A DNA stretch of 64,000 bases, from assembly GCF_000802305.1 (NCBI RefSeq), contig NZ_JTDK01000022.1:1-64000 (forward strand). The letters are read 5' to 3'. The translations under genes and the position numbers were made by a program. The stretch comes from Microbacterium mangrovi (GTDB lineage: Bacteria; Actinomycetota; Actinomycetes; Actinomycetales; Microbacteriaceae). This document shows, piece after piece, positions 1-64,000 of this stretch (within the stretch, counting starts at the first letter, position 1; each line of letters begins with the position of its first letter). The notes under the pieces are model-generated. The model had not been told where the DNA came from, made no database searches, and was given only the letters and a program-made list of their open reading frames with translations.

Positions 1-21
1 GGGTCGCCGCGTAGGTAGCGC

Positions 22-687
22 CTACTTCAGGTGCGGGAGGATGTCCGTCTGCGGGTTCAACGTCACCGGAATCTGGGTTCCGTTGATCACCAGCGTCGGA
101 GTACCGGTGGCGCCGCTCGGCAGCTGGGCCGCCTGCACGTACTTCTGGTACTTGTTCGCGTTGATCTCCTTCTCGAGCTCGCTCGTCATGTTGACGCCGG
201 CCTTCTTGGCGACGTCGATGATCTGCTGATCGGTGAGACCGGCCGAGCCCTCCTGGGGCTGGTTCGCGTACAGCGCCTGCATGAACGCGTACGCGTGCGC
301 ATAGTCGTGGATCGTGACCGAGTACATCGCCGAGCCGGCGCGGCTCGAGTACCCGGTGGGGTTTGTGCGGTTGTCGAGGATCGCAACCGGCTGGACCACG
401 AGCTGGGCCTTACCGCTGTCCATCTGCTGCTTGATCGTGGGGCCCTCCGCCTGCTCGAACTGGTTGCAGATCGGGCAGAGGAAGTCGATGTACGTGGTGA
501 TGGTGTTCTTCTTCGAGTCCCCGAAGACGATCCCGCCGTCCTTCGTGATGTGCGAAGACGTCGGCGTCTCCGCTGGGGAGGTCGCCTTGTTGTTCATGGC
601 GATGACGATGCCGGCGACGGCGACGATCACCACCACGACGGCGATCGTGATCCAGATCGCGAACCAGTTCGTCTTGCGTACAGCCAT
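22..687 (-). CDS. DsbA-family membrane-anchored thiol oxidoreductase (copy 1)
   Basis: Predicted 221-aa thioredoxin-fold protein that would make or rearrange disulfides in proteins outside the membrane. Residues about 10-31 form a single N-terminal membrane anchor, a linker follows, and a C71-P-I-C74 active-site motif sits at the start of the thioredoxin domain. A GTPT segment near residue 198 supplies the usual cis-proline loop. The ATG at 687 is chosen because GGAGG lies 8 nt upstream; the in-frame ATG at 702 would place that site inside the gene. It is a paralog of the next gene upstream, sharing the RKTNWFAIWITIAVVV anchor almost exactly, and a hairpin separates the two. Family assignment is secure; the substrate is unknown. 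Confidence 0.9.
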   Translation of the reverse strand: MAVRKTNWFAIWITIAVVVVIVAVAGIVIAMNNKATSPAETPTSSHITKDGGIVFGDSKKNTITTYIDFLCPICNQFEQAEGPTIKQQMDSGKAQLVVQPVAILDNRTNPTGYSSRAGSAMYSVTIHDYAHAYAFMQALYANQPQEGSAGLTDQQIIDVAKKAGVNMTSELEKEINANKYQKYVQAAQLPSGATGTPTLVINGTQIPVTLNPQTDILPHLK

Positions 688-805
688 CGAGAGTTCCTCC
701 ACCGAAGATCAACCAGGGCGTTCCTGTCGCACGGGGGACTCGACAGCATTCCCCTCCACGCTATCAGCGGCAGTGGGACGCCCGGCCCTGGCTCTCCGGA
801 CGCAG

Positions 806-842
806 GCGACCCCCGGCATCCGGAGGGATGCACGGGGGTCGC
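806..842 (-). terminator. Hairpin between the two DsbA-like genes
   Basis: Arms GCGACCCCC (806-814) and GGGGGTCGC (834-842) pair, with an inner GCATCC/GGATGC stem closing on a GGAG loop. It lies 24 nt past the stop of the upstream copy. There is no clear U-run, so it may act as a terminator or as an mRNA stabiliser. Confidence 0.6.
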
Positions 843-866
843 GGTTGTCGCGTCAGCGGCGCGGCG

Positions 867-1577
867 TCACTTGAACAGCGTCGCCAGGTCGGCCGGGGCC
901 GGCAGGGTGCTGAGCGAGATGGTCTTGCCGTTGATCGCGATGGTGGGCGTCCCGATTCCGGTGGCACCAGGCGACAGCGGGGTCTTCGGGGTCATCTTCG
1001 TCACGTAGTTCGCGTAGGCGTTCGACGTGATGTCGCTCTGCAGAGCGCTGGTCACATTGACGCCCGCCTTCTTGGCGTACGAGATCATCTGGTCGTCGGT
1101 CAGCCCCGACGCGCCCTCGGCCGGCTGGTTCGCGTACAGCTCCTGGATGAACGGGTAGACGTGGGTGTAGTCGTGGACGGCCACGGCGTAGACGGCGCTC
1201 GCGGCACGTGTGGAGTACATCGTTCCGCTGGACTGGGGGTCCAGGATCGAGATCGGGTGGATCTGCAGGGTGATCGTGTTGTTGCTCACCAGCTGCTGGA
1301 TGCTCGTCCCGTATGCCTCTTCGAACTGCTTGCAGATCGGGCACTGGAGATCGATGTAGTTGGCCATGGTGTCTTTGCCGGACCCCATCGAGATCGCACC
1401 GCTCTTGGTGTCGATGTGCGACGACGTGGGAGTCTTGTCGCCGAGCGGGATCGTCTTGGACGCCGTCGCGGCGTTGTTCATCGCGATCACGACACCGGTC
1501 ACGGCGACCACGATCACGACGACGGCGATCGTGATCCAGATCGCGAACCAGTTCGTCTTGCGTACAGCAGTGGCCAT
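867..1577 (-). CDS. DsbA-family membrane-anchored thiol oxidoreductase (copy 2)
   Basis: A 236-aa paralog of the neighbouring gene: membrane anchor at about residues 11-33, C79-P-I-C82 redox motif, a thioredoxin/DsbA helical insertion, and a GIGTPT cis-proline loop near the C-terminus. It would act on the extracytoplasmic face. The ATG at 1577 is preceded by TGAGGTAG, a usable ribosome-binding site. It begins only 26 nt after the map stop codon on the same strand, so it may be read through from the secY-adk-map transcript. A tandem pair with the same anchor but diverged catalytic domains suggests duplication followed by specialisation. Confidence 0.9.
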   Translation of the reverse strand: MATAVRKTNWFAIWITIAVVVIVVAVTGVVIAMNNAATASKTIPLGDKTPTSSHIDTKSGAISMGSGKDTMANYIDLQCPICKQFEEAYGTSIQQLVSNNTITLQIHPISILDPQSSGTMYSTRAASAVYAVAVHDYTHVYPFIQELYANQPAEGASGLTDDQMISYAKKAGVNVTSALQSDITSNAYANYVTKMTPKTPLSPGATGIGTPTIAINGKTISLSTLPAPADLATLFK

Positions 1578-1603
1578 GTCTACCTCAGGACTCGGGGTGA
1601 AGG

Positions 1604-2437
1604 TCAGGGGATGGGGGTGGGGGTGATGCCGAAGGGCGCAAGGCCCGCGGCCCCGCCGTCGTGGGCGGTGAGCACCCACACTCCCCCATCGTGCACGGCG
1701 ACGCTATGTTCCCAATGTGAGCCGTCGGTGCCGTCGACGGTCGAGACGGTCCAGTCGTCGTCCTCCACGAAGGTCTCCTGCGATCCGCCGACGACCATCG
1801 GCTCGATCGCGAGCACGAGTCCGGGCCGGACGGCGGGACCGAGGTCGGCCGTGCGGTAGTTGAACACGGACGGCGCCTCGTGCATCTTGCGGCCGATGCC
1901 ATGACCGACGTAGTCGCGCAGGATGCCGTAGCCGTGACCGGATGCCTCGATGTGGCCCTGGACGGCGTCGCCGATCTCGCCGATGTGCTTGGCGTGCGCG
2001 AGCGCGGCGATGCCGGCCCACAGCGACCCCTCCGTGACACGCGAGAGCTCCTCGCGCGCGGCGACGAGCTCCGGCTGGGCGGGGTCGGGCAGCACGATCG
2101 TCATCGCGCTGTCGCCGTTCCATCCCTTGAACTGCGCACCCGCATCGATCGAGACGATGTCCCCCGGCTGCAGCGCGCGGTCACCGGGGATGCCGTGCAC
2201 GACCTGTTCGTTGACCGACGTGCACACCGTGTGCCGGTAGCCGCGCACCAGCTGGAAGTTGGACTCGGCGCCGTGCTCTTTGACGACGCGGAATGCCGCG
2301 GCATCCAACTCGAGCGTCGTCACGCCCGGCGCGACGATCTCACGCACCGCGTCGAGCATCCGCGCGGTGATGAGTCCCGGCTCCACCATGCCGCGCAGCT
2401 GCGCGGGCGTCTTGTAGATTCCGCGGCGAAGGCCCAT
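1604..2437 (-). CDS. map: Methionine aminopeptidase type I
   Basis: Removes the initiator methionine from nascent proteins in the cytoplasm; a di-metal M24 peptidase of 277 aa, the usual length. Visible metal-ligand motifs are the SIDAG aspartate, the NGDSA aspartate, the GHGIG histidine, the AIEPM glutamate and the final glutamate in HWEHS. TGAGG lies 8 nt before the ATG at 2437 but only 2 nt before the alternative GTG at 2443, so 2437 is preferred. It follows adk closely, the classic secY-adk-map order of the end of the spc operon. It may be the dedicated housekeeping copy. Confidence 0.96.
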   Translation of the reverse strand: MGLRRGIYKTPAQLRGMVEPGLITARMLDAVREIVAPGVTTLELDAAAFRVVKEHGAESNFQLVRGYRHTVCTSVNEQVVHGIPGDRALQPGDIVSIDAGAQFKGWNGDSAMTIVLPDPAQPELVAAREELSRVTEGSLWAGIAALAHAKHIGEIGDAVQGHIEASGHGYGILRDYVGHGIGRKMHEAPSVFNYRTADLGPAVRPGLVLAIEPMVVGGSQETFVEDDDWTVSTVDGTDGSHWEHSVAVHDGGVWVLTAHDGGAAGLAPFGITPTPIP

Positions 2438-2447
2438 CGACACGGCC

Positions 2448-3047
2448 TCAGACCGCGGCGACGCGTTCGATGCCGCGCTCGGCCAGGGCGGCGTTGATGC
2501 GCTCCTCGACCTCGTCGAGGTTGCCGACGCCGTCGATCACCGCGACGATGCCGCGATCGCGGTAGATGTCGAGGATCGGCGCGGTTTCGCGCTCGTAGAT
2601 CGACAGTCGGTGCGCGATGACCTCTTCGGTGTCGTCGCTGCGCCCCTGCTCCTGCGCACGCAGCGCGATGCGCTCGATGCTGATCTCGCGCGGCACCGAG
2701 AGCTCGATGACGACGTCGAGCGACGCGTTCTGCTCGTCGAGGAACCGGTCGAGGTCGGCGACCTGCGCCGCGTTTCGCGGATATCCGTCGAGCAGGAAGC
2801 CGTTCGCGGCATCCGGCTGGTTGATCCGGTCGCGCACGACCGCGCCGGTCAGCTCGTCGGGGACCAGGTCGCCGGCGTCGATGATCGCCTTGACCTGGCG
2901 GCCGAGCTCCGTCTGCTCCTTGATGTTCGCGCGGAACACGTCGCCGGTGGACACCTCCGGGATGCCGAACGTCTCGGAGATCCGGGCGCCCTGGGTTCCC
3001 TTGCCGGAGCCCTGGGGCCCGACGATGAGCAGGCGTGCTGAGGTCAT
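2448..3047 (-). CDS. adk: Adenylate kinase
   Basis: Interconverts ATP + AMP and 2 ADP. The protein has 199 aa, with the P-loop [10 protein letters not shown] at residues 9-18, the AMP-binding STGDVFR segment and the DGYPRN motif. The LID region is short and lacks the zinc-cysteine insert, as in other actinobacterial forms. The ATG at 3047 overlaps the secY stop codon (ATGA), indicating translational coupling; there is no strong Shine-Dalgarno sequence of its own. The upstream in-frame extension reads through secY in another frame and is not real coding sequence. Confidence 0.98.
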
Positions 3048-4369
3048 CGGAGGAGCCCTTCGTAGTGGCGCTGCTGAAGCTGCGCGTCGATCTGCTTCAC
3101 GGTCTCGAGGCCGACGCCCACCATGATGAGGATCGACGTCCCGCCGAACGGGAAGTTCTGATTGGCGCTGACGGTCGACAGGGCGATCAGCGGGATGAGG
3201 GCGACCAGACCCAGATACATCGAACCCGGCAGGGTGATGCGCGTGAGGACGTAGTCGAGGTACTCGGCGGTCGGCCGGCCGGCGCGGATGCCGGGGATGA
3301 AGCCGCCGTACTTCTTCATGTTGTCGGCGACCTCGACCGGGTTGAACGTGATCGCGACGTAGAAGTACGTGAAGCCGACGATGAGCAGGAAGTACAGGAG
3401 CCAGTACAGCGGGTGGTCGCCCTTGGTGAGGTAGAGCGAGATCCACGTGACCCACGGCGCCGGAGTCTCACCGGGCTTGGGCTGGTTGAACTGGGCGATG
3501 AGCGCGGGGATGTACAGCAGCGACGAGGCGAAGATGACGGGCACGACGCCGGCCATGTTGACCTTGATCGGAATGTACGTGTTGGTGCCGCCGTAGGTGC
3601 GGCGTCCGACCATGCGCTTGGCGTACTGCACCGGGATGCGGCGCTGCGACTGCTCGACGAACACGACGAGGCCGATGATCACGATGCCGATCGCGATGAC
3701 GAGGAAGAAGACCTCCCAGCCGCGCGAGACCTTGATGGCCCACATGGCTGCGGGGAAGGATGCCGCGATCGACGTGAAGATGAGGATCGACATGCCGTTG
3801 CCGATGCCCTTCTCGGTGACGAGCTCGGCGAACCACATGATGAGGCCGGTGCCGGCGGTCATCGTGAGGATCATCAGCAGCTGGGCCCACCACGCGTCGT
3901 TGGTGACCAGCTGCTGGCAGGCGCTGTTGGAGCTGTTGCCGAGGAGCTGACCGCTGCGGGCCACGGTCACGAGGGTGGTCGACTGCAGCAGCGCCAGCGC
4001 GATCGTGAGGTAGCGGGTGTACTGGGTCAGCTTCGCCTGGCCGGCCTGACCCTCCTTGTACAGCGTCTCGAAGTGCGGGATCACCACGCGCAGCAGCTGC
4101 ACGATGATCGTCGCGGTGATGTACGGCATGACGCCGAGCGCGAAGATCGACAGCTGCAGCAGCGCACCGCCGGAGAACAGGTTGACCATCGACAGCAGGC
4201 CCTGCGTGCCGGCGCCGCTGGCGGCCAGACACTTCTGCACGTTGGTGAAGTCGACGAACGGCGTCGGGATGTGCGCACCGAAGCGATAGATGACGATGAT
4301 CAGCAGAGTGAAGCCGATTTTCCGTCGCAGATCAGGGGTGCGGAAGACCCGCCCGATGGCGCTGAACAA
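3044..4369 (-). CDS. secY: Preprotein translocase subunit SecY
   Basis: Channel subunit of the SecYEG translocon, 441 aa with ten predicted membrane segments. It begins with [17 protein letters not shown], the usual SecY N-terminus. The start is judged to be TTG at 4369: GGAGGAAACCTC lies immediately upstream, and the earlier ATG at 4402 would add 11 residues not expected for the family. It is separated from rplO by a 14-bp perfect hairpin, so secY-adk-map may be partly insulated from the ribosomal genes. Confidence 0.97.
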
Positions 4370-4428
4370 GAGGTTTCCTCCAAAAGGATGCCGGTGCGAC
4401 ACTGCGCACCAGCTACCAGGCTAACCCA

Positions 4429-4460
4429 AGAGGGGACTGGAGCTTGCTCCAGTCCCCTCT
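4429..4460 (-). terminator. Strong hairpin between rplO and secY
   Basis: AGAGGGGACTGGAG and CTCCAGTCCCCTCT form a perfect 14-bp stem closed by a CTTG tetraloop, 11 nt past the rplO stop. The following minus-strand bases are not a strong U-run. Best read as an attenuator or terminator inside the spc operon. Confidence 0.75.
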
Positions 4461-4470
4461 CTGAGTGGTC

Positions 4471-4950
4471 TTACTCGGCGACCGTGACGGTCCCGCCGGC
4501 GGCCACGATCTTCTGCTCGGCGGAAGCCGAGACCTTGTCGACCGTGATGTTCAGCTTGACCGAGATGTCGCCGGTGCCGAGCACCTTGACCTTCTCGTTC
4601 TTGCGAACGGCGCCCTTGGCGACCAGGTCGGCGACGGTCACGTCGCCTCCGGTCGGGTACAGCTCGGCGAGCTTCTCGAGGTTCACGACCTGGAACTCCA
4701 CGCGGAACGGGTTCTTGAACCCGCGCAGCTTCGGTGCACGCATGTGCAGCGGAAGCTGCCCGCCCTGGAATCCGGGACGAACCTGGTAGCGGGCCTTCGT
4801 ACCCTTGGTACCGCGACCGGCGGTCTTACCCTTGGACGCCTCACCGCGACCCACGCGGGTCTTCGCGGTGTTGGCACCGGGGACCGGCCGCAGGTGGTGG
4901 ACCTTCAGCACGCCCGGGCGGGCGGCTGCGGCTTCCTTCTTCTCAGCCAT
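4471..4950 (-). CDS. rplO: 50S ribosomal protein L15
   Basis: Assembly protein of the large subunit, 159 aa. The glycine-rich N-terminal [19 protein letters not shown] tract is diagnostic of L15. Its ATG overlaps the rpmD stop codon (TAATG), so translation is probably coupled. It is the last ribosomal protein gene before the hairpin and secY. Confidence 0.98.
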
Positions 4951-5135
4951 TAGTCGATCTCCTCAACCTTGACGAGGTGTGCGACGGTCTTGACGTAGCC
5001 GCGCGTCTGCGCGTCGTCGGGACGGACGACCGAGTCGCCGATCCGCTTGAGACCGAGCGAACGCAGCGTGTCGCGCTGGTTCTGCTTCTCACTCACCTTG
5101 GACTTTGTCTGCGTGACCTTCAGACGCGCAGCCAT
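4950..5135 (-). CDS. rpmD: 50S ribosomal protein L30
   Basis: Small 61-aa protein of the large subunit with the typical ferredoxin-like L30 sequence ([21 protein letters not shown]). The correct ATG at 5135 overlaps the rpsE stop codon (ATGA). Longer open frames upstream of 5135 only shadow rpsE. Confidence 0.97.
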
Positions 5136-5830
5136 CAGGCACCTACCTTCGCTTCGCGCGCAGCGGCGGCCTGCTCGGCCTCGGCGCGGATGAGTCGGGC
5201 GGGGGCGACCTGGTCGAATTCCAGGCCACGGCGTGCGGCGACCGCACGGGGCTCCTCGAGCTGCTTCAGCGCCTCGACGGTCGCGTGCACGATGTTGATC
5301 GTGTTCGACGAGCCGAGCGACTTCGACAGGACGTCGTGGATGCCGGCGCACTCCAGGACAGCGCGGACCGGGCCACCGGCGATGACACCGGTACCGGCAG
5401 CGGCCGGACGAAGGAGCACGACACCGGCAGCGGCCTCACCCTGCACCGGGTGCGGGATGGTGGAGCCGGCACGGGGCACGCGGAAGAAGTTGCGCTTGGC
5501 CTCTTCGACACCCTTCGAGATGGCCAGGGGCACCTCGCGGGCCTTGCCGTAGCCGACGCCCACGACACCGTTGCCGTCGCCGACGACGACGAGCGCGGTG
5601 AAGCTGAAGCGGCGACCGCCCTTGACGACCTTCGACACACGGTTGATCGTGACGACGCGCTCGAGGAACTGGCTCTCGTTGCGGTCGCGCGACCCACGGT
5701 CGTTGCGGGGGTTGCGCTCGCGGCCGCCGCGGCGGGGCTCGCGCTCGCGCGTGGCCTCAGCGGCCTCGGCCGGAGCCTGGGTGGCATCGGTCACTTCGGT
5801 TGCTCCGTTGGTGTTGGTTGCATCGCTCAC
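5135..5830 (-). CDS. rpsE: 30S ribosomal protein S5
   Basis: Decoding-accuracy protein of the small subunit, 231 aa. The conserved core starts at about residue 52 ([22 protein letters not shown]). Before it lies a charged, Ala/Glu/Arg-rich extension of roughly 50 residues. The start is GTG at 5830, which overlaps the rplR stop (GTGA); the next in-frame ATG would cut only a few residues into that extension. Confidence 0.97.
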
Positions 5831-6186
5831 AGGTTCAGCCCTCCTTCGCGGGCGCCGTCGGCGATCGCCGCGACACGACCGGCGTACCGGTTGCCGCCAC
5901 GGTCGAAGACGACCTCCTCGACGCCGGCGGCCTTGGCGCGCTCGGCGACCAGCTCGCCGACCTTGCGGGCCTTGGCGGTCTTGTCACCGTCGAGCGACCG
6001 CAGGTCGTTCTCGAGGGTGGAGGCGGAAGCCACGGTGTGGCCCTTGCTGTCGTCCACGACCTGCACGAAGACGTGACGCGCGGAACGGGTCACGACCAGG
6101 CGCGGACGCTCGGAGGTGCCGACGACCTTCTTGCGAAGGCGTGCGTGACGACGCGCACGGGCGTCGGACTTCGACTTCACAGCCAT
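5827..6186 (-). CDS. rplR: 50S ribosomal protein L18
   Basis: 5S rRNA-binding protein of the central protuberance, 119 aa, with the conserved [20 protein letters not shown] strand and the C-terminal [23 protein letters not shown] motif. It starts at ATG 6186, two bases after the rplF stop, and overlaps rpsE at its own stop. Confidence 0.98.
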
Positions 6187-6188
6187 GA

Positions 6189-6725
6189 TTACTTACCAGC
6201 CTTTCCGGCCTTGCGACGCACGACCTCGCCGGCGTAGCGCACGCCCTTGCCCTTGTACGGCTCGGGCTTGCGGATCTTGCGGATGTTCGCAGCCGCCTCG
6301 CCGACGGCCTGCTTGTCGATGCCGCTGACGGTGAGCTTGTTGTTGCCCTCGACCGTCAGGGTGATCCCGGCGGGCGGGTCGACCAGGACGGGGTGCGAGA
6401 AGCCCAGCGCGAACTCGACGGACGAGCCCTTCTGCTGGACGCGGTAACCCGTGCCGACGACCTCGAGGCCCTTGGAGTAGCCCTGGGTGACACCGATGAT
6501 GTTGTTGTTGATGAGGGTGCGGGTGAGGCCGTGCAGCGAGCGCGAGGAGCGCTCGTCGTCGGGGCGGGAGACCACGACCTGGGCCTCCTCGACCTTGACC
6601 TCGATGGGGCGCGAGACGGTGAGCTTGAGCTCGCCCTTCGGGCCCTTGACCGCAACGTCCTGACCGTCGACCGTCACGGTCACGCCGGCAGGGATGTCGA
6701 TGGGAAGGCGTCCAATACGCGACAT
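6189..6725 (-). CDS. rplF: 50S ribosomal protein L6
   Basis: Large-subunit protein near the factor-binding site, 178 aa, built of two similar domains. The N-terminal MSRIGRLPI and the C-terminal [15 protein letters not shown] motif are diagnostic. It sits 6 nt after rpsH and 2 nt before rplR in the spc block. Confidence 0.98.
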
Positions 6726-6731
6726 GTCAGA

Positions 6732-7130
6732 TCACCACACGTAGGCGAGGACTTCCCCACCCACGCCCTTCTGCTCGGCCTGGCGGTCGGTGAGGAGACC
6801 GGAGGAGGTGGACAGGATCGCGATGCCGAGGCCGCCGAGGACCTTGGGCAGCTCGGTCGACTTCGCGTAGACGCGGAGGCCGGGCTTGGAGACGCGCTTG
6901 ATGCCCGCGATCGAACGCTCGCGGTTGCCGCCGTACTTCAGCTCCATGGTCAGGGTCTGACCGACGCGGGCGTCGGAGACGGACCAGTCGGCGATGTAGC
7001 CCTCGAGCTTGAGGATCTCGGCGATGTGGGTCTTGAGCTTGGAGCTCGGCAGCGACACGGAGTCGTGGTGCGCCGAGTTCGCGTTGCGCAGACGGGTCAG
7101 CATGTCTGCGACCGGGTCTGTCATCGTCAT
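6732..7130 (-). CDS. rpsH: 30S ribosomal protein S8
   Basis: 16S rRNA-binding assembly protein, 132 aa, starting [17 protein letters not shown] and ending with the S8 motif [17 protein letters not shown] lies upstream of the ATG at 7130. It is the first gene after the 134-nt gap that carries two hairpins in place of rpsN, so it may be controlled separately from rplE. Confidence 0.98.
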
Positions 7131-7160
7131 GATGTTTTTCCTTTGATCATGAGGTTTCGG

Positions 7161-7177
7161 CAGCCGTTACACGGCTG
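7161..7177 (-). promoter_or_regulatory. Small hairpin upstream of rpsH
   Basis: CAGCCGT and ACGGCTG pair perfectly around a 3-nt loop, 31 nt upstream of the rpsH start codon. In E. coli S8 represses its operon through an RNA structure; whether this hairpin does so here is speculation. Confidence 0.35.
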
Positions 7178-7216
7178 ACGACCTGCAATGAAGTTCCGTA
7201 TTCAGTTGTCTGAACA

Positions 7217-7252
7217 GAGGGATGCCTGGGCGTGTTCGTCCAGGCATCCCTC
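7217..7252 (-). terminator. Perfect 13-bp hairpin after rplE
   Basis: GAGGGATGCCTGG and CCAGGCATCCCTC form a perfect stem with a 10-nt loop, 12 nt downstream of the rplE stop. It occupies the position where rpsN is normally encoded. It has terminator geometry but no long U-run. Confidence 0.7.
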
Positions 7253-7264
7253 CATTCTGTCAGA

Positions 7265-7855
7265 TCACGCCTGAGCGTCTGCCGACTTGAACGGGAAGCC
7301 GAGCGCCTTGAGCAGCGCGCGACCCTCCGCATCGGTGTTCGCCGAGGTGACGACGGTGATGTCGAAGCCGCGCACGCGGTCGATGCGGTCCTGGTTGATC
7401 TCGTGGAAGACCGACTGCTCCTGCAGACCGAAGGTGTAGTTGCCGTGACCGTCGAACTGGTCGCCCGACAGACCGCGGAAGTCGCGGATGCGGGGCAGCG
7501 CCAGGTTGACGAGGCGGTCCAGGAACTCCCAGGCACGGTCGCCGCGCAGCGTGACGTGCGCGCCGATGGGCTGGCCCTCGCGCAGCTTGAACTGCGCGAT
7601 CGACTTGCGTGCCTTGGTGACGATCGGCTTCTGACCGGTGATCTTGGTGAGGTCGTCGACCGCCCCATCGATCACCTTGCTGTCACGAGCCGCCTCACCG
7701 ACACCGGTGTTGACGACGACCTTGACGAGGCCCGGGATCTGCATGACGTTGGCGTAGCCGAACTCGTCCTGCAGAGCCTTGCGGATCTCGGTGTTGTACT
7801 TCTGCTTCAGGCGGGGCTGGATCTTGCCAGCCTCCACGGCAGTGTCGGTGCTCAT
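7265..7855 (-). CDS. rplE: 50S ribosomal protein L5
   Basis: 5S rRNA-binding protein, 196 aa, with the conserved [16 protein letters not shown] and the C-terminal [20 protein letters not shown] motif. The ATG at 7855 overlaps the rplX stop by one base. A hairpin follows directly, and no rpsN gene is found before rpsH. Confidence 0.98.
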
Positions 7856-8214
7856 CAGAGGTCCTTACCGCTCTTCTTGGCGAAGCGCACGCGGACGCTG
7901 CGCTTGCGGCCGTCCTTGATCTGCTCCTCGACGCGGTGGCCGACGCGGGTCGGCTTCTTCGTCTCGGGGTCGACCAGGGCGACGTTGGAGATGTGGATCG
8001 GCGCCTCGAAGGTCTCGATGCCGCCGGTCTTGGTGCCGCGCTGGGTCTGCCCGACGCGGTTGTGCTTCGTGATGTAGTTCACACCCTCGACGATCACGCG
8101 GTTCTGCTCGGGAAGGATCTCGAGGACCTTGCCCTGCTTGCCGCGGTCACCGCCCTTGTCCTGCTTCTTGCCGGTGATGACCTGAACGAGGTCGCCCTTT
8201 TTGATGTTCGCCAT
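7855..8214 (-). CDS. rplX: 50S ribosomal protein L24
   Basis: Assembly-initiator protein of the large subunit, 119 aa. The N-terminal KOW segment ([28 protein letters not shown]) and [11 protein letters not shown] identify it. It lies 2 nt downstream of rplN and overlaps rplE. Confidence 0.97.
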
Positions 8215-8216
8215 GA

Positions 8217-8585
8217 TCAGATAACCTCCGGGGCGAGCGAGACGATCTTCATGAACTTCTTGTCACGAAGCTCACGACCGACCGGCCCGAAGATGCGGGT
8301 GCCGCGGGGCTCCCCGTCGTTCTTCAGGATGACGGCGGCGTTCTCGTCGAACTTGATGTACGAGCCGTCGGGACGGCGCGTCTGCTTCACGGTGCGGACG
8401 ATGACAGCCTTGACGACGTCGCCCTTCTTCACGTTGCCGCCGGGGATGGCATCCTTCACCGTGGCGACGATGACGTCACCGACACCGGCGTAGCGGCGGT
8501 TCGAGCCACCGAGCACGCGGATGGTGAGGATCTCCTTGGCGCCGGTGTTGTCGGCGACCTTGAGGCGGGATTCGGTCTGGATCAC
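8217..8585 (-). CDS. rplN: 50S ribosomal protein L14
   Basis: Large-subunit interface protein, 122 aa, the standard length, beginning [18 protein letters not shown]. The start is GTG at 8585, overlapping the rpsQ stop codon as GTGA, which implies coupled translation. Confidence 0.98.
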
Positions 8586-8902
8586 TTTGCCTTCTCCAGG
8601 ATCTCGACCAGACGCCAGCGCTTCGTGGCCGACAGCGGACGGGTCTCATTGATGAGGACGAGGTCGCCGATGCCGGCGGTGTTGTTCTCGTCGTGCGCCT
8701 TGACCTTCGACGTGCGACGGATGACCTTGCCGTAGAGGGGGTGCTTCACGCGGTCCTCGACCTCGACGACGATCGTCTTGTCCATCTTGTCGCTGACGAC
8801 ATAGCCGCGGCGCGCCTTGCGGTAGCCACGGGCGCTCTCGTCGCGGACGTCGTGCTCGGCGTGCTCGTGTCCGGCTTCAGCCGTCTTGTCTGCAGCAGCC
8901 AT
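8582..8902 (-). CDS. rpsQ: 30S ribosomal protein S17
   Basis: 16S rRNA-binding protein, 106 aa. The conserved core [21 protein letters not shown] begins at about residue 30, after an acidic, His-containing extension often seen in actinobacteria. ATG at 8902 overlaps the rpmC stop by one base (TGATG); a GTG three bases earlier is the alternative. Confidence 0.96.
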
Positions 8903-9210
8903 CACTCAGCCTCTTCCTTCACGGCCTCGGAGGCGGCATCCGCCTTCTTGGCCTTCTTCTTCGCCTTCGTCGCCTCGACGGGAGCGGGCGTGGCACGGAT
9001 GCCGAGCTCGCGCTCACGGATGACGGTGTAGAGCCGCGCGATGTCGCGCTTGACCGCACGGATGCGGCCGTGGCTCTCGAGCTGGCCGGTGGCCGACTGG
9101 AAGCGCAGGTTGAACAGCTCTTCCTTGGCCTTGCGCAGCTCTTCGACGAGGCGCGTGTCCTCGAACGTGTCCAGCTCGCTGGGGGCGAGCTCCTTGGTGC
9201 CGATCGCCAT
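8902..9210 (-). CDS. rpmC: 50S ribosomal protein L29
   Basis: Protein of the nascent-chain exit region, 102 aa. The L29 core ([21 protein letters not shown]) ends near residue 70; the rest is a Lys/Ala/Glu-rich tail, longer than in most phyla but common in actinobacteria. Its start overlaps the rplP stop. Confidence 0.96.
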
Positions 9211-9629
9211 TACGCGTCGCCCTCCTCGCGCTTGATGATGCGTGCCTTCAGGGGCAGCTTGTGAATGGCACGGGTCAGGGCCTCACGAGCGAGTTCCTCG
9301 TTGACGCCCGCGACCTCGAAGAGGACGCGACCCGGCTTGACGTTTGCAACCCACCACTCGGGCGAGCCCTTACCGGAACCCATGCGGGTTTCAGCCGGCT
9401 TCTTGGTGAGCGGGCGGTCGGGGTAGATGTTGATCCACACCTTTCCACCACGCTTGATGTGACGGGTCATCGCGATACGAGCGGACTCGATCTGACGGTT
9501 GGTCACGTAAGCCGGGGTGAGCGCCTGGATGCCGAACTCGCCGAAGGAGACCTTCGTGCCGCCGGTCGCCTGGCCGCTGCGGCCCGGGTGGTGCTGCTTG
9601 CGGTACTTGACTTTACGGGGGATAAGCAT
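9210..9629 (-). CDS. rplP: 50S ribosomal protein L16
   Basis: A-site protein of the large subunit, 139 aa, starting [17 protein letters not shown]. It shows the conserved [14 protein letters not shown] motif. The ATG overlaps the rpsC stop codon, part of the continuous chain of coupled genes. Confidence 0.98.
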
Positions 9630-10384
9630 TACGCCGATGCTCCTTCTGCGACAGGGGCCTCGTTGCGCGGGCCACGGCGACGGTCGCCACGGTCGTCGCG
9701 ACCGCGGGACTTCGGCGCGTTGGCCTGCTCGCGTGCGAGCTCCTTGTTGGTCAGGTCGCCCTTGTAGATCCAGACCTTCACGCCGATGCGGCCGAAGGTG
9801 GTCTTGGCCTCGTAGAAGCCGTAGTCGATGTTCGCGCGCAGCGTGTGCAGCGGCACACGACCCTCGCGGTAGAACTCCGACCGGCTCATCTCGGCGCCGC
9901 CGAGACGGCCCGAGACCTGGATGCGAACGCCCTTGGCGCCGGCGCGCTGTGCGCCCTGCAGGCCCTTGCGCATCGCGCGGCGGAACGCCACGCGGGCGCT
10001 CAGCTGCTCAGCGATGCCCTGGGCGACCAGCTGAGCGTCGGCCTCGGGGTTGCGCACCTCGAGGATGTTCAGCTGGATCTGCTTGCCGGTGAGCTTCTCG
10101 AGGTCGGCGCGGATGCGCTCGGCCTCGGCGCCTCGGCGACCGATCACGATGCCGGGGCGCGCGGTGTGGATGTCGACGCGGACGCGGTCACGCGTGCGCT
10201 CGATCTCGATGTTGCTGACGCCGGCCCGGTCGAGCTGGGTCTGCAGCAGACGACGGATCTTGATGTCCTCGGCGACGTAGTCGGCGTAACGCTGGCCCGG
10301 CTTCGTCGAGTCCGAGAACCAACGCGACACGTGGTCGGTCGTGATTCCGAGGCGGAAGCCGTACGGGTTTACCTTCTGTCCCAT
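9629..10384 (-). CDS. rpsC: 30S ribosomal protein S3
   Basis: mRNA-entry-channel protein, 251 aa. It begins [15 protein letters not shown], carries the KH domain motif [13 protein letters not shown] near residues 76-88, and ends with a basic then acidic low-complexity tail from about residue 222. Its start overlaps the rplV stop. Confidence 0.98.
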
Positions 10385-10770
10385 TACTTGCTCGCCTTCT
10401 TGTTGCTGTTCTCGGCCAGTTCGGGCGTCGCGAGCACCACAGTGATGTGGCTCGTGCGCTTCTTGATCTGGAACGCGCGGCCCTGGGCGCGGGGCTGGAA
10501 ACGCTTGAGCGTCGTCCCCTCGTCCACGAACGCGTTCTTCACGAACAGGTCGCGCTCGTCGAGGTACTCGCCGGCATTGTCCGCCTTGACGCGGGCGTTG
10601 GCGACGGCCGACTCGACCAGCTTGTAGATCGGGTCGCTCGCGCTCTGCTGCGCGAACTTGAGGATCGCGAGGGCTTCTTCAGCCTGCTTCCCCTTGATGA
10701 GTGCGACAACACGACGAGCCTTCTGAGGGGTCACGCGGATGTGTCGCACCTTGGCGATGGACTCCACCAT
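10384..10770 (-). CDS. rplV: 50S ribosomal protein L22
   Basis: Exit-tunnel protein, 128 aa, starting [28 protein letters not shown] lies upstream of ATG 10770, and this start matches the family; upstream in-frame sequence only shadows rpsS. The tunnel-loop region is around [15 protein letters not shown]. Confidence 0.97.
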
Positions 10771-10793
10771 TTCTCTCTCCTCTTGCCCCCGCG

Positions 10794-11075
10794 TCAGCGG
10801 CGGCGGCCCTTCTTGTCGTCCTTCACGTGGCCGCGGAAGGTGCGGGTGGGCGCGAACTCGCCCAGCTTGTGGCCGACCATCGTCTCGGTGACGAACACCG
10901 GGATGTGCTTGCGGCCGTCGTGCACGGCGATCGTGTGGCCGAGCATGGCCGGGATGATCATCGAGCGGCGCGACCACGTCTTGATGACGTTCTTGCTGCC
11001 GGCTTCGTTCTGCACGACCACCTTGCGAAGCAGGTGCTCGTCGACGAAGGGGCCCTTCTTAAGACTGCGAGGCAT
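10794..11075 (-). CDS. rpsS: 30S ribosomal protein S19
   Basis: Small-subunit head protein, 93 aa, the canonical length, with [16 protein letters not shown] and the [13 protein letters not shown] motif. It lies 12 nt after rplB and 23 nt before rplV. Confidence 0.98.
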
Positions 11076-11087
11076 CTTCTCTTACTC

Positions 11088-11927
11088 CTACTTGCGCTTC
11101 TTGCCGGCGTTGCGACGACGCACGATGTACTTGTCGCTTTCCTTGTTCGCGTGACGGGTGCGGCCCTCGGCCTGACCCCACGGCGACACCGGGTGGCGAC
11201 CACCGGACGTCTTGCCCTCACCACCACCGTGCGGGTGGTCGACCGGGTTCATCGCGACACCGCGGACGGTCGGGCGGATGCCCTTCCAGCGGTTGCGACC
11301 GGCCTTGCCCCAGTTGATGTTGGACTGCTCGGCGTTGCCGACCTCGCCGATCGTCGCACGGCAGCGCGCGTCGACGTTGCGGATCTCGCCCGAGGGCATG
11401 CGCAGCTGGGCGTAGGGACCGTCCTTCGCGACCAGACGCACCGAGACGCCCGCCGAGCGGGCGATCTTCGCACCGCCACCGGGGCGCAGCTCGATCGCGT
11501 GGATCACGGTACCGGTGGGGATGTTCTTCAGCGGCAGGTTGTTGCCCGGCTTGATGTCAGCCGAGGCGCCCGACTCGATGATGTCGCCCTGCTGCAGCTT
11601 GTTCGGGGCGAGGATGTAGCGCTTCTCGCCGTCGAAGTAGTGGAGCAGCGCGATGCGCGCGGTGCGGTTGGGGTCGTACTCGATGTGAGCGACCTTGGCG
11701 TTGATGCCGTCCTTGTCGTTGCGACGGAAGTCGATGACGCGGTACTGACGCTTGTGGCCACCACCGATGTGACGGGTGGTGATGCGGCCCTGGTTGTTGC
11801 GGCCGCCGGTCTTCGACAGCGGACGCAGCAGCGACTTCTCAGGCGTCGACCGGGTGATCTCGGCGAAGTCGGCCACCGACGAGCCGCGACGACCGGGCGT
11901 CGTGGGCTTGTACTTGCGAATAGCCAT
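11088..11927 (-). CDS. rplB: 50S ribosomal protein L2
   Basis: Peptidyl-transferase-centre protein, 279 aa. The conserved [18 protein letters not shown] segment near the C-terminus includes the histidine important for activity. The N-terminus [14 protein letters not shown] matches the family start at 11927. Confidence 0.98.
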
Positions 11928-11951
11928 GTGTTCTGTCCTCTATCCCGACTG

Positions 11952-12263
11952 TCAGCCGACGGCCGTGAAGATGTCGATGGTGCCCGACTTCAGCGTGACG
12001 ACGGCGCGCTTGGTGTCCTTGCGCTTGCCGGTGCCGAAACGGGTGCGGCGGGCCTTGCCGACGCGGTTGAGCGTGTTGACCGAAGCGACCTTGACGCCGA
12101 AGATCTTCTCGATCGCCAGCTTGATCTCGGTCTTGTTCGCACGGGGGTCCACGAGGAACGTGTACTTGCCCTCGTCGATCAGGCCGTAGCTCTTCTCAGA
12201 GACCACCGGCTTGAGGATGATGTCGCGCGGGTCCTTGTTCTGGGCGTTGTCCAGAGCGGTCAT
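11952..12263 (-). CDS. rplW: 50S ribosomal protein L23
   Basis: Exit-site protein and docking point for SRP and trigger factor, 103 aa. It has the [15 protein letters not shown] start and the [11 protein letters not shown] signature. ATG 12263 overlaps the rplD stop as ATGA. Confidence 0.98.
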
Positions 12264-12922
12264 GCCGAGACCTCCGAAGTAGCGGCGCTCTTGGACGCGA
12301 CGAACGCGTCGTAGGCGGCCTTGGTGAAGACGATGTCGTCGGAGACGAGCACGTCGTAGGCGTTCAGCTGGTCGAAGTTCAGCACGTGGATGTAGCCGAG
12401 GTTGCGCACGCTCAGAGCGGTCACGTCGTCTTCGCGGTCGATGACGACGAGCACGTTCTTGACGGCGCCGAGACCCGCGAGCACGGCGGCGGCGGCCTTG
12501 GTCGAGGGCTTGCCCTCGATGCCGAAGGACTCGACGACGTGCAGACGCTCACCGCGCGCGCGGTCGCTGAGCGAGCCCAGCAGAGCGGCGGCGATCATCT
12601 TCTTGGGGGTGCGCTGCGAGTAGTCACGCGGCTTCGGGCCGTGGACGATGCCACCACCGGTGTGCTCAGGTGCGCGGATCGAGCCCTGACGCGAGTTGCC
12701 CGTGCCCTTCTGCTTGAAGGGCTTGCGGCCGGAGCCCGAGACCTCACCGCGACGCTTGGTCGAGTGGGTGCCCTGGCGTGCGGCGGCGAGCTGCGCGACG
12801 ACGACCTGGTGGATGAGGGGGATGTTCGTCTTGACGTCGAAGATGTCGGCGGGCAGCTCGATGGAGCCGGCCTTCTTGCCGTCGGCCTTCACGACGTCGA
12901 GCGCGAGAGTCGAGTCAGCCAT
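12260..12922 (-). CDS. rplD: 50S ribosomal protein L4
   Basis: Exit-tunnel protein, 220 aa. The extended internal loop [20 protein letters not shown] marks it as L4. In E. coli L4 autoregulates the S10 operon; no equivalent site can be assigned here. It starts 2 nt after rplC. Confidence 0.97.
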
Positions 12923-12924
12923 GT

Positions 12925-13584
12925 TCAGGCACCCTTCACTGCGTTGCGGACGTAGACGATGCGGCCACGAGCACCGGGGACGGCGCCCTTGACGAGCAGC
13001 AGACCCTTCTCGGCGTCGACGGCGTGCACCGTGAGGTTGAGGACGGTCACGCGCTCGCCACCCATGCGGCCGGCCATGCGCATGCCCTTGAAGACGCGGC
13101 TGGGCGTCGACGAGGCACCGATCGAACCGGGCTTGCGGTGGTTGCGGTGCGCACCGTGCGAAGCGGAGACACCCTTGAAGTTGTGACGCTTCATGACACC
13201 GGCGAAGCCCTTGCCCTTGCTGGTGCCGACGACGTCGACCAGCTGGCCGGCCTCGAACAGGCCCTCGACCGTCAGCTCCTGACCGAGTGAGTAGTCAGCG
13301 GCATCCGCGGTGCGGACCTCGGTCACGTGGCGGCGCGGCGTGACGCCGGCGGCCTCGAAGTGACCGGTGAGGGGCTTGGTGACCTTGCGGGGGTCGATCT
13401 GGCCCGCCGAGATCTGAACGGCGTTGTAGCCGTCCTTCTCGAGGTTGCGGATCTGGGTGACCACGTTCGGCGCGATCTCGATGACCGTGACCGGCACGAG
13501 CTTGCCCTGGTCGTTCCAGACCTGGGTCATGCCGAGCTTGGTGCCCAGGAGACCCTTGGAAATCTTGTTGTTGATGTCAGCCAT
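12925..13584 (-). CDS. rplC: 50S ribosomal protein L3
   Basis: Early assembly protein of the large subunit, 219 aa. [14 protein letters not shown] at the N-terminus and [21 protein letters not shown] at the central loop are diagnostic. It follows rpsJ by 8 nt. Confidence 0.98.
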
Positions 13585-13592
13585 GTCGAACC

Positions 13593-13901
13593 TCAGAGCT
13601 TGATCTCGATGTTGACATCGGCCGGCAGGTCAAGGCGCATCAGCGAGTCGACGGCCTTGGGCGTCGGGTCGACGATGTCGATCAGACGCTTGTGGGTGCG
13701 CATCTCGAAGTGCTCGCGGCTGTCCTTGTACTTGTGCGGCGACCGGATGACGCACACGACGTTCTTCTCGGTCGGAAGCGGCACGGGGCCGACGACGGTG
13801 GCGCCGGCACGGGTCACGGTGTCGACGATCTTGCGCGCCGAGCTGTCGAGCCCGGCGTGGTCGTACGACTTCAGGCGAATGCGGATCTTCTGTCCCGCCA
13901 T
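13593..13901 (-). CDS. rpsJ: 30S ribosomal protein S10
   Basis: First gene of the S10 operon, 102 aa, starting [15 protein letters not shown] and containing [13 protein letters not shown]. Besides its ribosomal role, S10 (NusE) joins the antitermination complex. The ATG at 13901 is set by family length. A leader of about 345 nt separates it from the proposed promoter. Confidence 0.98.
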
Positions 13902-14253
13902 TTGTCTGCTCACTCTCTTTCTCGCGTCATACGTCTCTGCCCCGATTCGGCAGCTGCGCATTGGACGCACGGTGGCGGAGGCGCTGCTGCGCTCCCGCCA
14001 GGGCACTCGCACCCGCTGTCGCGGGTGATGCTGCACCACTGTTCTGATGTCAAACCGCTGTCTCGGCACGCCGAGGCATCCGGCATCCTGCCCCCTGACA
14101 CACGAATGCGCCTGCTTTCGCAGGAAGGGAGTCGGGATCAGTTGTTCTGCTGCCCGCGGCCCAGGTTCTCGCGCTCGGTGGCGCCGCCCTGTGCACTGCC
14201 CTGGCAGTGATCTGCCGCACGCGCAAGCGCACGGCAGAATGTGGAACCTGACT
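13902..14253 (-). promoter_or_regulatory. Long leader of the S10 operon
   Basis: No gene is supported in this stretch. On the transcribed strand it holds three hairpins: a long one with TCTGCCG/CGGCAGA arms at 14211-14238, right after the predicted start of transcription; CCTGC/GCAGG with a 4-nt loop at 14110-14123; and CACCCGC/GCGGGTG with a 4-nt loop at 14010-14027. The leader could carry autoregulation by a ribosomal protein, but no known motif was recognised. Confidence 0.5.
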
Positions 14254-14282
14254 AGTCTACGTGTCGCCCGGGCGTGTCGCAA
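14254..14282 (-). promoter_or_regulatory. Promoter of the S10 operon
   Basis: Minus strand: TTGCGA (14282-14277), a 17-nt spacer and TAGACT (14259-14254) form a good sigma-70-type promoter pointing at rpsJ. The predicted start of transcription is near 14247. Confidence 0.65.
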
Positions 14283-14337
14283 ACTCGGGCGTGTCGCGCA
14301 CGGCGTGTTTTCAGCTGCGCGGCGTCATCCCCGTCCG

Positions 14338-14439
14338 CTCGTCACGATACGCGCCTCACGGCGCCCTTCGTGACGATCGAATGCGGCCGTCCGGGCTCGC
14401 TCGTCACGTTGCGCGACATGCGGCGCACCTCGTGGCGAG
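14338..14439 (+). repeat. Two 40-nt palindromes downstream of the DUF559 gene
   Basis: Copies at 14338-14377 and 14400-14439, 62 nt apart. Each begins CTCGTCAC and ends in a near-complement (GTGACGAT, GTGGCGAG), with 24 nt between the arms. They belong to the same family, in the same orientation and with the same spacing, as the array at 15575-16078 on the other side of the gene. Confidence 0.8.
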
Positions 14440-14455
14440 TCTGGATGCCGGCGCG

Positions 14456-15424
14456 TCATCGAATCGCGCGGTTCAGCGCGGCGCGGACGAGCGCGGCCGG
14501 ACGCGGGCCGATGCCGAAGACGTTCCGCGCGGTGAGGCGCACGACCGCCCATCCGGCGCGTTCGTAGGCCCGGTACTTCTCGATGTCGCGTTCCCACTGC
14601 CGCGGGTCGGTCCGATGCTGGTCGCCCTCGTACTCGACGGCGATGCGGAGTCCGGGGTACGCCAGGTCCGAGATCCCGAGAAGACGGCCACTCCCGTGTC
14701 GCACCTCGACGTCCAGGGCCGGCTCGGGCAGGCCGGCCTCGACGAGGTCGAGACGCACGAGGGTCTCGGCGCGCGACGAAGCCCCGACCCGGATCAGCGG
14801 CAGCGCTTCGCGGAGCCTCCCGATCCCCGTGCGACGCCCTGCCTCGATCGCGGCGGCGAGCTGTTCCACTGTTCCGAGGGCGGATGCCGGATCCCCGGGC
14901 TCTCCCCCGGCGAGTCGCGGCACCCGGACGATGCCGTCCCCGGCGGCGACGAGATCGTGCACGCCCAGCACGGCGCCGAGCTGGGCCCACGTGCTGGCGG
15001 GACTGCTGACGGCCACCCCGTCCAGGTCCCGGATTGCCACGAGGTGGTGCGCGTACGCGTGCCCCTCGACACCGCCGCCACGCGGTGCCCGATGAGGCAG
15101 CAGCACGCCGACCTGGACCGGCGCATCGACGCGGTGCGGCACCGGGATGCCCCACAGCGCCGCGGCCGACATGAGCACCAGGAACGACCCGGGGACCATG
15201 CGCGGCACATACGCGAGTGCCCGACGCCGGGCCGCCGCATCCCTGACCTCCCAGGGAGCGGCATCCTCCTCTGGAGCCCGTCCCGGATATCGGCGCACCC
15301 CCCAGAACGGGGCCTCGAGGTCAGCGGCTCGCAGCCGCGACTTCGCGACGCCCGCAGCGAGCGCGTCCCGGACGCGGAACACGCTCCCGAGGCCGGCGGC
15401 GATGGGTTCTCTCTGTGGCGACAT
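14456..15424 (-). CDS. DUF559 (Vsr-like nuclease fold) protein
   Basis: A 322-aa protein with an N-terminal segment resembling AbiEi-type winged helices (VFRVRDALAAGVAKSRLRAADL) and a C-terminal DUF559 domain from about residue 215. That domain shows D253 in ISDLAYP and the E264-Y-E266-G-D-Q-H270 strand, a PD-(D/E)XK-like arrangement shared with Vsr repair endonucleases. Nuclease activity is not proven for most members. The start at 15424 is the best family fit, but its GAAGG is too close to be convincing. Ten palindromes flank the gene, two on its 3' side and eight upstream. Similar proteins are common and variable in Microbacteriaceae. Confidence 0.75.
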   Translation of the reverse strand: MSPQREPIAAGLGSVFRVRDALAAGVAKSRLRAADLEAPFWGVRRYPGRAPEEDAAPWEVRDAAARRRALAYVPRMVPGSFLVLMSAAALWGIPVPHRVDAPVQVGVLLPHRAPRGGGVEGHAYAHHLVAIRDLDGVAVSSPASTWAQLGAVLGVHDLVAAGDGIVRVPRLAGGEPGDPASALGTVEQLAAAIEAGRRTGIGRLREALPLIRVGASSRAETLVRLDLVEAGLPEPALDVEVRHGSGRLLGISDLAYPGLRIAVEYEGDQHRTDPRQWERDIEKYRAYERAGWAVVRLTARNVFGIGPRPAALVRAALNRAIR

Positions 15425-15574
15425 CCTTCGATGCTCATGACGCCCGGCGCCGGCTGCCGACCGCATCGGGTGGACTGTGGACAACTCGCCCGCCACCCGC
15501 GCCTGTGGACAGACGACTCCCGCGAAATGTCGCGGCGGTCGCACCCGTTGCGCCCCGAGCGGCATCCTCGTCGC

Positions 15575-16078
15575 CTCGTCACGAACCGCGGCGAGCGCAA
15601 CGCTTCGCGACGAGCGAACCAGGCGCGACGCTGCTCACTCGTCGCGAAAGGCAGGCAGCCGCCCACGACGCGACGAGCGAACCAGGACGCCGCGGCGGGG
15701 CATCCCGCACGGCGCTCACTCGTCACAAGATGCAGGCAGCCGCCGCAACGGGGCGAGGGAAGCGATTCTCACTCGTCACGAAATGCAGTCAGCGACGCAC
15801 ATCCGGACGCGCGAAGCGGGCCGGAGCTGCCCACCCGTCACGAAACGCACACAGACGCGCACAACCCGACGAGCGAAGCGGGACACCGCGGCCCGGCATC
15901 CCGCACCGTGCTCACTCGTCACGAAGCGCACGCAGACGCGCACAATGTGACAAGCGAACCAGGCCGGAGCTGCCCACTCGTCACGAAACGCAGCGACCAG
16001 CGCACACTGTGACGAGCGAACCAGGCCGGAGCTGCCCACCCGTCACGAAACGCAGCGACCAGCGCACAACGCGACGAG
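15575..16078 (+). repeat. Array of eight 40-nt palindromic repeats
   Basis: Units start at 15575, 15638, 15719, 15772, 15834, 15915, 15977 and 16039. Seven are exactly 40 nt and one is 39. The consensus arms are CTCGTCAC and GTGACGAG around a 24-nt loop rich in GAAACGCA and CGCACAA. Spacers are mostly 22 nt (CGAACCAGGCCGGAGCTGCC type) or 41 nt, giving periods of 62 or 81. Units 3 and 4 are degenerate at the right arm. Because the unit length avoids stops, several frames stay open here, but none looks like a protein. The rest of 15425-16108 holds nothing else recognisable. Confidence 0.85.
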
Positions 16079-16108
16079 CGAACCAGGACACCCCGGCGGG
16101 CCGGGTGC

Positions 16109-16933
16109 TCAGTCGAGGAAGAGGGCGCGCAGGCGACGCGTCGTGAACACGAGCCCGATCGCGATCATCACGAGGTAGTAGCCGAGGTGGATCAGCATCG
16201 TCCAGTTCAGGATGCCGGTGGTGAGCCCGCGGACGAGCTCGACGCCGTGCCAGAGCGGGAACGACATCACGATCCACTGCACCCAGTCCGGGTAGACGGT
16301 GATCGGGTAGAACGTCGCCGAGAACAGGAACATCGGCAGCAGCACGAAGTTGATGAGGTCCATCTGCTGGAAGACCTTCATGTAGCTGGTGACGGCCATT
16401 CCGAGCGACGCGAACCCGAACGCGATGATCAGGACCGCCGGCAGCGCGAGGATCGCCGTCCAGGCCAGGTTCAGACCGAACAGCTGCAGGATGATCATGA
16501 AGCCGGTCGCGTACACCAGTCCGCGCAGCATCGCGTAGACGATCTCGCCGAGGGCGACGTCGAGCGGGCCGAGCGACGTGGCCAGCATCCCCTCGTACAG
16601 CTTCGCGTGGCGGAGCTTGAAGAAGACGTTCCACGTCGAGTCGTAGATCGCCCCGTTCATGGCCGAGACCGCGAGGAGCGCCGGAGCGATGTACGCGGCG
16701 TACGAGATCGGCCCGGCCGTCGTGTGGATCGCCGGGATGAGCGAGCCGAGGCCGATGCCCATCGACGCGAGGTACAGGACGGGCTCGAAGAAGCCGGAAA
16801 GCACGACCGCCCAGCTCGAGGACCGCGCGGCGATCAGGCCGCGCTGCACCACGGAGGCCGGGTTGCCCGCGTAGAGGGCGCGCACTCCCCCGGCCCGCAG
16901 GCGGGCGGCACGCGCCGGAGTCATGACCGTCAT
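16109..16933 (-). CDS. ABC-2 type transporter permease (second subunit)
   Basis: A 274-aa membrane protein of the ABC-2/DrrB class with about six membrane segments and the long cytoplasmic N-terminus typical of drug or glycan exporters. The ATG at 16933 overlaps the stop of the preceding permease (ATGA). It forms the last gene of a three-gene ATPase-permease-permease operon, and the two permeases likely form a heterodimer. Transported substrate unknown; DrrABC-like antibiotic or lipid export is the nearest family role. Confidence 0.88.
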   Translation of the reverse strand: MTVMTPARAARLRAGGVRALYAGNPASVVQRGLIAARSSSWAVVLSGFFEPVLYLASMGIGLGSLIPAIHTTAGPISYAAYIAPALLAVSAMNGAIYDSTWNVFFKLRHAKLYEGMLATSLGPLDVALGEIVYAMLRGLVYATGFMIILQLFGLNLAWTAILALPAVLIIAFGFASLGMAVTSYMKVFQQMDLINFVLLPMFLFSATFYPITVYPDWVQWIVMSFPLWHGVELVRGLTTGILNWTMLIHLGYYLVMIAIGLVFTTRRLRALFLD

Positions 16934-17799
16934 TCGCCGAGCCTCCGTTCGAAGCGGCGCCGGGCGATGAGATAGCCGCCGAGCGCGAGCGCGCCCAGAT
17001 AGACGACGTGGATGATCGTGAGCCAGACCGGCTCGTGTGCACCGTACGTGACGACGCGGCCGAGCTCGGTGGCATGCCACAGCGGCGAGATCCAGCCGAT
17101 CCACTGCAGCCAGACCGGCAGCGCCGTGAGCGGATAGAACGTGCCCGAGAAGAGGAACATCGGCATGAAGACGAACCGCTGCACCAGGGCGAACTGACCC
17201 ATCTCATTCGTGATGGAGGCGGCGTAGGCCAGCAGCGGCATCCCGAACGCCCACGCTGCGAGCAGACCCACCGGGATCGCCAGCCATCCGGTGCCGCCGT
17301 ACGGCACGGCCTGGAAGAGAACGATGAACACGAAGTACCCGCCGACCGCGACCAGGATGCGCGCCGAGGCGCCGAGCGTCACGCCGGTGGCGATCTGCGC
17401 GGGTGAGATCGGCGAGGCGCTGAACCCGTAGTAGAAGCGGCGCCACTTGAATCCGTCCATCACCGGGTAGCTGAACTCCTCGCTCGCCACCTGGATGCCG
17501 GCGGTCATCAGCAGCGCGGGGGCGACGAACGTGAGGTACCCGACCGAGTTGCCCCAGGCGTCGGTGACGTTGCCCGCGATGAGGGATGCCAGGCCGACCG
17601 CGAGGCCCAGGAGGTAGAGGATCGGCTGCCCGAGGGCGCCGATGATGATGGTCCAGCCGTACGCGCGCATCGCGCGCACCACGTGCTCGGCGACGTAGAG
17701 CGAACCGCGCCGCCGCGGCTTGCGACCGTGGGCGAGCGCCTCGGCGCGCAGCTGGTCGAGCGTGGGCTGCGCGAGCGCGGGGGTCGTGGCATCCGTCAT
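16930..17799 (-). CDS. ABC-2 type transporter permease (first subunit)
   Basis: A 289-aa permease related to its downstream neighbour: a charged N-terminal tail (RKPRRRGSLYVAEHVVRAM), then about six membrane helices with the ABC-2 signature around MFLFSGTFYPLTALPVWLQW. ATG 17799 overlaps the ATPase stop (ATGA), so the three genes are translationally coupled. The paired permeases share the LFSGTFYP/LFSATFYP segment before the last helices. Confidence 0.88.
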   Translation of the reverse strand: MTDATTPALAQPTLDQLRAEALAHGRKPRRRGSLYVAEHVVRAMRAYGWTIIIGALGQPILYLLGLAVGLASLIAGNVTDAWGNSVGYLTFVAPALLMTAGIQVASEEFSYPVMDGFKWRRFYYGFSASPISPAQIATGVTLGASARILVAVGGYFVFIVLFQAVPYGGTGWLAIPVGLLAAWAFGMPLLAYAASITNEMGQFALVQRFVFMPMFLFSGTFYPLTALPVWLQWIGWISPLWHATELGRVVTYGAHEPVWLTIIHVVYLGALALGGYLIARRRFERRLGE

Positions 17800-18737
17800 T
17801 CGATGAGCGACCTTCCGGTCAGGCGCAGGAAGACGTCTTCGAGCGACGAGCGGCGCACGAGGCTGGTGATCGGCTGGAGCCCGCGCGCGGTGACGGCCTC
17901 CAGGGCGGCCTCGCCCCCCGCCGCGTAGATGAGGATGCGGTCGGGCAGCACCTCGATGCGGTCGCCGATTCCCTGCAGCTGAGTGGCGGCGTGCGCGTTG
18001 TTGCTGGCCCCGAATCGCAGTTCGAGGACCTCGCGGCTGGAGTGGTCGCGGATCAGCGACGCCGGCGTGCCCTCGGCCATGATGCGCCCCTTGTCGACCA
18101 CGACGAGCCGGTCGCACAGCTGTTCGGCCTCGTCCATGTAGTGCGTCGTCAGCACGAGGGTGGTGCCGCGCTCCTTGAGCCGGAACAGGCGGTCCCACAG
18201 CACGTGGCGCGCCTGCGGGTCAAGGCCCGTGGTGGGCTCGTCGAGCAGCAGGATGCGGGGGTCGTTCACCAGCCCGCGGGCGATCGTCAGCCGGCGCTTC
18301 ATACCGCCGGAGAGGGCGTCGACCTTGCTCGCGGCCTTGTCTTCGAGCTGGGCGAACGCGAGCAGCTCATCGGCCTTCTCGGCGCAGTGCCTGGCCGGCA
18401 GGCCGAAGTACCGGCCGTAGATGAAGAGGTTCTCGCGGCAGTTGAGCTCGCCGTCGAGGTTGTCTTGCTGGGGGACGACACCGAGACGCGACCGGATCTC
18501 GGGGCCGTGGCGGTCGGGGTCGAGCCCCAGGATGCTGAGGTCGCCGCCGGAGCGCGTGGAGACCGCGCCGATCATCTTCATCGTTGTGGACTTGCCGGCG
18601 CCGTTCGGGCCGAGCAGGCCGAAGGACTCGCCCGGCGCGACCTCGAAGTCGAGGCCGTCGACGGCGAGGAAGTCGGGAGCGCCCTTGACCTTGTAGGCCT
18701 TGCGGAGGCTGCGGGCGGAGATCACGGCGTCTGGCAC
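17796..18737 (-). CDS. ABC transporter ATP-binding protein (DrrA-like)
   Basis: A 313-aa ATPase driving the ABC-2 permeases encoded downstream. Walker A is GPNGAGKST near residue 44, the signature is LSGGMKRRL and Walker B is ILLLDEPTTGLD; the C-terminal roughly 90-residue extension is typical of DrrA-family exporters. Gene order ATPase-permease-permease with ATGA overlaps indicates one transcript. A strong hairpin upstream (18785-18828) insulates it from the SLT-domain gene. Confidence 0.93.
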   Translation of the reverse strand: MPDAVISARSLRKAYKVKGAPDFLAVDGLDFEVAPGESFGLLGPNGAGKSTTMKMIGAVSTRSGGDLSILGLDPDRHGPEIRSRLGVVPQQDNLDGELNCRENLFIYGRYFGLPARHCAEKADELLAFAQLEDKAASKVDALSGGMKRRLTIARGLVNDPRILLLDEPTTGLDPQARHVLWDRLFRLKERGTTLVLTTHYMDEAEQLCDRLVVVDKGRIMAEGTPASLIRDHSSREVLELRFGASNNAHAATQLQGIGDRIEVLPDRILIYAAGGEAALEAVTARGLQPITSLVRRSSLEDVFLRLTGRSLIE

Positions 18738-18784
18738 CGGACGAGGCTATCAGCGGGCTCCGACATCCGTCCGCGGACGCAGAA

Positions 18785-18828
18785 CCGCCCGGGGCCGGCT
18801 TCGTCGATGCGAAGCCGGCCCCGGGCGG
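18785..18828 (-). terminator. 19-bp perfect hairpin terminator
   Basis: Arms at 18785-18803 and 18810-18828 pair over 19 bp without mismatch around a 6-nt loop. It lies 14 nt after the stop of the SLT-domain gene and before the ABC exporter operon. Confidence 0.8.
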
Positions 18829-18842
18829 TGGAGCAGTGCGGG

Positions 18843-19529
18843 TCAGTACCAGCCGGTGGACTGGGAGTGTCCCCAGGCACCGCACGGCGAGCCGTACATG
18901 CTCTTGATGTAGCCGAGGCCCCACTTGATCTGAGTGGTGGGGTTGTTCGCCCAGTCCGGGCCCGCGGAAGACATCTTCGAGCCGGGGAGCGCCTGCGGGA
19001 TGCCGTAGGCACCCGACGGGTTGGCCGCGTGGACGTTCCAGCCGGACTCGCGGTTCCACAGCGAGTTCAGGCACGGCATCTGGCTCTGGCCCCAGCCGTA
19101 GCTTGCGAGCAGGCCCTGCGCGATGGCGCGGGGGCTCTGGCCGGAGTAGTTCACGATCGGACCGGCGCTGGCCGACGACGAGGACGACCGGTGGTGAGTG
19201 GTCGTGGTCGTGGTGGCGGCCTTGACCGGCGTGCTGGCGACGACGGGGTCCGGCGTGAACTTCTTCACGGTGATCGGCTTGCGCGTCGAGGCGGGTGCGG
19301 CCTGGACCTTCGCCAGGGGCTTGGCGGTCTGGGCCTGCTGCACGTCGAGCGCGGAGATCGCGGTGTGGTCGGCCCCGAACGAGAGGTTCGCGGGCGACTC
19401 CGACGGCGAGGAGACGAGGGTGGCGGCGGATGCCTGCTGGTGCGGCATCGCGCTGAGGGTCAGGGTCGCGGCGAGGACGAGTGCGCCACCGGCGACGGCA
19501 CGGGCAAGGGGCGAGGTGCGAAGGCGCAC
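18843..19529 (-). CDS. Secreted SLT/Apf-like cell-wall protein
   Basis: A 228-aa exported protein. A signal peptide ends near the ASA in MPHQQASAATL. A Thr/Ser-rich linker follows, and then a roughly 95-residue domain like lytic transglycosylases and the aggregation-promoting-factor C-terminus (CLNSLWNRESGWNVHAANPS, then AYGIPQALPGSKM). The glutamate in NRESGW is the expected catalytic acid. The start is GTG 19529, with CGGAG just upstream; the longer upstream frame lacks a signal sequence in the right place. It probably remodels peptidoglycan. It is separated from the downstream exporter by a terminator. Confidence 0.85.
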   Translation of the reverse strand: MRLRTSPLARAVAGGALVLAATLTLSAMPHQQASAATLVSSPSESPANLSFGADHTAISALDVQQAQTAKPLAKVQAAPASTRKPITVKKFTPDPVVASTPVKAATTTTTTHHRSSSSSASAGPIVNYSGQSPRAIAQGLLASYGWGQSQMPCLNSLWNRESGWNVHAANPSGAYGIPQALPGSKMSSAGPDWANNPTTQIKWGLGYIKSMYGSPCGAWGHSQSTGWY

Positions 19530-20032
19530 GGGACTCCGATGTTCGTTGTTCCCTGCGTTGTCCAGCCCGGCCGTGGGGGCACGTCCGGGGAGCGGGAGCA
19601 CCACCGGGGGTCGGATGCTTCCGTGCAGGCTGGTCGCCACGGGCCGTCGATTCGGAAACGGGGCCTGCGGCATCCGTCGACGCCGCCGAGGGTGGACAGT
19701 CGAGCCCGACTTCGGGTGGGTTGATCGACTGCGCGCTCCGGGACGCGAGGACGTGACAACGCTAGGGACGCCCCCTGGATGCTTCCTCCAAAAGGCCTGA
19801 CAGCGATGCGGATCCGCCCTTGTGGGGAGTCCACAAACGGCACGCCCTCACAGGGATCGACGGGGGCTCGATCCGCCGATCCGTCTTCAGGAAACGGACC
19901 CAGCGACCACCCAGTCGAAGTCACACCGATCACACGAGTCACACCGGTCACAGCATGCCGGGACGAGCGAGACCCTCAGAAAACGGGCGTAGCGTCGAAG
20001 GGTTCCCTGACACACGACACCGAGGCATCCCC
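19530..20032. promoter_or_regulatory. Divergent intergenic region with direct repeats
   Basis: 503 nt between divergent genes, with no supported gene. It contains a TTGTGG/CCACAA hairpin at 19820-19836 and a 14-bp direct repeat TCACACCGRTCACA at 19921-19934 and 19939-19952, one and three-quarter helical turns apart, which may be a regulator site for the ABC exporter gene. No promoter could be assigned with confidence. Confidence 0.4.
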
Positions 20033-21937
20033 ATGTCGATGAGCGCCCTGCGCCGAGCACGCAAGCAGGAGGGCCCCCGCGCCAGCCTGAAGCAGCTTCT
20101 GCCCTACATCTTCGAGCACAAGAAGGTGATCGCCGTCGTCATCGTGCTGTCGATCTTCGGCGCGCTGGCATCCCTCGCCCAGCCCCTGCTGGTCGGACAG
20201 GTCATCACGCGGGTCGAGCACGGCACCCCACTGGGCTCGCTGGTCTGGATCCTCGTCGCGCTCGTGATCGTGGCATCCCTCATCTCCGGCTACCAGCACT
20301 ATCTGCTGCAGCGCACCGGAACCGCTGTCGTCTACTCCAGCCGGCGCCACCTGATCGCCCGCATCCTGCACCTGCCGATCAGCGAGTTCGACGCACGCCG
20401 CACCGGCGACCTCGTCTCGCGCGTGGGAACCGACACGACGCTGCTCTACGCCGCCCTCACCCAGGGCCTGGCCGACGCCGTCGGCAACGGCCTGCTGTTC
20501 ATCGGGGCGATCATCGCGATGGCGATCATCGACTGGGCGCTGCTGCTGCTGATCCTCGTCGTGATCGGCGTGTCCATCGTCGTGGTCGGCGCCCTGTCGG
20601 GACGCATCCGCCGGGCGACGCGGGAACAGCAGGAGAAGGTCGGCGAGCTCTCCAGCGGAATGTCGCGCGCGGTCGGCTCGATCCGCACCATCCGCGCCTC
20701 GGGCGCCTCCGGACGCGAGGAGGCGGCCGTGACCGCCCTCGCCTCGGACACGTACGACGTCGGCGTGCGCATCGCCCGCGTCTCCGCCGCGGTGGTCCCG
20801 GTCGCCGGAATCGCCCTGCAGGTGTCGCTGCTGGTGGTGCTCGGCGTCGGCGGGTTCCGCGTGGCATCCGGCGTCATCACCATCGCGCAGCTGGTCACGT
20901 TCGTGATGTTCCTGTTCATGCTCGTGCAGCCGCTCGGCACCTTCTTCGGCGCGATCACGTCCGTGAATCAGGCGCTCGGTGCGCTCGGGCGCATCCAGGA
21001 GGTGCTGGATCTTCCGACCGAGTCGCAGGAGGATGCCGCGATCGCGGCGCGCGTGCGGGAGGCCGACCTTCGACAGGCTCAGGGCACGGGATCGGATGCG
21101 GACGCACCGGCGATCTCGTTCCGGGACGTACGCTTCCGCTACCCGGAGGCGGTCGTCGCCGCTCGGGCGAAGGCCGAGAACGAAGCGGCGACGCTCCTCG
21201 AATCCGCACACGTGACGGTGGCCTCCGACTCGCTGCCGCCGATGCCGGACGAATCCGGCGAGGTGCTGCACGGGGTCACGTTCGACGTGCCGCGCGGGGC
21301 GCGCGTGGCGCTCGTCGGTCCGTCGGGAGCCGGCAAGTCGACGACCCTGGCCCTCATCGAGCGGTTCTACGACCCGTCCGGCGGCGCGATCCTGCTCGGC
21401 GGACAGGACGTGCGCCTGCTCGATCGCGAGCACCTGCGCGCACAGCTCGGCTACGTCGAGCAGGATGCCCCGACCCTGGCCGGCAGCATCGGCGACAACC
21501 TGCGCCTGGCCGCACCCGAGGCATCCGACGCGGAATGCGAGCGGGTGCTGCGCGCCGTCAACCTCGGCGACGTGATCGAACGCTCGCCGCTCGGGATCGA
21601 CGCGCCCGTCGGCGAGGCGGGCGTGATGCTCTCCGGGGGCGAGCGTCAGCGCCTCGCGATCGCGCGGGCGCTGCTGGCCGCTCCCCCGATCCTGCTGCTG
21701 GACGAATCCACATCCTCGCTGGACGGCCTGAACGAGCAGCGCATGCGCGAGGCGATCGACGCGGTCGCCACCGGGCGCACGCTCATCGTGATCGCCCACC
21801 GCCTGTCGACCGTGGTGGACAGCGACCACATCGTCGTCCTGGACCGCGGCCGGGTCGTCGGACAGGGCACGCACAGCGAGCTGGTGGCATCCACCCCGCT
21901 GTACCGCGATCTGGCGAAGCACCAGCTGCTCGTCTGA
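20033..21937 (+). CDS. ABC exporter, fused permease and ATPase
   Basis: A 634-aa multidrug/lipid-type half-transporter expected to work as a homodimer. Six membrane helices span about residues 30-310, followed by the nucleotide-binding domain with GPSGAGKST (Walker A), LSGGERQRLAIARALL (signature) and ILLLDESTSSLD (Walker B). The ATG at 20033 has GAGG 8 nt upstream. The linker between the two domains is odd: bases 21067-21085 are a copy of the dispersed repeat CCTTCGACAGGCTCAGGGC read in frame as DLRQAQG, and the linker up to EVLHGVTF is unusually long. The core motifs are intact, so it is probably functional. Confidence 0.93.
   Translation: MSMSALRRARKQEGPRASLKQLLPYIFEHKKVIAVVIVLSIFGALASLAQPLLVGQVITRVEHGTPLGSLVWILVALVIVASLISGYQHYLLQRTGTAVVYSSRRHLIARILHLPISEFDARRTGDLVSRVGTDTTLLYAALTQGLADAVGNGLLFIGAIIAMAIIDWALLLLILVVIGVSIVVVGALSGRIRRATREQQEKVGELSSGMSRAVGSIRTIRASGASGREEAAVTALASDTYDVGVRIARVSAAVVPVAGIALQVSLLVVLGVGGFRVASGVITIAQLVTFVMFLFMLVQPLGTFFGAITSVNQALGALGRIQEVLDLPTESQEDAAIAARVREADLRQAQGTGSDADAPAISFRDVRFRYPEAVVAARAKAENEAATLLESAHVTVASDSLPPMPDESGEVLHGVTFDVPRGARVALVGPSGAGKSTTLALIERFYDPSGGAILLGGQDVRLLDREHLRAQLGYVEQDAPTLAGSIGDNLRLAAPEASDAECERVLRAVNLGDVIERSPLGIDAPVGEAGVMLSGGERQRLAIARALLAAPPILLLDESTSSLDGLNEQRMREAIDAVATGRTLIVIAHRLSTVVDSDHIVVLDRGRVVGQGTHSELVASTPLYRDLAKHQLLV
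21067..21085 (+). repeat. Dispersed repeat inside the ABC exporter gene
   Basis: An exact copy of CCTTCGACAGGCTCAGGGC, also found at 26770, 32871, 44513 and 44551 and inverted at 44471. Here it is inside coding sequence, in frame, in an interdomain linker. Confidence 0.85.
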
Positions 21938-22002
21938 GCCGTCTCGGGCGCGCTCCGCGCGGCCTCGCTCAACGACCGGGGAGGGTTCAGACCCGGGCTC
22001 AA

Positions 22003-22041
22003 CCGACAAGAACGGCGCTGCGCTCGCGCAGATCTTGTCGG
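22003..22041. repeat. 39-nt palindromic element, copy 1
   Basis: Starts CCGACAAG and ends CTTGTCGG; flanking bases extend the stem to 15 bp with one mismatch (21997-22011 with 22033-22047). A second copy of identical length with similar ends and interior lies at 54798-54836. It falls between the ABC exporter and the DUF1801 gene and could terminate the former. Confidence 0.7.
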
Positions 22042-22061
22042 TCGAGCGGGAGGATGGGGGC

Positions 22062-22454
22062 ATGAGCGCCGACGAGGTCACCCCTGCGGAAGAGATCGAT
22101 GCGATCATCGCGAGCACCGGAGGCTGGCGGGCGGCGACGCTCGCCGAGGTGCGCCGGGTGATCCTCGGCGCGGACGCGGGGATCACCGAGGAGATCAAGT
22201 GGCGTAAGCCCTCGAAGCCGGAGGGCGTGGCCACGTGGGTCAGCAACGGGAACGTCTGCATGGCGGATGTGCTCAAGAGCGCCGTGCGCCTCACGTTCCC
22301 CAAGGGAGGGCAGCTCGACGACCCTCGGGGCCTGTTCAACGCGCGGCTCACCGGGGACAAGATCCGGGCGATCGACTTCTTCGAAGACGCCCCGGTCGAT
22401 GCGGATGCGCTCCGCGGGATCGTGGCGCAGGCCGTCGCGGCGAATCGCGGGTAG
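22062..22454 (+). CDS. DUF1801 domain protein
   Basis: A 130-aa cytoplasmic protein of the DUF1801 (YdhG/YjbR-like) family, marked by EEIKWRKPSKP near the middle and the strand LTFPKGGQL. Its molecular function is not known. ATG 22062 is preceded by GGGAGGA with good spacing; the upstream in-frame ATG at 22035 lies inside the palindrome. It appears to be transcribed alone. Confidence 0.85.
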   Translation: MSADEVTPAEEIDAIIASTGGWRAATLAEVRRVILGADAGITEEIKWRKPSKPEGVATWVSNGNVCMADVLKSAVRLTFPKGGQLDDPRGLFNARLTGDKIRAIDFFEDAPVDADALRGIVAQAVAANRG

Positions 22455-22477
22455 GACGGTCCGCAAGGGCGCCGCGT

Positions 22478-22567
22478 TTCGTCTCGCTTCGCTCGCTCAA
22501 CGACCGGAGACAGACGCTTCGCTCGCTCAACGACCGGAAACAGACGCTACGCTCGCTCAACGACCGG
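22478..22567 (+). repeat. Three 30-bp tandem repeats
   Basis: CGCTCGCTCAACGACCGG occurs at 22490-22507, 22520-22537 and 22550-22567, an exact 30-bp period. The third copy encodes the last residues and the stop codon of the GNAT gene on the opposite strand. Related sequences lie near 21965-21980 and 30590-30620. Confidence 0.85.
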
Positions 22568-23087
22568 GTGGGGAGGGAGCGGGGGCGACGAGGTCGATCG
22601 CCCAGGCGTTGCAGGTGATCGGCACGCCTTTGGGGTACTCGAAGGCCTCCTCGCCGGTGTTGGTCATGCCCGCCTTCTCGCAGATGCGGTTCGAGGCGGC
22701 GTTGTCGATGCGGGGGAAGGCGTAGAGGAGACGGCGGTCGGCGGTCGCGCGGGCCCGGGCATCCTGAATGCACAGACCGAGCGCCGCAGCCCCGTACCCT
22801 CGACCCTGGAAGGGGGTGTGCACCGACCACCCGGCCTCGAAGATCGGGGTCTCTCCGTGGGTGCTCGGCCAGTAGCCGACCGACCCCACGGGAGTCCCGT
22901 CGACGAGGATCGCGAAGACCCACGTGTCGTCGTTCGTCCAGCCGTCCAGGAACACGCGGTGGCGGTGCGCGACCTTCTCGGCGGTCTCGGACCCGCCGAG
23001 GTACGTCATCATCTCGGGAGCGTTGTTCGCCTCGAGGATGGCGAGGTCTTCGTCACCCCACGGACGGAGCACGACGGTCTGCGGCAT
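22557..23087 (-). CDS. GNAT family N-acetyltransferase
   Basis: A 176-aa acetyltransferase of the RimJ/RimL-like GNAT type. The acetyl-CoA-binding motif is WSVHTPFQGRGYGAAALGL, and DNAASNRICEKAGM is the usual C-terminal helix pair. The acceptor could be an amine, an antibiotic or a protein N-terminus. ATG 23087 gives the expected N-terminus (QTVVLRPWGDEDL); no strong ribosome-binding site is visible. The C-terminus is formed by a copy of a tandem repeat. Four palindromes lie between it and pckG upstream. Confidence 0.88.
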   Translation of the reverse strand: MPQTVVLRPWGDEDLAILEANNAPEMMTYLGGSETAEKVAHRHRVFLDGWTNDDTWVFAILVDGTPVGSVGYWPSTHGETPIFEAGWSVHTPFQGRGYGAAALGLCIQDARARATADRRLLYAFPRIDNAASNRICEKAGMTNTGEEAFEYPKGVPITCNAWAIDLVAPAPSPPGR

Positions 23088-23155
23088 GCCGTCAGTATGC
23101 CTGGCGCCTCCGACATCCCAGGCCTTGTCGTGCTCGAACGGAGTCGAAGAGAGTA

Positions 23156-23345
23156 TGGCCCGGCTCCGCCGGTCTGAACCCTCCAGCGGAACCGGGCCAC
23201 GATGTGGGGCCCGGATCCGCCGCATTTGACCACCGGCGAATCCGGACCACAGGATTTCGGCTCGGCCCCCTTCTGAACCAATGGGGCCGAGCCGGCTTGT
23301 CTGGCCCGGTTCCGTCGGTCTGAACCCTCCGACGGAACCGGGCCA
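23156..23345. repeat. Array of four palindromes sharing a loop motif
   Basis: Hairpins at 23156-23199, 23204-23250, 23258-23294 and 23302-23345. The last has a perfect 17-bp stem (TGGCCCGGTTCCGTCGG and its complement), the third a perfect 12-bp stem of different sequence, and the first two have nearly complete stems. Loops read TCTGAACC or TTGACC in all four although the stems differ. The array fills the gap between pckG and the GNAT gene. The fourth hairpin begins 8 nt after the pckG stop and could end its transcript. Confidence 0.85.
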
Positions 23346-23352
23346 AGTCTTG

Positions 23353-25197
23353 TTAAGCCTCCGCGAGCCGCGAGCGCAGCGCGGCGAGCTGCTCGGTGAG
23401 CTCGGCCGGGATGCGGTCGCCGAACTGCGCGTAGAACTCCTCGGTGAGGTCGGCCTCACGGCTCCACGACGCCGCGTCGACGTGGAAGAGCTCGTCGAGG
23501 TCGGCCTGCGGGACGTCGATGCCGTCGAGGTTCAGCTCGTCGGTGTCGGGCAGGTAGCCGATCGGGCTCTCGATGGCTCCGGCCTCGCCCTGGATGCGGC
23601 GGATGATCCACTCGATGACACGCGAGTTGTCACCGAAGCCCGGCCACAGGAACCGACCGTCGGCCCCGCGGCGGAACCAGTTGACCTGGAAGATCGCCGG
23701 CGGTGCGGTGAGCTCCTCGGAGGCCCCGATCTCGAGCCAGTGCGCGAAGTAGTCGGCCATGTTGTACCCGCAGAACGGCAGCATGGCGAACGGGTCGCGA
23801 CGGAGTTCGCCGACGGTGCCCTCGGCGGCCGCGGTGCGCTCGGACGAGATGGTCGAGCCGATGAAGACGCCGTGGTTCCAGTCGGTCGCCTCGACGACCA
23901 GCGGGACGTTCGTGGCGCGGCGTCCGCCGAAGAGGATGACGTCGAGCGGAACCGCGTCCTCCCAGTCGTCGGCGATCTGCGGGCACTGCGCGGCGCGGAC
24001 GGTGAAGCGCGAGTTCGGGTGGGCGGCGGGACGACCGGAGGCCGGAGTCCAGGGGTTGCCCTCCCAGTCGATGAGGTCGTCGGGCGCCTCGTCGGTCAGG
24101 CCCTCCCACCAGACGTCGCCGTCGGGACGCAGCGCCACGTTCGTGAAGATCGTGTTGCCCCACAGCGTCTCGACCGCGGTGACGTTGGTCGACTCGCCGG
24201 TGCCGGGCGCGACGCCGAAGAAGCCGGCCTCGGGGTTGATCGCCCAGAGCCGCCCGTCTTCGCCGGGGCGGATCCACACGATGTCGTCACCGAGGGTCTC
24301 CACGCGCCAGCCGGGGATCGTCGGGCGCAGCATGGCGAGGTTCGTCTTGCCGCACGCCGACGGGAACGCCGCCGCCACGTGGTACTTCTTGCCGGTCGGG
24401 TCGATCACGCGGATGAGCAGCATGTGCTCGGCGAGCCAGCCCTCGTTGCGGCCGATCACCGAGGCGATGCGCAGCGCGAAGCACTTCTTGGCCAGGATCG
24501 CGTTGCCGCCGTATCCGGATCCGTACGACCACACCTCGAGGGTGTCGGGGTAGTGGACGATGTACTTCTCGTCGTTGTACGGCCAGGCGACATCCTCTTC
24601 GCCGGGCTTCAGCGGGGCCCCGACGGAGTGGACCGTCTTGACCCACGGCGCACCGTCGGCGATGAGCTGGGTGACCTCGTCGCCCACGCGCGTCATGACG
24701 CCGATGGATGCCACCGCGTACGGCGAGTCGGTGACCTGCACGCCGATGTGCGACAGCGGGCCGCCGACGGCGCCCATCGAGAAGGCGACGACGTACATGG
24801 TGCGACCGCGCATCGAGCCCTCGAACACGCCGTCGAGCGTGGCGCGCATCTCGGCCGGGTCGGCCCAGTTGTTGGTGGGGCCGGCGTCGATCTTGCGCTC
24901 GGAGGCGATGAAGGTGCGCGCCTCGGTGCGCGCGACGTCGCTCGGGTGCGAGCGGGCCAGGTACGAACCCGGACGCCACTCGGGGTTGAGCTTGATGAGC
25001 TTGCCGTCCTCGACCATCTGCTCCAGCAGGGCGCGGTTCTCGGCGCGGGTGCCGGACACCCAGTGGATGCGGTCGGGCTGGGTCAGCTCTGCGATCTCAT
25101 ACACCCACTCCTCGAGGGCCGCCATGCCGGGGCCTTCGACCTGCGGCCAGCGGCCGCGAGCGGGGGCGGTAGGGGTCTCAATATCCACGAGGGCCAT
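23353..25197 (-). CDS. pckG: Phosphoenolpyruvate carboxykinase (GTP)
   Basis: Converts oxaloacetate + GTP to PEP + CO2 + GDP, the entry into gluconeogenesis from acids such as acetate. The protein has 614 aa. The kinase-1a P-loop is [13 protein letters not shown], which carries the active-site cysteine of the GTP-dependent family. [36 protein letters not shown] and the ATNVPLV region are all conserved. ATG 25197 gives the expected [13 protein letters not shown] start. It is transcribed divergently from a ScfR/RamB-type regulator, which in corynebacteria controls acetate and short-chain fatty-acid metabolism, so the pairing makes physiological sense. Confidence 0.98.
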
Positions 25198-25311
25198 GTC
25201 ACTTTCCGTTCGTTCGGAACATCGGCTGACCTCTACTCTTGTCGGGGTTCCGGGGTTCTTAAGGCGAAAACTTCTTGAAAAAAATACGGTTCTTGCCGTT
25301 ATGATGAAGGA
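25198..25311. promoter_or_regulatory. Divergent pckG-scfR control region
   Basis: The AT-rich 114-nt gap carries TTGAAA (25275-25280) and TATGAT (25300-25305), a possible promoter with a long 19-nt spacer. Its predicted start falls at or next to the regulator ATG (25312), which would make a leaderless mRNA. Three spaced TTCTT repeats lie at about 25255, 25272 and 25290 (two of them TTCTTG) and are candidate binding sites for the regulator. Confidence 0.5.
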
Positions 25312-26760
25312 ATGGCTCCCCCCACGTCTTCCGTCGAGCTGGCGACGCTCGGCCACCGCATCCGGCACCAGCGCCTGTCGGCCGGCATGACGCTGGACGA
25401 GCTCGGCGCCCGGGTCGGCGTCGCCGGCTCGCACCTCAGCCTCATCGAGAACGGCAAGCGCGAACCGCGCCTGTCGCTGCTCCAGCAGATCGCCGAGGCG
25501 ACCGGCACCGATGTGACCGACCTGCTCTCCCCCGAACCGCCCAACCGCCGCGCCGCGCTCGAGATCGAGTTGGATGCCGCGCAGTCGAGCACCGTGTTCC
25601 GCCGCCTCGGCCTCGCCCCCGTGCGCGTGACCAAGGGCATGACCGACGAGACGCTCGAGACGGTGCTGGGCCTGAACCGGGAGCTGCAGCGCCGCGAGCG
25701 CGAGGCGATCGCCACGCCCGAAGAGGCACGCCGCGCGAACACCGAGCTGCGCCTCGCGATGCGCCGGCGCAACAACTACCTCCCCGACATCGAGGCCCTC
25801 GCCGAGAAGCAGCTGCGCGCCGCCGGTCACACCACCGGCGCGCTCACCCACCGCACCGTGAGCATCATGGCCGAGCAGCTCGGCTTCGAGCTGATCTACG
25901 TCAACGACCTGCCCCACTCGGCCCGGTCGGTCACCGACATCGAGAACGGACGCATCTACCTGCCGCCGGCATCCATCCCCGGCGGGCACGGCCTGCGCTC
26001 GATGGCGCTGCAGGCCATGGCCCACCGCCTGCTCGGCCACCAGCCGCCCACCGACTACGCCGAGTTCCTGCGGCAGCGGCTCGAGATCAACTACTACGCG
26101 GCCTGCTGTCTGCAGCCCGAGCACGCGGCCGTGGCCTTCCTGCAGCAGGCGAAGAAGGAGCGCAACCTCGCCGTCGAGGACTTCCGCGACGCGTTCGGCG
26201 TGACTCACGAGGCCGCCGCGATGCGGATGACGAACCTGCTCACCGAGCACCTCGGCATCCGGCTGCACTTCATGCGCGTGAGCGGCTCGGGCGCGATCAC
26301 CCGGGTGTACGAGAACGACGACCTGCCGCTGCCGGCCGATGTGACCGGGTCCATCGAGGGCCAGGTGGCGTGCCGGCGCTTCCTCGGGCGGTCGGCGTTC
26401 GAGGAGCAGAACCGCACCACCGAGCACTACCAGTACACCGACACCCCCGCCGGGACGTTCTGGTGCTCCGCGCAGACGGGAACGACCAGCGACGGCGAGT
26501 TCTCCGTGACGGTCGGGGTGCCCTTCGACGACGCCCGGTGGTTCCGCGGTCGCGAGACGGCGAAGCGCGTGACGTCGACCTGCCCGGACGAATCCTGCTG
26601 CCGCAAGCCCGACAGCGAGGCCCTCGCACGCTGGCACGGACGCGCGTGGCCGAGCGCGCGCGTGCACATGCAGATGTTCTCGCCGCTTCCGAGCGGCGAG
26701 TTCCCCGGTGTGGACGACAGCGAGGTCTACGCCTTCCTCGACCGGCACGCCGAGCAGTGA
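25312..26760 (+). CDS. ScfR/RamB-type short-chain fatty acyl regulator
   Basis: A 482-aa transcription factor: an XRE helix-turn-helix at about residues 14-67 ([21 protein letters not shown]), an IrrE/ImmA-like middle domain (about 160-290) in which HRLLGH replaces the HExxH protease motif, and a C-terminal DUF2083 domain with a CPDESCC cluster. RamB homologues sense acetate/propionate status and control glyoxylate, propionate and gluconeogenic genes. Here it is divergent from pckG, a likely target. AAGGA touches the ATG, so translation may be leaderless. Function is inferred from the family. Confidence 0.9.
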
Positions 26761-26769
26761 CGGGGATGC

Positions 26770-26827
26770 CCTTCGACAGGCTCAGGGCGCACAGGGAGCT
26801 CAGGGCGCACGGGGAGCTCAGGGCGCC
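26770..26827 (+). repeat. Dispersed repeat with local 18-bp tandem expansion
   Basis: CCTTCGACAGGCTCAGGGC at 26770-26788 is followed by GCTCAGGGCGCACRGGGA units at 26780-26797 and 26798-26815 and a partial third at 26816. It lies between the convergent ends of scfR and the AlkZ-like gene. Confidence 0.8.
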
Positions 26828-26863
26828 TGTGCGGGAGCCAGGGCGTCCGGTCGGCCCACGCCG

Positions 26864-27940
26864 TCAGCCGGTGATGAACGACCGGTAGCGGTCGAGGGCG
26901 GCGCCGATCGCGGCATCCGTCGCGGCTCCGGGGGCGAGCAGCTCCGGCACGGGGTCGTCGGCGTGCCGCCCGAGCGCGGTCGAGGAGAGCCACGATCCGA
27001 CGACCTGGCCGTCGGCGACGAGGATGGGCCGCACCATGCCGTTCTTGCCGGGACCGATCGGGGCCCGGAACTCGGGTGCGCACACCGCGTCGCGGTCGGC
27101 GTAGGAGATGTAGTACTCCTCGAACGGCGGCAGCGCGAAGACGGGCGGAGCATCCGGATCGGGGTCGGGAAGGCCCGGTGCCACGTACACGCCCTCGTCG
27201 CACTCGACCAGGGACGGGGCTGCCTCCGCCGCGGCGGCACGGGCCGGTGTGAGGGGCAGGCCGGCCCACCACGCGAAGTCCTCGGCGGTGGCCGGGCCGT
27301 GGCCGGCGACGAACCGGGCGAACAGGGCGGCGACAGGATCGCCGGTCGGCGCACTGCTGCCGCGCACCCAGTCGTCGACGAGGACGAACGACTGCTCACG
27401 GCTCGGGCCGCCGGCACGGGAGACGACCGGCCCCTGGCAGAGGAATCCGCGCACCGCGAGCGCATAGATGACATGGACGCCGCGCTGGCCGGTGGGATCG
27501 ACGCCGATGCCGCGCAGCACGTCGAAGATCTCCGCGCGCGTGAGACGGTTGCCGCCGTTCAGCGCGCCGAGGATCGCGGTCTCGCAGCGCGCGAACACGG
27601 CGGCATCCAGCCCGAGCGCACGGTGGCGCGCGGCGGCCTGACGCAGCTGCCGCTCGCCGGTGATCGCGACCACCCACGCGAGATCGCGCGCGGGGATGAT
27701 GTGCAGTGTTCCGCGCATCGTCCAGGCGCGCACCAGCACGCCGCTATCGAACAGGGCGTCGACGTCGGCGATCGTGGGGCCGCCGGACACGCGGGATGCC
27801 AGGGCCCATCGCCCGCCCCAGAACTCCTGGGACTGCACCGCGAGCATGTGCTCCGCCGCCTCGGTCACGCTCGCCGCGGGGGCGGTCAGTCGGTGCGACC
27901 GCAGCCGCCGGTCGGTGAGAGCGGACCCGGTGATCGCCAT
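26864..27940 (-). CDS. AlkZ/YcaQ-like winged-helix DNA-binding protein
   Basis: A 358-aa member of the HTH_42 (winged helix DNA-binding domain) family. Residues Q36-S-Q38 in AVQSQEFWG correspond to the catalytic QxQ motif of the AlkZ/YcaQ glycosylases, which unhook DNA interstrand crosslinks and alkylated bases. TMRGTLHIIPARDLAW is the typical family segment. Many actinobacterial members (AlkZ-like) have not been tested. ATG 27940 begins MAITGSALTDRRLR. It is divergent from the amidohydrolase gene across a 91-nt gap. Confidence 0.82.
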   Translation of the reverse strand: MAITGSALTDRRLRSHRLTAPAASVTEAAEHMLAVQSQEFWGGRWALASRVSGGPTIADVDALFDSGVLVRAWTMRGTLHIIPARDLAWVVAITGERQLRQAAARHRALGLDAAVFARCETAILGALNGGNRLTRAEIFDVLRGIGVDPTGQRGVHVIYALAVRGFLCQGPVVSRAGGPSREQSFVLVDDWVRGSSAPTGDPVAALFARFVAGHGPATAEDFAWWAGLPLTPARAAAAEAAPSLVECDEGVYVAPGLPDPDPDAPPVFALPPFEEYYISYADRDAVCAPEFRAPIGPGKNGMVRPILVADGQVVGSWLSSTALGRHADDPVPELLAPGAATDAAIGAALDRYRSFITG

Positions 27941-28000
27941 GCCCGGATTCTCGCACGACCCTCCGACCTCCTCCGGGTTCGCAGGATCGGAGGCCGTTAG

Positions 28001-28014
28001 TCTACAATAGTGGA
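28001..28014. promoter_or_regulatory. TCTAC-N4-GTGGA operator (site A)
   Basis: TCTAC AATA GTGGA lies 17 nt before the amidohydrolase GTG and overlaps a TACAAT that may be its -10. One of six matches to the same dyad in front of accessory genes. Confidence 0.6.
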
Positions 28015-28031
28015 ATAACGAAGGGAGCGCC

Positions 28032-29375
28032 GTGGGAACCCATGACGCGGCTGCGGACATCGTCGTCCGCGGTGGATCCATCCACACGTTCGATGCGCAC
28101 GACACCGTGACCGACGCCCTGGCGCTGCGGGACGGCCGCATCGTGGCATCTGGCCGCGCCGCCGCCGCGCTCTCCGCGACGCGCGTGATCGAACTCGACG
28201 GACGCACCGTGCTTCCCGGCATCAACGACGCGCACCTGCACGCGGCGTGGCTCGGCGCCCGCTGGCCGCACCTCTTCTTCGGGGACGCCGGGCCCGGCCA
28301 CTCCCCCGAAGGGCGCCTCGTCGCGACCGAGGCGGACCGCCGCGCCGCCCTCACGCGCGCCTGGCGGCTGCTCGCGTCCCTCGGCATCACCAGCTACACC
28401 GAACCGGGCATCGGACCCGGCGAGGACGACGGCGAGACCGGATGCTTCGGCCAGGCGATGCTCGACACCTACGTGACCCTGCACCGCGCCGGCGCGCAGA
28501 CCGCCCGCGTCACGCTGCTGCGCCTGTTCGGGCACCTCGACGGCGAGGCCGAGCTCGAGGACGTGCGCCGTGGCGTGGCATCCCCCGTTCCTGCGACCGA
28601 CCCGTGCTGGCTGAACATTGCCGGGGTGAAGATCTTCGCCGACGGCATTCCGCCGATGCGCAGCGCATGGGTGCGCGAACCCTACCTCGACGGCACGACG
28701 GGCGCGCTGCTGACCCGCGGGAGCGACCCGGTCGAGGCGTTCCGCGGCATGATCGCCGCCGCGCTGGATGCCGGTTGCCAGATCGCCGTGCACGCCACCG
28801 GCGACCGGTCGATCGACGAGTTCGTCTCTGCGCTCGAATCGCACGGGCCCGCGGCATCCGGCATCCCGGGCGGGCACTACGTGGTGCACGCGGATCTGGT
28901 CGATGCCGAACTCCTGGCGCGCATGGCGCAGGCCGGCGTCGGGATCGCCGCTCAGCCGGTGATCGCCGATCACACCGGCGCGTGGATGGAGCCGGTGCTC
29001 GGCGCGTCGCGCACCGCCGCGGCGTGGCCCTTGCGGCGGATGATCGACACCGGCGTGCGGACGACGATCACCAGCGACGCCCCCATCGCGACGCCCGACT
29101 GGCGCGTCACGATCGACGCCGCGCTGAGGATGCTCGGCGAAGACACCCCGCAGGTGCGCCGCGACCTGCTGCACCGGGTCACCACGGTGCCGGCCGCGCA
29201 GGATGCCGCCGCGCAGTGGAAGGGGACGCTCACCCCCGGCATGGCCGCCGACCTCGTGGTGCTCGACGAGGATCCGACCCGCCCGGGCCGCCCGGTGGCC
29301 GGCATCGGCGTCGCCGGGACGGTCGTCGGCGGCCGCGTCGTGTTCGAGCGCGGCGAGACCCCCGAGTCCGAGTAG
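28032..29375 (+). CDS. YtcJ-like amidohydrolase (copy 1)
   Basis: A 447-aa metal-dependent hydrolase of the Amidohydro_3/YtcJ group. It has the NDAHLH metal motif after the small beta-domain, the IAGVKIFADG lysine strand, the HATGD and HADL histidines, and SDAPIATPDWR near the C-terminus. Members hydrolyse amide, formamide or cyclic amide bonds of small molecules. The GTG at 28032 has AAGGGAG upstream. It shares domain plan and motifs with the amidohydrolase at 53048. The TCTAC-N4-GTGGA site in its promoter ties it to the ABC importer and oxidoreductase genes. Confidence 0.85.
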   Translation: MGTHDAAADIVVRGGSIHTFDAHDTVTDALALRDGRIVASGRAAAALSATRVIELDGRTVLPGINDAHLHAAWLGARWPHLFFGDAGPGHSPEGRLVATEADRRAALTRAWRLLASLGITSYTEPGIGPGEDDGETGCFGQAMLDTYVTLHRAGAQTARVTLLRLFGHLDGEAELEDVRRGVASPVPATDPCWLNIAGVKIFADGIPPMRSAWVREPYLDGTTGALLTRGSDPVEAFRGMIAAALDAGCQIAVHATGDRSIDEFVSALESHGPAASGIPGGHYVVHADLVDAELLARMAQAGVGIAAQPVIADHTGAWMEPVLGASRTAAAWPLRRMIDTGVRTTITSDAPIATPDWRVTIDAALRMLGEDTPQVRRDLLHRVTTVPAAQDAAAQWKGTLTPGMAADLVVLDEDPTRPGRPVAGIGVAGTVVGGRVVFERGETPESE

Positions 29376-29440
29376 CCCCGGCGCATCCCGGCGCGTCCCG
29401 CCCCGTCGCGGGCTCTCCTCCGCCCCGCCCCGTCGTGGCT

Positions 29441-29484
29441 CCGCTGTCCTGGATTGCACGCCAGGACGCAATCCAGGACAGCGG
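29441..29484. terminator. 17-bp perfect palindrome between convergent genes
   Basis: CCGCTGTCCTGGATTGC (29441-29457) pairs perfectly with 29468-29484 around a 10-nt loop. It lies between the amidohydrolase (plus) and methyltransferase (minus) ends and suits a bidirectional terminator. Confidence 0.7.
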
Positions 29485-29546
29485 AACAGCAGGGTGCGCG
29501 GCCCGGGGAGGGGGAGGGCGAACCGCAAGCGGTCCGAGTGCGGCGG

Positions 29547-30527
29547 TCAGGCGGCGGTGGCGACGAGAACCCGGGGGCTGCCGGGGAGGGCGACCTTGTC
29601 GCGCACGGTCCAGCCGGTGTCGGCGAGCCAGCCGCGCACCTCCGACTCGGGGTAGACGACCGTGCCGTCGATCACGAGGTACTCCCCCGCGTGCAGGGCG
29701 TCGATCGCGCGCTGCTCGGCGTCGTCGTCGAGGAAGAAGTCCAGCAGCGTGAGCGTCGCGCCCGGGGCCGCGGCACCGCGCAGGTTCTTCAGGATGCCGA
29801 TGTTCTCGTCGGCGGTGAAGCGGTGGATGACGTGGTTCATGAACACCGCGTCGTACTCGCCCTCCGGCGCGGTCGTCGCCGTGTCGCCGGTCGTGACGCT
29901 CGCGCGGGCGGACAGGCCGGCGGCATCCACCGCGGCGGCGACGCCGTCCTCGAAGCCGGGGGCGTAGACGAAGGTCGTCGACAGGCCCGGATTCGCCTTC
30001 ATCGCCTCGATCGCGAACGCGGCCGACAGGCCGCCGAAGTCGAGGGCGCGCTGCGCGCCGGAGAGGTCGACGAGGCGTCCGAACTCCTGGCCGTGCAGCT
30101 CGTTGTAGGTCATCACCCCGGCCATGAAGGTGCCCCAGCGGGCGTCGTCCATCTGCAGGTCGCCGGGCTCGGTGGTGTCGACCGTGCGGCCGAATTGGAG
30201 CCAGTGCGGGTAGCTGATCTCGCTGAGGAACGTGAGGAACGGCGCCAGGTCGATGACGGATGCCCCGCCGGTGAGGTACGCCGCGGCATCCGGCTGCAGC
30301 GAGTACTCGCCGTCGGCGCGGGCGAGCAGGCCCTTCGCGGCCATGGCGTCGGCGAGGATGCGGGCCATGCGCGGGCTGACGCCGGTCTGCTCGGCCAGCT
30401 GCGGTGCGGTGCGCGGTCCGTCGGCCAGGGCTTCGAACAGGCCGATGCGACTGGATTCGAACAGCTGCTTGGCGGCCATGTAGCCGGTCGCGATGTCGAG
30501 GATGCGGGAGGCGTCGGGAGTGGTCAT
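29547..30527 (-). CDS. SAM-dependent methyltransferase, winged-helix type
   Basis: A 326-aa protein with the plan of small-molecule O-methyltransferases: an N-terminal dimerisation/winged-helix domain (TAPQLAEQTGVSPRMARILADAMAAKGLL, residues about 40-68) and a C-terminal Rossmann domain. The usual D-x-G-G-G-x-G cofactor loop reads ALDFGGLSAAF, so the glycine motif is degraded and SAM binding may be altered; some relatives have decarboxylase or isomerase roles instead. YDAVFMNHVIHRF matches the post-motif region. A TCTAC-N4-GTAGA dyad lies 14 nt upstream of its ATG. Confidence 0.8.
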   Translation of the reverse strand: MTTPDASRILDIATGYMAAKQLFESSRIGLFEALADGPRTAPQLAEQTGVSPRMARILADAMAAKGLLARADGEYSLQPDAAAYLTGGASVIDLAPFLTFLSEISYPHWLQFGRTVDTTEPGDLQMDDARWGTFMAGVMTYNELHGQEFGRLVDLSGAQRALDFGGLSAAFAIEAMKANPGLSTTFVYAPGFEDGVAAAVDAAGLSARASVTTGDTATTAPEGEYDAVFMNHVIHRFTADENIGILKNLRGAAAPGATLTLLDFFLDDDAEQRAIDALHAGEYLVIDGTVVYPESEVRGWLADTGWTVRDKVALPGSPRVLVATAA

Positions 30528-30540
30528 GGGAGGGATCCTT

Positions 30541-30554
30541 TCTACGGTTGTAGA
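30541..30554. promoter_or_regulatory. TCTAC-N4-GTAGA operator (site B)
   Basis: A perfect dyad TCTAC GGTT GTAGA, extended by flanking T and A, between positions -14 and -27 of the methyltransferase start codon, inside an AT-rich stretch where the promoter should lie. Confidence 0.65.
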
Positions 30555-30636
30555 AAATAAAAGGCCGGGATGTGGGCGGGTGTCCCTTCGTCTCGCTTCG
30601 CGCGCTCAGGGACCGGGGCGAGAGGGACCGGGGGTG

Positions 30637-31368
30637 TCAGCGGCCCTCGGAGATCAGGAACCCCCGGACAGCGGCGCGGAACTCGGGGGTGTGCAGGGCG
30701 CGCAGGTGATCGCCGGGGACTTCCCGGTACGCGGCTCCGGGGACGCCGGCGGCGAGCTCCGCGAGACCGGAGGTCAGGTCGTCGGCGTCGCCGCGCACGA
30801 ACAGCGTCGGCACCGACGGCACCCCCGCCTGCGGGTCGAACGGTTCGGCGGCGAGCCCCTCGATGAGGTTCAGCGCCCCGGCCGAGTCGACGCCGGGAAG
30901 CTGCACCATGGCGAGGATCATGCCGGTGACGGGATCCGCCGGTGCGCTGCCGCCGGCGAGCGCGCCCCGGGCGGCTGCGAGATCCATCAGCGCGAACGGC
31001 TCGAACGGGCTGAGCCCGGCCAGCACCGCCCGACGCACCCCCCCGCGGCCGGCGAGGTCCCAGGCCAGCCGCGCGCCCAGCGAGTAGGAGACGACGTCGA
31101 CCTCTCCCCCGGCGCCGGTGACGACATCCTGCAGCAGGTCGACCACGGCCGTCGTCGGCAGCGCCGCGGCGGGAGCCGAGGAGGCGCCGTGCGCGGGGAG
31201 GTCCACCACGATGCGCTCCCGCCCGGGAAGCACGTCCGCCCATTCGGCGTCGGGCCAGTCCACCCGGCCGCGCGAGGCGAGCCCGTGCACGAACAGCACC
31301 GGCGGGCCGGCGACCGGGCCGGAGGATGCGACCCGGTGCACGGAGAGGGGCGAGGTGAGGGCGGGCAT
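30637..31368 (-). CDS. Alpha/beta hydrolase (copy 1)
   Basis: A 243-aa alpha/beta hydrolase: VLFVHGLASRGRVDWPDAEW oxyanion region near residue 24, nucleophile S96 in S-Y-S-L-G, an acid in RGDADD and H221 in PGDHLR. A close paralog sits at 47866-48582, sharing a run of about 20 identical residues after the oxyanion loop. It is the last gene of the ABC importer operon, overlapping the TetR stop. ATG 31368 gives better ribosome-binding spacing than the overlapping ATG at 31377. Likely an esterase or lactonase; substrate unknown. Confidence 0.85.
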   Translation of the reverse strand: MPALTSPLSVHRVASSGPVAGPPVLFVHGLASRGRVDWPDAEWADVLPGRERIVVDLPAHGASSAPAAALPTTAVVDLLQDVVTGAGGEVDVVSYSLGARLAWDLAGRGGVRRAVLAGLSPFEPFALMDLAAARGALAGGSAPADPVTGMILAMVQLPGVDSAGALNLIEGLAAEPFDPQAGVPSVPTLFVRGDADDLTSGLAELAAGVPGAAYREVPGDHLRALHTPEFRAAVRGFLISEGR

Positions 31369-31373
31369 CCGGA

Positions 31374-31961
31374 TCATCCCTTCAGGCGGGCCAGGAACCC
31401 GTCCAGATACTGGTCGTAGTCGGCGATACGGTCGCCGTCCGGGTACATGAGGTTCACGACGGCCGACCCGATCACGGTGGAGATGTACTCGTTCGCGTAC
31501 GGCTCGTACGGCGCCTCGGCGGTGATCACGCCGGCTTCCTTCGCCTCCGCGAACCGCTCGACGCACTGCGCCCGCCAGGACGCCAGGTGCTTGCGGTAGA
31601 GGTCGGCGAGCTCGTCGCTGGACATCGCGTTCTCCCACAGGGCCAGGAGCACCCGGCCGGCCGCGATCTCCTCGCGGGTGTGCGGCAGCGGTGCGCGCAG
31701 GAACGCCCGCAGCTGCTCGTCGGCGCCGCCCGGCACCTCCGCGTTGACCGCCTCGCCGAGTTCCTCGAGGATGCTCGAGAACGTCGCGGCGACGATGGCG
31801 TCCTTGCCGTCGAAGTAGTGCTTGAGCGCGCCGTTCGCGAAGCCGGCCTCGGCGGCGATCGAGCGCATCGTGGCCGCCTCGAAGCCGCCCTTGAGGATGA
31901 TGCTCTTGGCGACCTCGATGATCTCGCGGCGCCGCTCGTCGTGGTCGATGACCTTCGGCAT
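31374..31961 (-). CDS. TetR-family regulator (TetR1)
   Basis: A 195-aa regulator with an N-terminal helix-turn-helix (GGFEAATMRSIAAEAGFANGALKHYFDGKDAI, about residues 25-57) and a ligand-binding C-terminal domain. It is embedded in the importer operon, after the ATPase and coupled to the hydrolase. An operon-encoded repressor would control its own promoter, so it is the first candidate to bind the two TCTAC-N4 dyads ahead of the operon. Its N-terminus (MPKVIDHDERR) is closely similar to that of TetR3 at 54866. Confidence 0.9.
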   Translation of the reverse strand: MPKVIDHDERRREIIEVAKSIILKGGFEAATMRSIAAEAGFANGALKHYFDGKDAIVAATFSSILEELGEAVNAEVPGGADEQLRAFLRAPLPHTREEIAAGRVLLALWENAMSSDELADLYRKHLASWRAQCVERFAEAKEAGVITAEAPYEPYANEYISTVIGSAVVNLMYPDGDRIADYDQYLDGFLARLKG

Positions 31962-31994
31962 CCCTGTCTCCTGTCTGGTGCTGCTCGGTGCGGG

Positions 31995-32843
31995 TCAGAA
32001 CCGCGTGCCGATGCGCGTCGTGGTCACATCTTCGCGGGTCTTCAGCCACGCCAGGCGCCGGGCGCGCTGGGCGACCGGGTCTGCGACCGGTGACGCGAGC
32101 CGGAGCCGCTCCGAGTAGGGATGCCCGGGATGCCGCGTCACCTGTTCGCCCTCGCCGGTCTCGACGAGTTCCCCGTGATACATCACCGCAACCCGGTGGC
32201 AGACCCGGCGCACCACGCCGAGGTCGTGCGAGACGAAAAGGTACGCCACCCCGGTGTCGCGCTGCAGCTCGATGAACAGGTCGAGGATCGTCGCCTGCGT
32301 GGTGAGGTCGAGGGCGCTCACCGGCTCGTCGCACACGATGAGCCGGGGCCGGCGCACCAGGGCCCGGGCGATCGCGACGCGCTGCCGCTGCCCGCCGGAG
32401 AACTCGCTCGCGTAGCGGTCCGCCCACGCCCGCGGCAGCTTGACCCTGTCGAGCATCTCGGCGACGCGCGCCTGCGCCTCGCGCCGTCCCGTTCCCGATG
32501 CGGTCAGCGGCTCGGTGAGGATGTCGCCGATCGTCATGTTCGGGTTGAGCGACCCGTATGGATCCTGGAAGACGACCTGGATGTCGGAGGCCAGCGCACG
32601 GCGGTCGGCGCCGCGGGCGTGGGTGATGTCGCGGCCGTCGAACGCGATCGTTCCGGAGGTCACCGGCGCGAGGCCGAGCACGGCCTTGCCGAGGGTGGAC
32701 TTGCCCGATCCGGACTCGCCGACCAGGCCGACGCATTCGCCCGGGGCGATCTGCAGGGAGACGCCCGCGAGGGCGCGGAACGCGGTGCGGCCGCGTCCGT
32801 AGTCGACGACGACGTCCTGCACATCCAGCAGCGGCTCGGTCAT
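31995..32843 (-). CDS. Oligopeptide-type ABC importer ATPase (DppF-like)
   Basis: A 282-aa ATPase with Walker [16 protein letters not shown], signature [15 protein letters not shown], Walker [13 protein letters not shown], and the C-terminal GHPYSERL region typical of OppF/DppF. It pairs with the ATPase half of the upstream fusion protein. GGAGGTGACCCG precedes ATG 32843, which overlaps the stop of the fusion gene. Substrates in the family range from peptides to nickel, glycosides and opines, so peptide import should not be assumed. Confidence 0.92.
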
Positions 32844-34837
32844 CGGGTCACCTCCTGCGTGGCGGTCTGCCCTTCGACAGGCTCAGGGCGCGGGTCGGGA
32901 TCGTGCTCAGGGCGCGGGTCGGGCTCGCGCTCAGGGCGCGGGTCGGGATCGTGCTCAGGGCGCGGGTCGGGCTCGCGCTCAGGGCGCTCCGCACCGGCGC
33001 CGGCGGCCCACGCGGCATCCAGCTCGGCGCGGCCTGCGGCGTCGTCCAGCGAGGCGGCGATCAGTTCGCGCGTGTACGGGTCGGCGGGGTGGGCGAAGAG
33101 AGCGTGGACTTCGCCCTCCTCGATGATGGAGCCGTTCTGCATGACGATCACGCGATCGCAGATGTCGGCGACCACCCCGAAGTTGTGGGTCACGATCAGC
33201 AGCGCCATGCCGTCTTCGGCCTGCAGTTCGCGCAGCAGTTCGAGCACCTCGGCCTGCACGGTGACGTCGAGCGCGGTGGTGGGTTCGTCGGCGACCAGCA
33301 GCGACGGGCGTCCGGCGATCGCGCCGGCGATCAGCACGCGCTGCGCCATGCCCCCGGAGATCTGGTGCGGGTAGCTGCGCATCACGCGGGCGGGGTCGAG
33401 GATCCCGACGCGGGTCAGCATCTGCCGGGCGCGCTGCGTGGCGTCCGCGCGGCTCAGGCCGTGCACCTTGCGCAGCGGCTCGGTCAGCTGCCAGCCGATC
33501 GTGTACGACGGGTCGAGGTTCGACATCGGCTCCTGCGGGATGTACCCGATGTCCCGGCCGAGGAGGGCCTGGCGCCGTCGGGCGTCGAGTCCGGTGACGT
33601 CGCGTCCGCCGATCAAGACGGCGGAGGCATCCGCCCGCCCGCCCTCCGGCAGCAGCCCCAGGATCGAGAACACGGTCTGCGACTTGCCGGAGCCGGATTC
33701 GCCGACGATCCCGACGACCTCTCCGGGGGCGACGTCCAGCGACGTGCCGTGCACCACCTCGGTGTCGCCGTAGGAGACCCGCAGGTTCTCGACGCGCACC
33801 GCCGCGGTCTGCGGGTCCGAGCGCAGCACGCCCGTGCCGAACGCAGGATCGATGCGCCCGACGGCCGGTGTTTGCGCGGTGGATGCCGCGGCTGCACCTG
33901 ATCCGTCCTGCGTTCGGCCCGCGGACTTCTGCGCCCGGCGCTTGGCGCGGCGCACCGCGCGCGGCTCGGGGGCGCGAACCTGGATCAGCTCGGCGAGCGT
34001 GGAGCCCATCAGCGCGAGGACCGCGATCGACAGGCCGAGGGCCAACGACGGCCACAGCAGCAGGCGCGGGTTGGAGAGCATGTAGTGGAAGCCCTCGTTC
34101 ATCATCGCGCCCCAGCTGGGGGTGTTCGCGTCGCCGATGCCGAGGAACTGCAGGCCGGCCTGCATGCCCATCGCGATGCCGGCGGTGAGCGCGGTCTGGA
34201 TGGTGATGGGCGCGTAGGTCGAGCGGACCACGTGCCGGCTGAGGATGCGCCCGCTCGTCAGGCCCGAGACGCGGGCCGCGTCGATGTACAGCTCGTTGCG
34301 GACCGCCTGCGTGGTGGAGCGCGACATCCGGAAGTAGCCGGGCGCCATGAACACGCCGACGGTGGCCATCAGGATGACGAAGTCGGAGCGGGTGCCGGCG
34401 GCGACCACCAGCAGGATGATCATGCCCGGCACGGACTGCAGGGCGTCCGAGATCCAGGTGGTGATGCGGTCGAACGCGCCGCCGAAGTAGCCCGCCGCGA
34501 TGCCGGTCGGAACGCCGAGAACGATGGCGGTCACCACCGTGATCAGCGCGCCGACGAGGGTGGTCCGCGCGCCCCAGATGAGGCGGCTGAGGACGTCGCG
34601 GCCGGTGGCGTCGCCGCCGAGCGGGTGGGCGGCGCTGGGGCCGGCCTGCGCGATCGCCAGATCGACGTGGTTGGGGTCGTACGGCGCGAGCAGGGGGGCG
34701 AAGATCGCGACGAGCACGATGAGCAGGAAGATCGCGAACGGGATGACGCCCGCGGGGCGGCGCAGGAACCGGGCGAAGAGTCCGGCCCGGCGGGCGCGCG
34801 ACGGATCCAGCGCCCCGGTCAGCGTGGTGGCGCTCAT
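32840..34837 (-). CDS. Fused ABC importer permease-ATPase (DppC-DppD)
   Basis: A 665-aa fusion. Residues about 1-300 are a DppC-like permease ([28 protein letters not shown]), followed by a basic linker and a DppD-like ATPase from about residue 345 ([45 protein letters not shown]). The extreme C-terminus, about 45 residues of R-P-E-x-x-P-D-P repeats, is encoded by 24-bp tandem repeats seeded by the dispersed element at 32871. ATG 34837 overlaps the upstream permease stop (ATGA). Such fusions occur in other actinobacteria; the repeat tail looks recent and probably non-essential. Confidence 0.9.
32871..32988 (+). repeat. 24-bp tandem repeats in the 3' end of the fusion gene
   Basis: CCTTCGACAGGCTCAGGGC (32871-32889) runs into units at 32881-32904, 32905-32928, 32929-32952, 32953-32976 and a partial at 32977. 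Units alternate GGGATCGT and GGGCTCGC endings, so the higher-order unit is 48 bp. They are translated in frame from the other strand as an 8-residue repeat. Confidence 0.9.
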
Positions 34838-35775
34838 TTGACACGCACCTTCGGGTTGAGGAAGCCCAGCACGAGGTCGAGCAGCAGGTTGACGATGACG
34901 ACGAAGACGACCGAGACGACCGTGATGCCCAGCAGCATCGGGATGTCTCCGTTCTGCGAGGACTGGTTGGTGAGCTGTCCGATGCCGGGCAGGTTGAAGA
35001 TCGATTCGACGACGACCGATCCCGACAGCAATCCGACGAACATCAGCGCGATCGTGGTGAGGGCGGCCGGCGCGGAGTTGCGCAGCAGGTGGGTCGTCAC
35101 GGCCCGCGAGCCGAGGCCGCGGCTGCGGAGGGTGCGCACGTAGTCCTGCCGGGATGCCGACAGCACCGCGTTGCGCAGCTGCTCGGCGACCGCGACGATG
35201 CCGCCGAGGGCGAGCGAGACCGCGGGGAGGGTGATCGAGGCGAGCCAGCCGGTGGCGGACTGCTCGAGCGGCACGTACCCGACGGCGGGGAACCACTTCA
35301 GGTCGATCGCGAACCAGGTGATGAGCACCAGGCTGACCCAGAAGCCGGGAAGGGCGAAGAGGACGACCGAGACGGCCTTGGTGACCCGGTCGAACCAGCC
35401 GCCGGGCCGAAGGCCGGCGATGAGGCCGAACGCGGTGCCGACGACCGCCATGATGAGGGTCGCGAAGGTGACCACCGACAGCGTGACGGGGACCTTGGTC
35501 GCCAGCTGCTCGGACACCGGCTGGAAGTTGCGCCACGACATCCCGAGGTCGCCGTGCAGAACCCCGGTGAACCAGGTCCGGAACTGCGTGACGATCGGCT
35601 CGTCGATGCCGATCTTCGCGGCCAGGGCCGCCTGCTGGGCGGGCGTGGCCGACGTGCCGAGCAGCGCGGCGGTGGGATCGCTGATGGCGAAGTGCGCGAG
35701 GAAGAACGTCGCGATCGAGACGACGAACAGCAGCACGAGGCCGGCGCCGACGCGCTTGAGCGTGAACAGCAGCAT
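34834..35775 (-). CDS. ABC importer permease (DppB-like)
   Basis: A 313-aa inner-membrane permease with the standard OppB/DppB start (MLLFTLKRVGAGLVLLFVVSI) and about six membrane helices. The EAA loop lies around LRNAVLSASRQDYVRTLRSRGL. It pairs with the permease half of the downstream fusion. An intercistronic hairpin separates it from the binding-protein gene, while it overlaps the next gene by 4 nt. Confidence 0.93.
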   Translation of the reverse strand: MLLFTLKRVGAGLVLLFVVSIATFFLAHFAISDPTAALLGTSATPAQQAALAAKIGIDEPIVTQFRTWFTGVLHGDLGMSWRNFQPVSEQLATKVPVTLSVVTFATLIMAVVGTAFGLIAGLRPGGWFDRVTKAVSVVLFALPGFWVSLVLITWFAIDLKWFPAVGYVPLEQSATGWLASITLPAVSLALGGIVAVAEQLRNAVLSASRQDYVRTLRSRGLGSRAVTTHLLRNSAPAALTTIALMFVGLLSGSVVVESIFNLPGIGQLTNQSSQNGDIPMLLGITVVSVVFVVIVNLLLDLVLGFLNPKVRVK

Positions 35776-35804
35776 GGCAACCTCTCGGGATTCGGGTGGG
35801 GGTC

Positions 35805-35841
35805 GGGGAGGATGCCGGCAACGGTGCCCGGCATCCTCCCC
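35805..35841 (-). terminator. Intercistronic hairpin after the binding-protein gene
   Basis: GGGGAGGATGCCGG and CCGGCATCCTCCCC form a perfect 14-bp stem with a 9-nt loop, 10 nt past the binding-protein stop. Such structures commonly raise binding-protein mRNA over the permease mRNA by partial termination or 3' protection. Confidence 0.7.
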
Positions 35842-35851
35842 GGGAAGGGGG

Positions 35852-37384
35852 TCAGCCCTGCGTGATGTAGCGCAGCGTCGGGAACATCATGCCGATGATC
35901 GGCTGCACCTTGATGCCCTGGGCGCTGTAGTACGTGTTGTCCGCCTGGTACCAGACCGACCACCACGCCTGCTTGGTGAGCTCGGTGTTGAGGTCCTTGA
36001 TGGCCTGCGTCTGCGCATCGCCGCTGGTGGTGTTCACCTTGTCGACGGCGGCCTTCACCGACGGGACCTTGGCGTAGTCGGGGTTCGGGTTGAACCACTG
36101 CGCACCGGACACGTTGCGGAACACGGTGGCGTTGGCGTTGCCGTCCAGCGCGAGGAACGCGATGAACATGGGGTACTTGCCGGCGTTGAGCTGATAGTCG
36201 GGCTGCTGCATGTTGTCCCACGTGACGGTGACGCCGATCGCCTTCAGCGACTGGGCGGCCACGGCCTGCCAGGCTTGGAAGACGGGCGACATCGGCATGT
36301 GCAGCGAGAAGCCGTTCGCGTAGCCGGCCTGGCTCATGAGCTCCTTGGCCTTGGCGACGTTGTACTTGTACATGTCGTTCAGTGCCGGGTCGTTGATGCC
36401 GGCGCCGTCGGGGAAGACCTGGTTGGTGGCGACGCCCGCGCCCGAGCCGACGGCCTTCAGGATGCCGGCACCGTCGAACGCGTAGTTCAGCGCCTGGCGC
36501 ACGCGCACGTCGCCGAGGGGCTTCAACTGCGCGCCGGTGTGGTCGTTGATCTCCAGGCCCGCCCAGCCCGAGACGCGGCTGGCGACGTTCCAGCTGTTCT
36601 GCTTGGCGGCATCCAGATTGGCGACGTCGCCGTACTGGACGTTGATCTGGCCGGAGAGCATCGCGTTCTGGCGGGCCGTGGCATCCATGATCGGGAAGAT
36701 CTCGACGCTCTTCCAGGGGTACTGCTTGGCGTCCCAGTAGCCCTTCACCTGGTCGAACTTGTAGTCCGAGCCGGCCGTGCTGCTCGACGACAGGGTGTAG
36801 GGGCCGGATCCGACCGGGCTCTTCGCGAGCGTGCCGGCGTCGATGGACTTGGGCGCCATGATGTACCCGCGGCCGAGGCCCATGAGGTACAGGATCGTGT
36901 CGTCGCGGGTGGAGAGGTCGACCTCGACGGTGTGGTCGTCCGTGGCCTTCACCGCCGTGACGTTTTTGTACGCCTCGCCGGAGCGGGCGCCCTTCTTCAG
37001 GTATTCGAGGCTCTTCACCACGGCGGCCGCGTCGAGCGTCTCGCCGTCGGAGAATTTGATGCCGGCGCGGAGGTCGAACGTGATGGTCTTGCCGTCGGCG
37101 GCGACCGTCCACTTCTGCGCGACGGCCGGCACCGGGTTGCCGTTCTTGTCGAGGGCGACGAGGGTGTCGTAGATCGCCGACAGGTACGGTCCGTCGAATC
37201 CGATGTCGGCGTTGGCGGGGTCCCACGACGTGACGTCGAGGAAGTTGCCGATCTTGAGGGTGTCGGGACCGGCGGATGCCGGGTCGCCGGATGCCGCCGT
37301 GTTGCCGCCGCCGGTGCATCCGGCCAGGGCCAGGCCGGTGATCGCCACCGCGGCGAGGGATGCCGCGAGGTGTGTCTTCTTCAT
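35852..37384 (-). CDS. ABC importer substrate-binding lipoprotein (SBP_bac_5)
   Basis: A 510-aa lipoprotein: signal peptide with lipobox LALAGC (C23), then an OppA/DppA-like family-5 binding domain (TFDLRAGIKFSDGETLDAAAV; VRQALNYAFD). It would capture the ligand outside the membrane for the importer encoded downstream. ATG 37384 sits after a promoter with two operator dyads. First gene of the operon binding protein-permease-fusion-ATPase-TetR1-hydrolase. Confidence 0.94.
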   Translation of the reverse strand: MKKTHLAASLAAVAITGLALAGCTGGGNTAASGDPASAGPDTLKIGNFLDVTSWDPANADIGFDGPYLSAIYDTLVALDKNGNPVPAVAQKWTVAADGKTITFDLRAGIKFSDGETLDAAAVVKSLEYLKKGARSGEAYKNVTAVKATDDHTVEVDLSTRDDTILYLMGLGRGYIMAPKSIDAGTLAKSPVGSGPYTLSSSSTAGSDYKFDQVKGYWDAKQYPWKSVEIFPIMDATARQNAMLSGQINVQYGDVANLDAAKQNSWNVASRVSGWAGLEINDHTGAQLKPLGDVRVRQALNYAFDGAGILKAVGSGAGVATNQVFPDGAGINDPALNDMYKYNVAKAKELMSQAGYANGFSLHMPMSPVFQAWQAVAAQSLKAIGVTVTWDNMQQPDYQLNAGKYPMFIAFLALDGNANATVFRNVSGAQWFNPNPDYAKVPSVKAAVDKVNTTSGDAQTQAIKDLNTELTKQAWWSVWYQADNTYYSAQGIKVQPIIGMMFPTLRYITQG

Positions 37385-37489
37385 TGAGTCCTTCTCTCGG
37401 GTGCGGGTAGGTGGAAGGAGGAGGAGCCGGTTGCCTGGTCCGCGAGATCATGCCGGATCGGGACGCCACTCCGCTGTGCCGTGCTGGTT

Positions 37490-37517
37490 AGTCTACATGT
37501 GTGGAAACTTCCGTCAA
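37490..37517 (-). promoter_or_regulatory. Promoter of the ABC importer operon
   Basis: Minus strand TTGACG (37517-37512), 16-nt spacer, TAGACT (37495-37490). The -10 overlaps an operator half-site, the arrangement expected for repression. Confidence 0.65.
37492..37505. promoter_or_regulatory. TCTAC-N4-GTGGA operator (site C1)
   Basis: TCTAC ATGT GTGGA, overlapping the -10 of the importer operon. Its partner C2 starts 44 bp away, about four helical turns, so both could be bound on one DNA face. Confidence 0.7.
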
Positions 37518-37535
37518 GACTTCGGCGGATTTTTT

Positions 37536-37549
37536 TCCACGAGTGTAGA
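37536..37549. promoter_or_regulatory. TCCAC-N4-GTAGA operator (site C2)
   Basis: TCCAC GAGT GTAGA, the inverted form of the C1 dyad, just upstream of the importer -35. The rest of 37550-37737 up to the lipoprotein gene contains only a good ribosome-binding site (CGGAGGATG) and no other recognised signal. Confidence 0.65.
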
Positions 37550-37737
37550 TAACGGTCTCGTCACGGGCGGCGGGCGGCGTCCGGCGGTCTGGACGGAGTC
37601 TGTGCGAACCCTGCGACTCCCCTGGGTCGACGGGAGCGGAATGCCCATTTCGTCGGATGCAGACGCCAGGCGCGACGTAGCGTGGCGCAGACGGCTCCAG
37701 ACGACTCGGTCCGGACCGCGTTCATCCGGAGGATGCC

Positions 37738-38358
37738 ATGAAACCGAAGATCGCGCTGCGCGCAGCGGCCTCGACCATCGCCGTCTGCGGCACGGTCGCG
37801 CTCGCGGGCTGCGCGTCGACGAGCCCGGCGGGCGCGGGCCCGCACGATCCGGCAAACGCCGGCTACATCGCCTCGCAGGCGAAGTCGATCGCCCGGTCCC
37901 TGGACCTCACGCACCCACCCAAGGTCGACCTGATCCGATTCGTCACCCCCGCCGAATGGGCGCAGACCCAAGTGCAATGCATGAAGAAGGCGGGATTCCA
38001 GGCCGGACTCACCACGGATGGCGAAGGCGTCAGTAACCCGCCGGCCAGCAGCGACGAGATGGAGCACCAGCTGAGGTTGGCGATGTACCGGTGCGAGGTC
38101 CAATACCTGACCGCACCGAAGTACGAGACGCCGCTCACCAGCGCGCAGCTCCACCGCCTGTACCGATACCGGTCGACCGACCTCGTCCGCTGCCTCGAAC
38201 GTCTCGGCCACGATCCGGCCGAGAAGGCCCCGAGCGAATCCGTCTTCGTGGAGAGCGGCGGCGCCTGGACACCATACGCCAGCGCCGGAATCCCCGACAG
38301 CGACCTCCGGCACACCACCCTCACGTGCCCGCAAACCCCCGCAGACCTCTACGGATAG
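37738..38358 (+). CDS. Hypothetical lipoprotein
   Basis: A 206-aa exported protein: signal peptide with lipobox ALAGC (C25), then a domain of about 175 residues with four further cysteines (in QCMKK, RCEVQ, RCLER and TCPQT) that could form two disulfides. No family recognised. CGGAGGATGCC precedes ATG 37738. It lies immediately upstream of the remains of a MacB-like export system, a context in which similar small lipoproteins are often found in actinobacteria. Codon use is slightly less GC-biased than in neighbouring genes. Confidence 0.8.
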   Translation: MKPKIALRAAASTIAVCGTVALAGCASTSPAGAGPHDPANAGYIASQAKSIARSLDLTHPPKVDLIRFVTPAEWAQTQVQCMKKAGFQAGLTTDGEGVSNPPASSDEMEHQLRLAMYRCEVQYLTAPKYETPLTSAQLHRLYRYRSTDLVRCLERLGHDPAEKAPSESVFVESGGAWTPYASAGIPDSDLRHTTLTCPQTPADLYG

Positions 38359-38361
38359 CCA

Positions 38362-38612
38362 GTGCCGCACCGCACCGCACCGCACCCCTGCTGACCCGCC
38401 CCTGGAGAGGCGGGCGCCGAGCATCGCTCGGGATCGCACTCCTCGCCGCTCTGTCGGCGGGAGGCTGTGGATGGGCGCTCGCAACCGTCCTGCGGCCTGC
38501 ATCCGACCGGTCCACCGTGGCTCGGTTCACTTACGTTCGTGTGGCCGAAGGAACGGTGGGCGAGACCTTGAACCTCGACGCCGTCGCCCAGTGGACCTCG
38601 ACGCCGGTCGGG
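38362..38612 (+). pseudogene. Remnant of periplasmic adaptor (membrane-fusion) gene
   Basis: Only the N-terminus survives: a membrane/lipobox-like segment (GIALLAALSAGGCGWALATVL) and the start of an adaptor domain (YVRVAEGTVGETLNLDAVAQWTSTPVG type). The frame has no start codon. A GTG at 38362 would be in frame if one unit of the (CCGCA)4 pentanucleotide run at 38365-38384 were removed. After about 38612 the sequence jumps to the 3' part of an ATPase gene, so an internal deletion removed the rest. Confidence 0.75.
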
Positions 38613-38620
38613 GCGCAGTC

Positions 38621-38905
38621 GGCCGCGCCCGCGAGCTCCTCGACCGGTTCGGAGTCGATGTCCCGGCCGACCGCAAGCCTGCGCAGGTGTCCGGCGGTCA
38701 GGCTCAGCGCATCGCATTATGCCGAGCAATGCTGAACCGCCCGCGCATCCTGCTCGCCGATGAACCCACCGGCAACCTCGACCCCACCACCGCGCAGACG
38801 GTGACCGATGCCCTGACCGCGCATGCCCGCACCGGGGCGACGGTCATCGTCGTCACCCACTCTCCCGTCCTCGCCGCGGCGTGCGATCGGGAGATCTCGC
38901 TGTGA
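38621..38905 (+). pseudogene. Remnant of MacB-like ABC ATPase gene
   Basis: Encodes the C-terminal 95 residues of a MacB/LolD-type ATPase: SGGQAQRIALCRAML signature, ILLADEPTGNLD Walker B and the VVTHSP switch. The N-terminal half with Walker A is missing and the reading frame differs from that of the adaptor remnant just upstream. It therefore cannot hydrolyse ATP alone. Its stop overlaps the GTG of the permease gene, preserving the original operon junction. Confidence 0.8.
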
Positions 38906-39996
38906 GTCGACAGCTGCCACTGCTCCGCGAAGCGGTGAAGTCCGCACGCTCCGCACCGGTCGCCTCTGCTCTGACGGTCCTCACCATCGCCGGCATGATG
39001 CTCGCAGTGATGCTCACCACGGGACGGGCCGTCGGAGCCGAGGACCACGTACTCGACTCGATCGACTCGGTCGGGACGCGGACCATTCTGGTGCGTGCGG
39101 ACCCGGCCGCGGGACTGACCAGCGATGTCCTCGGCAGGCTCGCCCACATCGAGGGGATCAACTGGGCCGGCGCCTTCTCGACGGCGATCGACTCGACCAA
39201 CACCCGCATCCCCGACGGCGCGAGCGTTCCAGTGCGCTACGCGTACGGGGACGATCTGCGAGAACTCGGGATGACGCCCTCACCGTCATCCCGAGTCGCG
39301 TACGCATCGCAAGAGGCCCTCGACCGGCTGGGTCTTCCCGATGCCGCCGGCAGCATCACCCTCACCGACGGGACGACATACGGGATCGGCGGCCGCATCG
39401 ACTCCCCTGCGTTCCTCGCGGACTTCGAACCCGTCGTCCTCGTCCCGAGCACGGGCGCACGCACGCCCCACCCGATCAGCATCCTGCTGGTCATCGCCGC
39501 GCGGCCTGACCTCGTCGGCACGCTGACTGACGCGGTGACCTCGGTCCTCGCACCCTCCGACCCGACGAAGGTCACGATCCAGACCAGCGCAAGCCTGGCC
39601 GCCCTTCGGTCGATCATTCAGGGCCAACTCGGCAGCTTCTCACGCCAGCTCGTGGTCGCCTTGCTGATCGTCACCGGCATCCTCGTGTCTGTGATCCTGT
39701 ACGGTCTCGTGATGATGCGGCGCAAGGACTTCGGCCGGCGACGCGCGCTCGGCGCGACGCGCACCTTCATCCTCACTCTTCTCCTCGTTCAGACAGCGCT
39801 TCTCGCCGTTGCCGGGATCGGCGGCGGAACGGTGAGCGCGGTCGTCACGCTCCTCGTCGCGGGCGACCCGTTGCCGCGACCGGCGTTCACGATCGCGCTT
39901 TGTACGCTCACGCTCCTCACTGCGACCCTCGCCGCGCTGGTGCCGGCCGCTATCGCGAGCCGGCGGGAGCCGATCCGAGAACTGCGGGTTCCATGA
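38902..39996 (+). CDS. FtsX/MacB-like permease
   Basis: A 364-aa permease with one N-terminal helix (about 22-40), a large extracytoplasmic domain, and three C-terminal helices (about 246-268, 288-320, 330-352), the MacB/FtsX plan. GTG 38902 overlaps the ATPase stop (GTGA). The frame is open throughout, but its ATPase and adaptor partners are deleted, so it is either an orphan using another ATPase or a gene starting to decay. Confidence 0.85.
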   Translation: MSRQLPLLREAVKSARSAPVASALTVLTIAGMMLAVMLTTGRAVGAEDHVLDSIDSVGTRTILVRADPAAGLTSDVLGRLAHIEGINWAGAFSTAIDSTNTRIPDGASVPVRYAYGDDLRELGMTPSPSSRVAYASQEALDRLGLPDAAGSITLTDGTTYGIGGRIDSPAFLADFEPVVLVPSTGARTPHPISILLVIAARPDLVGTLTDAVTSVLAPSDPTKVTIQTSASLAALRSIIQGQLGSFSRQLVVALLIVTGILVSVILYGLVMMRRKDFGRRRALGATRTFILTLLLVQTALLAVAGIGGGTVSAVVTLLVAGDPLPRPAFTIALCTLTLLTATLAALVPAAIASRREPIRELRVP

Positions 39997-40020
39997 GCAT
40001 GCGACCCACGAAGCGCGAGG

Positions 40021-40341
40021 CTAGACCGCGCAGTTCGGTGCGGCCGACCTGATCCCGCCTGTCGAGATCACGCCCCAGGCGGAGATGGCACCATATCCCG
40101 TCCGGTTCGACCGCCACGTGTACGAATTCTTGTTGTCCCACCGCTTGACGATATGACCCGCGACCAGGTGGAACACCTGGCCACTGGCATTCGATTGGAT
40201 CGAAATCGTCTCGATGTTGAATGAGCATCGGTACTGACCACCCGTCTTCGTCGCATCGGCGAACGCAGCGGACCCGCCCACCAGGGCGACGGCGGAGGCG
40301 ATGGCGAGCCCGGCGGCTGCCTTGCGAACATGCTTCCTCAT
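40021..40341 (-). CDS. Small secreted protein
   Basis: A 106-aa precursor with a clear signal peptide (KAAAGLAIASAVALVGGSAAFADA), leaving a mature part of about 77 residues with two cysteines that may form a disulfide. It is aromatic- and Asn/Ser-rich (VKRWDNKNSYTWRSNRTGYGA). No family recognised with certainty; size and composition recall secreted bacteriocin-like peptides such as lactococcin 972 relatives, but no diagnostic motif is seen. It converges on the MacB-like permease gene 24 nt away. A promoter with a repeated TTGAGTAGTC lies upstream. Confidence 0.7.
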   Translation of the reverse strand: MRKHVRKAAAGLAIASAVALVGGSAAFADATKTGGQYRCSFNIETISIQSNASGQVFHLVAGHIVKRWDNKNSYTWRSNRTGYGAISAWGVISTGGIRSAAPNCAV

Positions 40342-40418
40342 TGAGAGACTCCTCGATTCTGTCCAGTGGCGCTCAACACCTTCGTACCGCCTCGGCGCGG
40401 GACGGTGGAGGGCCGAAC

Positions 40419-40466
40419 GCTAGAATCCGGACGATTGAGTAGTCAACTCTGCGCTTTTGAGTAGTC
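40419..40466 (-). promoter_or_regulatory. Promoter and direct repeats of the small secreted protein gene
   Basis: Minus strand TTGACT (40446-40441), 16-nt spacer, TCTAGC (40424-40419). TTGAGTAGTC occurs on the plus strand at 40435-40444 and 40457-40466, 22 bp apart; the first copy overlaps the -35 and continues as TTGAGTAGTCAA. Confidence 0.55.
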
Positions 40467-40537
40467 GGCGACGAAAACCGTGCAGCCGGCACGGACGACC
40501 ACCTCGTGCAATTTGCCGGCGTCGGCTCACCGCCGCG

Positions 40538-41494
40538 TCACGGCATCCAGCGGCCGTCGGGGGAGACCTCGGTGTCGCACTGCAGCTGGGCCAGGGCGGC
40601 CCGGAGCTCCGGGCCGTGGGCGGCGGCGAGCTCGATCGCGCCCAGGTTCGCGGCGAGCTGCTCCGGGCGGGATGCCCCGAACAGGACGTTCCCGACCCGG
40701 GCATCGGCCAGGCACCACGCGATCGCGAGCTGCGCCGGGGTGGCGTCGAACTCCGCCGCGACCCGGGCGACCTCCGGCGCGACGGCGGCGACGCGGGCGC
40801 GGATGCCGCCGACATCCGCGCCGATCTTGCGCTGCGGATCGCGGCCGAGCAACACGCCTCCCTCGAACGCGTCGGAGGCCTGCAGGCCCAGCATCCCGCT
40901 CCCGAACAGCTCCGCGTAAGGCGCGCCGTCTGCCATCGCGCGCCGGGCGATGCCGTACTTCAGCTGCGCGAAGCTCGGCGCCTCTCCCCCGGATGCCGCG
41001 GCGACCTCGAGGGCCCGGCGGGTGTCGTCGATGACCCAGTTGTTGATGCCCCACGCGCCGACGAGACCCTCGCCGACCAGCTCGCCGACCTCGCCGACGA
41101 GCCGTTCCATGTCCGGTGCGTCGAGGTAGTCGCCGACGACCACGGCGTCGAAGCGGTCGATGCCCGCGCGGTCCAGCGACTCGCGCAGCTGCCTGCGGAA
41201 ATCCTGGTTCGGCCAGTCCCACAGCCACAGCTTCCCGCAGAGGAACACGTCCTCCCGCGCGACGCCCGAATCGGCGAGCGCCCGCCCGAAGACGATGTCG
41301 GTCTTCGAGTTCTCGGCGTGCGGACCCATGTTGTAGTACGCGACGTCGAAGAAGCCGGCGCCGGATGCCGCGGCGGTGCGGATCATCCCCACCGCGTCGT
41401 CGTGGCCCATGCGATCCCACGTGTTCCACGATCCGAGGCCGAGGGTCGGAACGGCCGGCAGAGCGGGGCCGAGTGAGCGGGTGGGTGCGGGCAT
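40538..41494 (-). CDS. Aldo/keto reductase (copy 1)
   Basis: A 318-aa TIM-barrel oxidoreductase of the AKR superfamily. D50, a tyrosine at 53/54 and K88 of the catalytic tetrad are present (GFFDVAYYN; LCGKLW). The strand that normally carries the catalytic histidine reads AVVVGDYLD, with Gly where His is expected. The NADP-binding end (VLFGASRPEQLAANL) is intact. Paralog of the gene at 43504, which has the same substitution. It diverges from the SDR gene across an operator-bearing promoter. Confidence 0.88.
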   Translation of the reverse strand: MPAPTRSLGPALPAVPTLGLGSWNTWDRMGHDDAVGMIRTAAASGAGFFDVAYYNMGPHAENSKTDIVFGRALADSGVAREDVFLCGKLWLWDWPNQDFRRQLRESLDRAGIDRFDAVVVGDYLDAPDMERLVGEVGELVGEGLVGAWGINNWVIDDTRRALEVAAASGGEAPSFAQLKYGIARRAMADGAPYAELFGSGMLGLQASDAFEGGVLLGRDPQRKIGADVGGIRARVAAVAPEVARVAAEFDATPAQLAIAWCLADARVGNVLFGASRPEQLAANLGAIELAAAHGPELRAALAQLQCDTEVSPDGRWMP

Positions 41495-41523
41495 CGTCGC
41501 CTCCGGAGTCGGTCTTGCGTTTT

Positions 41524-41537
41524 TCTACATTTGTATA
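41524..41537. promoter_or_regulatory. TCTAC-N4-GTATA operator (site D)
   Basis: TCTAC ATTT GTATA in the divergent AKR/SDR promoter; the right half is degenerate and overlaps a perfect TATAAT (41534-41539) aimed at the SDR operon. Confidence 0.55.
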
Positions 41538-41603
41538 ATAACGTCATCGACGCAGGGCACCGCAACCGTGCGGACACCCGCCGAGGCTCAGAGAGGAGCA
41601 CCC

Positions 41604-42347
41604 ATGACCAGCAGTCCCCGGGTCGTCGTCATCACCGGCGGAGCCGGCGGGATCGGCCGTTCCCTGGCATCCGCCTTCCTGGCCGAGGGCGACGCCGTGG
41701 TGCTCGCCGACCTGCCCGGCGAACGTCTGGATGCCGCGGGCACCGACCTCGGCGTGGCCACCGCCGGCGTCGATCTCACCGATCCCGGGGCCGCGGCATC
41801 CGTCGTCGCGCAGGTCGCCGAGACGCACGGTGCGATCGGCGTGCTCGTCAACAACGCCGGCATCCTGCACCTGCACGGGTCGGTCGTCGACCTGCCGGTC
41901 GCGGACTTCGAGGCGACGGTGCGGGTCAACGTCCTGGGCACGTTCGCGATGACCCAGGCCGTCGCGCGCCACATGATCGACGCCGGCTCGCGCGGAGCGA
42001 TCGTGAACATCTCCTCCATCGGCGGGCGCCAGCCCACCCCGGGGATGGGTGCCTACGAATCGAGCAAGGCCGCCGTCGATGCGATCACGCGCTGGGCGGC
42101 CATCGAACTGGCGGCATCCGGCATCCGGGTCAACGCCGTCGCGCCGGGCCCCGTCGACACCCCGATGATGCGCGCGGGGATGCCGGACGGCTCGCCGATG
42201 CGGGAGGCGTGGCTGTCCCGCATCCCGCTGCGGCAGATGGCCGATCCCGACCAGGTCGCCGCGGCCGCCGTGTTCCTGGCATCCGGCCGCGCCGCGCACA
42301 TCACCGGAACGAGCCTGCCGGTCGACGGCGGCCAGCTGCTGCTCTGA
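41604..42347 (+). CDS. Short-chain dehydrogenase/reductase
   Basis: A 247-aa classical SDR: TGGAGGIG cofactor loop at residues 11-18, NNAG at 83-86, and the catalytic S138, Y151 and K155 (NISSIG; YESSK). D36-type acidic residue after the second strand (VLADLP) favours NAD(H). GAGAGGAG precedes ATG 41604. First gene of a run SDR-alcohol dehydrogenase-AKR with tight spacing. Oxidises or reduces an alcohol/ketone; substrate unknown. Confidence 0.92.
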   Translation: MTSSPRVVVITGGAGGIGRSLASAFLAEGDAVVLADLPGERLDAAGTDLGVATAGVDLTDPGAAASVVAQVAETHGAIGVLVNNAGILHLHGSVVDLPVADFEATVRVNVLGTFAMTQAVARHMIDAGSRGAIVNISSIGGRQPTPGMGAYESSKAAVDAITRWAAIELAASGIRVNAVAPGPVDTPMMRAGMPDGSPMREAWLSRIPLRQMADPDQVAAAAVFLASGRAAHITGTSLPVDGGQLLL

Positions 42348-42376
42348 CCCGGCGCACCCGACGGAAGGAAACGAGG

Positions 42377-43507
42377 ATGACCCTCCCCACCCATACCCGG
42401 GCCGCGGTGCTGACCGCACACGGCGAGCCCCTCGAACTGCAGGACCTCCCGCTGCCGGCCGAGATCGAACCGGGCGCCGCCCTCGTGCGCATCGGCGTCT
42501 CGACCCTCTGCGGCACCGACATCGAGATCTGGTCGGGCAAGATGAGCTTTCCCGGGATGCTGCCGATGGTGCTCGGCCACGAGATGGTCGGCGAGATCGT
42601 GGCGGTCGGCGCCGGTACCGTGGACGCGCTCGGGCGGCCGCTCGCGCCGGGCGACCGGATCGGGTGGTCGGAGTCCACGTGCGGCCGCTGCTTCGGCTGC
42701 GTCGTGCTGCGCGAGCCGGTGCACTGCACCAGCCGCGGCTACGGCTTCCTGCAGCGATCCGACGTCCCGCCGTTCGCGACCGCCGGCCTCGCCGACTACG
42801 CCTACGTCACACCGGGCGCGGCGAAGCTGCGCCTGCCCGACGCCGTGAAGGACACCTGGGCCTCGATGGCGGGATGCGCCGCCAAGACCGTGCTGCGCGC
42901 GTTCGACCGGATGGGCGGCGTGCGCACCGGATCCCGCGTGGCCGTGCAGGGCTCGGGCGCGCTCGGGATCTTCGCCACGGCGGTCGCCAAGATCTCCGGC
43001 GCCGCGCAGGTCATCACGATCGGGGCCCCGGCATCCCGCCTCGAGCTCGCCCGCCGGTTCGGCGCGGACGCCGTCGTCGATCTGGCCGGCGGAAACACCG
43101 TGGAGCAGGTGCTCGAACTGACCGGCGGCCACGGCGCCGACCACGTGTTCGACTTCGCCGGGGCGGCCTCGGTCGGCCCCGAGGCGATCGGCATGGCAGC
43201 GCTCCGCGGCACGTTCACCGTCGTGGGATCGACCGGCCCGCAAGGCGACGCGTTCCCGCTGTCGGCGGTCATGGGCAAGGAGCTGACGATCACCGGATCG
43301 CTCAACGGCGACATCGCCGACTACGCCCGGTCGATCGCGTTCTTCGAGGCGTTCGCCGACCGGTATCCGTGGGACGACCTGTTCTCGGCACCCGTCGGAC
43401 TGGCCGACGCATCGGCGAAGATCGCGTCGATGGACCGCCTCGGCGAAGTCAAGGCCGTGATCGACCCGCGCCTGGACGCGGCCTCGAGCACGGAGGCGGC
43501 GGCATGA
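42377..43507 (+). CDS. Zinc-dependent alcohol dehydrogenase (MDR family)
   Basis: A 376-aa medium-chain dehydrogenase. C45, H68 and E69 (TLCGTD; LGHEMVG) make the catalytic zinc site, C102, C105, C108 and C117 the structural zinc site, and QGSGALGIFA the cofactor loop. GGAAGGAAACGAGG precedes ATG 42377. It starts 29 nt after the SDR gene and overlaps the second AKR by 4 nt (ATGA), so the three oxidoreductases are co-transcribed. Confidence 0.93.
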   Translation: MTLPTHTRAAVLTAHGEPLELQDLPLPAEIEPGAALVRIGVSTLCGTDIEIWSGKMSFPGMLPMVLGHEMVGEIVAVGAGTVDALGRPLAPGDRIGWSESTCGRCFGCVVLREPVHCTSRGYGFLQRSDVPPFATAGLADYAYVTPGAAKLRLPDAVKDTWASMAGCAAKTVLRAFDRMGGVRTGSRVAVQGSGALGIFATAVAKISGAAQVITIGAPASRLELARRFGADAVVDLAGGNTVEQVLELTGGHGADHVFDFAGAASVGPEAIGMAALRGTFTVVGSTGPQGDAFPLSAVMGKELTITGSLNGDIADYARSIAFFEAFADRYPWDDLFSAPVGLADASAKIASMDRLGEVKAVIDPRLDAASSTEAAA

Positions 43508-44454
43508 TCCCGCAGCGCCGCCTCGGGGCATCCGACCTGACCTGCGGCGTCTTCGCCCTGGGCTCGTGGCACACGTACGACCGCATGGACTTCGGCGACG
43601 CCGTCGCGATGGTGCGCGCCGCGGTGGATGCCGGGGTGAACCTGTTCGACGTCGGCGTCTACCAGGGCCCGGGGATGCCGCCCGTGTTCACCGACGTGCT
43701 CTTCTCGGCCATCGTGCGCGCCGCCGGCATCCGCCGCGACGAGTGGCTGCTGTCGAGCAAGCTGTGGCTGGAAGGGTACGGGGATGCCGGCTTCCGCCCA
43801 CAGCTGGAGAACGCCCTGTTCCGGGTCGGCGCCGACCACGCGGACCTCGTGGTGCTCGGCGATCTGCGTGACTCGGCCGTGGACCTGCGCACCGTCGTGC
43901 TCGACCTCGCCGGACTCGCCGAGGCGGGGCTCATCCGGGCGTGGGGCGTGAACAACTGGTCCGCCACCACCGTGCAGCGCCTCCTCGACCTCGCACGGGA
44001 GGAGGGCGTCCCCGGCCCGGTCACGGCGCAGCTGAAGTATTCGGTGGCCCGGCGCTCGATCCCCGACGGCGAGCCGTTCGCCCACGTCTGGGATCAGGGC
44101 GTCGCGCTGGAGGCGTCCGACGCGCTGGAGGGCGGCATCCTCGCCGGCAAGGTGAACCCCACCCGCCAGATCGGCCGCGACCCGGGCGACATCCGCGACG
44201 CGATCGTCGCGCAGGTTCCGGCGTTCACCGCCGTCGCGTCCTCGCTGGATGCCTCCCCCGCCCAGCTCGCGCTCGCCTTCACCCTCACCCACCCGGCCAC
44301 CGCGACGACCCTGTTCGGGGCGACGAGCCTCGACCAGCTGAACGCGAACCTCGCCGCATGGGATCTCATCGAACGCGTCGGCGCCGACCGCCTCCGCGAA
44401 CTGACCGCCCCGTTCTGGACCGACCGCGGGATCGTCGATCCCGAAGGTCCGTGA
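43504..44454 (+). CDS. Aldo/keto reductase (copy 2)
   Basis: A 316-aa AKR paralogous to the gene at 40538. D49, Y53 and K86 are present, but the expected catalytic-His strand reads LVVLGDLRD (Gly119). Both copies share LGSW.T.DRM near the N-terminus, a Q-L-K-Y-[SG] motif and [EL]ASDA.EGG further on, marking a distinct subgroup. ATG 43504 overlaps the dehydrogenase stop. A repeat-rich hairpin follows the gene. Confidence 0.88.
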   Translation: MIPQRRLGASDLTCGVFALGSWHTYDRMDFGDAVAMVRAAVDAGVNLFDVGVYQGPGMPPVFTDVLFSAIVRAAGIRRDEWLLSSKLWLEGYGDAGFRPQLENALFRVGADHADLVVLGDLRDSAVDLRTVVLDLAGLAEAGLIRAWGVNNWSATTVQRLLDLAREEGVPGPVTAQLKYSVARRSIPDGEPFAHVWDQGVALEASDALEGGILAGKVNPTRQIGRDPGDIRDAIVAQVPAFTAVASSLDASPAQLALAFTLTHPATATTLFGATSLDQLNANLAAWDLIERVGADRLRELTAPFWTDRGIVDPEGP

Positions 44455-44468
44455 GCGGCGGCCCCCTT

Positions 44469-44569
44469 GCGCCCTGAGCTTGTCGAAGGGCAGACCCACC
44501 CGACACAACTGCCCTTCGACAGGCTCAGGGCGCCGACCCGACACAACTGCCCTTCGACAGGCTCAGGGC
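44469..44569. repeat. Inverted and direct copies of the dispersed repeat
   Basis: One inverted copy (GCCCTGAGCTTGTCGAAGG, 44471-44489) and two direct copies (44513-44531, 44551-44569). The inverted and first direct copies with flanks give 25-bp arms (44469-44493 with 44509-44533) and one mismatch around a 15-nt loop, a strong terminator-like hairpin between the AKR and the esterase genes. Confidence 0.85.
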
Positions 44570-44596
44570 GCCGACCCACACACCCAAGGAGTCCCC

Positions 44597-45592
44597 ATGA
44601 CCACCACCGACCTCCGGCCCGCGCCGGTGCCGTTCGACCCGCAGGTGCAGACGGTGCTCGACGCGATGGCGCAGAACCCGCAGCCCGCGCTCACCCGCGA
44701 GACGATCGCGGCATCCCGGATCGGGGCCGAGACGATGTTCCCCGCCAATGACGAGGTGATCGCCGGCCGCGCGGTCTCCTGGGAGGAGCGCGTCATCCCC
44801 GGGCCGGCCGGAGCGCCGGACCTCGAGCTCACCGTCTTCCGCCCGCACGGCACCGAGGGGCAGGCGCTGCCCGCCCTGTACAACATCCACGGCGGCGGGA
44901 TGATCGTCGGCCACCGCACGTGGGAGCACGGGCGGGTCGTCGACCTCGTCGCGGAGCTGGGCGTCGTGGGCGTCACGGTCGAGTACCGGCTGGCACCGGA
45001 GAATCCCTTCCCGGCCGGCGCCGAGGACTGCTACGCCGGTTTCGTGTGGCTCGCCGAGAACGCGGCCGCGCTCGGCATCGACCCCGACCGCATCGTGGTG
45101 ATGGGCGGCAGCGCCGGCGGCGGCTTCTCCGCCGCCGTGGCGCTCATGGCCCGCGACCGGCAGGGCCCGCGCATGGCCGGCCAGCTGCTGCTGTGCCCGA
45201 TGATCGACAACACGAACACCACGGTGTCCAGCCACCAGTACTCGCGGCTCGGCACCTGGACCCGGGAGCTCAACGAGCTGGCCTGGGCGTGCGTGCTCGG
45301 CGACGACGACGCGGACTCGGCGGATGCCCCGGCCTTCGCCGCCCCGAGCCGCGCGACGGACCTGTCGGGCCTGCCGCCCGCGTTCATCGAGGTGGGGGCG
45401 GCGGAGACGTTCCGCGACGAGGACGTCGACTACGCGACCCGCATCTGGGCGACCGGCGGACAGGCCGAGCTGCACGTGTGGGCGGGTGGATGCCACGGCT
45501 TCGACATGTACGTGCCGGATGCCGAGATCTCCCGCGCCGCCCTGGCGACGCGCTCGTCGTGGCTGCGCCGCATCCTCGGGCTGGAGGGATGA
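44597..45592 (+). CDS. Alpha/beta hydrolase, HSL family (copy 1)
   Basis: A 331-aa esterase of the hormone-sensitive-lipase family: H98-G-G-G oxyanion motif, nucleophile S172 in G-G-S-A-G-G, an acid in the FRDEDVDYA region and the histidine in GGCHGFD. AAGGAG lies upstream of ATG 44597. It hydrolyses short acyl or aryl esters. It overlaps its paralog at 45589 by 4 nt (ATGA), and an MFS gene follows. Confidence 0.92.
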   Translation: MTTTDLRPAPVPFDPQVQTVLDAMAQNPQPALTRETIAASRIGAETMFPANDEVIAGRAVSWEERVIPGPAGAPDLELTVFRPHGTEGQALPALYNIHGGGMIVGHRTWEHGRVVDLVAELGVVGVTVEYRLAPENPFPAGAEDCYAGFVWLAENAAALGIDPDRIVVMGGSAGGGFSAAVALMARDRQGPRMAGQLLLCPMIDNTNTTVSSHQYSRLGTWTRELNELAWACVLGDDDADSADAPAFAAPSRATDLSGLPPAFIEVGAAETFRDEDVDYATRIWATGGQAELHVWAGGCHGFDMYVPDAEISRAALATRSSWLRRILGLEG

Positions 45593-46644
45593 CCGTGAAG
45601 ACGACGACGTCGCCCATCCGCCCGCGTGCGCCCTACTGGGACGACGCGACATCCGCCCCTGCGGAACCGGCCGTGGTGCCCGTGCCGTACGACCCGGCTC
45701 TCGTCGACGGCCTCCAGGGGTTCCTGGATGCCGTCGAGGTCCTGCCCCTGCTGCCGGGCACCATCCACGCCAACCGGGAGCACTTCGCCCGCATCATCCC
45801 GGGCATCGAGGTGCAGGCGGAGGGTCGCGCGGTGACGTGGGAGCACCGCGTCGTTCCGGGCCCGGCCGGGCAGCCCGACGTCGAGGTGACGATCGTGCGG
45901 CCGGCGGCGGCATCCCCCGGGCTCGCCCCGGGCGTCGTCTCGATCCACGGCGGCGGCATGGTGCTCGGCACGCGGTTCTTCGGAACCCCCGAGCTCATCG
46001 ACCTCGCCGAGCGCTTCGGCGCTGTCGGCGTCGCGGTCGAGTACCGGCTCGCGCCCGAGGCGCCGGGCCCGGCGCAGGCGGAGGACTGCTACGCCGCCCT
46101 CGTCTGGTTCGCCGAGCACGCCGCCGCGCTCGGCGTGGATCCCGCCCGCATCATCGTCTCGGGAGCGAGCGCCGGCGGCGGACTGTCGGCGGCGGTGTCC
46201 CTCATCGCCCGCGACCGGCAGGGCCCGGCGATCGCCGGGCAGCTGCTCGGCTGCCCGATGCTCGACGACCGCAACGAGACGGTGTCCTCGTTCCAGTACG
46301 ACGGCTTCGGCGCGTGGGACCGCACCAACAACGACACCGCGTGGACGGCGATCGCCGGCGCCGCCCGGTTCACCGACCGGGTGTCGCCGTACACGGCCCC
46401 GGCGCGGGCATCCGACCTGTCGTCGCTCCCACCCGCGTTCGTGGAGGTGGGCGCGGCCGAGACGTTCCGCGACGAGGCCGTCGCCTACGCCACGCGGCTC
46501 TGGGCGGCCGGAGGCCAGGCCGAACTGCACGTGTGGGCCGGCGGCTACCACGGGTTCGCCAGCGTCTCCCCCGACGCGGAGGTCTCGCGCGCCGCGAACG
46601 CCGCCCGGGACAGCTGGCTGCGCCGCATCTGGGGACTGGCCTAG
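45589..46644 (+). CDS. Alpha/beta hydrolase, HSL family (copy 2)
   Basis: A 351-aa paralog of the preceding esterase, with H120-G-G-G, nucleophile S194 in G-A-S-A-G-G, and the GGYHGF histidine. It is closely similar in the C-terminal half (LPPAFVEVGAAETFRDEAV), so the pair arose by tandem duplication, but its N-terminal cap differs, which suggests a different substrate range. Translationally coupled to copy 1. Confidence 0.92.
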   Translation: MTVKTTTSPIRPRAPYWDDATSAPAEPAVVPVPYDPALVDGLQGFLDAVEVLPLLPGTIHANREHFARIIPGIEVQAEGRAVTWEHRVVPGPAGQPDVEVTIVRPAAASPGLAPGVVSIHGGGMVLGTRFFGTPELIDLAERFGAVGVAVEYRLAPEAPGPAQAEDCYAALVWFAEHAAALGVDPARIIVSGASAGGGLSAAVSLIARDRQGPAIAGQLLGCPMLDDRNETVSSFQYDGFGAWDRTNNDTAWTAIAGAARFTDRVSPYTAPARASDLSSLPPAFVEVGAAETFRDEAVAYATRLWAAGGQAELHVWAGGYHGFASVSPDAEVSRAANAARDSWLRRIWGLA

Positions 46645-46646
46645 CC

Positions 46647-47885
46647 GTGCGCGCCGCCCGCCGAGCTCGGCCCGGCCGGTGGCGGCTCATGCTGGTGCTC
46701 GGCGCGATCGAGGCGTTCGGGCCGCTGTCGATGGACGTGTACCTGCCGCAGCTGCCGCATCTGGCGGCTTCCCTCGGCGCCTCGGACGCCCTCGCGCAGG
46801 CGACCATGTCGGCGTGCATGATCGGGCTCGGCGCCGGGCAGCTGATCGCAGGTCCCCTCAGCGACCGGTTCGGCCGGCGGCGCCCGCTGATGGTCGGCAT
46901 CGCCGCGTTCGCCGTGCTGTCGGTGGTGTGCGCCCTCGCCCCGACGATCGAGGTGCTGCTCGGCGCCCGGCTGCTGCAGGGCTTCGCGGGGTCGGCCGGG
47001 ATCGTCATCTCGCTCGCCGTCGCCCGCGACCTCTTCAGCGGCACGGAGCTGTCGCGGATGCTGTCCCTCCTCCTGCTGGTCTCCGGTTCGGCGCCCGTCG
47101 TCGCTCCGCTGATCGGCGGCCAGCTCGCGCGGGTGATGGACTGGCGGGGCGTCTTCGGGGTGCTGGCCGGGGTCGGCATCCTGCTGCTCGCGATCGCCGC
47201 GATCGCCCTGCCCGAGTCCCTTCCGCGCCCTTCGCGCCACGCCGGCGGGATGCGGGTGCTCGGCCGGCACCTGGCGACGATCGGCCGCGACCGCCTGTTC
47301 GTCGCGGTGTTGTGCGCCACGGCACTGTCCGGCGTCGCCTTCTTCACCTACCTGTCGATGTCGACCTTCGTGCTCGAGCAGCAGTTCGGCCTGACGCCGC
47401 AGCTGTTCAGCCTCGTGTTCGCGATCAACGCGGTGTGCAGCATCGGCGGGGCGCAGGTCAGCCGGGTGCTCGTCGGACGTACCGGCCCGCTGCGGATGTT
47501 CCTCGCCGGGTCGATCGGGGCCGCGGTCGTCGCGGCCGCATTCCTCGGCGGCGTCGCGCTCGGCGTCGGCGTGGCCGGCGTCGTGGTCGCGCTCGCGGCA
47601 TCCCTGTTCGCGTCGGGTCTGGGCGGCCCGAACGGGTCGGCCCTCGCCCTCACCCACCACGGCGCGCGCGCCGGCACCGCGGCCGCATTCCTCGGGTGCG
47701 GGCAGTTCCTCCTCGGCCCGATCGTCGCCCCGATCGTCGGGTCCGGCGGCATCACTGCGCTGAGCATGGCCGTGACGATGGCCGTCGCCTCCGGCTGCGG
47801 AGCCCTCGTCGCCTGGTTCGCGGTGCGCCCCGCCGCCCGCGCCACGGAGCATGCGGGGATGCCGGTCAGAGCACGAAGCCGGTGA
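46647..47885 (+). CDS. MFS transporter, Bcr/CflA drug-resistance type
   Basis: A 412-aa major-facilitator protein with 12 predicted helices; motif A GPLSDRFGRRRPL lies in the loop between helices 2 and 3, and SLAVARDLFSG and LIGGQLA follow as in Bcr/CflA exporters. GTG 46647 is two codons after the esterase stop; ATG 46689 is the alternative. It probably exports a product or a toxic intermediate of the pathway encoded upstream. Its 3' end overlaps the convergent hydrolase gene by 20 nt. Confidence 0.9.
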   Translation: MRAARRARPGRWRLMLVLGAIEAFGPLSMDVYLPQLPHLAASLGASDALAQATMSACMIGLGAGQLIAGPLSDRFGRRRPLMVGIAAFAVLSVVCALAPTIEVLLGARLLQGFAGSAGIVISLAVARDLFSGTELSRMLSLLLLVSGSAPVVAPLIGGQLARVMDWRGVFGVLAGVGILLLAIAAIALPESLPRPSRHAGGMRVLGRHLATIGRDRLFVAVLCATALSGVAFFTYLSMSTFVLEQQFGLTPQLFSLVFAINAVCSIGGAQVSRVLVGRTGPLRMFLAGSIGAAVVAAAFLGGVALGVGVAGVVVALAASLFASGLGGPNGSALALTHHGARAGTAAAFLGCGQFLLGPIVAPIVGSGGITALSMAVTMAVASGCGALVAWFAVRPAARATEHAGMPVRARSR

Positions 47886-48582
47886 CCGCCCGTTGGAACC
47901 GGCGCGTGTGCAGCACGCCGAAGTGGTCGCCCGGCACCTCCAGGTAGTGCGCCCGCGGGATGCCGGCGGCCAGCCGGTCGAGGCCGACGGTCAGCTGATC
48001 GTCGGCGCCGCGCACCAGCAGCAGCGGGAGGTCGGGCACCCGGCCGGCGTCGAACGGCTCGCGGGCGAGTCCCTCCACGAGCCGCAGCACCTCGGCCGGT
48101 TCGAGGCCGGGCAGCTGCGCCATCCCGAGGATCATCCGGGTCAGCTCGTCGGCGGGCGGGTCGCCCCCGGCGAGCGCGCGCCGCGCCGCGGCGAGGTCGA
48201 CGGAGCCGAACTCGACCCGCGGGCTGAGTCCGGCCAGCACCGCCCGGCGCACGCCGCCGCCGGCCAGGAGGTCCCACGACAGGCGGGAGCCGAGCGAGTA
48301 GGCCACGACGTCCACGAGGCCGCCGGCGTCGCGGACGACCTCCTGCAGCAGCTCGACGATCGCGCTCGGCGGCAGCGGCTCCCCGGGCCGGAAGGACGCC
48401 CCGTGCACCGGCAGGTCCACGACGAACGACTCGCGTCCGGCGGCCGCGAACGGCGTCCCCCATTCGGCATCCGGCCAGTCCACGCGGCCTCGCGAGGCCA
48501 GGCCGTGCACGAACAGCACGGGAGGCCCGGCGACGACCGTGGTGGCGGCCGGCACGTGGTGCACGTGGAGGCGGGAGGTCAC
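47866..48582 (-). CDS. Alpha/beta hydrolase (copy 2)
   Basis: A 238-aa hydrolase closely related to the one at 30637: the same PPVLFVHGLASRGRVDWPD oxyanion stretch, nucleophile in A-Y-S-L-G, and PGDHFG histidine. GTG 48582 is the start. It lies 57 nt after the broken sulfatase on the same strand and overlaps the MFS gene 3' end convergently. Near identity of the N-terminal third with copy 1 suggests duplication or gene conversion across 17 kb. Confidence 0.85.
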   Translation of the reverse strand: MTSRLHVHHVPAATTVVAGPPVLFVHGLASRGRVDWPDAEWGTPFAAAGRESFVVDLPVHGASFRPGEPLPPSAIVELLQEVVRDAGGLVDVVAYSLGSRLSWDLLAGGGVRRAVLAGLSPRVEFGSVDLAAARRALAGGDPPADELTRMILGMAQLPGLEPAEVLRLVEGLAREPFDAGRVPDLPLLLVRGADDQLTVGLDRLAAGIPRAHYLEVPGDHFGVLHTRRFQRAVTGFVL

Positions 48583-48638
48583 CCGCCGATCCTGTCATCC
48601 CCGGCTTTGATCAACCTGCGTGGCGCACCCGCGCCCGG

Positions 48639-50238
48639 TCAGTCCAGCAGGCGGTCGCTGAGGTCGCCGATCGCCACCATGACCTCGGGGTTCTCCGGTG
48701 CGACCGGCCCGGGAACGTAGCGCACCGAGCGGAGGCCGCCCCGATGTGCGAACCGCCCGTGCACCGCGTGCAGCTCCCAGTCGACCGGGCCGCCGCCCTC
48801 GAAGCCGACGCTGATGCCGGTGAACGGCGCCATGCCGACGAGCATCGGCACCCGCTCGAAGCCGCCGGCATCGACGCCGTCCACGCACACCCGCACCGCC
48901 CAGGCGATGCCGGGGAGCGCGTCGAAGGCGACGTCGATGCGCGTGACGCCGGCGGGCACGTCGATCTCGCGGCGGTGCATGACGCCGTACGCGTTGAAGG
49001 AGAGGAGCAGCCGCCCCGAGACGCCGGCCAGCAGGTACCCGCCGCCCTGGTCGCCGTGCGAGACGAGCACGCCCTCGCCGACGCCGCCGGAGAGCGCGAT
49101 CTCGATGCCGAACGAGCGCATCCCGGTGAGCCGCTGCGAGCGCCACCGCTCGAGGGTGGGTGTGCCGGGCATGATCGTCACCGGCCGGGAGAACTCGAGG
49201 TCGCTCGCGGGCCGGTGCGTGAAGAGGGAGAAGTCGTCGTCCTGCGGGAAGACCGTGTTGCGCCAGGCCTCCCGGTGCCACCGGGCCGCGAACTCCGCGA
49301 CGAGCCCGGGGTGGGATGCCGCGACGTCGTGCACCTCGGCGGGGTCCGCCTCGATGTCGTACAGCTCCCAGGCATCCTGCGCCAGCACCGGCGAGACCGC
49401 CTTGAAGCGCCCGGAGTACAGCGCCCGCTGCCCGACGAGTTCGAGGTACTGGCCGTCGTGCGGCGTCGGGGCATCCGGATCCCGCAGCACCGGCACGAGG
49501 CTGACGCCGTCGGCCTCCGCGACGGGGATGCCGCGCAGCGTCGCGGGGCGCTCCACCCCGGCGAGGTCGAGCAGCGTGGGGGCGAGGTCTGTGATGTACG
49601 CGAACTGTCGGCGGATGCCGGCATCCTCCGCCGCGCGCGGCAGGCCGGCCGGCCGGCCACGACACCACCAGCGGCGTGTGCACCCCGCCCTCGAACACCT
49701 GCGCCTTGTACATCCGGAACGGCGTGTTGGAGGCGTGCGCCCACCCGCGCGGATAGTGGCCGTGCACGCGCGGGCCCCCGAGGTCGTCGAGTGGGCGCTC
49801 GACGTCGGCGTTCCAGTCGTCCGGAAGCCCCGCCAGCTGCACGAACTGGCTGAAGTAGCTGCGGGTGCCGCGGATGCCGCCCTCGCCGGTGCCCCCGTTG
49901 TCGCTGAGGAACACGATGATCGTGTTCTCATACTCGCCGAGGTCCTTCAGGTGGCCGACGAGCCGGGCGAGAGACTGGTCGACGCCGTCGACCGCGGCGG
50001 CGTAGACCTCCATATGGCGGGCGAACAGCGCCCGGTCCTCGGGCGGGAGGTCGTCCCACGCCGGCACGCCCATCGTGTTCTCGGGCCCCGACGGCGACAG
50101 CTCGGCGGTCTCCGCGAACAGGCCCCGGGCCCGCTGCCGCTCGAAGCGCGCCCGGCGCACGGCATCCCACCCCGCGTCGGGCGCCTGCCGGCAGCCCGCC
50201 GGGCGCATCGGGTGAGTCGTGGTGGGGGCATCCGGCAT
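48639..50238 (-). pseudogene. Broken sulfatase (internal deletion and frameshift)
   Basis: Homologous to the intact sulfatase at 59103. The first about 18 codons from ATG 50238 join directly to the DAGWDAVRRARFERQR region, so about 250 residues, including the metal-binding DD and the CxPxR formylglycine site, are missing. A second lesion is a frameshift at the (GGCC)4 run 49643-49658: removing one GGCC restores the frame into AEDAGIRRQFAYITDLAPTLLDLAG. The remaining frame then runs to the end of the family domain. It cannot be an active sulfatase. Its promoter still carries an operator dyad. Confidence 0.88.
49643..49658. repeat. (GGCC)4 tetranucleotide run at the frameshift
   Basis: Four GGCC units inside the sulfatase pseudogene. 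The two parts of the protein are in frames offset by one base across this run, consistent with gain of one unit by slippage. Confidence 0.75.
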
Positions 50239-50249
50239 CCTCGCTCTCG

Positions 50250-50263
50250 TCTACGTTTGTAGA
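50250..50263. promoter_or_regulatory. TCTAC-N4-GTAGA operator (site E)
   Basis: A perfect dyad TCTAC GTTT GTAGA, 12 nt before the start of the broken sulfatase and next to a TATAGT -10-like element on the minus strand. Confidence 0.65.
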
Positions 50264-50285
50264 CTATAGCCCCGTTGCGGCGCGA

Positions 50286-50876
50286 TCACACCCGCCATGG
50301 CGCGAGCAGGTGCTCGAGCAGGGCGGCGCTGCGCTCGGCGGATGCCACCGGGGAACCCTGCACCTCGCGCAGCTGCATCACCTCGAACACCGAGAGCAGG
50401 GCGTCGGTGAGCGGCGCCGTCGGCGTGGCCGGGACGAGGACGCCGTCTTCGACGGCCTCCTCCAGGTGCCGCGTCACCTGGCGCCCCCAGTCCTGCTCGA
50501 CAGACCGGGTGTGCGTGCGGAACTCCTCGTGCGCGGGCAGCAGCCCCCAGAAGCTGACGACCACCACCGCCTCCGCCCGGGTCGCGTCGTCGTGCGGGAC
50601 GATCTCGCCGACCATCGCGTCGAGCGCGTCGAGCCCGCGCTTGCCTTCCGTGGCTTCGGTGATGCGGATGCCGGTCTGCGTGTACACCCGCTCGAACGCG
50701 GCGCGCACGACCTCGTCGATGCTGGTGAACGAGTGCCACAGGGCGCCGGCGGCGATCCCCGCCTCGACGGCGAGCGCACGCGTGGTCGCCGCGGCGACCC
50801 CGGACCGGGAGACGATCCGCAGGTAGGCGTCGACGATCTGCGCGCGCCGGGCATCCGGATCGATCCGCTTGGGCAT
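50286..50876 (-). CDS. TetR-family regulator (TetR2)
   Basis: A 196-aa regulator with helix-turn-helix GVAAATTRALAVEAGIAAGALWHSF (about residues 26-50) and a C-terminal ligand domain. It diverges from the amine oxidase gene; the gap holds a perfect 16-bp palindrome TTGAGCGATCGCTCAA, its probable operator. Compared with TetR1 and TetR3 it has a different N-terminus (MPKRIDPDARRAQI). Confidence 0.9.
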   Translation of the reverse strand: MPKRIDPDARRAQIVDAYLRIVSRSGVAAATTRALAVEAGIAAGALWHSFTSIDEVVRAAFERVYTQTGIRITEATEGKRGLDALDAMVGEIVPHDDATRAEAVVVVSFWGLLPAHEEFRTHTRSVEQDWGRQVTRHLEEAVEDGVLVPATPTAPLTDALLSVFEVMQLREVQGSPVASAERSAALLEHLLAPWRV

Positions 50877-50973
50877 GCCTTCGATTCTGACGCACGGGAC
50901 GGGAGCCTCCGCACGGCGCGCCACTCGGGACTTCGCGGCGCACCCTGGACAGCATCCGGCGCCCGGGCTATTC

Positions 50974-50989
50974 TTGAGCGATCGCTCAA
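50974..50989. promoter_or_regulatory. TTGAGC-N4-GCTCAA operator
   Basis: A perfect palindrome TTGAGCGATCGCTCAA between divergent TetR2 and amine oxidase genes, 24 nt before the oxidase ATG. A near copy stands before the AraC gene at 61535. Confidence 0.7.
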
Positions 50990-51013
50990 AGACCCGAGCC
51001 CCAGGAGACCGCG

Positions 51014-53044
51014 ATGACGCACGACCACAGCGCCCACGACCACAGCGCCCACGATCACGGCGCCCACGACCACGCCGAGCACCGCCACGGCACCGCCACC
51101 CTCGAGGCGCCCGCCGCACCGCACCCGCTCGATCCGCTGACCGGTCCGGAGATCGAGGCCGCCCGGGCGATCCTCGTGGCATCCGGGCACCTCACCGACA
51201 CCACCCGCGTGCCGATGCTGCTGCCCGACGAGCCCACGAAGGACGAGCTCGCCGCCTGGACGCCCGGCAGCCCGGTCGACCGCCGCGTCGAGGTCACCCT
51301 GATGGACGTCGAGACCAACCGGGTGACCGAGGTCGTCGTCTCCATCACGAACGAGACGATCGTCAGCGAGCACGTGCACAAGGCCGGCGAGGCGCCGTAC
51401 GGGCAGCCGCAGTACCTGTTCGAGGAGTACGAGCGGGCCGAGGGGATCGTCAAGGCGTCCCCCGAGTGGCGGGCGGCGATGAAGCGCCGCGGGCTCGAGG
51501 ATCGCTGCGAGCTCGCCTTCTGCTCCCCGCTCGCGCCGGGCTTCGTCGGCCGGGAGAACGAGGTCGGGCGCCGGGTCATCCGCTCACTGACGTTCCTGCG
51601 CGACAGCGAGGACGACATCCCGTGGGCGCACCCCGTCGAGGGCCTCATCGTGCACATCGACCTGGTGACCAACGAGGTCATCGGCATCGAGGACGAGGGC
51701 GACATCCCCGTGCCTGCGGGCTCCGGCAAGTACACGCTGGATGCCGTGGGCCCCGCGCGCACCAGTCTCAAGCCGATCGAGATCACCCAGCCCGAGGGCC
51801 CGAGCTTCCAGGTCGAAGGCTCCAAGGTCGACTGGGAGAAGTGGTCGATGCGCGTCGGCTTCAACGCCCGCGAGGGCCTGGTGCTCAGCGACATCTCGTT
51901 CGACGGCCGCTCGGTGCTGTCGCGCGCCTCCGTGCCCGAGATGGTGGTGCCGTACGGCGACACGATCAACACCAAGTTCTGGATCAGCTACTTCGACGCC
52001 GGCGAGTACCTCCTCGGCAAGAACGGCAACCCGCTGCAGCTGGGCTGCGACTGCCTGGGCGTCATCCACTACTTCGACGGCTACGTCGCCGACGACCACG
52101 GCCACGCCGTGCAGATCCCGAACGTCGTCTGCATGCACGAGGAGGACTACGGCGTGCTGTGGAAGCACACCGAGATGGGGCCCGTGGGCGCCCAGGTGCG
52201 CCGCTCCCGCCGGCTGGTGGTGTCGTACTTCGCGACGGTGGGCAACTACGACTACGGGTTCTTCTGGTACTTCTACCTCGACGGCTCGATCCAGGTCGAG
52301 GCGAAGGCGACCGGCATCGTGTTCGTCGGGGCCGGCATCCCCGGCTCGGCCAACCCGCACGCGCCCGAGATCGCTCCCGGCGTGTTCGCGCCGGTGCACC
52401 AGCACCTGTTCTGCGCGCGCCTCGACGTCGCCATCGACGGCGAGGACAACCGCCTGGTCGAGGTGGATGCCCAGCGCATCCCGATGGGCGCGGACAACCC
52501 GTTCGGCAACGCGTTCACCTGGAGCGAGACACCGCTGCGCACCGAGCAGGAGGCTCAGCGCCTGGCCGACCCGACGGTCGCCCGCGTGTGGCAGGTGGAG
52601 TCGGCATCCCGCACCAACCACCTCGGCAAGCCGACCGCCTACCACCTGCTCCCCGAGGCGAGCGCGCTGCTCATGGCCGACCCGCAGTCGTCGGTCGCCG
52701 CGCGGGCCGCGTTCACCACCAAGCACCTGTGGGCGACCGCGTACGACCGGGAGGAGCGCTGGCCCGGCGGCCGGTACCCCAACGCCCACCAGGGCGGCGC
52801 GGGCCTGCCGGAGTACACCGCCGACGACCGTTCCATCGACGGCACCGACCTCGTGCTCTGGCACACCTTCGGCCTGACGCACATCCCGCGCACCGAGGAC
52901 TGGCCGATCATGCCGGTCGACTACGCCGGATTCTGGTTCAAGCCGTACGGGTTCAACGACGTGAATCCGGCCATGGACCTTCCCGAGGGGTCCACGGCGG
53001 CGGCATCCTCCTGTCACTGCGCGGGCGGCGACTGCGCCTGCTGA
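51014..53044 (+). CDS. Copper-containing primary amine oxidase
   Basis: A 676-aa oxidase converting primary amines to aldehydes with release of ammonia and H2O2. Y412 in T408-V-G-N-Y-D is the precursor of the topaquinone cofactor, D328 in YFDAGEY the catalytic base, and H462, H464 and H623 the copper ligands. The N-terminus is unusual: ten histidines in the first 25 residues in a repeated HDHSA pattern, and the C-terminus ends with a four-cysteine cluster (SSCHCAGGDCAC); both may bind copper. No signal peptide, so cytoplasmic. Close homologues include histamine and phenylethylamine oxidases of Arthrobacter. Confidence 0.95.
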   Translation: MTHDHSAHDHSAHDHGAHDHAEHRHGTATLEAPAAPHPLDPLTGPEIEAARAILVASGHLTDTTRVPMLLPDEPTKDELAAWTPGSPVDRRVEVTLMDVETNRVTEVVVSITNETIVSEHVHKAGEAPYGQPQYLFEEYERAEGIVKASPEWRAAMKRRGLEDRCELAFCSPLAPGFVGRENEVGRRVIRSLTFLRDSEDDIPWAHPVEGLIVHIDLVTNEVIGIEDEGDIPVPAGSGKYTLDAVGPARTSLKPIEITQPEGPSFQVEGSKVDWEKWSMRVGFNAREGLVLSDISFDGRSVLSRASVPEMVVPYGDTINTKFWISYFDAGEYLLGKNGNPLQLGCDCLGVIHYFDGYVADDHGHAVQIPNVVCMHEEDYGVLWKHTEMGPVGAQVRRSRRLVVSYFATVGNYDYGFFWYFYLDGSIQVEAKATGIVFVGAGIPGSANPHAPEIAPGVFAPVHQHLFCARLDVAIDGEDNRLVEVDAQRIPMGADNPFGNAFTWSETPLRTEQEAQRLADPTVARVWQVESASRTNHLGKPTAYHLLPEASALLMADPQSSVAARAAFTTKHLWATAYDREERWPGGRYPNAHQGGAGLPEYTADDRSIDGTDLVLWHTFGLTHIPRTEDWPIMPVDYAGFWFKPYGFNDVNPAMDLPEGSTAAASSCHCAGGDCAC

Positions 53045-53047
53045 GCC

Positions 53048-54769
53048 GTGCGGACCGACGCGATGAACACGGCGACTCCCGCAGCCGACCTCGTGCTGCG
53101 CGGCGGGGACATCCTCACGTTCGCGGACTGGATGCCGGGGGCGGCCGTCGAACCGGTGCGGGCCCTCGCCGTGCGCGACGGCCTGGTCGCTGCGGTCGGG
53201 CCGGATGCCGAGGCGCTCATCGGTCCCGGGACCGAGGTCGTCGAACTCGCCGGCCGCACCGTCGTGCCCGGGCTCAACGACACGCACCTGCACCTCGTCT
53301 GCTACGCGATGGCGCGGTTCGGTCTGCGGGACGCCTCCCCCGCCGCGATCGGCGACTGGGCGGGGCTCTCCGCGGTGCTGACTGCCGAAGCCGTCGGCGC
53401 GGACGGCTGGATCCGCGCGCAGGGGTGGGATGCCGAGCAGCTCGGCCGGCCCGGAACGGCCGCCGACATCGACGCCGCCCTCGCCGCGAACGGCATCCCC
53501 GGCACGCCCACCGTGCTCTTCGACCGCACCGGCCACCAGCTGCTGGCCGGCACCGCCGCCCTGCGGGCGCTCGGGATCACGGCGGCGACCGCCGATCCGC
53601 CGGGAGGCGTGATCGTGCGGGATGCCGCCGGCGACCCGACCGGCGTGTTCTCCGATGCGGCGACCGCCCTCGTGCTGGGCGCGATGCCGCCGGTCCCCGC
53701 CGACGCCCTCGTCGACGTGCTGCGGCAGGCCCAGCGGGAGCTGAACGCACTGGGTTTCACGTCGGTGACCGACCCCGGCATCGGCACCGGCAGCGCGACC
53801 CTGTTCGACGGGTCGGCCTCCCCGCTCGCGCTCGACGCGATCCGCATGTTGGAGCGCGCCGGCGACCTGACGCTGCGCACCACCGTGCTGCTGACCTTCG
53901 CCGGCACCGGCGGGGAGTCGGTCGACTCGGTGCGCGCCGGCCTTGCGGGCCCCCTCCCGCACGCGCTCGACGGCTGCGACCCGCACTGGGCGCGCATCGC
54001 CGGGGTGAAGGTCTTCGCGGACGGCATCCAGCGCAGCGGCACCGCCTGGCACCACGAGCCCTACGGCCCGGAGCACCGCACCGGGCAACTGGCCGTCGCC
54101 GGCGGATCCGACGCGGAACGGGTCACGACGCTGCACGGCATCCTGAAGGAGATCGGCGACGCCGGGATGCAGACCGGCGTGCACGCGACGGGGGATGCCT
54201 CCGCCGACGCCGTCGTGGCGGGGCTCCAGGCCCTGGACCCGGCCGCGCGGGCGGCGCTCCCCTACCTGATCCACGGGGACTTCCTCCCCGCGGACGGCAT
54301 GCCCGGCCTCACCGCGGCCACGATCGGCTGGACGGCCAATCCGGTGATCTCCCGCCTGGTGTGCGGCATCGGGCACGAGCTGCTCGGCGCCGAACGGCAA
54401 GCCGTCCGCCAGCCGCTCGGGTCCGCCCTGCGCGCCGGCGTCACGGTGACGCTGTCGTCGGACGCCCCCGTCGTCGACCCCGACTGGCGTCAGGCGATCA
54501 TCGTCGCCGTCGAGCGCAGCCAGACCGACGGGATCCCGCATCCGGACAGCCCGGAGGCCGTCTCGACGACGGACGCGCTGGCGATGATGACGGTCACCGC
54601 CGGGGAGCTCGACGGGTCGGCCGCCCGCAAGGGACGCCTCGCCCCCGGCTTCGCCGCCGACCTCGTGGTGCTGGGCGGCCGGTGGCCGGATGCCGCCCAC
54701 GTCCGCGATCTGGAGCACCTCCGCACCGACCTCACCGTCGTCGGCGGCCGCATCGTCCACCGCCGCTGA
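53048..54769 (+). CDS. YtcJ-like amidohydrolase (copy 2)
   Basis: A 573-aa Amidohydro_3 enzyme with NDTHLH, the IAGVKVFADG lysine strand, HATGD and SSDAPVVDPDWR, all shared with the shorter copy at 28032. It begins 3 nt after the oxidase stop; GTG 53048 and ATG 53063 are both possible starts. Co-transcription with the amine oxidase suggests it releases or processes an amine, for example by hydrolysing an amide of it. Confidence 0.87.
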   Translation: MRTDAMNTATPAADLVLRGGDILTFADWMPGAAVEPVRALAVRDGLVAAVGPDAEALIGPGTEVVELAGRTVVPGLNDTHLHLVCYAMARFGLRDASPAAIGDWAGLSAVLTAEAVGADGWIRAQGWDAEQLGRPGTAADIDAALAANGIPGTPTVLFDRTGHQLLAGTAALRALGITAATADPPGGVIVRDAAGDPTGVFSDAATALVLGAMPPVPADALVDVLRQAQRELNALGFTSVTDPGIGTGSATLFDGSASPLALDAIRMLERAGDLTLRTTVLLTFAGTGGESVDSVRAGLAGPLPHALDGCDPHWARIAGVKVFADGIQRSGTAWHHEPYGPEHRTGQLAVAGGSDAERVTTLHGILKEIGDAGMQTGVHATGDASADAVVAGLQALDPAARAALPYLIHGDFLPADGMPGLTAATIGWTANPVISRLVCGIGHELLGAERQAVRQPLGSALRAGVTVTLSSDAPVVDPDWRQAIIVAVERSQTDGIPHPDSPEAVSTTDALAMMTVTAGELDGSAARKGRLAPGFAADLVVLGGRWPDAAHVRDLEHLRTDLTVVGGRIVHRR

Positions 54770-54797
54770 CTCGCCCCGGCCCGATGCTCATCTTCCG

Positions 54798-54836
54798 CCG
54801 ACAACAATGGCGCCCGCGCCGCGCAAATCTTGTCGG
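54798..54836. repeat. 39-nt palindromic element, copy 2
   Basis: CCGACAAC ... CTTGTCGG, the same length and ends as 22003-22041. Flanks extend the arms to 12 bp (54793-54804 with 54830-54841) with one mismatch. It lies between the convergent amidohydrolase and TetR3 genes. Confidence 0.7.
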
Positions 54837-54865
54837 TGGAACGAAACCGATGCTCGGCGAGGGGG

Positions 54866-55471
54866 TCAGACCACGGAGGCGGGGACGCGGAGGGTGTCCA
54901 GGAACGCGTCGAGCTGGGCGAGCAGACGCTCCCGAGTGGTCGTCTCGGGCATCAGCAGGCACATGATCTGCAGTCCGGCGTTCATGGCCGTGAGCTGGTC
55001 AATCACGATCTGATCGTCGACGGATGCCACCAGTTCGCCGTCGTCACGGGCCTCCCGGAGGAACTGGCCCATCTGGGCGCGCCAGTGCAGGGCGTTCTCG
55101 CGGTGGGCGTTCCAGAGCTCCTCGTCCTGCACGGCGTGGTCCCAGAACGCGACCACCACGCGCGACTCCTGCACGCGCTCCCGGTCGATCGGCATGATCT
55201 CCAGGCACAGTTCACGCAGGGCGGCCAGACCCCGCAGCGTCGGCAGCGCGGCCCCGGCACGCACGTTGGTGCGGGTGTGCGCCCGGACGAACGCGGCCGC
55301 GAGCAGGCTCTCCTTGTTCGGGAAGTACCGCTGCAGCGCCCCGTGCGCGAAGCCGGCCTCGGCGGCGATCTCGCGCATCGTCGCGCGCTCGAACCCGCCG
55401 CGCTCGATGAGCCGCCACGTGGCGTCCACGATCAGCTCACGGCGTTCGTCGTGATCGACGATCTTCGGCAT
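54866..55471 (-). CDS. TetR-family regulator (TetR3)
   Basis: A 201-aa regulator: helix-turn-helix GGFERATMREIAAEAGFAHGALQRYF and a C-terminal ligand domain ending in DAFLDTLRVPASVV. AGGAGGTGCCGG precedes ATG 55471. It is closely related to TetR1 in the N-terminal third. Divergent from the ABC importer-sulfatase operon, with the dyad ATCACC-N4-GGTGAT between them as the likely operator. Confidence 0.92.
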   Translation of the reverse strand: MPKIVDHDERRELIVDATWRLIERGGFERATMREIAAEAGFAHGALQRYFPNKESLLAAAFVRAHTRTNVRAGAALPTLRGLAALRELCLEIMPIDRERVQESRVVVAFWDHAVQDEELWNAHRENALHWRAQMGQFLREARDDGELVASVDDQIVIDQLTAMNAGLQIMCLLMPETTTRERLLAQLDAFLDTLRVPASVV

Positions 55472-55538
55472 CCGGCACCTCCTGAAGCCGTTTCGCAGTC
55501 GGCTTTCGCTCAGCATCCTACGGGGGACCCGTTCGTCT

Positions 55539-55619
55539 CCACTTGGTCACGTATCGTTATCATTCCGTGACATTCGGATAACCCGACCGGGTGTAACTTT
55601 TTTATCACCAAGTGGTGAT
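55539..55619. promoter_or_regulatory. Operator region of the NitT/TauT importer operon
   Basis: ATCACCAAGTGGTGAT (55604-55619) is a perfect 16-bp palindrome with the same arm-N4-arm plan as the other operators. A partial match, CCACTTGGTCAC, lies at 55539-55550, and GTCACG/CGTGAC at 55546-55571 makes a wider dyad. The region is AT-rich and should hold the divergent promoters. Confidence 0.65.
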
Positions 55620-55663
55620 TATCCCGTCTCACCCGACAGCCTCATCCGACAAAGGAGCCGAAG

Positions 55664-56677
55664 ATGACGAAGAATCGCAGCCAGGGCCGCCTCGCCCTCG
55701 CTCTCACCGCCGTGCTCGGGGCAGCCGCGCTCGCGCTGTCCGGATGCTCGGGTGCGAGCGACGCCGCCGCGACCGGTGCCGACGGCCTCACCACCCTCAA
55801 GGTGGCCACGATCGGCCTCACCTCCGACGGCGGCCTGGAGATCGGCATCAAGCAGGGTTTCTTCAAGAAGCACGGCCTCGACATCCAGACCTCGGTGGTC
55901 GCCAATCCTCCGGCCGGTCTCGCCGCCGCCCAGTCGGGTCAGGTCGACGTCGCGTACGCGCCCAGCATCCCGCTGCTGAACGCGCTGAGCCAGGGCGTCC
56001 CGCTGAAGGTCGTGCAGGCCGCCGACGGCTACGCCCCCGGAGCATCCAAGACGAGCGATCCCGCCACGGTCGATGACACGTCGCTCTACGCCAGCAAGGC
56101 GTCGGGCATCACCTCGGTCGCCCAGCTCAAGGGCAAGACCATCGCCGTCCCCGCCCGCAAGGCGCAGCTCGAGGTGGTCATCGCCCAGACGCTGAAGGAT
56201 GCCGGCGTCGACCCGAGCTCGGTCAACTGGGTCGTGCTCGACTTCACCTCGGCCGTCGCCGCGCTGAAGACGGGCAAGGTGGATGCCGCCGGGCTCGTGT
56301 CGCCGTTCGGCAGCGAGGCGAAGGCGAACGGCTCCACCTACCTCGCCGCGCCCAGCCTCAAGTTCTTCGTGGACGGCGCGGTGGGTCTGTGGACCACCGG
56401 CTCGTCGACCCTGTCGGGCAAGAAGAAGGCGATCGAGTCGTTCCAGGCCGCCATCAAGGAGGCCAACGCCTACGCGAACGCCCACCCGAAGGAGGCCGTG
56501 CAGGCCGGGCTCGACTACACCAAGTCGACGCTGACCGCCGACGAGGTCACCACGCCGTACTGGCCGACCGCCGTCACCGACGCCGAGCTGCAGCACGTGA
56601 ACGACCAGATGGTCTCGCTCGGCTACCTCGCCAAGGCCGTGCCGCTTTCCGGCGTCATCGCGGACGGCGCGCAATGA
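55664..56677 (+). CDS. NitT/TauT-type ABC substrate-binding lipoprotein
   Basis: A 337-aa lipoprotein: signal peptide with LALSGC lipobox (C28) and an NMT1/SsuA-like binding domain (LEIGIKQGFFKKHGLDIQ; AAAQSGQVDVAYAPS; LKGKTIAVP). Relatives bind taurine, alkanesulfonates, nitrate, thiamine precursors or aromatic acids. It heads an operon with two permeases, an ATPase and a sulfatase, which makes a sulfated or sulfonated ligand attractive but unproven. AAAGGAG precedes the ATG. Confidence 0.92.
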   Translation: MTKNRSQGRLALALTAVLGAAALALSGCSGASDAAATGADGLTTLKVATIGLTSDGGLEIGIKQGFFKKHGLDIQTSVVANPPAGLAAAQSGQVDVAYAPSIPLLNALSQGVPLKVVQAADGYAPGASKTSDPATVDDTSLYASKASGITSVAQLKGKTIAVPARKAQLEVVIAQTLKDAGVDPSSVNWVVLDFTSAVAALKTGKVDAAGLVSPFGSEAKANGSTYLAAPSLKFFVDGAVGLWTTGSSTLSGKKKAIESFQAAIKEANAYANAHPKEAVQAGLDYTKSTLTADEVTTPYWPTAVTDAELQHVNDQMVSLGYLAKAVPLSGVIADGAQ

Positions 56678-57450
56678 GCACTGCCCTGCGGCAGACGCTG
56701 ACCGGGATCGCGGGCGTCCTCCTGGCGCTCGCGGTCTGGCAGCTCGCGGCGACGGTGGGTCCGTTCGCGGACTCGCCGCTGCCGTCGGCGACGGCATCGA
56801 TCGCCGAGGCGGCTGCGCTTCTCGCAACGCCGGCGATGTGGTCGGCGACCGCCGTCACCGTGGCGATCGCACTCGGCGGCCTCGTGGTCGCGACCGTCAT
56901 CGGCGTGGTGTTCGGCGTCGGCATCGGGGTCTCCCCCGTGCTGCTGCACGCGACCCGCGTGCCGCTGGAGTTCCTGAAGCCCATCCCGCCGATCGTCATC
57001 CTTCCGCTCGCGGTGCTGGTGCTCGGCCCCACGTGGCAGATGGGGATGTTCCTCACCGTGTTCGGCTGCGTGTTCGCGATCGCGATGCAGACCTCGGCGG
57101 GCGTGTTCGACACCGACCCGGTGGCGCTCAGCACCAGCCGTTCGTACGGGATGGGCCGCGGCGAGATCCTCGGCCGGGTCGTGCTCCCCTCGGCGCTTCC
57201 CTACATCGGCACCTCGATCCGCGTCTCCGCGCCGACCTCGCTCATCATCGCGGTGGTCGCCGGCCTCCTCGGCGGCGGTCCGGGCCTCGGCCAGAGCCTG
57301 CTGCAGGCACAGCTGGCCGGCAACCAGCCCCAGCTGTTCGCCTACGTCCTCATCCTCGGCATCCTCGGCCTGTGCGTGCAGTGGGGCAGCCAAGCCGCCG
57401 AGCGCCGGATGCTGCACTGGCATCCGCAATACCGGAAGGCGACCTTCTGA
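56674..57450 (+). CDS. NitT/TauT-type ABC permease 1
   Basis: A 258-aa permease of the SsuC/TauC family, about six helices, with the EAA-loop around ALSTSRSYGMGRGEILGRVVLPSALPYI. ATG 56674 overlaps the binding-protein stop (ATGA). Most systems of this class use one permease as a homodimer; here a second, different permease follows, so a heterodimer is likely. Confidence 0.92.
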   Translation: MSTALRQTLTGIAGVLLALAVWQLAATVGPFADSPLPSATASIAEAAALLATPAMWSATAVTVAIALGGLVVATVIGVVFGVGIGVSPVLLHATRVPLEFLKPIPPIVILPLAVLVLGPTWQMGMFLTVFGCVFAIAMQTSAGVFDTDPVALSTSRSYGMGRGEILGRVVLPSALPYIGTSIRVSAPTSLIIAVVAGLLGGGPGLGQSLLQAQLAGNQPQLFAYVLILGILGLCVQWGSQAAERRMLHWHPQYRKATF

Positions 57451-58289
57451 TGACCGTCAGCACCGCGACCCGGGTCACCCGCACCGCGGCCCGCCGGCGC
57501 CCCTCCACCCGCAAGACGCCGCGCTGGATGCTCGTCGCCCTCGAGATCGTCGTCCCGATCCTGCTCGTCGCCCTGTGGTGGGTGCTGTCGGCCGATTCGA
57601 CCAACACGTTCTTCCCGCCGCTGCAGACCATCCTGCAGACCCTCGTGCAGGACCTGTCGAACCCGGTCTTCCTCGCCGACGTCGGCGCGTCGCTGCTGAA
57701 CCTGCTGATCTCGTTCGTCCTGGCATCCGTCCTCGGCGTCGTGCTCGGCACGCTCCTCGGACTGGTGCGCTGGGTGTCGTGGCTGACCGAGCCCACGATG
57801 CACTTCTTCCGCGCCATCCCGCCGGTCGCCCTGGTGCCGATCTTCGTGGCCATCCTCGGCTTCGGCAACGAGACCCGCATCCTCTCCATCACGCTCGCGG
57901 CGCTCTTCCCGACGCTCATCGCCACCCTCGACGGCGTGCGCGCCATGGACCCGACCATGGGCATGGTCACCCGCGTGTACGGGCTCACCCGCGGTCAGCG
58001 CATCTTCCGGGTGACGCTTCCCGCGGCATCCCCGCGCATCTTCAGCGGCATGCAGGTGAGCCTGCAGACCGCATTCATCGTCATGATCGCGAGCGAGATG
58101 CTCGGATCGTCCACCGGGCTCGGCGCCGTCACGCTGCAGGCGCAGCAGTCCTTCATGATCGCCCAGATGTGGGCCGGGATCATCGTGCTGGGCGTCATCG
58201 GCTACGTCGCCTCCGCCCTGTTCGCCCTGTTGCGCGGCCGCGTGCTGCGCTGGTACATCCGCTCCCAGCAGATTGGAAGAGAAGCATGA
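57450..58289 (+). CDS. NitT/TauT-type ABC permease 2
   Basis: A 279-aa permease with a basic N-terminal tail, first helix at about residues 28-47 and EAA-loop near GMVTRVYGLTRGQRIFRVTLPAASPRIF. ATG 57450 overlaps the stop of permease 1 by one base (TGATG). Partner of permease 1 and of the ATPase that overlaps its 3' end. Confidence 0.92.
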   Translation: MTVSTATRVTRTAARRRPSTRKTPRWMLVALEIVVPILLVALWWVLSADSTNTFFPPLQTILQTLVQDLSNPVFLADVGASLLNLLISFVLASVLGVVLGTLLGLVRWVSWLTEPTMHFFRAIPPVALVPIFVAILGFGNETRILSITLAALFPTLIATLDGVRAMDPTMGMVTRVYGLTRGQRIFRVTLPAASPRIFSGMQVSLQTAFIVMIASEMLGSSTGLGAVTLQAQQSFMIAQMWAGIIVLGVIGYVASALFALLRGRVLRWYIRSQQIGREA

Positions 58290-59101
58290 GCGCCAATGCC
58301 GTCGTGGGCTCCCCGTCGGACCGCACCGCCGCGCCCGTCCGCCTGAAGGTCGAGCACCTCGCCAAGTCGTACGACACGAAGGCCGGGTCCGTGCCCGTCA
58401 TCGCCGACCTCACCGTCGAGGTGCGCGCCGGCGAGGTCGCCTGCATCGTCGGGCCGTCCGGCATCGGCAAGACCACGCTGCTGAAGTGCCTCGCCGGCCT
58501 CCAGCCGGCCACCAGCGGCACCGCCTGGATCGACGGGCAGGTCATCGACGGACCGCCGCGCGACATGGCGCTCGTCTTCCAGGAGTACACGCGCTCGCTC
58601 ATGCCGTGGCTGAGCGTCGTCAAGAACGTCGAGCTGCCGCTCAAGCACCTGCGCCTGCCCGCCCCCGAGCGCGCCGAGCGCATCCGCAGCGCGCTGCACG
58701 CCGTCGGCCTCGACGGTGCCGAGCAGAAGTATCCGTGGCAGCTGTCCGGCGGGATGCAGCAGCGCGTCGCGATCGCCCGCGCCATCGCGTACCGCCCCGA
58801 CGTGCTGATCATGGACGAGCCGTTCGCGTCGGTCGACGCGCAGACCCGGTTCGAGCTGGAAGACCTGTGCCTGCGCATCCGCGCCGAGTTCGGGATGACG
58901 ATCGTCGTCGTCACCCATGACATCGACGAGGCCGTCTACCTCTCCGACCGGGTCATCGTCCTCGGCGAGAAGCCCGCCAAGGTCACCCGCATCATCGACG
59001 TGGCCTTCCCCGAGCCGCGCGACCAGATCGTCACGCGCGCAGAGCCGGAGTTCGCGACCCTGCGCAGCGAGATCATGGAACTGATCCGGAAGGCGCACTG
59101 A
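58286..59101 (+). CDS. NitT/TauT-type ABC ATPase
   Basis: A 271-aa ATPase: Walker A GPSGIGKTTLLKC, Q-loop VFQEYTRSLMPWLSV, signature [15 protein letters not shown], Walker B LIMDEPFASVD, and the switch THDIDEA. This is the SsuB/TauB pattern. ATG 58286 overlaps the permease stop (ATGA). The sulfatase gene begins one base after its stop. Confidence 0.94.
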   Translation: MSANAVVGSPSDRTAAPVRLKVEHLAKSYDTKAGSVPVIADLTVEVRAGEVACIVGPSGIGKTTLLKCLAGLQPATSGTAWIDGQVIDGPPRDMALVFQEYTRSLMPWLSVVKNVELPLKHLRLPAPERAERIRSALHAVGLDGAEQKYPWQLSGGMQQRVAIARAIAYRPDVLIMDEPFASVDAQTRFELEDLCLRIRAEFGMTIVVVTHDIDEAVYLSDRVIVLGEKPAKVTRIIDVAFPEPRDQIVTRAEPEFATLRSEIMELIRKAH

Positions 59102-59102
59102 C

Positions 59103-61445
59103 GTGGCGCCCGGGGAGACGGGGGCGAGCGTCGGCGTCCCGCCGGGGGCACGCGGCTACGAGCGCTTCGGCGGACGCGTCGCCGAGTTCACGTCGCAGTC
59201 CGAGCCGTGGTGGCCGGCATCCCCCCGCCCGGCGGATGCCCCGAACGTCGTCGTCATGCTCGTCGACGACCTGGGGTTCAGCGACCTGGGACCCTTCGGC
59301 GGCGAGATCCCGACGCCGAACATCGACGCCCTCGCGGGCCGCGGGTGGACGTTCTCGAACTACCGCACCGCCCCGATGTGCTCGCCGTCGCGGGCGTCCC
59401 TGCTCACCGGCCTGAACCCCCACCGGGCCGGGTTCGGCTACGTCGCCCACGTCGACCCGGGGTATCCCGGCTTCGCGTGCGAGCTGCCCGCGGATGCCCC
59501 CACCCTCGCCGAGTCGCTGCGCGCGGGCGGGTACGCCACCTTCGCGGTGGGCAAATGGCACCTCACCGTCGAGTCGAAGCTGCACGACGGCGCCGACAAG
59601 TCGTCGTGGCCCCTGCAGCGCGGCTTCGACCGGTATTTCGGCAGCATGGACGGCTTCACCTCCCTCCACCACCCGCATCGACTGATCAGCGACAACTCGC
59701 CCGTCGACGTGCGCGAGTTCCCCGACGGATACTTCCTCACCGACGACCTCACCGACCGCGCGCTGGGCATGATCGACGACCTGCGCGCGAACGCCCCGGA
59801 CAAGCCCTTCTTCCTCTACTACGCGCACACCTCGGTGCACGGGCCGATCCAGGCGAAGGATGCCGACATCCACCGGTACCGCGGCGCCTACGACGCCGGC
59901 TGGGACGCGATCCGCCGCGAGAGGTTCGCCCGGCAGCAGGCATCCGGGATCGTGCCGGCCGACGCCGTGCTGCCCGCCGACGACCTGCCCGATGCCGCCG
60001 GCATCCGCCGCTGGGACGACCTCGACGCCGACGAGCGGGCCCTGTTCGCCCGGCACATGGAGGTCTACGCGGCCGCCGTCGACGAGATCGACCAGAGCGT
60101 CGGGCGCCTCACCGCCCGGCTCTCCGAACTGGGCGAACTCGACAACACGATCTTCCTGGTGCTCAGCGACAACGGCGGCACCGCCGAAGGCGGCCCGTCG
60201 GGCACCCGCTCGTACTTCGCGCAGTTCGGCCACGACTCCGACGTCCCCGCCGACTGGGTGCGCGACGTGCCGCGCGACCCCGCGCTCATCGGCGGCCCGC
60301 GCGTGTTCGGGCAGTACCCCGCGGGCTGGGCGCGCGTGTCCAACACCCCGTGGCGGTCGTTCAAGTCGTCGACGTACGAGGGCGGCGTGCACGCCCCGCT
60401 CGTGGTGTCCTGGCCGGATGCCGCGGCCCGCCCGGGCCTGCGCGACCAGTTCGTGTTCGTCGCCGACCTCGCCCCCACGATCCTCGAGCTCGCCGGCATC
60501 CCGCCCCTCGCCGCCCGGGGCGGGATGCCGGCGCGACCGGTCGACGGCCGCAGCTTCGCCGCGTCGCTCAGCGACCCCGAAGCCCCGGGACGACAGGCGC
60601 AGTACTTCGAGTGCGTCGGACGCCGGGCGTACGTCGACGGCGACCTGAAGGCCGTGTCGCCGTTGCAGCCCACCGTCGACGAGGGCGCCGCCGGCGGTGC
60701 ATGGGAGCTGTACGACCTGGCCGCAGACCCCACCGAGACCGCCGACCTGGCGGCATCCCGCACCGCCGACGTCGCCCGGCTCGCGGCGCGCTGGCGCGAC
60801 GCGGCGTGGGCGAACACGGTGTTCCCGCTCGACGACACCGGGCAGCTGCACACGGTGCGGCCGGAGTCCGAGGCGGTGCTCTCCGAGCCGGTGTTCCTCC
60901 CGGCCCGGCGCCCGGTGCTGGAGCGGTTCCGGTCGGCGAGACTCACCGTGCTGCGTTCCTTCCGGGTGACCGCCGACCTGCTCTGCGGGCCGGATGCCGC
61001 GGGCGTCCTGGTCGCGCACGGAGACCAGGGCGGCGGGTACGTGCTCGCGATCGACGACGGGCACCTGGCCCTCGGGTACAACGCCTACGGCGACCTGCAC
61101 CGCGCCCGCTCCCTCGCCCCGATCGGCGGCGGACCGCACCGGATCGAACTCGCCCTGGACGAGCTCGACGGCCTGCGCTGGCGGGTCGCGGCATCCCTCG
61201 ACGGCTCCGAGGTCGCCGTGATCGACGCCGTGCCGATGCTGCTCGGCATGTGCCCGTTCACCGGCATCAGCGTCGGGTACGACTACGGCGGCCCGGTGGA
61301 TTGGGACCAGTACGAACGGCACCGCTCGTACCCGTTCACCGGCGGCGATCTGCGGGGGGTGACGTATCTCCCCGGCCCGCGCTCCGCGCACGACCCCACG
61401 GTCCTGCGCGCGATGGACGCCGCCGTCGCCGCGCTCGCCGACTAA
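59103..61445 (+). CDS. Arylsulfatase-type sulfatase
   Basis: A 780-aa type I sulfatase. D55-D56 (MLVDDLGFS) and C93-S-P-S-R97 give the calcium site and the cysteine to be converted to formylglycine; GKWHL and FLVLSDNGG provide further active-site residues. The domain from about 560 on (HGDQGGGYVLAIDDGHL, TGISVGYDYGGPVDW) is the usual C-terminal extension of large arylsulfatases. GTG 59103 follows the ATPase stop by one base, so it belongs to the importer operon. No signal peptide, so it acts on an imported sulfate ester. The paralog at 48639-50238 is broken. Activity needs a formylglycine-generating enzyme encoded elsewhere. Confidence 0.94.
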   Translation: MAPGETGASVGVPPGARGYERFGGRVAEFTSQSEPWWPASPRPADAPNVVVMLVDDLGFSDLGPFGGEIPTPNIDALAGRGWTFSNYRTAPMCSPSRASLLTGLNPHRAGFGYVAHVDPGYPGFACELPADAPTLAESLRAGGYATFAVGKWHLTVESKLHDGADKSSWPLQRGFDRYFGSMDGFTSLHHPHRLISDNSPVDVREFPDGYFLTDDLTDRALGMIDDLRANAPDKPFFLYYAHTSVHGPIQAKDADIHRYRGAYDAGWDAIRRERFARQQASGIVPADAVLPADDLPDAAGIRRWDDLDADERALFARHMEVYAAAVDEIDQSVGRLTARLSELGELDNTIFLVLSDNGGTAEGGPSGTRSYFAQFGHDSDVPADWVRDVPRDPALIGGPRVFGQYPAGWARVSNTPWRSFKSSTYEGGVHAPLVVSWPDAAARPGLRDQFVFVADLAPTILELAGIPPLAARGGMPARPVDGRSFAASLSDPEAPGRQAQYFECVGRRAYVDGDLKAVSPLQPTVDEGAAGGAWELYDLAADPTETADLAASRTADVARLAARWRDAAWANTVFPLDDTGQLHTVRPESEAVLSEPVFLPARRPVLERFRSARLTVLRSFRVTADLLCGPDAAGVLVAHGDQGGGYVLAIDDGHLALGYNAYGDLHRARSLAPIGGGPHRIELALDELDGLRWRVAASLDGSEVAVIDAVPMLLGMCPFTGISVGYDYGGPVDWDQYERHRSYPFTGGDLRGVTYLPGPRSAHDPTVLRAMDAAVAALAD

Positions 61446-61447
61446 GT

Positions 61448-61524
61448 GTCGCCGAAACAAGTGGTTGCCGCTGAGACAAGTGCGTGGGGTGCTTGCCTCA
61501 GCGGCAAAGACCTGTCTCGGCGAC
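61448..61524. terminator. Nested inverted repeat after the sulfatase
   Basis: Outer arms GTCGCCGA/TCGGCGAC (61448-61455, 61517-61524), inner arms TTGCCGCTGAG/CTCAGCGGCAA (61465-61475, 61497-61507) and CAAG/CTTG at the tip. A large cruciform or terminator between the sulfatase and AraC genes. Confidence 0.65.
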
Positions 61525-61534
61525 CCGAAACTTC

Positions 61535-61550
61535 ATGAGCAATCGCTCAA
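61535..61550. promoter_or_regulatory. TGAGC-N4-GCTCA operator, second site
   Basis: ATGAGCAATCGCTCAA matches the amine oxidase operator at 50974 in both arms and the following AAA. It lies upstream of the AraC gene and so links that gene to TetR2. Confidence 0.6.
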
Positions 61551-61570
61551 AAAACCTGGTGCACGGGGGC

Positions 61571-61590
61571 GTTGATCATATATGATCAAC
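61571..61590. promoter_or_regulatory. 20-bp perfect palindrome in the AraC promoter
   Basis: GTTGATCATATATGATCAAC is perfect over 20 bp and contains a TATGAT -10-like element. TGATCA dyads of this kind are typical regulator sites; an autoregulatory or GntR-type site is possible. Confidence 0.6.
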
Positions 61591-61617
61591 GCAATCCCGA
61601 ACGAACGAGGTGGTTCT

Positions 61618-62568
61618 GTGGTGTCGACAGCCTCCGGCGACGTGGTGACGACCGCGATCGCCCGCAACATCAGCGAGTTCCGCGCAGCCGTGAACGACTC
61701 CTTCGTACCGCTGCAGGTGCACAGCGACCATCCCGACCGGTTCCGCGGCCTCATCCGCGGTGCCGGCGTCGACGAGGTGCACCTCAGCGACGTGCGCGCC
61801 ACCGACCACCAGGTGCACCGCACGCCCGAACTCATCGCCCGCGGCGACGCACCGTTCTTCAAGGTGAGCCTGATGCTGCAGGGTTCGGGCCTGCTCATCC
61901 AGGACGGACGCGAGGCCGTGCTCTCGCCCGGCGACCTCGCCGTCTACGACACCAGCCGGCCGTACTCGCTCATCTTCGACGAGGACTTCCGCACCATGGT
62001 CGTGATGTTCCCGCGGCATCTCATCACCCTGCCGCCCGACATGGTCGGGCAGCTCACCGCCGTGCGCGTGGCCGGCACCGACGGGCTGGCCTCGGTCGTC
62101 ACCCCGTACCTCACCCAGCTCGCCGCGAACCTCGACCAGTTCCACGGCACCACCGGCGCACGCCTCGCACACAGCGCGCTCGACCTCGTCACCACCGTGT
62201 TCTCGCACGAGCTCGGACTCGACGGCGCCACCAACGACCCGCACCGCGCTCTCATGCAGCGCATCCGCGGCTACATCGACCGCAACCTCGCCTCGACCGA
62301 TCTGAGTCCGGCATCCATCGCGGCCGCGCACTATATCTCCACCCGGCACCTCCACGGCCTCTTCCAGGAGCAGGGCACCACCGTGTCCACCTGGATCCGC
62401 ACCCGCCGCCTGGAGCAGTGCCGTCGCGACCTCCGAGACCCGGTGCTCGCCGACCGACCCGTCGCCGCGATCGCCGCGCGCTGGGGGTTCGTCGACGCCG
62501 CGCACTTCAGCCGCGCGTTCAAGTCCGCCTTCGGCGTCGCCCCGAGCGAGTTCCGCGCCGCGCACTGA
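61618..62568 (+). CDS. AraC-family regulator (FeaR-like domain plan)
   Basis: A 316-aa regulator. The N-terminal part (RAAVNDSFVPLQV; YDTSRPYSLIFD) matches the AraC-binding-like domain found in FeaR, the activator of amine oxidase genes in enterobacteria; the C-terminal 100 residues hold two helix-turn-helix units (SIAAAHYISTRHLHGLFQE; AAIAARWGFVDAAHFSRAFK). The start is put at GTG 61618, 7 nt after GAGG; the ATG at 61582 lies inside the palindrome. Probable activator of the amine/sulfate cluster; an inference from family and position. Confidence 0.88.
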   Translation: MVSTASGDVVTTAIARNISEFRAAVNDSFVPLQVHSDHPDRFRGLIRGAGVDEVHLSDVRATDHQVHRTPELIARGDAPFFKVSLMLQGSGLLIQDGREAVLSPGDLAVYDTSRPYSLIFDEDFRTMVVMFPRHLITLPPDMVGQLTAVRVAGTDGLASVVTPYLTQLAANLDQFHGTTGARLAHSALDLVTTVFSHELGLDGATNDPHRALMQRIRGYIDRNLASTDLSPASIAAAHYISTRHLHGLFQEQGTTVSTWIRTRRLEQCRRDLRDPVLADRPVAAIAARWGFVDAAHFSRAFKSAFGVAPSEFRAAH

Positions 62569-62581
62569 CCCCGGCGCTTAT

Positions 62582-64000
62582 TCAGCCCGGCGAGGGAGAC
62601 GCACTCGGGGTCTGACGGTGCTCGCCGAGCGGCTCGGGGGCGGCGAGCCGAGACGCCATCCCGGAGAAGATGACGCCGTGGAACGGCTTCATCGACCACC
62701 AGTACAGCCGCCCCGTCAGTCCGAGGGGGAAGAACACCGCCCGCTGGCGATAGTTGCTTCCGTGCGCAGTCGCGGCGACCTCGAGCTCCAGCCAGGCCCG
62801 GCCGGGCACCCGCATCTCCGCCCGCAGTCGCAGGCTCGATCCGCGCTCGATGGATTCCACCCGCCAGAAGTCGAGGGCGTCCCCGGTGTTCAGGCGCCGG
62901 GCATCCCGGCGTCCGCGGCGCAGTCCGACACCGCCGACGAGACGGTCCAGCCATCCGCGCGCCGCCCACGCCAGCGGGAACGAGTACCAGCCGTTCTCGC
63001 CGCCGATCGACTCGATGCGCTCCCACACCTGCGCCGGCGTCGCGGTCGAGTCGATCGTGCGCTCGTCGACGTAGACCGTGTGTCCCGACCAGTCCGGATC
63101 GGACGGGATCGGATCGCTCGACGCTCCCGCCACCGACGCGTCGCGCCAGCTCGTGCGCACCTGCCCCTCCGCCTCGCGGCGCAGCGCCAGCCGCACGGCG
63201 GCGCGGTATCCGAGGAGGCCCTCCGGCGGCGGCGGAACGAAGCGGTCGATGTCGTGCTCCTGGACGACGCAGTCATGCTGCAGGGACTCGATGATCGGCA
63301 CGGCGACGTCGCGGGGAATGGGCGTCACGAGGTTGACCCACTGCGCCGCAAGCCACGGGGTGAGCACCGGGAGCGCGGCGATGGCCCGCTGCGGCAGTCC
63401 TGCCTCGACGGCATAGGCGTTCATCATCTGTCCGTAGCGCAGCACGTCGGGGCCGCCGATGTCGAAAGTGCGGTTCACCTCGCCGGGCAGCTCGGCCCAG
63501 GCGACGAGATACCGCAGCACGTCGCGGATCGCGATCGGCTGCACGCGGTTGCGCACCCAGCGCGGCGCCGGCATGTACGGCAGCACCTCGCTGAGGTGGC
63601 GGATCATCTCGAAAGACGCCGACCCCGACCCGATGACGATGCCCGCCTGCAGCACGACCGCGGGCACCGGCCCGGCGAGGAGGATGCGCCCCACCGCGAC
63701 GCGCGAATGGAGGTGCCGCGACAGCCGCTCGACATCGGGATGCAGCCCCGACAGGTAGACGATGCGCGAGACGCCCTGAGCGGCGGCCGCCCGGGCCACG
63801 TTCTGCGCGGCCTCCGATTCGGTTGCCTCGAAGTCGCCGCGCGCCGACATGGAATGCACGAGATAGTAAACGACATCGACGCCCGCGCATGCGCGGACGC
63901 AGGCCGCGGCATCCACCAGGTCTCCGCCGACGACCTCGACGTCGTCGCGCCACGGCACATCGGCGAGCCGGCGCGGCGTTCGCGCGAACGCCCGCACCTC
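62582..64000 (-). CDS. NmrA-like NAD(P)-binding protein with DUF2867 domain (partial)
   Basis: The C-terminal 471 residues are present; the N-terminal glycine-rich cofactor loop lies beyond the window. Visible are DLVDAAACVRACAGVDVVYYLVHSM and IVYLSGLHPDVERLSRHLHSR of an atypical SDR/NmrA domain, then from about residue 290 a DUF2867 domain (ENGWYSFPLAWAARGWLDRLVGG) of the polyketide-cyclase-like class. Such two-domain proteins are common in actinobacteria, without assigned function. Convergent with the AraC gene, 13 nt apart. Confidence 0.85.
   Translation of the reverse strand, partial: EVRAFARTPRRLADVPWRDDVEVVGGDLVDAAACVRACAGVDVVYYLVHSMSARGDFEATESEAAQNVARAAAAQGVSRIVYLSGLHPDVERLSRHLHSRVAVGRILLAGPVPAVVLQAGIVIGSGSASFEMIRHLSEVLPYMPAPRWVRNRVQPIAIRDVLRYLVAWAELPGEVNRTFDIGGPDVLRYGQMMNAYAVEAGLPQRAIAALPVLTPWLAAQWVNLVTPIPRDVAVPIIESLQHDCVVQEHDIDRFVPPPPEGLLGYRAAVRLALRREAEGQVRTSWRDASVAGASSDPIPSDPDWSGHTVYVDERTIDSTATPAQVWERIESIGGENGWYSFPLAWAARGWLDRLVGGVGLRRGRRDARRLNTGDALDFWRVESIERGSSLRLRAEMRVPGRAWLELEVAATAHGSNYRQRAVFFPLGLTGRLYWWSMKPFHGVIFSGMASRLAAPEPLGEHRQTPSASPSPG

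Follow-up and report, generated by a model that had tools for sequence, protein, structure and literature searches.

Ten short palindromes surround a nuclease-like gene in the Microbacterium mangrovi DNA examined here. The locus raises the question of whether the protein and the palindromes form one system, and what such a system would do. The window, that is, the whole stretch of 64,000 nucleotides that was analysed, is part of a 4.42-Mb genome in 55 contigs. The features of the locus were as follows.

14338..14377, plus strand: palindrome copy 1, 40 nt, downstream of the gene, 57.0 bits with model R1
14400..14439, plus strand: palindrome copy 2, 40 nt, downstream of the gene, 48.2 bits
14456..15424, minus strand: gene for a 322-aa AbiEi-like/Vsr-like (DUF559, MTES_1575-type) nuclease, from open reading frame, profile, model and fold matches
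14459..14776, minus strand: residues 217-322, Vsr/EDxHD-type nuclease domain, from fold match and invariant residues
14789..15418, minus strand: residues 3-212, AbiEi-antitoxin-like region with N-terminal winged helix (approximate), from fold match
15575..15614, plus strand: palindrome copy 3, 40 nt, upstream of the gene
15638..15677, plus strand: palindrome copy 4, 40 nt, upstream of the gene
15719..15757, plus strand: palindrome copy 5, 39 nt, upstream, right arm degenerate, 28.1 bits
15772..15811, plus strand: palindrome copy 6, 40 nt, upstream, right arm degenerate
15834..15873, plus strand: palindrome copy 7, 40 nt, upstream, right arm degenerate
15915..15954, plus strand: palindrome copy 8, 40 nt, upstream of the gene
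15977..16016, plus strand: palindrome copy 9, 40 nt, upstream, outer arms perfect
16039..16078, plus strand: palindrome copy 10, 40 nt, upstream of the gene

The ten palindromes reported in the original prediction were all found, and all had the same orientation. Since the gene is on the minus strand (coding part 14459-15424, stop codon 14456-14458), eight copies (15575-16078) were upstream and two (14338-14439) downstream, as had been described. Nine of the ten were exactly 40 nt and the copy at 15719 was 39 nt, in agreement with the claim that almost all are 40 nt. The proposed periods of 62 or 81 nt accounted for six of the eight start-to-start spacings within the two groups (62 four times and 81 twice); the other two were 63 and 53. 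Neighbouring copies had variants in common. In the copies printed from six genomes, the ends were mostly CTCA/CTCG/CTCC...CGAA or TGAG.

A 48-column weight matrix scored nine sites in the window at 33-66 bits, with a top score of 6.8 among 50 Markov resamples; it was trained on the window and other genomic copies, so this comparison is partly circular. Being ungapped, the matrix does not pick up the 39-nt copy. A less strict search for a 14-base core with at most three mismatches gave 14 matches versus a shuffled mean of 7.3 and a maximum of 13 (100 shuffles), which was much less clear-cut than the weight matrix.

The distribution of the palindrome in its own genome was investigated. When an exact pattern was searched with its gap left free in the range 10-30, it gave 15 matches, corresponding to 13 sites, and the gap was identical throughout. 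A covariance model gave at least 150 matches on both strands. The weight matrix was applied to the window and 22 stretches fetched around matches, taking copies of exactly 40 nt and leaving out other lengths, and yielded 26 clusters with 101 distinct sites in all. In the same stretches, the commonest spacing of neighbouring copies was exactly 62 nt (25 pairs). The suggested resemblance to REP-type elements was borne out, the palindromes being dispersed, extragenic and fixed in length. The majority of copies were far from the gene. Plain tandem duplication, in which a lineage minisatellite adjoins the gene by accident, would agree with the 62-nt spacing and the shared variants of neighbours. 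It is contradicted by the dispersal to 26 clusters at unrelated places and by the like arrangement around homologues in other genera, and is hardly credible.

The orientation of the genes around the palindromes was determined for gaps of at least 60 nt between predicted genes; outside the window, genes were predicted with a simple codon-usage caller rather than a standard gene finder. Convergent gaps made up 16/26 of the element-bearing gaps versus 13/115 of the empty ones (Fisher 3e-7), and divergent gaps 3/26 of those occupied. Clusters often started about 50 nt or less from a predicted stop codon. The genes flanking 43 clusters in five genomes were compared by BLAST, after removal of lone elements that lay within a predicted gene or had two or more core mismatches, which eliminated G051. 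The matches were mostly distant, and one cluster locus (G017/G052) looked orthologous, with two adjacent genes at 82-85%. The array L060 was compared in 20 genomes including its own. Eleven of these genomes, one of which is outside the genus, had a homologue of the adjoining permease (55-59% identity), and no such array was found within 700 bases of the 3' end of these permease homologues (0/11). The second flanking gene was located elsewhere, so the comparison does not provide a clean empty site. The palindromes are presumed to be mobile.

The palindrome length was investigated with exact 7-base core pairs, allowing 8-59 bases between them. In the stretches of the own genome, 50 of 55 pairs gave the 40-nt element, and in four other species all 16 pairs gave 41 nt, which confirmed the claim that length is held constant. 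In other genomes of the genus, match lengths were 48 or 59 model positions besides 49. Arm pairing across species was more frequent than in shuffled arms (83.7% versus 78.4% of pairs formed), and compensatory changes gave 55 two-sided cells versus 29 shuffled. Two of the five measures failed: neither pairs with two-sided change (9 versus 8.2 shuffled) nor further pair types (23 versus 21.4 shuffled) were in excess. Sliding the partner arm abolished pairing in the interspecies comparison. Internal positions 15-17 and 33-35 were mostly unpaired, and the next two pairs inward did pair.

The protein encoded between the palindromes was analysed by profile and fold comparison. It matched PF18741 (REase_MTES_1575) with a score of 25.9, under the cut-off of 38.2 (E 1e-5), and DUF559 with a score of 14.3, under the cut-off of 20.6 (E 0.038). 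Among 45 aligned members of the family, PF18741 matched 42 at E<=0.01, and the AbiEi_4 profile matched one (E 0.0098). The AlphaFold2 model of the 322-aa protein was confident (pLDDT 94.8). In this model, residues 3-212 resembled the structures 6y8q of the AbiEi antitoxin (Z 9.4 over 176 residues, rmsd 6.3) and 1zel of Rv2827c (Z 6.9 over 192 residues, rmsd 5.3). The best fold match of residues 217-322 was I-Bth0305I 3r3p (Z 12.2, 97 residues, rmsd 2.9), which we take to be an EDxHD member, followed by Vsr 1cw0 (Z 10.3, 100 residues, rmsd 2.6). Foldseek alone gave weak E-values, the best being 0.002 (1zel). The name EDxHD is that used in PMC6083498. The residues E220, E264, E266, H270 and D280 were invariant in all 45 aligned proteins. 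As modelled, the protein would be an AbiEi-antitoxin-like region fused to a Vsr/EDxHD nuclease domain.

The neighbours of the gene in the window read, by eye, as ribosomal protein S10 and an ABC permease, and neither as a toxin gene. An AbiEi-family antitoxin would be expected in an operon with an AbiEii (DUF1814) toxin gene. A search of 142 other loci did not recover the S10 neighbour. No methyltransferase gene was noticed adjoining the window gene, and no intron or intein was seen. A PADLOC search for defence systems gave no match for three proteins.

The occurrence of palindromes beside nuclease homologues was compared with control genes. A strong intergenic palindrome (span 40-66, at least 17 pairs) was present within 500 bp of 28 of 40 homologues from 40 genomes, versus 55 of 384 control genes from the same 20-kb stretches (Fisher 2e-13). 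The density of intergenic palindromes was fourfold higher near homologues than far from them (2.04 versus 0.52 per kb). At 80 named loci from Microbacterium, Curtobacterium, Leucobacter, Homoserinibacter, Occultella and others, a palindrome of at least 16 pairs was found within 500 bp of 61 genes and none at 19; it was upstream at 40 and downstream at 39 of the 80. About tenfold more 500-bp segments held a palindrome near these genes (79/155) than in distal positions (24/452; 3e-34), where distal segments hold more coding DNA and near segments also contain ordinary terminators and coding palindromes. At looser limits (at least 16 pairs, span 38, 600 bp), 18 of 19 further loci had a palindrome. 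The gene sets overlap: several contigs are common to the 40 and the 80, and five of the 19 further loci are among the 80.

The subtype described by model R2 adjoined the nuclease at 19 of 48 loci scanned, which were chosen mostly from carrier genomes. In genome G017, the sole homologue found at E<=1e-20 (locus L265) had three copies upstream and four downstream, and model R1 had 46 matches there with both strands counted.

The relation between palindrome sequence and protein sequence was investigated. A two-sided match was defined as a shared half-site with at least 12/14 bases, and 19 named loci had palindromes on both sides. Upstream and downstream half-sites of one gene matched at 15 of these 19 loci, versus 5.3% for different genes (permutation p 0.0005). 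Over 94 non-redundant genes, protein similarity was correlated with half-site similarity (Mantel r 0.276, p 0.001); this set omits 16 of 110 palindrome-bearing genes that were redundant (at least 97% identity) or had a broken reading frame. A half-site was common to 96% of 26 pairs at 70% protein identity or more, 57% of 91 pairs at 60-70%, and 3% of 2586 pairs under 45%. Similarity extended to the DNA just outside the palindromes in 46% of the pairs with at least 70% identity, so shared descent is part of this co-variation, and in 7% of those at 60-70%.

Among paralogues of the same genome, the palindromes were unrelated in four of five comparable pairs, and the fifth (G735) was related with a score of 12. 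The pairs of G463, G568 and G736 were left out, one member being without a palindrome at the limits used. L306 and L307, from different genomes and with 85% protein identity, had palindromes in common. The original prediction had named the Vsr-like protein as a possible partner of the palindromes. This was strengthened by adjacency far above that of control genes and by a palindrome type that follows the protein; the protein is therefore the likely partner.

The half-sites of 181 gene-flanking palindromes were analysed by expectation-maximisation, which gave a core of about GtCaCnAnnnGCCGC; eight seeds led to the same core in shifted register. With the core counted at a score of at least 2, 144 palindromes had it in both halves. 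The core-to-core distance was 48-50 bp in 112 of them (49 in 97) and 38-39 bp in 21. The two classes, one B-DNA turn apart, together held 133 of the 144; the motif was fitted on the palindromes that it measures, and the distance was free in the fit. The window element has a spacing of 38 by its letters. Of 70 far control palindromes, 11 fitted the motif, five at a distance of 49, and these are possibly dispersed copies. A TG[CTG]CG anchor had also been tried for the spacing. It gave mixed values (27, 37, 47 and others) because the anchor recurs, and it was replaced by the expectation-maximisation motif.

According to PMC7319586, both AbiEi and Rv2827c control their own expression through inverted repeats to which they bind. 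The AbiEi operator consists of two 23-bp repeats with 3 bp between them (23+3+23, 49 bp in total), and the Rv2827c operator of 23-bp repeats with 13 bp between them (23+13+23; PMC7319586), which adds up to 59 bp. Core-to-core distances of 39 and 49 bp correspond to overall lengths of 49 and 59 bp, which are those of the two operators; the likeness is one of length alone. A constant length and spacing classes 10 bp apart suggest that duplex DNA, and not a hairpin, is recognised. Such classes would be needed by two protein molecules bound to a duplex, but not by a hairpin. The binding test suggested in the original prediction named the hairpin; a hairpin target was not supported.

These results bear on a reading of the palindromes as bidirectional terminators or mRNA-stabilising hairpins at convergent gene ends, locally amplified and unrelated to the nuclease. 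The preference for convergent gaps and the pairing kept by compensatory changes agree with it. It does not lead one to expect a fixed length with spacing classes of a helical turn, a roughly tenfold excess of palindromes near nuclease genes over distal segments (fourfold per intergenic kb), or a gene-specific sequence; by eye, a T-run was absent after the printed copies. Terminators or stabilising hairpins are an improbable explanation.

The distribution across genomes was investigated in 366 genomes of the genus. Model R2, a multi-species model, matched at least 70 of them at E<=1e-5, and the nuclease family was present in at least 325 at E<=1e-20, often in multiple copies; these are lower bounds, with 16 palindrome candidates and six nuclease candidates scored per genome. 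Among the matches listed, a nuclease homologue was present in 66 of 70 R2 carriers and 259 of 296 non-carriers. The four carriers without a homologue at E<=1e-20 among the six candidates scored per genome were G547, G564, G636 and G713. The original prediction had proposed a test of co-occurrence between gene and palindrome. With the protein family in so many genomes, co-occurrence at genome level is uninformative, and the informative tests are adjacency and the matching of types. An exact-core survey of 398 genomes of the family gave matches in 114, versus 19 for a reversed control. Nearly all were single, of varied length and with inner letters unlike the element; only the own genome (G000) was rich in them, with 63 per strand.

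Other palindrome families were also found. The TCAGGTGGC type occurred in nine of 366 genomes (G593 15, G534 10, G480 6, G732 4, G468 3, G668 3 and three with 1), and its reversed control had zero matches in the 366 genomes. The matches listed were 57 nt long, with one of 58, where 43-68 was allowed. A homologue was flanked by this type in G593 and G534 (both sides) and in G668 and G480 (one side, as far as seen). It was absent at the one homologue (of three) fetched from G468, and the singletons of G464, G465 and G507 did not adjoin listed homologues. The GAGCAGAA type, from Curtobacterium loci, occurred in 23 of 398 family genomes versus 6 with the reversed control. It was multi-copy only in genus g32 (probably Curtobacterium), in five of the nine genomes drawn (G270 20, G409 13, G434 10, G089 4, G163 1), and was 47 nt in every match listed there. 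In G434, a homologue had copies on both sides, at 141 and 873 bp from its ends. A separate palindrome, GTCACGAGACCG, recurred in genus g50 (G176, G107), and no nuclease homologue was found within four fetched g50 stretches.

In another rival explanation, the palindromes would be REP elements moved in trans by a RAYT/Y1 (HUH) transposase. They resemble REPs (PMC3733652) in size range, in being dispersed outside genes, in forming arrays and in being imperfect. Y1 transposase (PF01797) was searched for in 21 genomes, eight of them palindrome carriers, and no match was found; 5 of 14 control genomes matched. The claim that no RAYT transposase is present was therefore upheld, and a RAYT/Y1 transposase was rejected as the mover on this result. 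No GTAG or GT[AG]G tag was found at the palindrome ends of copies printed from six genomes. Actinobacteridae are stated to carry only TnpA subclass 1.1 (PMC6006769). Movement by a RAYT/Y1 transposase is disfavoured and very improbable.

The strongest rival is binding alone. The palindromes would then serve an AbiEi-like repressor as operators or as sites of genome organisation. The gene would be autoregulated through the upstream copies, the dispersed ones would have roles in regulation, chromosome structure or the insulation of transcription, and spreading would be due to other processes such as recombination or replication slippage. Both total operator lengths of AbiEi and Rv2827c, 49 and 59 bp, occur here, and operator use would by itself account for the upstream copies at 40 of the 80 named loci. 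Downstream palindromes were equally common (39/80), and the occupied gaps, 16/26 convergent and 3/26 divergent, are a poor setting for promoter control. The nuclease residues, invariant in 45/45 proteins, also speak against binding alone, and a repressor does not usually have tens of sites of one fixed length at places that are not orthologous. Binding alone is rather unlikely, although it deserves more weight than the other rivals.

The best account is a two-part, self-spreading REP-like element, since copies on both sides of the gene, dispersal, convergent location and a conserved nuclease are all covered by it. We consider this account probable. Part one would be the gene for the AbiEi-antitoxin-like DNA-binding region fused to the Vsr/EDxHD nuclease domain, and part two the palindrome family, as the putative binding sites of the protein. 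The protein very likely binds the palindromes, its predicted sites, as duplex. Two protein molecules would bind each palindrome on B-form DNA, one per inverted half-site, with the half-sites in helical phase at core-to-core distances of 38-39 or 48-50 bp. We infer that the spreading of the palindromes is due to the nuclease of the protein. It may cut at or near the palindromes, a step held less securely than binding. Equally less secure, repair of the break may copy the palindromes to new extragenic sites and enlarge arrays in a homing-like manner. Copies would persist mainly between convergent genes, where harm is least.

A wider reading is offered more tentatively, as somewhat less likely than not. 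Here, AbiEi-type operators would have become self-spreading once the protein gained a Vsr/EDxHD nuclease, giving a new class of mobile repeat. Duplex sites would be found via phased half-sites, break repair would copy the palindrome, and diversifying paralogues would keep private families, so that several independent systems would be possible in one genome. The class would be an independent actinobacterial counterpart of REP/RAYT, and DUF559 nucleases would be candidate partners of orphan REPs such as the CGTC type.

The results suggest a previously unrecognised small mobile repeat with a dedicated enzyme in soil-type bacteria. REP palindromes are widespread bacterial repeats, and here, in several genera, a non-homologous enzyme goes together with palindromes of its own. 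Provided that this pairing is functional, REP-like systems would have evolved at least twice, the large unassigned 'DUF559/AbiEi' protein family would have a role, and many naturally diversified protein/site pairs would provide a readable recognition code. A search of the open-access literature, with subscription papers and most preprints outside the scope, yielded no paper that connects dispersed palindromes with DUF559, Vsr or AbiEi proteins.

Known systems share parts of this arrangement. VsrA of Caulobacter is likewise a DUF559/Vsr-type nuclease, but it is linked to a solitary cytosine methyltransferase and DNA damage, and the available part of PMC12907096 mentions no palindrome family. 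CGTC-tagged REPs, reported without a dedicated transposase, are also REP-like palindromes without a RAYT partner. According to PMC3733652, they are found mainly in alphaproteobacteria and carry an unpaired CGTC at one end, unlike the present ones. I-Bth0305I and Vsr are the best fold matches of residues 217-322; in contrast to EDxHD homing endonucleases and Vsr, the present gene is accompanied by dispersed palindromes, with no intron or intein seen. AbiEi and Rv2827c, of type IV toxin-antitoxin systems, share the fold of residues 3-212 and the 49/59 bp inverted-repeat lengths. The present protein differs from them in that it is nuclease-fused, its putative sites are genome-dispersed, and the neighbours of the window gene (S10, ABC permease) are, by eye, not toxin-like.

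The closest likeness in function is to REP/RAYT (TnpA_REP, an IS200/IS605-related Y1 enzyme). As far as the available sources describe that system, its palindromes are short, extragenic and dispersed, its gene lies between copies of its own repeat, the repeat type is tied to the gene, and gene ends are preferred. Dispersed extragenic palindromes and a putative cognate gene flanked by copies were found here too. The REP partner enzymes described in those sources are Y1 transposases, whereas the present enzyme is an AbiEi-like/Vsr-like nuclease and not an HUH tyrosine transposase. The present palindromes also differ in having no GTAG tag, and their fixed length and 10-bp classes indicate duplex over hairpin. 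The proposed system would act in the manner of REP/RAYT, but with unrelated parts.

The nuclease unit, which consists of the AbiEi-like/Vsr-like nuclease gene and its flanking palindromes, was adjoined by rpsJ, the gene heading the S10 ribosomal-protein operon. A search of 142 further loci, nearly all taken from around nuclease homologues, found no S10. Therefore, the location of the nuclease unit probably differs from genome to genome. GGATGCC and GGCATCC were seen by eye to recur both in intergenic regions and in the spacers that separate the palindromes.

Window 13902-14460: nuclease unit adjoining rpsJ, head of the S10 ribosomal-protein operon
Window 14070-14090, and spacers of loci L054, L064, and L073: GGATGCC / GGCATCC, by eye

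A further repeated palindrome, GTCACGAGACC...GGTCTCGTGAC, of 32–36 nt was observed in g50, a genus belonging to the same family. None of the fetched stretches carrying it yielded a nuclease homologue.

Genome G176, C1:506000-511500, 1779000-1786000, and 2022000-2030000: g50 palindrome (stretches L295-L297)
Genome G107, C1:71500-77000: g50 palindrome (stretch L298)

Genomes G547, G564, G636, and G713 had matches of the R2 type, the window's palindrome subtype, and no nuclease homologue was found in them at E ≤ 1e-20. These genomes are candidates for orphaned palindrome families or for more divergent partners. At loci L303, L305, L346, L349, L356, L358, L360, and L361, the R2-type palindromes adjoining nuclease homologues were 59 nt long, not 49 nt. 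Compared with the 49-nt palindromes, the core (half-site motif) was unchanged, while the length was increased by one helical turn.
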